Counted from the first letter of the stretch, positions 1 to 22,477 are shown. The stretch: DNA of 22,477 nucleotides from a virus (IMGVR_UViG_3300023276_000930:1-22477), one strand, 5' to 3'. Made by a program: numbers and translations. The notes: generated by a model not told the origin, from the sequence alone.

Positions 1-13
1 ACTCCCTAACTTG

Positions 14-253
14 CTAAAGTACATCGATGATGATATCCTGCTCCTCTACAGTGATACCTAAATGGTGCATTCTACCATACACCTCACGAAGCCAAAAGCG
101 CTCTGTAAATGGCGAACCGCACTTAGCTACCGATACTACTGGTACGTTGAAATCATCAGCATTAACAAAGGTTAATACCTCATCTTCGATCTCAACAGCA
201 AGATTACCACCAGAGTACCTAGAACAACGATCACAAACATCCTGGATAGTCAC
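14..253 (-). CDS. Small hypothetical protein with a CxxC pair (79 aa)
   Basis: A short protein of no family I recognise. The GTG start sits 5 nt after a perfect AGGAGG Shine-Dalgarno on the minus strand, which fixes the start and makes translation likely. A CDRC motif lies at residues 7-10 and one further Cys near residue 45. That is not enough for a classical four-Cys zinc ribbon, though metal binding is possible. The protein is acidic and has no membrane segment. It lies downstream of another small minus-strand gene, separated by a probable terminator, and points away from the structural genes. It is therefore likely part of the early or accessory region, most of which lies outside the window. 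The function is unknown. Confidence 0.7.
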   Translation of the reverse strand: MTIQDVCDRCSRYSGGNLAVEIEDEVLTFVNADDFNVPVVSVAKCGSPFTERFWLREVYGRMHHLGITVEEQDIIIDVL

Positions 254-290
254 AACAACCTCCTCGGTTATATCGCCTGTTTAACTAGAA

Positions 291-335
291 CATCGTCAAA
301 ATGAAATCATCCCCACGCACATGCGCAGGGATGAT
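291..335 (-). terminator. Probable intrinsic terminator after the 344-682 gene
   Basis: Arms ATCATCCC (306-313) and GGGATGAT (328-335) are perfectly complementary over 8 bp. The loop can itself pair CGCA with TGCG. Read on the minus strand, the hairpin starts 9 nt after the stop codon and is followed by TTTCATTTTG, a T-rich but interrupted tract. Position and structure fit a terminator. The imperfect T-run means it may be leaky, allowing some transcription into the gene at 253-14. Confidence 0.6.
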
Positions 336-343
336 GTGGTACA

Positions 344-682
344 CTACAAACCAGCCCTGGAAAGCAACTGACGTCCGTAGGACTCAGTGCGCTTAGGTAG
401 AATGGTAGAGCGTGTGCTAACACGCTTACGCATCTCAGTACCACCATTGGCCAGTACCTTTGGGTACTCGGTACCAGCCAACTGAACGGTAACCTCATAA
501 CACACGACAGACCCATCAGCATGGGTCACCATGATGTCCTTGTTGGCGAACTTGGACAGGTCGCATGTCAAGTCCACGGCCTTGCCACGCTTAGTGTCGC
601 GAACAGCGACAATGTTAGCAGCTGAGGTCATACTCTCGATGATCTCGATGAGTGATGGTGCAGTAGCAGTAGCGGTAGTCAT
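344..682 (-). CDS. Hypothetical small phage protein (112 aa)
   Basis: The start is placed at the ATG at 682-680 because AAGGAG precedes it by 6 nt. The reading frame stays open upstream to 892, but that stretch overlaps the tandem repeats and has no good Shine-Dalgarno. The protein begins with a Thr/Ala-rich segment, has two Cys (CDLSKF and VVCYEV contexts), and ends in a basic segment rich in Arg, Lys and Ser. The middle looks beta-rich. I recognise no family. It is the first gene leftward from the divergent control region, so it may be among the first phage genes expressed in that direction. A small DNA- or RNA-binding protein is possible from the basic tail, but this is a guess. Confidence 0.65.
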   Translation of the reverse strand: MTTATATAPSLIEIIESMTSAANIVAVRDTKRGKAVDLTCDLSKFANKDIMVTHADGSVVCYEVTVQLAGTEYPKVLANGGTEMRKRVSTRSTILPKRTESYGRQLLSRAGL

Positions 683-762
683 GATAAACTCCTTAGTAAA
701 GTTAAATGTAACCCCACAGGGTGTCGTTTCAACGGCACTAGACCCATAGGGCACCAGAAAAG

Positions 763-948
763 GGGGGGTAGTGTTGGAGTATATATCCCCTCCAAACGAT
801 CTATAACAGAAATTTTTAACATATATTCTGCTCCCCCAAACAGGATCTAGAACAACTTTTTTCACAGGGGGTTTTACTCCCCTCCGTTCCAACTATAACA
901 ATTTTTTTCAGGATATCTCTCTTACTCCCATACGCGTGTTCTAAGCGT
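763..948 (-). repeat. 46-bp tandem repeat array upstream of the leftward genes
   Basis: Read on the minus strand, units begin TGTTATAG at 900, TGTTCTAG at 854 and TGTTATAG at 808, exactly 46 bp apart. Each continues through a short variable segment to a G-run (GGAGGGGAG, TGGGGGAGC, GGAGGGGAT). The first two then run to an A-rich end with AAAAA, followed by the next unit; the third breaks off into other sequence. A degenerate fourth unit starts near 948 (TAG at the same offset, then TGGGAGTAAG). The array lies 80-260 bp upstream of the leftward start at 682, so tandem promoters or protein-binding sites are the natural reading. Closer to the gene, TTGAAA (732-727), a 16-nt spacer and TACATT (710-705) form a weak sigma-70-like candidate. 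Confidence 0.65.
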
Positions 949-1030
949 TCCAGTGGTGGAATAGGGGTAATGGTACCCTTAGTGTATTATCGTTTGGTGT
1001 AGGGTCTCTCAGGTGTGTTTTAAGGTGTTG

Positions 1031-1053
1031 TAGGTTGTTCTATAACCTAGAAC
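1031..1053. promoter_or_regulatory. Nested inverted repeats, possible operator or alternative hairpins
   Basis: TAGGTT (1031-1036) pairs with AACCTA (1044-1049), and GTTCTA (1037-1042) pairs with TAGAAC (1048-1053). The two 6-bp stems overlap and so exclude each other. This could be an operator with staggered half-sites or a switchable RNA hairpin. No T-run follows, so a terminator is unlikely. Confidence 0.35.
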
Positions 1054-1220
1054 TTAGAATGGCACATAATATTTTTTAATATTTTTCTTGACATTGTGGT
1101 GTTGGGGGTGTTACTTAACAGGGCACACCGTCAGTAACACTATATACACTACCCCTGGTATACATACACACTATACACACTACTACAGTAACGATACTCT
1201 TAAGTAACAGTGGGGTGTTA

Positions 1221-1356
1221 GTGTGTTACTCTCTAGTAACGCTACTATAAGGGGGAGTATGTATACTGTATTGGTGTGTTACTCTCTAATAGCGTTACTA
1301 TAAGGGAGTATATAGTAAGTAGTGTAGTAACGTATATATAGGGGTGAGTATGTATG
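1221..1356 (+). repeat. Three promoter-like direct repeats, T7-type appearance
   Basis: Copy 1 (1221-1260) and copy 2 (1274-1312) share GTGTGTTACTCTCTA, then GTAAC or ATAGC, then an ACTATAAGGG core and GAGTAT. Copy 3 (about 1323-1354) is weaker: AGTAACG, TATATATAGGGG, TGAGTATGTAT. The cores TTACTATAAGGGAG and CTACTATAAGGGGGAG resemble the T7 promoter core CACTATAGGGAGA, including the G-run where transcription would begin. Copy 2 also has TAATA upstream, as T7 promoters do. All read toward the structural genes. Single-subunit phage RNA polymerase promoters are the favoured reading; the polymerase gene would lie outside the window. Confidence 0.5.
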
Positions 1357-1380
1357 CTAGGGTATACTAACTATACGCTA

Positions 1381-1398
1381 CTCTTACCAGGGTAAGAG
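1381..1398. promoter_or_regulatory. 18-bp perfect dyad, probable operator
   Basis: CTCTTACC and GGTAAGAG are perfect 8-bp complements separated by only AG. With so short a centre, a DNA-binding dimer site is more natural than an RNA hairpin, although 7 bp could close over a 4-nt loop. It lies about 100 bp upstream of the sigma-70 promoter at 1497. Confidence 0.4.
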
Positions 1399-1496
1399 AA
1401 GAATAAGAGTAAATCTCTAATCTAAGAATAAAACAGAACCCTACGGGGTAAAGAAGAAGAACAAAGAAAAGAAAGTCTTAAAAGAAAAGAAAGTAC

Positions 1497-1524
1497 TTGA
1501 CATCTACCCCCATGTGTGTATAAT
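1497..1524 (+). promoter_or_regulatory. Consensus sigma-70 promoter for the rightward genes
   Basis: A perfect -35 TTGACA (1497-1502) and a perfect -10 TATAAT (1519-1524) are separated by 16 bp. Transcription should start near 1531, giving a leader of under 20 nt before the first ATG at 1548. The purine-rich, A-heavy tract just upstream could act as an UP element. The promoter would drive the small genes and the terminase genes using the host polymerase. Confidence 0.85.
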
Positions 1525-1547
1525 GGTGTTAACAATGGAGGTGTGTG

Positions 1548-1739
1548 ATGGTCAAGATGAAGGTAAATGACTTTAAGGCTGCTATGGATTTCCTGGAGAG
1601 TACTGAACCTGCAGCGTTACCTACAGCGGTGAGTAAGGATTTGTATGATCTGGCTATGGTTACTTATGGGCCTGAATGGTTGGAGAAGCATAATATCGTG
1701 GCTGAAGTGAAGGTGCCTGATGACAAAGACAAGTCGTAG
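1548..1739 (+). CDS. Small hypothetical protein (63 aa), first rightward gene
   Basis: The ATG at 1548 is chosen over the in-frame GTG at 1545 because GGAGG ends 6 nt before it. The protein is small, soluble and probably helical, with an acidic/basic C-terminal tail (VPDDKDKS) and no Cys. I recognise no family. It is the first gene after a consensus sigma-70 promoter, with a leader of under 20 nt, and its 3' end overlaps the next small gene by 20 nt, so the two are probably translationally coupled. Its place directly before the terminase genes is where many phages keep small, poorly conserved proteins. The function is unknown. Confidence 0.75.
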   Translation: MVKMKVNDFKAAMDFLESTEPAALPTAVSKDLYDLAMVTYGPEWLEKHNIVAEVKVPDDKDKS

Positions 1740-1881
1740 CTACCGATGCCTGGCATGTAAGAAGGTCATTGTGAGGCAGCTTGATGAAACGCTACCCTTA
1801 CCCGAGTACTGCCCTAAGTGTGCTAAGAGACGTAATCCGAGGATACAAGCATGGAGATTCAGGGATGAGCAAACGAACTAA
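1720..1881 (+). CDS. Zinc-ribbon small protein (53 aa), overlaps both neighbours
   Basis: A complete short gene whose product has the paired-knuckle pattern of a zinc ribbon: YRCLAC at residues 9-13 and YCPKC near residues 30-34, 17 residues apart, within a strongly basic protein (many Arg and Lys). Four Cys in two CxxC pairs in so short a frame are unlikely by chance. The ATG at 1720 follows AAGG by 6 nt. It overlaps the upstream gene by 20 nt and the start of the terminase small-subunit gene by 17 nt, so all three are probably coupled. Small zinc ribbons in this position may bind DNA or RNA. The exact role is unknown. Confidence 0.65.
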   Translation: MTKTSRSYRCLACKKVIVRQLDETLPLPEYCPKCAKRRNPRIQAWRFRDEQTN

Positions 1882-2716
1882 CGGTACACCCGGTGATCTC
1901 CCTACGTTGTTAGCTGCTAATGCTAAGGCTAGGGCTAAGCCACGTAAGCAGACGCCGGGGAAGTATGACGATATCATTGAGGCCTACGATGATGAGGCTT
2001 CCGCTATAGCACTAGGTGCTACACCTGTACCATGGCGTGAGGCTGGTAAGGGTGATTACGCTATTCTAGATGATGGTAAGGTACTATACATCCGGCGCGT
2101 GACTATGTACGGTGGTAAGGGTAACGGTAATGCTAAACCAACTATCCAGTACATTACCAAGCAGGGGAACTTCTGGTGGACTGGGCAGAGACCTGCAACT
2201 AAGTGCCGTATTGAGTCATTCCACAAGTACGAGTGGTCTGAGACTAAGAAATCACTGGGGCAGATAGATGCAATGGCTTACGTGTACGCCAGAACGTTCG
2301 ATAGACGGCTTGCACAGGATATTGCTATGGGTGTTAACCCCGGGCAGCATAAGAAACCACGTATGCGGGCATTGATGAAAACAGAAAAATTCGAGGTAGC
2401 CGTGAAAGCACAACTAAAAGGGATCCTTGCTGATCGTGGATTAAACGAAGAGGGTGTAATCGACCTTCTGGTGGAGGTTATTGAGTCAGCTAAAACCGCT
2501 AAGAACCTGAAAGTGCTGTCTACCATGGCGTTGAAGTTGTTTGAAGCACAGGGTGGGTTCGATAAGAAGGTGCATTCGCTTGAAGGAAACCTTACCGAAG
2601 AGCGTTTCCTGGAAGATGCGGATACGAAAGCTACACAACGGCTTGAATTGACAGAGAAAAGCACCGAAACCGTTCGATGGAACGAAGACGGTGAAGCGAT
2701 AGGCAATGAAGAATAG
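1865..2716 (+). CDS. terS: Putative terminase small subunit (283 aa)
   Basis: Would recognise the phage packaging site and hand DNA to the large terminase. The start at 1865 (MSKRTNG) has GGAG 8 nt upstream. The frame continues to an ATG at 1784, but that version would cover the zinc-ribbon gene completely. The N-terminus is basic and Pro/Gly-rich. The middle (about residues 40-130) is beta-rich with aromatic residues. Residues 167-230 form predicted helices (LMKTEKFEVAVKAQLKGILA, then GVIDLLVEVIESAK) of the kind seen in small-terminase proteins next to large-terminase genes. The acidic C-terminus overlaps the large-terminase start by 11 nt. No clear helix-turn-helix is visible, so the call rests on position and this helical block. 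Confidence 0.6.
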   Translation: MSKRTNGTPGDLPTLLAANAKARAKPRKQTPGKYDDIIEAYDDEASAIALGATPVPWREAGKGDYAILDDGKVLYIRRVTMYGGKGNGNAKPTIQYITKQGNFWWTGQRPATKCRIESFHKYEWSETKKSLGQIDAMAYVYARTFDRRLAQDIAMGVNPGQHKKPRMRALMKTEKFEVAVKAQLKGILADRGLNEEGVIDLLVEVIESAKTAKNLKVLSTMALKLFEAQGGFDKKVHSLEGNLTEERFLEDADTKATQRLELTEKSTETVRWNEDGEAIGNEE

Positions 2717-4271
2717 AAAAGCGGAGATATTACTCCGTATTTGTAACGATATCCAGTATTTCGCCAGTCTATGTCTCCCTTCTGCTGTGAAAAAGAAGAT
2801 TCCACCCTTCCACGACAAGATCTACGCTGATTTACTTAATGACGAGCTGAAATTCCTGCTTATAGCTGCGCCTAGGGGGACGGCAAAGTCCACATTAGGC
2901 AGTTTGGTCTACGTTATGTGGCTCCTGGCGCGTAAACATGCCGTCAAATGGCTACGTGCTAACGGGTATACAGTTGAAGTTGAAGATAGTGTTATGGAGG
3001 AGCTGTATGTCATACTGATTTCAGAAGCACAGGGGCAGTCAAAGAACTTCCTATCCAGAATCAAGTACCACCTGGAGATATCACGACCCCTGCGTGCATT
3101 AGTCGGTGATCTGGGTGAAGATACCGCTAGAACATGGCGTGAAGACGAGATCAAGCTTGCTGACGGCACTAGAATCGTTGCTGTGGGTACAAAACAACGT
3201 ATCAGGGGTGTAATCAGTGAAGATAGCCGCCCCTCACACGTAATTGTAGATGATTTCGAGTCTGAACAGAACGCCGCTACCGAAGAGGCTATGTATAAGA
3301 ACCTGAAGTGGGTGACTGAAGCTGTTATGCCAAGTATGCGGAGTGACGGTAAGATGGTGGTTATTGGTACCGTGATCCATGAGGAATGCTTCCTGATGAA
3401 AGCCAGGGCTGATGATATCGAAGACCCGGAGTTAAAGGGCACCTGGAAAGTACATTGGTACCAGATCGTTGATGAAGAAACCGGGGAGTCTATCTGGCCT
3501 GAAGAGTACCCCATGGCACGTATTGAAGCTATCAAGAACCGGTATATGCGCCTTACTGGTAGCCTGAATGGATTCTACCAGGAGTACATGAACGTACCCC
3601 AGAACCCGGACGAAGCACCGTTCAAGAGCCACTACATCCATCATCACTCGTACAAGTACCGGTATACGGCTGAACATGGTTCGGTATTGTATAAGACACT
3701 GGACGACGGGCATGAAGAGGTCGTCCCGGTGTATGTCTATCTCGGGATAGACCCCGCATCGTCGTTATCAAAGACTGCTGACTATTTTGTGATTATGGCT
3801 GTAGGCGTAGACGAAGACTGGAACCGCTATGTGATTAGCATATTCAGGAAACGGGAAGACCCTGCTTTCCATGTGGACAGAATCTTTGAGTATGTGGATA
3901 GATACCACCCACGGAAGACTGTAATTGAGACTACCGGCTATCAGGAATCGCTGAGAGCTAACTGTAGACGGCGTATGAGAGATGAAAAAAGATACATACC
4001 TGGACTGGAAAATGGATATAAACCACGGCAACCTAAAGACGCCCGTCTGGAGTCCTTAGTGCCACTATTTGCACAGGGTAAGGTGTTCCTACGACATGAA
4101 GATACTATCTTTGAGTCAGAGATACTCGCATACCCAAAAGGTAAAAAAGATCAGTTGGATGCGTTTTGGCTTGCTATTCAGAAATCGAAGAAGTACAATG
4201 GAGCGAAGTTTACACGTGGGAAGAAGAAAAAACGTGCTGAAACTGCTTCCGATTGGAAATTAATGGTGTAA
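2706..4271 (+). CDS. terL: Terminase large subunit, ATPase and nuclease (521 aa)
   Basis: The DNA-packaging motor: an N-terminal ATPase pumps DNA into the prohead and a C-terminal RNase H-fold nuclease cuts the concatemer. The Walker A variant APRGTAKST is at residues 55-63, and the Walker B PSHVIVDDFE at 176-185 has acidic residues D182, D183 and E185. GTKQRIRG (161-168) matches the conserved segment between them. The nuclease acids are D349 (YLGIDPA), E408 (KTVIETTGY) and D485 (KDQLDAFWLA), so the active site looks complete. The length is normal for the family, and a Lys/Arg-rich tail (501-510) follows. It starts inside the end of the small-subunit gene and is followed at once by the portal gene, the standard packaging order. 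No frameshift or intron is seen. Confidence 0.95.
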   Translation: MKNRKAEILLRICNDIQYFASLCLPSAVKKKIPPFHDKIYADLLNDELKFLLIAAPRGTAKSTLGSLVYVMWLLARKHAVKWLRANGYTVEVEDSVMEELYVILISEAQGQSKNFLSRIKYHLEISRPLRALVGDLGEDTARTWREDEIKLADGTRIVAVGTKQRIRGVISEDSRPSHVIVDDFESEQNAATEEAMYKNLKWVTEAVMPSMRSDGKMVVIGTVIHEECFLMKARADDIEDPELKGTWKVHWYQIVDEETGESIWPEEYPMARIEAIKNRYMRLTGSLNGFYQEYMNVPQNPDEAPFKSHYIHHHSYKYRYTAEHGSVLYKTLDDGHEEVVPVYVYLGIDPASSLSKTADYFVIMAVGVDEDWNRYVISIFRKREDPAFHVDRIFEYVDRYHPRKTVIETTGYQESLRANCRRRMRDEKRYIPGLENGYKPRQPKDARLESLVPLFAQGKVFLRHEDTIFESEILAYPKGKKDQLDAFWLAIQKSKKYNGAKFTRGKKKKRAETASDWKLMV

Positions 4272-4277
4272 GGGGGA

Positions 4278-6650
4278 ATGATGGCGTTATCGGCGATAGA
4301 CCCCGGATTTAATCAAGAAGAACACGCTAAAAGTATCGTGGAAGAGACACGTGAACTCTTCGAGCGATATACTACCGATGCACAGGAATGGCGGGTACAA
4401 TCCCAGGAGAATCGGGAGTTTCGCTATGGACGGCATTGGACTGAAGCACAGTACGATGAGCTGACTTCAATGGGGCATTCGCCCATAACTGTTGATAGAC
4501 TTGGCCCTGCTATCGAAAGTGTCAAGTCGATTATGACTTCCAACCGGCCCGGGTTCCAGTGTATCCCGCAAGAGAATAGCGATGCGAAGACTGCAGAAGC
4601 ATTGTCAAGGATGTTGACTTACTGCTACGATATCAGCGAAGGTGCTGTGCATGTAGCGAAGTTCATTGATGACTTCTTGACTATCGGTATGGGTGTGTTC
4701 TACGCCTACCAGGATCCGCTTGCTGACATGGGTAAGGGTGAAGTGATGTTCCAGGCAGTTGATCCTGATAAGGTGTCTATCAGTTCCAGTTCCCGTAACC
4801 ACAAATGTACCGACTCTGAAAATATCATCCTGAGCTACATGTTCACTAAGAAACAAGCAGCGCAGATGAAACCGCAATATAAGGGCGCTATCGAAGGGGC
4901 TGTAAGTGATCAGGATTTCAACTTACCCAGTACCGGTAATCGTGATGGTCTTAATAAGCTGTTCTTTGAAGTCGATATCGCCAACGCTACCCTCAACGAT
5001 GACGACTACGTTCGTGGCTATATGCGCTACAAGAATGTCCGGGTTATGTATACCCGAGTCTTCGAGAAGTGGTCTGGTGAGGAGCGGATATATCGTGAAG
5101 ATGAATACCAGAAGTATCTCCAGCAGCCAGCGTATATCTACAAAGGCACTCCCTTTACCGACCCGCAAGAGATGGCCAAGATCGATCAGGCAATCAAAGA
5201 TATCATAGAACGCCAGGTTGAATTGGTCGCCAATATCACCGAACAGCACCAACAGGCTATACTCGATATTGCTGCTGAACGTGCTGAGACGATGAAGGGT
5301 CTTGATGAGGCACTCGCTAATGACGCGCTCGAACAGGAACGATATGATGCGGAAGTGAACCGATTGGAAACTGCAGTTCAAGGTAAGCTTGAGCAGGCTG
5401 AAGAGAACTTTGAGTCGTCAGTACAGGCGATTACTAACCCAGAACAGCCGGAATCCGTCACAATTGCCGAGTTAGTGCAGGCTGGCTTCATTGAAGAAGT
5501 ATCCTATCCTGAAGAACGGGTGATGGAATATCAGATCATCGGTGACCAGCTGGTGTCTGAACGTGAAATGACACTCGACGAATACCCGCTTATTATCGCC
5601 ATGAATCATCACCTGGGGACTCCATACCCGATTGGTGATGTTGGCCTAGCGAAGGGTAATCAGGAGTACATCAATAAGTTGCGTAGCCTGATCGTAGCAC
5701 ATACTACATCATCTGTTGGTAGTGCGCTATTGGTTGGCGAGGGTGCTGTAACCGATATCGAAGAGATGGAGCGGAAACTAGCACGGCCTGGTACCAAGAT
5801 TATCGAGATCGACTTTGAGGAAGGTCAGCCGATACCTATGGCGCCTATGCCCCTTGCTAACGAACTGTACAAGACTGAAGCAGATGCTAAGGCTGATATC
5901 GACCATCTACTCGGTGTCTACGAGTTGATGTTAGGTAACCCTTCCGCTGCACCAGATACACATAAGGCAACGCTCAGTATCGACGAGTATGGCCAACGGC
6001 GTATCCGGGCGAAGATGATGAGTATCGAAGATGGTCTGTCCAGACTGGGTAACGTACTTATCAAACTAATGCAGGAGTTGTACCATACACATAAGTTCAT
6101 GCGGATCCTCCAGCCTAACGGCGAGATGTCAGAGTTCTCCGTTAACGAGAACCTCTACGATGACTTTGGTAAGATCATCGGCAGGCTGAACGATATCACT
6201 ATTGGGAAGTACGACTGCAAGGTTAAGTCCATGTCGATGCTGCCTGATAACCGTTACGGTAAGATGGACTGGTACTTGAACCTGTTTGATCGGAAGATCA
6301 TCGATGGTGAGGAAGTCCTACGTAAATCAGGCGACTTTGATATCGATGGTATCCTGGAACGCCAGGGCGAGAAACAGAAGATGCAGCAGGCACTTGGGAA
6401 GCAACAGGAAGAGATAAAGGATCTCAAGGGCGATATGCAAACTAAGGATAGGCAAATTCAATCCTTGACAAACAAGGTCGAAACTGAGAAGTTTAAGGCG
6501 ACATTGAAAATAGAGGCTGAACGAGCGAAGCTTGCAGGAGAACTCTACGAACGACGTTTAGCTGACGCGGCAAGATACAAACAGCGGAATGACGCTGATA
6601 GTAAACGCACACAACGAAGCAAAGGAAAGAAAAATGCCAACAGATCCTAA
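4278..6650 (+). CDS. Portal protein, large podovirus-type (790 aa)
   Basis: Forms the twelve-subunit ring through which DNA enters and leaves the head. Adjacent ATGs at 4278 and 4281 both follow AAGGGGG; the second has slightly better spacing. The N-terminal part (WRVQSQENREFRYGRHW, then GHSPITVDRLGPAIESVKS) and the region near residue 547 (YELMLGNPSAAP, then THKATLSIDEYGQRR) resemble P22-type portals, and the size fits short-tailed phages. Residues about 300-385 are a long charged Glu/Gln-rich coiled-coil insertion. Residues about 695-790 are a second coiled coil ending in a basic tail, consistent with the barrel of P22-type portals. The scaffold gene begins 17 nt before its end. Confidence 0.88.
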   Translation: MMALSAIDPGFNQEEHAKSIVEETRELFERYTTDAQEWRVQSQENREFRYGRHWTEAQYDELTSMGHSPITVDRLGPAIESVKSIMTSNRPGFQCIPQENSDAKTAEALSRMLTYCYDISEGAVHVAKFIDDFLTIGMGVFYAYQDPLADMGKGEVMFQAVDPDKVSISSSSRNHKCTDSENIILSYMFTKKQAAQMKPQYKGAIEGAVSDQDFNLPSTGNRDGLNKLFFEVDIANATLNDDDYVRGYMRYKNVRVMYTRVFEKWSGEERIYREDEYQKYLQQPAYIYKGTPFTDPQEMAKIDQAIKDIIERQVELVANITEQHQQAILDIAAERAETMKGLDEALANDALEQERYDAEVNRLETAVQGKLEQAEENFESSVQAITNPEQPESVTIAELVQAGFIEEVSYPEERVMEYQIIGDQLVSEREMTLDEYPLIIAMNHHLGTPYPIGDVGLAKGNQEYINKLRSLIVAHTTSSVGSALLVGEGAVTDIEEMERKLARPGTKIIEIDFEEGQPIPMAPMPLANELYKTEADAKADIDHLLGVYELMLGNPSAAPDTHKATLSIDEYGQRRIRAKMMSIEDGLSRLGNVLIKLMQELYHTHKFMRILQPNGEMSEFSVNENLYDDFGKIIGRLNDITIGKYDCKVKSMSMLPDNRYGKMDWYLNLFDRKIIDGEEVLRKSGDFDIDGILERQGEKQKMQQALGKQQEEIKDLKGDMQTKDRQIQSLTNKVETEKFKATLKIEAERAKLAGELYERRLADAARYKQRNDADSKRTQRSKGKKNANRS

Positions 6651-7548
6651 AGACATCATGGGAGAAGATCAGAACGTTCCCCTGACACAAGGAGAACCCA
6701 ACGTAGATCCTAACAATATGGATATAAACGAGCTGCTAGGCGCCGGTCTTGAACCTGGTGGTGGTAATACCGACGAAATGGGTTTCAACGATTTCCCGTT
6801 CGACATGGAACAGGAGCAGACACCTGCTCCCAAGGTCGAAGAACCAATCCCTGCTAAAAAAGCGGATGAGGGGAACGTTGATGGCCGTCTCGAGGCTGTA
6901 ACTGGTGCTCTGGAGCAGATGCAGAATCAGCTCAAGCAACAGCAGTCTCAACAAGTTCAGGAACCAGCGGCGAAGGAAGAAGAACCATTCCAGATCCCGC
7001 CACCTCCTGAAGAACCTAAGCGTCCTGCTGGTTACAGCATGGAAGAAGTCTTGGGCGACCCTAAGTCGGAGTCAGCGATTTATGCGCAAGAACGAGACGA
7101 GTGGCAACAGAAGATGACGCGTTACAATGCAGCTGTTATGCAGTACCTTGTGTATCAGCAGCAGCAAACACAGCAAGAGACGGCTGAACGTCAGAATGAG
7201 GCCAATGAAAACACAAGGCAACGGGAAGTGGTTGCGGAGACGAGACGTGATCTTATCGACAACGAAGGGTTGACACCTGCACAGGCAGATCAGTTTATTG
7301 GTGATGTTACCGATCCTGAGTTCTACGATAAAGGAACCTTGCTCCAGGTTTGGCGAGCTAAGAATGGTCAGAGGATCGCTATTAATGAGCCAGGCCCAGA
7401 TTTCCAGCAAAGACAGAGGGCACAGCAATTGCGGCGCAATTTAGGGCTGAACCCCGCTGGACAACAGCAATCAACAAAACCCGTTGGCGAACAGTTAATG
7501 GGTGCCATTCTGAAGAACGCGCCAAATCAGAGTGTCATCCCTCAATAA
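6634..7548 (+). CDS. Capsid scaffolding protein (304 aa)
   Basis: Would guide assembly of capsid and portal into the prohead and then leave or be cut. The start is set at 6634 because AAAGGAAAG precedes it; an upstream in-frame ATG at 6589 lies deep in the portal gene and lacks a site. The composition is typical of a scaffold: acidic, Gln/Glu/Pro-rich, few aromatics. Low-complexity linkers (PPPPEEPKRP) lie between two predicted coiled coils (about residues 84-115 and 150-210, with runs such as QYLVYQQQQTQQ). The C-terminus is basic and could bind the capsid shell. It sits between portal and capsid genes, the expected place. No protease domain is visible in it or next to it. Confidence 0.8.
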   Translation: MPTDPKDIMGEDQNVPLTQGEPNVDPNNMDINELLGAGLEPGGGNTDEMGFNDFPFDMEQEQTPAPKVEEPIPAKKADEGNVDGRLEAVTGALEQMQNQLKQQQSQQVQEPAAKEEEPFQIPPPPEEPKRPAGYSMEEVLGDPKSESAIYAQERDEWQQKMTRYNAAVMQYLVYQQQQTQQETAERQNEANENTRQREVVAETRRDLIDNEGLTPAQADQFIGDVTDPEFYDKGTLLQVWRAKNGQRIAINEPGPDFQQRQRAQQLRRNLGLNPAGQQQSTKPVGEQLMGAILKNAPNQSVIPQ

Positions 7549-7559
7549 CGAGGTGATTT

Positions 7560-8924
7560 ATGGCTTATTCTGAAACCCCACAATACACCAGTGATATCGG
7601 CGCGTCCGTAACTACTGGTGCAACTACGCTGGATCGTCGGCGTAAATATGCGTTTGGGGACGGAGTAGCAGAACTTATGCCTACTGCTACCCCGCTCTTC
7701 TCCTTAGCTACTAAATATGCTAAGGTGCCAACAAACGATCCGAAATTCAAAATGCTCGAAAAACGGCATATCTACCAACGTAGACAGTTCTATAGCAAGG
7801 CTGCTCTGGACGATCTTGATTGGTCTAGTGGACTTGCGTTGGATAATACCGATATCTACGCCCGTTGTGACGCTAATGGTGTTACACAGGCTGCGGGTGT
7901 TAGTTTTGATACCCTGGATGCTGCTAACGCTAATTGGCTGCAGGCTGGTACCGTTGTATCGTTCACTGATGGTGTTCATACCTGGACGGCGTATGTGTCT
8001 ACACACGCTGCTGCTACTACTACTTTGACCGTACTTTCCGAGGATGGTGCGACAACGACTGCTGACACCGCTACTGATGTGGCTTCTGCTACAATTAAGG
8101 GTCAGGTGATCGGTAGTTCCCATGGGGAAGCTACTGGTGCAGGAGCTGGTTGGAGTGATCAGATGGTTGATACCGAAGGGTACACTCAGATCTTTAAGAC
8201 ACCTACCCCGATGATCTCTGGTTCTGGTCTGGCTACTGAACTGCGTGGTATCAAAAACCGGTTTATCGAAATCTACAAAGAGTCACTTGCGGCTCATAAA
8301 TTGGATATCGAGATGGCTGGTATGTTCGGGTTTGGTATTGGTTCTCTTACCGATGCTAACTCTAAACCACTCCGGTTCACCCACGGTGGCCTGCCGTTCA
8401 TTGGTGATGCTAGTGGTCATTCTACTGCTTTCACCTATGGTGGATCCGGTTATGATGACTTTGTGGACTTCCTGAAAGAGTATATGACTCCCGAGAATGG
8501 TCTTGAGGGTAATACTCGTATCGCGTTCGTATCGCGTGATATCATCGCGTGGTTGAACAAGATCGGGTCTGATGCTCATAGTTCCTTCCTGAAAGCCAGT
8601 TTCTCAAGCTCTGGTGGACAGTGGAACTTGGACAATGTGGTTGGTGCATTCGGTTTGAATATTACCAAGTTGACCACACCATTCGGTGCTCTTGGTTTCG
8701 TTAACCATCCGATGCTCCGCGAAGACTCGGAGAACCAGGGTCTTGTGGTTGATTTTAACCATATCAAGATGCGTCCATTGCAGGGTAACGGTATCAACCG
8801 TGATACTTCAGTGTACCCGCATGTTGAAGACAATGACACTGATGGCCGTGTAGATTTGATTATGAGTGAGATCGGATTCGAATGGGATCTGCCCGAAACT
8901 CATCACAGGCTTGTATTTAGCTAA
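7560..8924 (+). CDS. Major capsid protein (454 aa)
   Basis: The main shell protein. GAGG precedes the ATG at a normal distance. The N-terminal segment (GDGVAELMPTATPLFSL), the segment after about residue 205 (GYTQIFKTPTPMISGSGLA) and the helical run that follows are similar to SU10/phiEco32-type capsid proteins (the DUF5309 group), as I remember them, and imply an HK97 fold. Residues about 95-205 form a Thr/Ala/Gly-rich beta segment that looks like an inserted surface domain. No cleavage site or maturation protease is evident. A strong terminator follows directly, consistent with a highly expressed gene that ends a transcript unit. The codon pattern favours GGT, GCT and ACC, as in a highly expressed gene. 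Confidence 0.85.
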   Translation: MAYSETPQYTSDIGASVTTGATTLDRRRKYAFGDGVAELMPTATPLFSLATKYAKVPTNDPKFKMLEKRHIYQRRQFYSKAALDDLDWSSGLALDNTDIYARCDANGVTQAAGVSFDTLDAANANWLQAGTVVSFTDGVHTWTAYVSTHAAATTTLTVLSEDGATTTADTATDVASATIKGQVIGSSHGEATGAGAGWSDQMVDTEGYTQIFKTPTPMISGSGLATELRGIKNRFIEIYKESLAAHKLDIEMAGMFGFGIGSLTDANSKPLRFTHGGLPFIGDASGHSTAFTYGGSGYDDFVDFLKEYMTPENGLEGNTRIAFVSRDIIAWLNKIGSDAHSSFLKASFSSSGGQWNLDNVVGAFGLNITKLTTPFGALGFVNHPMLREDSENQGLVVDFNHIKMRPLQGNGINRDTSVYPHVEDNDTDGRVDLIMSEIGFEWDLPETHHRLVFS

Positions 8925-8932
8925 ACGTTAAT

Positions 8933-8964
8933 GGGGGGAGCGTTGTCCCCCCTCTTTACTTTTT
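8933..8964 (+). terminator. Strong intrinsic terminator after the capsid gene
   Basis: GGGGGGA (8933-8939) pairs perfectly with TCCCCCC (8946-8952) around a 6-nt loop. TCTTTACTTTTT follows. It lies 9 nt after the capsid stop, and the next gene's Shine-Dalgarno is at the end of the T tract. Confidence 0.9.
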
Positions 8965-8974
8965 GGAGGTTATT

Positions 8975-9364
8975 ATGGCTTGGTTGAAAAAGACACCGAA
9001 TGGTGATTTTATTGTCGCCACAGAGACTTACACTTTACCAGCATCAGCTACAACCGAATACAGCACCGTGGTCGATTGGCTTTTCCCATCGGCTAAAATT
9101 GCTAACCGGTATATGTATTTTGGTTTTAACGCTTCTGCGGTTACTGGCACTAACCTTGATATTGCACTTTATGGTGCGATGACAAGCGGTGGTACTAAAG
9201 TGCTACTCAAAGATGCGGTTGTCGCCGACATCACAGCTACTGGTCTTGCTATCGGTCAGATTGATCTGAACGCGTACCCGTATCCGTATTACTATCTTGC
9301 GTGGACTTCTGATGCTGATGAGAGTGCAAATACCATCGATGTATCTGTAATTTACAAACCGTAG
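8975..9364 (+). CDS. Putative head decoration or minor head protein (129 aa)
   Basis: A small beta-rich protein without Cys, signal peptide or membrane segment, ending in aromatic strands (PYPYYYLAWTSD). The ATG at 8975 follows GGAGGT by 4 nt; an in-frame ATG at 8963 overlaps the terminator T tract and has no site. A single gene directly after the major capsid protein and before the connector genes is the usual place for a decoration or head-stabilising protein, and Thr/Ala/Ser-rich beta composition fits. It is isolated between two intrinsic terminators, which suggests expression set at a particular level. The role is inferred from position; a head fibre base is the main alternative. Confidence 0.6.
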   Translation: MAWLKKTPNGDFIVATETYTLPASATTEYSTVVDWLFPSAKIANRYMYFGFNASAVTGTNLDIALYGAMTSGGTKVLLKDAVVADITATGLAIGQIDLNAYPYPYYYLAWTSDADESANTIDVSVIYKP

Positions 9365-9374
9365 ATTATCAAAC

Positions 9375-9399
9375 GGAGGGCTTCGGCCCTCCTTCTTTA
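9375..9399 (+). terminator. Strong intrinsic terminator with TTCG tetraloop
   Basis: GGAGGGC (9375-9381) and GCCCTCC (9386-9392) form a perfect 7-bp stem closed by the very stable TTCG loop, followed by TTCTTTAA. It lies 10 nt after the stop of the decoration-like gene and just before the Shine-Dalgarno of the next gene. Confidence 0.9.
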
Positions 9400-9412
9400 A
9401 CCGGAGTTGTTT

Positions 9413-10120
9413 ATGGCAACTTTCAAAGAACGTATCGAGGATATGGCTGGCACTACACCAACTACGCTCATAACCGGGGCGCAGGCTTGTGCTGATGGTG
9501 TTCGTGACGTAGTTGATAAGATCATCAAATACATGCCTGGGCTTGTGCCGTTATTCACTGATGAAACCACTGTTGCCACACATACAATAGCTGACACCGG
9601 GCTGCCAATATTATCCGCACGTGTCCAGTGTGGGACAGACCCGTACTATGAGGCTCATGAAATACCGCAAAACCGCGTATTAGCGTCACAGCAAAGCACT
9701 AGTATATACTTTGCTACAGCCACTTCCCCGGTCTACTATCGTGATGGTAACAAATCAACTGAAACATTGCAGTTCCAACCTTCCGCCTCTATCGCTAACG
9801 TTGTTCTTGTGCAGGTTGTACATGGCGCGGTTACCAATTGGGATGCCGGAACATCCTCTATTATCAACTTCCCGGAATCATGGTACGACGCGGTTATTAT
9901 GTACGCTGCTGCAAGGTATGTGTTGAATACGATTGCCGAAACAGGGATTGCGTACTCTGTGGTTAATGGTTACATTGTAGACGACGAGGATACCGAGCTT
10001 GCCAGTGCCGAACTTAGTCGCCAGGGTTTGACTTTAAGTGAATATCAATGGCTTGTAGCGCGGTACAATCAGCTAATGCAACAGTACAACGGATTGTTCG
10101 CAATCCCCACTAACGCTTAG
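9413..10120 (+). CDS. Putative head-tail connector or head completion protein (235 aa)
   Basis: Starts at 9413 with GGAG 7 nt upstream. The frame also has an ATG at 9407 that is less well placed. The first half is mixed helix and strand; the second half contains FPESWYDAVIMYAAARYVLN, a helix of a type common in phage connector and virion proteins near the capsid gene, followed by acidic helices and a Gln/Tyr-rich C-terminal helix (ARYNQLMQQYNGLF). Its place after the capsid and decoration genes and before the next adaptor supports a connector role. It could instead be a minor virion protein. I cannot assign a named family with confidence. Confidence 0.55.
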   Translation: MATFKERIEDMAGTTPTTLITGAQACADGVRDVVDKIIKYMPGLVPLFTDETTVATHTIADTGLPILSARVQCGTDPYYEAHEIPQNRVLASQQSTSIYFATATSPVYYRDGNKSTETLQFQPSASIANVVLVQVVHGAVTNWDAGTSSIINFPESWYDAVIMYAAARYVLNTIAETGIAYSVVNGYIVDDEDTELASAELSRQGLTLSEYQWLVARYNQLMQQYNGLFAIPTNA

Positions 10121-10133
10121 ACAAGAGGCTGAG

Positions 10134-10781
10134 ATGAAACCTACTGAAATGGTCGAGTTAGTCCAACAGCATCACCCTAACCTTGGTGAGACTGAGATTC
10201 TGAAGATGCTGAACAAGGCTAACCGTGAGATACTACGTATCACCAGGATCATTCGGTCTGATTACGATATCCTTACCAACTATGCTACTTGCTACGACGC
10301 TACTAATGGGTACGTCAGTCTTGGCACCTACCCGGGTGGTGTTGTTGTCGTGAAAGATGTCTTTATCGATGGTGAGCCTATATCGCAACTAACCAATCCT
10401 GCTTATGTAGGTGAGACTGGTTCAGGTGACCAGAACTATTACTGGTGGCGCGATGAAGAGCGTCTCTACATTGTTTACAACGGCGCTACTATAGCCGTTA
10501 TGCCAGATACAGTGACGTCCTGTAGCCTACGTTACGTGAGTAATGCCAGTTCAATCGCCATTGCTGATACTGCTGGCCCCGATTACAACGAACAGTTCCA
10601 CGATGCTTTACCGTACTACGCTATCGCCAGAGGCTACGAATTACCAGAGAACATGAATATCCAGGTTGCGACATACTTCAGAGCACAGTACAGAGAAACC
10701 TTACGGGAAGCTAAGAAGTATTCGAGACGTCGTGGTATGACAGGTGTTGTACAACCACATGCTTTCAATCGGAAAAGTTAG
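10134..10781 (+). CDS. Putative head-to-tail adaptor protein (215 aa)
   Basis: Would sit under the portal ring and connect it to the tail. The start follows AAGAGG. It opens with MKPTEMVELVQQHHPNLGET and then LNKANREILRI, the helical N-terminus typical of phage adaptor proteins of the gp4/gp6 kind. A beta domain follows (about residues 55-145), then FHDALPYYAIARGYELPEN, a helix conserved in these adaptors, and a basic C-terminal helix (REAKKYSRRRG). The length is typical of podovirus adaptors. It is followed by AGGAG and the first of the exported proteins. Confidence 0.65.
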   Translation: MKPTEMVELVQQHHPNLGETEILKMLNKANREILRITRIIRSDYDILTNYATCYDATNGYVSLGTYPGGVVVVKDVFIDGEPISQLTNPAYVGETGSGDQNYYWWRDEERLYIVYNGATIAVMPDTVTSCSLRYVSNASSIAIADTAGPDYNEQFHDALPYYAIARGYELPENMNIQVATYFRAQYRETLREAKKYSRRRGMTGVVQPHAFNRKS

Positions 10782-10790
10782 GAGATCGAT

Positions 10791-11303
10791 ATGAGACGTA
10801 TTATTGTTTTTTTATGTGTGTTAGCCTTGGTTAGCATGGCGACTGCTGGCGATACAGTCAGCTATAAGACTTTTTCGCCATCCACTCACCTAGCAAAACC
10901 TACGATGTCGTATGTAGCCAGTACTGCGGGTGTTGATTCATGTGATACGTTTTGGGGTACTACTGGTGGTTGGTCTGGTATTGCTTCGTCAGGCGATCCT
11001 TACTGGACGTTTATTGTCCACACCACAGAAGCTTACGGCGCAATCGTTGATTACATACGAGTGGCACCACTGTATATTGTTGGTTCTGCTGCAGGTGATA
11101 CCCTTTGCGGTGAATTTAATGTTGAGGATAACGGCACTTCGATTCTCCCCACTACGCATACGTTTGACGGAAGTGAAATAACTTGTGATGTGGCTTTGGG
11201 GGAATTACCTCGCGCTGATGGGGCGAGATTACTTGTGAGTTGGACTGATGCTGCCACAACTAACGGTACGTTCAATCTGCACTTCAAAGGGCCGAAGAAA
11301 TAG
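10791..11303 (+). CDS. Small exported beta-rich protein, unknown (170 aa)
   Basis: AGGAG lies 6 nt before the ATG. The N-terminus is a clear Sec signal peptide: MRR, a hydrophobic core to about residue 16, and a likely signal peptidase I site ATA-GD at 19/20. A Cys inside the core (residue 9) is not in a lipobox context. The mature part is Thr/Ser/Gly-rich, probably all beta, with three Cys (SCDTFWG, TLCGEF and ITCDVAL contexts). I recognise no family; it could be a jelly-roll or carbohydrate-binding type domain. It is the first of a run of exported proteins placed between the adaptor and tail genes, an odd place for exported proteins because virions assemble in the cytoplasm. Confidence 0.7.
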   Translation: MRRIIVFLCVLALVSMATAGDTVSYKTFSPSTHLAKPTMSYVASTAGVDSCDTFWGTTGGWSGIASSGDPYWTFIVHTTEAYGAIVDYIRVAPLYIVGSAAGDTLCGEFNVEDNGTSILPTTHTFDGSEITCDVALGELPRADGARLLVSWTDAATTNGTFNLHFKGPKK

Positions 11304-11318
11304 CCACTGGAGGATTTT

Positions 11319-13070
11319 ATGAGGCATTTAGTTAAACTATTGCTGCCGTTATTGGTAATTTACGGTATAGCATATGGTGGCGCTGTGACTATTTCGGTTT
11401 GTGCAAGTGGTTGTGACGAAACAACAGTTGCCGCTGGTGTGGCTGCTGCTGGTGCTGGCGAAGCAGTATACATCCACAACGGCACTTATAGTGAAACGGC
11501 CGACGTCACCGATGGTGGAACCGATCTTGCGCGGATCTATGGCGAATCTGAGGATGGTGTAATTATCAACCTCCAGAATAATTCTGGTTTATCTGCATCA
11601 TTTACTGGTGATGGATACGAAATTGACCACCTGACTTTTGTAGTGGAAGATGGGTATATCGCTGTCGGTACTGCGTTTGATGGTTTTAATACTTGCACGA
11701 TAACGAGTACTTCTACTGCTGATAACGTTTTTATAGTTCCAACTCCGTCTGTTACTGACACGGTATATTTTGACACCGTGAGTTTCGGGGATGGCACCGC
11801 TACAGATATCCCGATTATCGGTGAGGGTGGGGCTGCGAATACATATACGAGATACACTGATTGCGTTCTTGATAATGTAAAGATACTCCAGGATGACGGA
11901 CGACTCCAGATGTGGAATTGTACAATAGACAACACCAATACGGCGGCCGAACAAGCGTTGATAGATTGGACAGCGGGAGGTGTTGGGTTCGCATATCTTT
12001 ACAACACTACTATCTCTGGTGTCGATGATGACATGGGTTCGTCACCGCACACTTTTGGGTTTCGTAGATTGGACGATAACATAAGCCTTGCTGACACATT
12101 CATGTATTCCAATTTCGATTCATTGGATTTCCCGATAAAGCAATCCGATTCTGACGGCGCACACGCGACAGCCACTAAATCGTATGTCTATGCTTGTTCA
12201 CTAGAGTTCTTTTCGTTGTACGGTATTTTCACTACGACTAATGATGGCGATATTATTGACAGCTACTTCAAGAGTGGTCATGATGAGTTGTACACTATCA
12301 CAATTGGGCATGATGGGCCAAGCTGTAATACGTACAATAAGGGCCAGGGGTGGCATATAAGCGGTTGTACATTTGACGCATGCGACTCACCTATTCGTGT
12401 GTTTGGACAGGAATGTCAGATATATGAGAACAATTTTATAGATTTTACTGCAAACGGAATAGGGATGGAAGGTGCAGATCAGCCGTACATTGTTAACAAT
12501 CGATTTTATTCTGGCAATAAAGCTATTGCACTCCAAATCGAAGATGCCGTTGAGTGTACGGACGGTATGGTGAAAAATAATTGGTTTATCGACAACACCA
12601 AAAATTACTATTTTGATAGTGCGACATCGGAGGGTGGTACGTGGGATTTCGACAACAACATTTATGTCGAACCAAGTAGTGTGACAGTTTTTTGGGAGGA
12701 TAACTCCGTCCAAAAAGATTTTAGCGATTGGTTGACTGACGGCAAAGACGCTCTTAGCGATACAACCACACATTGTTGGCGGTCATTATATGGTGGTGAT
12801 TCTTCGGCTGTGATTGTGCCGCCGTATGGCTACGTCTCTACCGGGCTAACACAAACAGCTGTAAGGCCAAATGTGCCCCATACATTTCCGACATTGACGA
12901 TGGCAGATGATTCTCTGTTAGCACATGTCAATTGGGCGGCAACAGACACGATCACGTGCACTGTTCGAAATGATGGTGCACTTATGGACTATATCGATTA
13001 TAGAGCTAACGATGATGACTTGTACCTTGATGTAACTGGGCATATTTTACCAACTTCAGGATACGAATAG
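11319..13070 (+). CDS. Exported beta-helix protein with shared C-terminal domain (583 aa)
   Basis: GGAGG precedes the ATG by 5 nt. MRHLVK plus a hydrophobic core to about residue 18 is a Sec signal peptide, with cleavage near residues 20-22. Residues about 25-500 are repeats of short strands with N, D and G turns (DCVLDNVKI, MWNCTIDNT, HISGCTFDACDSP, YENNFIDFTANGI, YIVNNRFYSG), the pattern of a right-handed parallel beta-helix of the pectate-lyase/tailspike superfamily. No catalytic motif can be assigned. About a dozen Cys suggest disulfides after export. Residues 507-583 form a C-terminal domain shared with the next gene's product. It may be a polysaccharide-binding or -degrading protein. 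A tailspike is the obvious alternative, but the signal peptide argues against it. Confidence 0.75.
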   Translation: MRHLVKLLLPLLVIYGIAYGGAVTISVCASGCDETTVAAGVAAAGAGEAVYIHNGTYSETADVTDGGTDLARIYGESEDGVIINLQNNSGLSASFTGDGYEIDHLTFVVEDGYIAVGTAFDGFNTCTITSTSTADNVFIVPTPSVTDTVYFDTVSFGDGTATDIPIIGEGGAANTYTRYTDCVLDNVKILQDDGRLQMWNCTIDNTNTAAEQALIDWTAGGVGFAYLYNTTISGVDDDMGSSPHTFGFRRLDDNISLADTFMYSNFDSLDFPIKQSDSDGAHATATKSYVYACSLEFFSLYGIFTTTNDGDIIDSYFKSGHDELYTITIGHDGPSCNTYNKGQGWHISGCTFDACDSPIRVFGQECQIYENNFIDFTANGIGMEGADQPYIVNNRFYSGNKAIALQIEDAVECTDGMVKNNWFIDNTKNYYFDSATSEGGTWDFDNNIYVEPSSVTVFWEDNSVQKDFSDWLTDGKDALSDTTTHCWRSLYGGDSSAVIVPPYGYVSTGLTQTAVRPNVPHTFPTLTMADDSLLAHVNWAATDTITCTVRNDGALMDYIDYRANDDDLYLDVTGHILPTSGYE

Positions 13071-13078
13071 GAGCCAGG

Positions 13079-15055
13079 ATGAAAGCAAAAGCAGTATTTT
13101 TTGGATTACTGATTTATGCGGTGGTGTCATTTGCTGCGATCACTGATGGTCTGACAATCGACAGCAAGTGGGCTTTCGTTGGCGATAGTTGGGTTTCTGG
13201 TGCTTCGTATCCCGCGATATTAGGGTCGGATGATTACGCGGAATGGAGTGAAGGGTTCTATACCCAGGCTGCCGATTGGCCCTGGAAATTGTGTCATAGT
13301 GCGGGTGTGACAAATTATCGTGTATTCGCTACTTCGGGCCAAAGGATACTTGGTACTACTAAAGGGATCGGGCTTGATTATATACCGGACGTATTGGCGT
13401 GGGAACCGGATATTGTGTTCATCAATTCCGGGATTAATGATTGTTATACTGTGAGTGTGGACTTTGCGGAATCTGTTGAAGTCGCTACTGAAGTAGTCGA
13501 TTCGTTGGCATCGTTCGTAGGCCAATTCAATGACATCGGTTGTAGAGTTGTACTTGTTGAAATCCATGGGGTCTCTGCGTTTGCTACTTGGGATGCTGAA
13601 CATGATTCTTGTAGGGTCGCTATAAATACCGGCATTAATGCGATGACAACTGGCGATTTGTTGGCGGTACATTCTGATGCTGCGTGGTTGTATGATTCTA
13701 CTGGGGCCGATTGGGGGGGTACCACCCTTGAGAAGATTGCTATAGGCGCGGACTATGATAATGGTGATGGTTTGCATCTCAACCATTTAGGCGACTATTA
13801 CAAAGGTGATTCTGTTTGGGTAAATACTCTCGGGGCCATCAATTTTGCAAGCCAACGAGCGTTTTATGTTGATGTTGCCACTGGTCATGATTGGACTAAT
13901 GTTGGAACTCAAGGTTCACCATTTCAAACATTACAGGCTGGCATGATGCATGCTGGTGCTGGTGATCATGTGTATCTTACCGCTGGCGAATATGATCGCA
14001 ATACTTCAACTGGGCAAGATGGGTATTTATCAATCGCATTTAAGTTTGTCAGAACCGGCACAGCCGCTAATCCAGTTCGTATTTATGGTAACGGATCTAC
14101 TCTTACAAATACACTTCTCGGTGAAACAAGAAATGGTGCTACTTCTTCATATCGTCCAGACTCGACCCATGTAATTTTTAATGGTTTCACATTTACAGAT
14201 TACACTTATGGGTTAGATGTCGATGACATGCGTGGTTTAGTTCTCGATGAATGCACTTTTATAGGTAGTGGGATATCGCTTGATGGCACAAGCTATGTAG
14301 TTGTTGATGACTGCTATTTGGGGAGAACTAGCGGACATGTTATCAATGGTTTAATAGATGTTGTTGATTGCGACAGTCTCATCGTGGTAGACACAGAACT
14401 ATACAACAGCTCGGCTACATCCAATAAGTCGGTCTATCTTGGCGCTGCTGTTGACGCTACAGATGTGTTCAGGTTTATTGGGATCGATTATACTGCTGAT
14501 CGTGTTGCAGCTCCGTTGTTGACTGTTGCTGCTGCAAATGCACATACTGTAGAGCTTAAAAATTCGGTAGTGGACACATACAATACATTTGCTATGGTTT
14601 GTAATGTTTCGCAAACATTGGTTGCTGACAACAACTTTTTTAACGGCAATGGATTTTTCATTGCCGCCCCTAAATCGTTGGCTCAGTGGCGTACTGCTAC
14701 TGGTGGCGATGAACAGTGGGATTATATAGGTGTTGTTGATAGCGATACTATGAAATATGGTGGTATTGCACATCCAAATTATTACGCTTATACGCAAAGA
14801 CAACATAGTAGTGATTGGTGTAGTATAGGGCTTACACAGTATGCGGCTCCAACTTATCCAGATGATTTTGATGAATTGATACATCTTGATTCTTTGCTTA
14901 TTTATTTGCCGTGGGTTTGGACGGGCGCTGATACTACTGGCAATTTCAAAATACATACTGATAAAAGTTTGTTCGAATACATCGATTACCAGTTTGATTC
15001 TGGTCAGTTATACATAGGCAGAGACCCGCATATTTTACCGGATGGATTCAAATAA
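13079..15055 (+). CDS. Exported SGNH hydrolase fused to a beta-helix (658 aa)
   Basis: A Sec signal peptide (MKAKAV, core to residue 19, VSFA-A cleavage) leads into an SGNH/GDSL esterase domain at residues about 30-250. Its four blocks are present: GDSW with nucleophile S37, a block II glycine at 87 (ATSGQ), NSGIND with N120, and DGLH with D230 and H233. This family removes acetyl or acyl groups from polysaccharides and lipids. Residues about 260-550 begin FYVDVATGHDW and QGSPFQTLQ, the usual cap of pectate-lyase-like beta-helices. Residues 582-658 match the C-terminal domain of the preceding protein. The likely job is deacetylation of a surface or matrix polysaccharide bound by the helix. 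GGAG precedes the start by 4 nt. Confidence 0.85.
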   Translation: MKAKAVFFGLLIYAVVSFAAITDGLTIDSKWAFVGDSWVSGASYPAILGSDDYAEWSEGFYTQAADWPWKLCHSAGVTNYRVFATSGQRILGTTKGIGLDYIPDVLAWEPDIVFINSGINDCYTVSVDFAESVEVATEVVDSLASFVGQFNDIGCRVVLVEIHGVSAFATWDAEHDSCRVAINTGINAMTTGDLLAVHSDAAWLYDSTGADWGGTTLEKIAIGADYDNGDGLHLNHLGDYYKGDSVWVNTLGAINFASQRAFYVDVATGHDWTNVGTQGSPFQTLQAGMMHAGAGDHVYLTAGEYDRNTSTGQDGYLSIAFKFVRTGTAANPVRIYGNGSTLTNTLLGETRNGATSSYRPDSTHVIFNGFTFTDYTYGLDVDDMRGLVLDECTFIGSGISLDGTSYVVVDDCYLGRTSGHVINGLIDVVDCDSLIVVDTELYNSSATSNKSVYLGAAVDATDVFRFIGIDYTADRVAAPLLTVAAANAHTVELKNSVVDTYNTFAMVCNVSQTLVADNNFFNGNGFFIAAPKSLAQWRTATGGDEQWDYIGVVDSDTMKYGGIAHPNYYAYTQRQHSSDWCSIGLTQYAAPTYPDDFDELIHLDSLLIYLPWVWTGADTTGNFKIHTDKSLFEYIDYQFDSGQLYIGRDPHILPDGFK

Positions 15056-15067
15056 CCTGGAGTACAC

Positions 15068-15406
15068 ATGCTCGCACGTACTGGAACAAGACCTGGTGAT
15101 AACGGTGAAAAACACCGTAGGAAGATGACCCGTTCTGCTGTTATTGGTTTCACTATTGCTGCTGTAACATTCGCGTATGCTTCATATGATAGAGTCATGG
15201 ACAAAGGCATGGACGCTGGTGCTGCTAGCGCTGCTTTTGAAGACCATACAAGGCAATTAGAGACACTTACTACTACCTGTGAGCAGATGCCCGTTGCCTA
15301 CGTCCCGCGCCTTGAAGCTGACACACGGTTTGGTGAATTAAGGACGCAAAACGCTGATATGAAGAAGACGCTTGATAATATCTACGAATGGGTGTTAGCA
15401 CAATGA
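15068..15406 (+). CDS. Single-span membrane protein with coiled coil (112 aa), possible holin or spanin-like
   Basis: GGAG lies 5 nt before the ATG. A basic N-terminus (EKHRRKMTR) is followed by one membrane segment at about residues 22-40 (SAVIGFTIAAVTFAYASY), so the rest should face the outside of the inner membrane. The outer part is helical and ends in a likely coiled coil (FGELRTQNADMKKTLDNIYE). This layout resembles inner-membrane spanins (Rz-type) and some holin-like proteins, but I see no family signature. Its stop overlaps the next start in ATGA, coupling it to the C10 peptidase. A membrane anchor for the neighbouring exported enzymes is another possibility. Confidence 0.65.
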   Translation: MLARTGTRPGDNGEKHRRKMTRSAVIGFTIAAVTFAYASYDRVMDKGMDAGAASAAFEDHTRQLETLTTTCEQMPVAYVPRLEADTRFGELRTQNADMKKTLDNIYEWVLAQ

Positions 15407-16374
15407 AGTATCTCCTTGCGTTATTGCTTGCTACCACGATGTCCAATGCTACTACAATGGGCTTACAGGGCTATCAGCCAACCGTAGCGCCACTATTAGA
15501 TGCCGAGTGGGGGCAACTATACCCCTGGAACAGTTATTGCCCTGACGGTGCCCCTACGGGCTGTGTGGCTGTATCAGTTGCACAGGTGATGTACTACTAC
15601 AAAAGCCCCGCCCATGGTTACGGTGAAGACTACAACGATTATATCCATTGGGATCGTATAGATCCTGTAGCGCCTACTGACGGTGCTGCGAAGTTGTTAT
15701 ATGAAGTTGGCCATAGTCTTGGTGCGCACCGTGCGATACTCACCCCTATCAACATAGGCGCTATCCCGGGACGTGGCGGTGCAGGTCACGTCCATTGGAA
15801 CTACTGCGAGTCTTCGAACAACGTGTTCCGTAACGCTTACACTGATTATGACTGGCATAAGCTACTGCAGTTCGAGTTGGAGTCTGGCCATCCGTTGGTA
15901 TACGGTGGCCGTGGTACTGGTGCACATAGCTTTGTAATCGATGGTTATGATGTAGGTACTGGATCCGCTCCCGAGTATCATGTGAACTGGGGTGCTGAAG
16001 GTAGATGGGACGGTTGGTATCGTTTGGATGATCTAACGCCAGGCCCCTTCGACTTTACAGATAACCAGCATATGCTAATCAACTTCTACCCGAGAGAAGT
16101 GTGCTTACGGCTTCCACGTGACTTATCGGTTGATGTGGACTACGAGCGTGCCATGTTCCTCTGGTATCATCTTGGCAATAGTTACACTATCCAGGTAAGC
16201 GAGTATGAAACAATGCACGGTCTGGTAATCAATAAACGTAATCTATACGCCCCTGTATTTGCCACCCCAGAGTTGGAGCATGAGACTACCTACTACTGGC
16301 GTGTGTACATCTATGGTGGTGAGTTTGAAGGATGGAGTAGAATCAACAGTTTCACAACAGGGAGTAAACAGTGA
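15403..16374 (+). CDS. Exported C10 (streptopain-like) cysteine peptidase with Fn3-like tail (323 aa)
   Basis: The start at 15403 overlaps the upstream stop as ATGA. A Sec signal peptide (MKY, core to about residue 13, SNA-T cleavage at 16/17) is followed almost at once by the catalytic domain. PTGCVAVSVAQVMYYY carries the nucleophile C54, GAHSFVIDGY carries H175, and YHVNWGAEGRWDGWYRL has N195-W196, all hallmarks of family C10. The usual long propeptide between signal and catalytic domain is missing. Residues about 235-320 (MFLWYHLGNSYTIQVSEYE to WRVYIYGGEFEGWSRI) look like a fibronectin type III domain. The active site looks intact, so this should be an active secreted protease. Targets are unknown: host surface proteins, matrix proteins or competitors. 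Confidence 0.85.
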   Translation: MKYLLALLLATTMSNATTMGLQGYQPTVAPLLDAEWGQLYPWNSYCPDGAPTGCVAVSVAQVMYYYKSPAHGYGEDYNDYIHWDRIDPVAPTDGAAKLLYEVGHSLGAHRAILTPINIGAIPGRGGAGHVHWNYCESSNNVFRNAYTDYDWHKLLQFELESGHPLVYGGRGTGAHSFVIDGYDVGTGSAPEYHVNWGAEGRWDGWYRLDDLTPGPFDFTDNQHMLINFYPREVCLRLPRDLSVDVDYERAMFLWYHLGNSYTIQVSEYETMHGLVINKRNLYAPVFATPELEHETTYYWRVYIYGGEFEGWSRINSFTTGSKQ

Positions 16375-16589
16375 GCTACAGCATGAGTACAAAGTTTGGT
16401 GTTGGTGATTGGGTATTTGTTGCACCGATTGATACGCCCGGACGTGTGATAGGCGTGATTGTAGACCGCTATGGTACGCAATACTTGGTACGTTACTGGG
16501 AGGGTGGCGCTCCTGTGACCGAAACGATATTTGAAGATGAACTCACAGCTGACAAAAACAAAAAGGGAAAGATTGGGGTACACAAATGA
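16371..16589 (+). CDS. Small SH3-like barrel protein (72 aa)
   Basis: The GTG at 16371 overlaps the peptidase stop as GTGA, and GGGAG precedes it by 6 nt, so this start is preferred over the ATG at 16383. The sequence VGDWVFVAPIDTPGRVIGVI, then YLVRYWEGG and a closing EDEL segment, has the pattern of small phage and bacterial proteins with a KOW/SH3-like five-strand barrel, including the conserved RYW strand. The C-terminus is Lys-rich. No signal peptide is visible, so it should be cytoplasmic, unlike the gene before it. The function is unknown; it may bind a partner protein or nucleic acid. It is coupled to the next gene through an ATGA overlap. Confidence 0.65.
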   Translation: MSYSMSTKFGVGDWVFVAPIDTPGRVIGVIVDRYGTQYLVRYWEGGAPVTETIFEDELTADKNKKGKIGVHK

Positions 16590-17074
16590 GTATTGTACGT
16601 GGTGATATCCTTGGTGTGCGATGTGACGATACAAAGAAAATCCATCGCACGATACGGGATAACACCTATTCCGATGTAGTGCATACCGCAATAGCGATAT
16701 CACCTACCCGCTGTCTTGAGATGCACCTTGGTGGTTTGCGTACCGTGAAGATAACACGGCATAAGAACATTCGTGTGTTCAGACCACCGGTAGAATTGCG
16801 TGGTGCTATCATCAATGGTATTGATACTGTATACGGTGAATATAAGTGGGCACGGTACAACATCTGGCAGGGTATATGCCAGGGTGTCAAGGCTAAGTTT
16901 GGCTTCTGGTTACCATTCAGTAGTAAGGGTGCTAACTGTTCAGAGGTCGCTATCCGGTATGCGGAGGTGATTGGTACACCTGATGTGGGTGATGAGAACT
17001 TATACTTCCCGGGTAAGACCGTAGACCATATCCTGATGAAGGGTTGGCTAGAGCAGGAAGAGGTACACAATTAA
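16586..17074 (+). CDS. Permuted NlpC/P60 (YiiX-like) papain-fold protein (162 aa)
   Basis: A compact papain-like domain with the circularly permuted order of the YiiX/LRAT-type branch: His first (VVHTAIAIS, H33), then Cys (GANCSEVAIRY, C118). A polar residue after the His strand (CLEMHL) could complete the triad. The start is ATGA-overlapped with the preceding gene, with GGGG about 9 nt upstream. Members of this branch act on peptide or lipid amide and ester bonds; several phage members sit near lysis or tail genes. No signal peptide is present, so envelope access would need a holin, or it could be a virion enzyme. It is one of two candidates here for a cell-wall-active enzyme, with the DUF5675 protein downstream. 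Confidence 0.65.
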   Translation: MSIVRGDILGVRCDDTKKIHRTIRDNTYSDVVHTAIAISPTRCLEMHLGGLRTVKITRHKNIRVFRPPVELRGAIINGIDTVYGEYKWARYNIWQGICQGVKAKFGFWLPFSSKGANCSEVAIRYAEVIGTPDVGDENLYFPGKTVDHILMKGWLEQEEVHN

Positions 17075-17252
17075 ACAGGATATCACTGATAGCATCGTGA
17101 AGCTACAGGAGACATACCATGAACTACAAAGTGTAGCCGATCGACTACGGAAAAAGAAGAAACTGTACACAGTACAAAGAATAATGGGGAATGTATGCGA
17201 CACGTTGCAAAAACAGATAGCGTTACTAAAGAGAGTGTCAAAGGAGTGCTGA
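17070..17252 (+). CDS. Possible small coiled-coil protein with AUU start (60 aa)
   Basis: The frame from 17052 to the stop at 17252 encodes a heptad-rich basic helix (VKLQETYHELQSVADRLRKK, then TLQKQIALLKRVSKEC). No ATG is available at the expected place. ATT at 17070 lies exactly 6 nt after GAGG and overlaps the upstream stop, continuing the overlap pattern of the three previous junctions; the alternative GTG at 17097 has no Shine-Dalgarno. It overlaps the N-terminal extension of the next gene by 58 nt in a different frame. The heptads look real and not random, but an AUU start is rare, so this remains a candidate. A spanin-like or regulatory coiled coil would fit the context. Confidence 0.4.
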   Translation: MKQDITDSIVKLQETYHELQSVADRLRKKKKLYTVQRIMGNVCDTLQKQIALLKRVSKEC

Positions 17253-17689
17253 GTGAAGCGCTTGATACTATCGATAAACACTATGCTGAAGGTGTTATCA
17301 GACGGATGGAAGATGACGGTAAGCGTACACTTGGCCTATTCTTTGTTGATGGTATTATGAAAGCTGTAACCTTGGAGCCACCTTGGAAAAACAATGAACG
17401 TTCAGTATCCTGTATCCCTGCTGGTGAATATTTTGCTGATCTTAGAGTCCATGCTAGATTCGGTGAGATCCTGGCATTAACACCTGTAGAGAACCGTGAC
17501 CCTATCTACATTCACGTTGGTAACTGGCTGAAGGACACCAAAGGCTGCATCCTTGTTGGCAAGAGGAAGATAGTAGACGAAAATGATGATGATATGATAT
17601 TAATGAGCCGTATCGCAATGAATGATATCGTAGCTGCGTTAGGTGCGTGGCGTAAGATGCGGCTTACAATAGAGCCAGTTCCAGCATAA
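17195..17689 (+). CDS. DUF5675 protein, L,D-transpeptidase-like (164 aa)
   Basis: Residues about 35-160 match the DUF5675 pattern: TLGLFFVDG, EPPWKNNERSVSCIPAGEY (61-79), then IHVGNWLKDTKGCILVG (106-122). H107, N110 and C118 in the HxxN and GC context recall the L,D-transpeptidase active site, so action on peptidoglycan cross-links is a reasonable inference, not shown. The first 33 residues are an extra helix absent from the core family. The ATG at 17195 has GGGGA 5 nt upstream, but a later start (GTG at 17246 or ATG at 17306) would remove the overlap with the coiled-coil frame and still keep the domain. The gene ends in a hairpin that covers the next gene's ribosome site. Confidence 0.75.
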   Translation: MRHVAKTDSVTKESVKGVLSEALDTIDKHYAEGVIRRMEDDGKRTLGLFFVDGIMKAVTLEPPWKNNERSVSCIPAGEYFADLRVHARFGEILALTPVENRDPIYIHVGNWLKDTKGCILVGKRKIVDENDDDMILMSRIAMNDIVAALGAWRKMRLTIEPVPA

Positions 17690-17698
17690 GCTGGAGTT
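17681..17698 (+). promoter_or_regulatory. Hairpin covering the stop codon and the next Shine-Dalgarno
   Basis: TCCAGC (17680-17685) and GCTGGA (17690-17695) form a 6-bp stem around ATAA. The loop and stem contain the TAA stop of the DUF5675 gene, and the right arm contains GGAG, the ribosome site of the metallophosphatase gene. GTTTTG follows, too short for a good terminator. The likely effect is that ribosomes reaching the stop open the stem, coupling translation of the two genes. Confidence 0.5.
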
Positions 17699-17701
17699 TT
17701 G

Positions 17702-18478
17702 ATGCGACGAGAGTTAGTTTTCGCAGATCCTCATGCACCGTTGCATGATGAGAAGTATTTGAATGTTCTTTTACAAGCGATCGAGATTGTCAAACCGCAC
17801 ACGGTACGATGTGTTGGTGACTTTGGTGAGTGGGATAGTGTAAGCCCGTGGCAGTTTAAGCGAAGGAAGCGACCGCCACTAGAGTACATACTGGACGCAC
17901 TCACCATGGAAGCCGAGGAAGTCAATGCTGTGCTTGATAGAATTGACGAAACCTGCAAGAGTGCAGGTGTCAAGAAGAAGCACATGCACATGGGCAACCA
18001 TGAAATATGGTTAGAGAACCTGCATGAAGAGCATCCGTACCTGGAGTGGGTATTACCGTGGCATATCATGGAACTCAACAAACGGAAGTGGACGTGGACA
18101 CCAAACCACAAACTTGTTAATGTTGAGGGTTTGATAATGTACCATGGAAATGCTTACGGGGGTATCTACCATGGTGCTAATAATTTGCGCAAGTTTGGCA
18201 ATGTCGATATCATGTATGGCCACCTACATGATTACCAGATCCACTCTGCCTCACTGGTAGAGGGCACAGCTAAAGCGTACTGTATTGGTTGCGGTAAGAA
18301 GATGGATCGTGATAGCAATGATTGGGTAGGACCACGTGCAATGAACTGGAGCCATGCCTTTGCTATTGCTTCTTTCTTCCGTGGTATCCATACTGTAGAG
18401 GTGGTTGAGGTGAAGGATGGCAGAGCGACCCTGTGGGGTCACGAATTGAACGGGGGTACCAATGGTACCAAGAAATGA
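17702..18478 (+). CDS. Calcineurin-like metallophosphatase (258 aa)
   Basis: All metal-binding motifs of the calcineurin-like phosphoesterase superfamily are present in order: ADPHAPLHD (D9, H11), VGDFGEWD (D40), MGNHE (N99, H100), MYHGNAYGG (H148) and YGHLHD (H174, H176). A two-metal phosphatase, phosphodiesterase or nuclease active site is therefore expected to work. The substrate cannot be read from sequence. The ATG at 17702, 6 nt after GGAG, is preferred over the in-frame TTG at 17699. Phages often carry such enzymes near tail genes, where roles in nucleic acid or nucleotide processing have been suggested. The C-terminal coding end contains GGTACC-AAT-GGTACC, a small inverted repeat that may pair in the mRNA. 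Confidence 0.88.
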   Translation: MRRELVFADPHAPLHDEKYLNVLLQAIEIVKPHTVRCVGDFGEWDSVSPWQFKRRKRPPLEYILDALTMEAEEVNAVLDRIDETCKSAGVKKKHMHMGNHEIWLENLHEEHPYLEWVLPWHIMELNKRKWTWTPNHKLVNVEGLIMYHGNAYGGIYHGANNLRKFGNVDIMYGHLHDYQIHSASLVEGTAKAYCIGCGKKMDRDSNDWVGPRAMNWSHAFAIASFFRGIHTVEVVEVKDGRATLWGHELNGGTNGTKK

Positions 18479-18531
18479 TTATCGTTGCGTCAGCAAGCCG
18501 TATGGCATCTTAAAAGCGATTGTAGGATAGT

Positions 18532-21500
18532 ATGCCCAAGGAAACTCGAGTATTAGCGGACTTCTCTGCAGGGATGATAGGATCTGTTGCTGCATCAGAT
18601 TTGTCAAACAATGCTTCACCGTTCATGGTGGATGTTGATATTAGTAGTAATCTTGGGAAGATCGTTGGGAGAGAGCAGGATACAGAGTTTGGTCTTAATA
18701 TTAGTGGTGTCGAGTTTATTGATCAGTTAGCAGGCGCACCTCTTATGGCTGGTGGTGGTACAATTGGGCAATACTCTGAAGGGCTTTTAGATGTCGGCAC
18801 TGATGAGGATATCACCGACGAACTCACCGATCTCACTGTTCTGAACAATCGCGTATATCTTTCGCAGGGGCGTGGTGCTGGGACGCATACACCGCAATGG
18901 TACGGACGGTTTAATCACAACAACTGGTATCACTGTACTGATGGCCCCGACGCTAATATAGAGAATAGTTGGGGTGCGGTTGATGACGTGGAAGCAGCCA
19001 TCACCTCCCCGAAGAACGCAGCGTTTGGTTGTACTGATGGTACTTACGCTTACTGGGCGGAGAGTGGTGGTTCTATATTGAATCGTTCTGCTGCAACAGG
19101 GGCGGGGAGTTGGACTGAACTACGGGCAGATTTCGTATCGATCAAAGGTCTTGCTCATGACGGAACAAACGTATACGTCATTGACCGTAATACAATCTAC
19201 AAACTTGATTCTGATGGTGACACTGTAGTAGCTGGTACACTTGATTTGAATATGACATGGTTAGATGATGATCAATGGATAAGTGGTCTTACGATTGTCG
19301 GTACTAATCTTGTTGTTGGTTTGGCCTGTACGGATAAACCAATTGGGATAGATGGTGATTTCACACCATTCTTTTGGGTTCCGATAGCCAGTATCGTATC
19401 AGCCTCTTTTTACAACCCCATCGATGAAGAAACTTATCCGGCTGGATTGTTTGAAGTATCAACTTTACCAAATTCAGTTGGCTGGTATTGTGGTTTTGTA
19501 GAAGAAGATGTCTATGAACGACGTGACCCTGATGATATAGACATGTCGCAATACGAGTGGCACAGATTATTTGGTCATGAGTACGGTGGTCGGTTAATAA
19601 AGGTGCATAGCCCCCAGTCCACTACTGTAACAGTACCAGAGGCTGCTGTTTTTAATAATGATTCTGGTACAATCGGGGTGAGTATAACCTACTCTAATGC
19701 CTGTATCCCGGTTGGGGTTGTTTATGATAATGCGATTGCTGCTCCCCCTGAAGATGATCGTTTGTTCCTCCAGCAGTTCACTGGCGGTCATGTTATCCTC
19801 ACGATGAACTTCACAGATTGGGCTGCTAATACAAATAGTGCAAAACGATTTTTATATAAATACGCGGTGCATACTTCTGGCGGTGCTTTGAGTGATTCCG
19901 CTGATGATATTGTTGGTACTGTTATGCCGTATTCTTGGGGTCTTGGTACACCTACAAATAGTCATTCTGTCACATCGGGTCTTCCGCAAGTAGGACATAT
20001 TAAAGAGGGTGGGACGACATCACACCTGTTTTTTCGTGTTCCTGGTAGTGGTAATGTAACTCTTTACGCTTGGGAAACAATAGCATACAGCGCTGTAGAC
20101 TACGACCTCACCCATGGCGTTTCTGCCCCAGAAATGGAATATGACACTGGATGTGAATTAGATGGTTATGAAGCTCTCAAAAGCATAGACGAGTTGCAGC
20201 ATCCAGCGATGATCGTATATGACGGATTGATAGCCGACATAACCCTGGTATCACGAAATGGTGCAGCTTATTTGACAAGTGGTACTTATGCTGGTTCTGC
20301 GTTTAGTGGGTCGTTTTCCGTTGGGTCTTATGGTGACGTGTCAATAGATATTGATGAGATCTCTGGACAAGGTGATTTACTAACAGGGTATGTTTACAAA
20401 TATGCTATTTCGTTCTTGTACGATGGTTATCAGGAGGGGGAACTAACTGAACTGACAAGTATTACAATTGAAGGTGAACATGCGTCTGCCTTAGTGCGAA
20501 TAGCTTTTGAGGAAGGTTTTGATCCTGGCAAACGAGTGACACATGTAAACCTATATCGTAGTGCGCGGTATGGGGAGGGCGAAGATTTTATTGCAAGCCC
20601 CTACAGATTAGTCGATTCGATAGAGGCTATAATTGATAATTTTGTAGAAGTGACATTAGGTGATGGCACCTATTATCAAGGCGGTTTTCATGATACCGGA
20701 AAGTCGGGTGCATCTTATGAGGCATTAGCGCGAGTAGCGGAAACATTATCTGATATTTTAACACCACCACACGATTTCTCGCTTTCGCTACATGGGTACA
20801 GACTGCTTGCGAATGTGGAGCATGACGATATCGAAGATGAGGGTGGTGTGATCCTCCGGAGTGTTCAGGGTAGACCGAGCATTTTTAACCGCGTTGAAGA
20901 TGTTCTGCGTATCAAGGGGCAAATAACAGCGTGGGCTGCATTCAACAATAGAGTATACGCATTTGATACTGCGAACATGTACAGGGTCAATATTGATTCG
21001 ATGTACGTAGAGGAGGAGACGAGTGGTTTGGGTGTAGCATCATCCAAGCAAGTACATGCCACAGAGTTCGGTATGATTATAGCCGGGAAATATAACGTGT
21101 ACCTGCATGATGGTGCGCGGTTACAGCCGATTGGTGATAAAATTGTATCAAACGACACAAGTGAATCACTTGGCGAGACATTTACCTTCAATGACGTAGG
21201 GTATAGGAATAACACAGCTACCCCTATTGCTGGTTTTGATTCATACACGAATAGTTTTTACATTAGTTTTGAAGATAGTACCGCTGGTACATCACAAAAA
21301 ATGTATTACATCTACCATTTAGGGTTGGGTGCTTGGGGTATGCGAACAGCATTAGATAGTGATGTGTCATCTACAACAGGTAACGCCCCGGTATGCATGG
21401 GCAACACGGATGATGGTAGACTTTTGATTGCGACTTCTGGTGAAGTATACAAGGTTGGCGGTAGTGCGCGAGTCCAATATTGGGTGTACCTCACTAAAAA

Positions 21501-21729
21501 TCTGGTACTCAACAGTGGGAGTAAGTGGTGTTTGTATGATGTAGCTAAGGACGGTACAGGCACTATTCTTGTATATTATTGGGATGGCGATAGTTGGGAA
21601 ACACCATTACCAGAGAAACTGAAAGATACATCTATCCAATTGGCGCTTTTGGGTACTACGGTTGGTGCGACACTGGATAGTGCTGCATTGCTTATTCGTA
21701 GATTGGGGGCACATAATGGCACTATCTAA
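18532..21729 (+). CDS. Large tail protein, putative nozzle/tubular tail protein (1065 aa)
   Basis: A very long, beta-rich, mostly acidic protein without signal peptide. The N-terminus (LADFSAGMIGSVAASDLSNN) has the look of phage tail proteins that open with a short arm. Residues about 600-1000 carry repeated blade-like strands (YKYAISFLYDGYQEGELT, NRVYAFDTANMYRVN, EFGMIIAGKYNVYLHDGARL, KMYYIYHLGLGAWGM) of the kind seen in podovirus nozzle or stabilisation proteins (T7 gp12-like, P22 gp10-like), where beta-propeller and tube domains combine. It is longer than those proteins, so extra receptor-facing domains may be present in the first half. It is the largest gene here and precedes fibre-like genes, which supports the tail-tip role. 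The start has AGGA close upstream. Confidence 0.7.
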   Translation: MPKETRVLADFSAGMIGSVAASDLSNNASPFMVDVDISSNLGKIVGREQDTEFGLNISGVEFIDQLAGAPLMAGGGTIGQYSEGLLDVGTDEDITDELTDLTVLNNRVYLSQGRGAGTHTPQWYGRFNHNNWYHCTDGPDANIENSWGAVDDVEAAITSPKNAAFGCTDGTYAYWAESGGSILNRSAATGAGSWTELRADFVSIKGLAHDGTNVYVIDRNTIYKLDSDGDTVVAGTLDLNMTWLDDDQWISGLTIVGTNLVVGLACTDKPIGIDGDFTPFFWVPIASIVSASFYNPIDEETYPAGLFEVSTLPNSVGWYCGFVEEDVYERRDPDDIDMSQYEWHRLFGHEYGGRLIKVHSPQSTTVTVPEAAVFNNDSGTIGVSITYSNACIPVGVVYDNAIAAPPEDDRLFLQQFTGGHVILTMNFTDWAANTNSAKRFLYKYAVHTSGGALSDSADDIVGTVMPYSWGLGTPTNSHSVTSGLPQVGHIKEGGTTSHLFFRVPGSGNVTLYAWETIAYSAVDYDLTHGVSAPEMEYDTGCELDGYEALKSIDELQHPAMIVYDGLIADITLVSRNGAAYLTSGTYAGSAFSGSFSVGSYGDVSIDIDEISGQGDLLTGYVYKYAISFLYDGYQEGELTELTSITIEGEHASALVRIAFEEGFDPGKRVTHVNLYRSARYGEGEDFIASPYRLVDSIEAIIDNFVEVTLGDGTYYQGGFHDTGKSGASYEALARVAETLSDILTPPHDFSLSLHGYRLLANVEHDDIEDEGGVILRSVQGRPSIFNRVEDVLRIKGQITAWAAFNNRVYAFDTANMYRVNIDSMYVEEETSGLGVASSKQVHATEFGMIIAGKYNVYLHDGARLQPIGDKIVSNDTSESLGETFTFNDVGYRNNTATPIAGFDSYTNSFYISFEDSTAGTSQKMYYIYHLGLGAWGMRTALDSDVSSTTGNAPVCMGNTDDGRLLIATSGEVYKVGGSARVQYWVYLTKNLVLNSGSKWCLYDVAKDGTGTILVYYWDGDSWETPLPEKLKDTSIQLALLGTTVGATLDSAALLIRRLGAHNGTI

Positions 21730-21967
21730 GTTGAATGTGCGGAGAGTCGATAGCCCTGAATTGGGGCGCGCCCTTGACGAGATCGTTAACACAATCAACC
21801 AATTAATAGATGAGGTTAATAGTGTCGTCACGGAAAATAGAAGCGGGACAAGGGGTGATGCCGGAGCGATACGTGTTGTGGATAATAAAGCTGATGGACG
21901 AATTTACATCGAGGGCCGTACCAAGAAAGGTTGGTATGGGGCTGAACTTTTGGAAATGGAACAATGA
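21716..21967 (+). CDS. Small tail-associated helical protein (83 aa)
   Basis: Starts inside the end of the large tail gene (14-nt overlap) at an ATG preceded by GGGGG. The N-terminal half is a strong helix with heptads (LGRALDEIVNTINQLIDEVN), probably a trimeric or dimeric coiled coil. The second half is strands with basic turns (GAIRVVDNKADGRIYIEGR, then KKGWYGAELLEMEQ). The pattern is that of small virion proteins that trimerise through a coiled coil and end in a beta domain, such as short tail or head fibre bases. It overlaps the next start in ATGA. It is probably a structural partner of its two neighbours. Confidence 0.65.
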   Translation: MALSKLNVRRVDSPELGRALDEIVNTINQLIDEVNSVVTENRSGTRGDAGAIRVVDNKADGRIYIEGRTKKGWYGAELLEMEQ

Positions 21968-22477
21968 CAGTTATAAAAAAGAAATCTCAGCGTGCTGTTG
22001 GTATTAGCAAGTCGCGAACTCCTGGCGGTACGTTACGTGGTCGAATAGACACAACTGATGATGTTTTGGAGCAAATGAAGTTGCGCGATTTAGATATTAC
22101 CCTGGATCAGTTAAAAGAGGGAAAGTATCGTAAGTTTCTGTATGATCCAGCAGCTAAATTAAGGGCCAATCATTTCGAGGGTGGAAGAGCTACAATAGGT
22201 GATGGTACTAACTACTTGGAAATAGAGGATGACGGTACTATCCATATGATCGGGGATGCGACTGTATGGGATGATTTTGTTGTAGAACTCAGTACTGCCA
22301 AAGTGCCTCCCGCTAATGCCCCTAATTGGGCACAGGTGACAGATGACGGTTCTGGTTCTACCGGGGTATTTGCCTGGCATTTTGCTAATGGTGAGTATCT
22401 AAGTTTTCATATCCAGATGCCGCATTCATGGAAAGAAGGATCGAGAATCTACCCACATATCCATTTTGAGTGCACCA
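21964..22477 (+). CDS. Fibre-like virion protein, 3' end beyond the window (171+ aa)
   Basis: Opens at an ATG overlapping the upstream stop (ATGA) and stays open to the last base, so the gene is partial. The N-terminus is basic (IKKKSQRAVGISKSRTPGG), followed by a helical segment (LEQMKLRDLDITLDQLKEGK), then a beta domain containing GDATVWDDFVVEL and a motif FHIQMPHSWKEGSRIYPHIH at about residues 149-168. I have seen this PHSWKEG..PHxH motif in phage virion proteins of fibre or head-fibre type, but the name of the family is not certain. The position after a tail protein fits a fibre or adhesin base; receptor-binding parts would be downstream. Confidence 0.7.
   Translation, partial: MTVIKKKSQRAVGISKSRTPGGTLRGRIDTTDDVLEQMKLRDLDITLDQLKEGKYRKFLYDPAAKLRANHFEGGRATIGDGTNYLEIEDDGTIHMIGDATVWDDFVVELSTAKVPPANAPNWAQVTDDGSGSTGVFAWHFANGEYLSFHIQMPHSWKEGSRIYPHIHFECT

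Follow-up and report, generated by a model that had tools for sequence, protein, structure and literature searches.

Tailed phages generally put their virion proteins together in the cytoplasm, and phage particle parts made via the export route of the cell are not expected in textbooks. Sequence records of several isolated Cellulophaga phages nevertheless annotate signal-bearing fibers and pectate lyases as virion proteins detected by MS/MS. In phi19:1, gp101-gp104 are four genes in a row, with a pectate lyase and a tail fiber among their products; all encode Sec signal peptides and all carry the MS/MS annotation, while the MS/MS proteins encoded upstream of them have no signal peptides. Phage phi10:1 contains five consecutive signal-peptide genes (gp91-gp95), four of which are annotated in this way (gp95 scores just below the cut-off of our signal-peptide scorer). 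Further signal-bearing, MS/MS-annotated cases are gp25 and gp26 of phi39:1 (the gp25 signal was recognized by eye, the scorer gave no flag) and gp08 of phiSM. Virion status is here the annotation in the sequence records, not the spectra, and co-purification of secreted proteins with virions is possible. A conserved, mobile N-terminal module, which three phages carry on fibers and two others on pectate lyases, includes the signal, and inside this module the signal is 95-100% conserved. In phiST the same lyase domain is present on a tail-fiber-type protein without a signal, and fibers without signals are encoded by phi46:1, phi12:1, phi38:1, P2559Y and B40-8. A literature search found no paper on signal-peptide-bearing virion fibers, which does not disprove that such papers exist.

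Here we analyzed a viral contig of 22.5 kb (an incomplete genome; the whole stretch is referred to as the window) that contains a podovirus-type head module, consisting of the terminase large subunit (phrog_38), the portal (phrog_156), a scaffold-type protein, the major head protein and adaptors, all encoded on the plus strand. Five consecutive genes following this module, X1 to X5 (Table 1), had been proposed to form a block of secreted proteins between the head-tail adaptor and the tail protein. The adaptor side of this placement is correct, since ad2 is located directly 5' of X1, but on the tail side four further genes (starting at 16371, 16586, 17195 and 17699) precede the tail protein gene at 18532. 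The block joins the adaptor gene within the operon at gaps of 8-15 bases, and 4-base overlaps run through X4, X5, Y1 and Y2. No promoter or terminator of its own was detected for the block, promoter-like sites being at chance level when compared to shuffled sequences; together with the short gaps or overlaps this led us to reject a moron (independently transcribed accessory genes). The low GC content and separate origin suggested for the block were not borne out either: GC is 45.2% in the block and 46.1% in the window, 60-nt lines with at most 37% GC make up 8% of the block and 7% of the sequence elsewhere, and codon usage is like that of the rest of the window (RSCU correlation 0.88). Thus, base composition and codon usage give no sign of a separate origin.

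Table 1. Genes from the head-tail adaptor to the tail protein of the window.
Feature	Position	Strand	Basis
ad2, head-tail adaptor-type structural protein, borders the slot on the left	10134..10781	+	phrog_399 structural protein, weak (E 0.0027); homologues in relatives are positioned likewise
X1, 170 aa, Sec signal peptide MRRIIVFLCVLALVSMATAG, without known domain	10791..11303	+	signal score 15.0, site around residue 19
X2, 583 aa, Sec signal peptide, right-handed beta-helix, C-terminal domain in common with X3	11319..13070	+	signal score 11.4; PF13229 E 4e-6; PF05048 E 1e-5
X3, 658 aa, Sec signal peptide, SGNH hydrolase, DUF1565/beta-helix, C-terminal domain in common with X2	13079..15055	+	signal score 11.8; PF13472, PF00657, PF07602
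X4, 112 aa, one transmembrane span followed by a coil-like stretch; probably a lysis-type gene	15068..15406	+	sequence; no signal-peptide flag
X5, 323 aa, Sec signal peptide, C10 cysteine protease lacking a propeptide, Ig/FN3-like tail	15403..16374	+	signal score 9.1; PF01640 E 2e-26
Y1 and Y2, small genes linked to X5 through 4-base overlaps	16371..17074	+	overlaps
DUF5675 protein	17195..17689	+	PF18925 E 5e-27
Metallophosphoesterase (MPP), conserved, borders the slot on the right	17699..18478	+	phrog_221 E 9e-21; 39-44% identity to relatives
Tail protein (1065 aa) and small Z1 gene, both short versions	18532..21967	+	comparison with relatives having a fiber gene near ad2

Signal peptides were identified with a scorer written for this analysis, which evaluates the charge of the n-region, the hydrophobic core and an AXA-type site. 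The scorer flagged X1, X2, X3 and X5 and no other among about 24 called window genes, which are exactly the four proteins (starts 10791, 11319, 13079 and 15403) for which Sec signal peptides had been predicted. X1 to X3 are consecutive and X5 follows one gene later; the chance of finding four flagged genes inside five consecutive ones of 22 is P about 0.01. Six of seven E. coli signal peptides were flagged as a control, compared to a background of 19 of 4800 shuffled N-termini (0.4%), and in 21 related records only 6 of 664 genes were flagged. On inspection, X2 and X3 were seen to have good ribosome-binding sites and to lack an alternative Met early in the sequence; a wrong start codon therefore does not explain their signals. 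The remaining gene of the block (15068) encodes a single-span membrane protein, as predicted, with one hydrophobic span followed by a coil-like stretch, and small span-plus-coil genes are likewise present near MPP in relatives. The cysteine content of the block is 1.75% versus 0.55% in the structural proteins (p 7e-5), X2 having 13 Cys.

The hydrophobic N-termini might not be used as signals at all, but could for instance be membrane-seeking or assembly segments of virion proteins that stay in the cytoplasm. Such a reading agrees with the general site of tailed-phage assembly and can point to the crudeness of the scorer, yet we consider it very improbable, since all four proteins combine a charged n-region, a hydrophobic core and an AXA-type site, a combination not flagged in 99% of the relatives' genes, since the cysteine enrichment fits an oxidizing compartment, and since the signal of the Cellulophaga proteins is so strongly conserved in a module that is itself mobile.

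The predicted contents of the block (beta-helix, SGNH esterase and C10 protease) agree with the Pfam matches. For X3, PF13472 (E 1.6e-7) is 0.4 bit below its cut-off, PF00657 and PF07602 are above theirs, and the SGNH motifs are complete (GDS35, GIND118 and DGLH230, representing the Ser, Asn and Asp-His blocks). The C-terminal parts of X2 and X3 match each other at 6.5 s.d. above shuffles, and this common domain might be as in subunits or alternative spikes. X1 gave no significant family in Pfam, PHROG or NCBIfam; a relationship to a decoration-type protein and one to a small signal-peptide protein of the related record L124 were both rejected, the similarity not being above that of shuffles. 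AF2 models of X1 and X3 were unusable (pLDDT 37 and 33) and were kept out of the fold search. No N-terminal module after the signal is common to X1, X2 and X3, no match to the S74 chaperone (PF13884) was found in these three proteins, and among X1-X5 there is neither an NCBIfam match to the C-terminal sorting domain of type IX secretion (T9SS) nor a lipobox-anchored or barrel protein.

X5 matches Peptidase C10 with 93.6 bits (curated cut-off 26), and alignment to interpain A and streptopain showed that the Cys and His motifs are kept (Cys54 and His175). In contrast to these studied enzymes, X5 has no inhibitory N-terminal propeptide between signal and catalytic domain, the latter aligning from residue 24, directly behind the signal, and it carries an additional C-terminal Ig/FN3-like domain. 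X5 would therefore be active on export. The missing propeptide, the overlaps with X4, Y1 and Y2 and the neighboring DUF5675 gene suggest that X5 is a protease of the lysis stage; Y1 and Y2 have no Pfam or PHROG match. DUF5675 genes are found near lysis genes or tail fibers in phi39:1, Ingeline_1 and in Thiohalocapsa and Rheinheimera phages. X4 had been counted among the secreted set, but a lysis-type cassette fits it better. Signal peptides, intact catalytic motifs and cysteine enrichment point to a probable export of X1-X3 and X5 and to surface polymers as their probable targets, and to this extent the original prediction of a secreted set holds. Its premise, that signal peptides are hard to explain on structural proteins, does not: the idea that a signal peptide excludes a virion protein is contradicted by the MS/MS annotations of signal-bearing Cellulophaga phage proteins.

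To compare the gene order, a terminase search was carried out, which yielded 80 relatives with 45-49% identity. The order TerS-TerL-portal-scaffold-MCP-adaptors, variable slot, Zn-finger-like protein-MPP-tail is conserved in the 21 records that were read. Homologues of X1-X5 were not detectable in these 21 records; scanning 36 related records for PF01640 (C10) and PF13229 (beta-helix) gave no match (for C10 without a positive control), and a limited search of IMG/VR with exact 8-residue patterns gave no relatives of X1, X3 and X5. A second search centered on MPP resulted in 80 loci, 74 of them readable through the slot, and many of these have a gene for 379-1072 aa directly after ad2. The S74 intramolecular chaperone was detected in three of ten slot proteins tested, two of the ten being members of an outer-membrane-like family and not fibers, and PHROG tail-fiber matches were found elsewhere in the slot in the records of other relatives. 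In fully read records with a fiber-sized gene near ad2, the tail protein and Z1 are both short, which is also the case in the window, whereas other records encode a long tail protein. The post-ad2 fiber genes, the S74 and PHROG fiber matches and the short tail protein and Z1 in relatives together indicate that the block, which starts with X1 directly after ad2, is located in the tail-fiber slot of this phage group. Besides the block, no other fiber-sized gene was seen in the slot of the window.

The S74-chaperoned tail fibers of three relatives (L225, L231 and L286) share with the block the slot directly after ad2 and the same head module. They differ in being repetitive and in having a C-terminal chaperone and no signal peptide, whereas X1-X3 have signals, X2 and X3 contain enzymatic beta-helix or SGNH domains, and S74 is lacking. 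Post-ad2 fiber genes of close relatives have no signal peptide. A distant relative, L123 (terminase 36%), contains a signal-peptide fiber-like gene shortly after its ad2 homologue, and in L124, which is closer to L123 but is potentially chimeric, three signal-peptide genes follow one another, one of them starting like a DUF1565 beta-helix. The ad2 protein of L123 used as search query gave no matches.

Several relatives encode a probably exported outer-membrane-like family of 351-353 aa in the interval between ad2 and MPP, which bears on two further explanations. X1-X3 and X5 could be purely secreted proteins that are not part of the virion and that, late in infection, break down or modify the surface of the host or the matrix, aiding release and spread. 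The signal peptides, the hydrolase and protease domains with intact motifs, the high cysteine content and this outer-membrane-like family would all fit; however, X1-X3 are located in the fiber slot, in which no other fiber candidate was seen, and the products of comparable blocks with signals carry virion annotations, so that we regard a purely secreted set as a serious but rather unlikely explanation. A free secreted or surface-modifying role is conceivable, above all for X5 and also for X1-X3. The exported proteins could also mask the receptor or trim it, preventing adsorption of other phages or of released progeny to the infected cell or its debris. The export signals, the outer-membrane-like gene in the same slot of relatives and the fact that SGNH esterases are known to trim surface polysaccharide are in line with such superinfection exclusion. 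It appears improbable nonetheless, given the late position in the structural operon without an own promoter, the lack of a lipobox-anchored or barrel protein among X1-X5, and the cost of using big enzymatic beta-helix proteins as the means.

The window shares with the Cellulophaga blocks (phi19:1 gp101-104, phi10:1 gp91-95, phi39:1 gp25-26 and Ingeline_1 31-34) an architecture in which consecutive signal-bearing fiber-like and pectate-lyase (beta-helix) genes end the structural operon and are followed by membrane or lysis genes. Like the blocks of phi19:1 and phi10:1, the window block consists of consecutive structural-operon genes with Sec signals, with a beta-helix in X2 and SGNH and DUF1565 domains in X3. 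In phi39:1 and Ingeline_1, membrane genes and a DUF5675 homologue come after the block, an arrangement similar to that of the window. An SGNH domain is also present in a Cellulophaga virion tail fiber annotated by MS/MS, gp06 of phi46:1, which unlike X3 has no signal peptide. The match is one of architecture alone, since no sequence homology between the window block and the Cellulophaga proteins is detectable and the phages belong to another lineage; in addition, the window block contains SGNH and C10 protease domains and is located just after the head-tail adaptor. The cysteine enrichment is not common to both, because the Cellulophaga block proteins are mostly not Cys-rich. Shine-Dalgarno sites are used by 86% of the window genes versus 7-17% in the signal-block Cellulophaga phages, so the host of the window phage is probably of another kind than Cellulophaga or flavobacteria. 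A host search with the terminase in bacterial and archaeal genomes found only two binned contigs, labelled Euryarchaeota and Peregrinibacteria, which are probably not informative.

Taking the fiber slot, the signals and the annotated precedents together, we slightly favor the explanation that X1-X3 are Sec-exported receptor-binding or depolymerase spikes which join the particles outside the cytoplasm, and that X4-X5-Y1-Y2 and DUF5675 make up a lysis-type cassette that includes a protease for export. Late in infection, X1-X3 would be exported by Sec, their signals cleaved, and the proteins would fold in the periplasm with disulfides, while heads and tails assemble in the cytoplasm. Spikes and particles would come together upon lysis, the spikes attaching to the tail and surplus copies acting as free surface-degrading enzymes. 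The spikes of phage P22 are known to attach in vitro to particles that are already finished. X4-X5-Y1-Y2, followed by DUF5675, would be a translationally coupled cassette, from which the cysteine protease X5, active at once after export, may help to break the envelope.

On a broader level, we tentatively propose, while considering it less than an even chance, that several bacterial groups are infected by a class of tailed phages which completes its virions outside the cytoplasm. Adhesion and depolymerase preproteins would be exported by Sec, matured in the periplasm and added at or after lysis; the signal would be part of an exchangeable N-terminal module, and the window would represent the same strategy outside flavobacteria-like hosts. 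If exported proteins still reach virions, a second compartment would host part of tailed-phage assembly. This would explain the oxidative folding of spikes and would supply free depolymerases before lysis. It would also change how receptor-binding proteins are recognized in genomes, where a signal peptide is now usually read as secreted and not structural.

Among the records of relatives G001-G036 (for example L082, L085 and L117), the tail protein is 843-1003 aa long where a fibre of 557-882 aa lies near the second head-tail adaptor-type gene (ad2), whereas it reaches 1681-2728 aa where no fibre is found near ad2. A long tail protein and a fibre gene near ad2 thus look mutually exclusive in these records.

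Genes with signal peptides were found in two further relatives. The fibre-like gene of the distant relative L123, a phage contig binned with Peregrinibacteria, lies a short distance after the ad2 homologue. The trio in L124 encodes a protein of 139 aa, a fibre-like protein of 345 aa and a truncated beta-helix start, and adjoins terminase and portal genes on the plus strand; this contig may be a chimera with its junction at ~5450.

Coordinates of the features in the window and its relatives
Feature	Record	Positions	Strand
351-353 aa family member	L225	8087-9148	
351-353 aa family member	L264	2797-3852	
351-353 aa family member	L274	6720-7781	
351-353 aa family member	L300	8089-9144	
351-353 aa family member	L098	17495-18550	
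Repetitive fibre-like protein, clean signal peptide	L123	20611-21378	
Three consecutive Sec-signal-peptide genes	L124	5444-7139	minus
Overlap of scaffold-type gene and portal gene 3' end	window	6589-6650	

In Cellulophaga phages of different families, a single type of signal-bearing N-terminal module (MKxxISIVLFFILSLGLNAQTVEGTVGSDG...) is common to phi10:1 gp94, phi19:1 gp103, Ingeline_1 33, phi13:2 gp087 and Nekkels_1 gp55, joined to differing C-terminal domains.

In the window, the scaffold-type gene overlaps the portal 3' end by 17 bases with a start at 6634 and by 62 bases with a start at 6589.

Related phages also carry, in or near the interval between ad2 and the metallophosphoesterase gene, a family of 351-353 aa proteins, which has no family match in Pfam or PHROG. 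The hydrophobic N-terminus varies, and the body and C-terminus (ending in GVNYRF/GINWRF) are strongly conserved. Judged by sequence, the family resembles an outer-membrane beta-barrel and would represent a phage-encoded outer-membrane protein.
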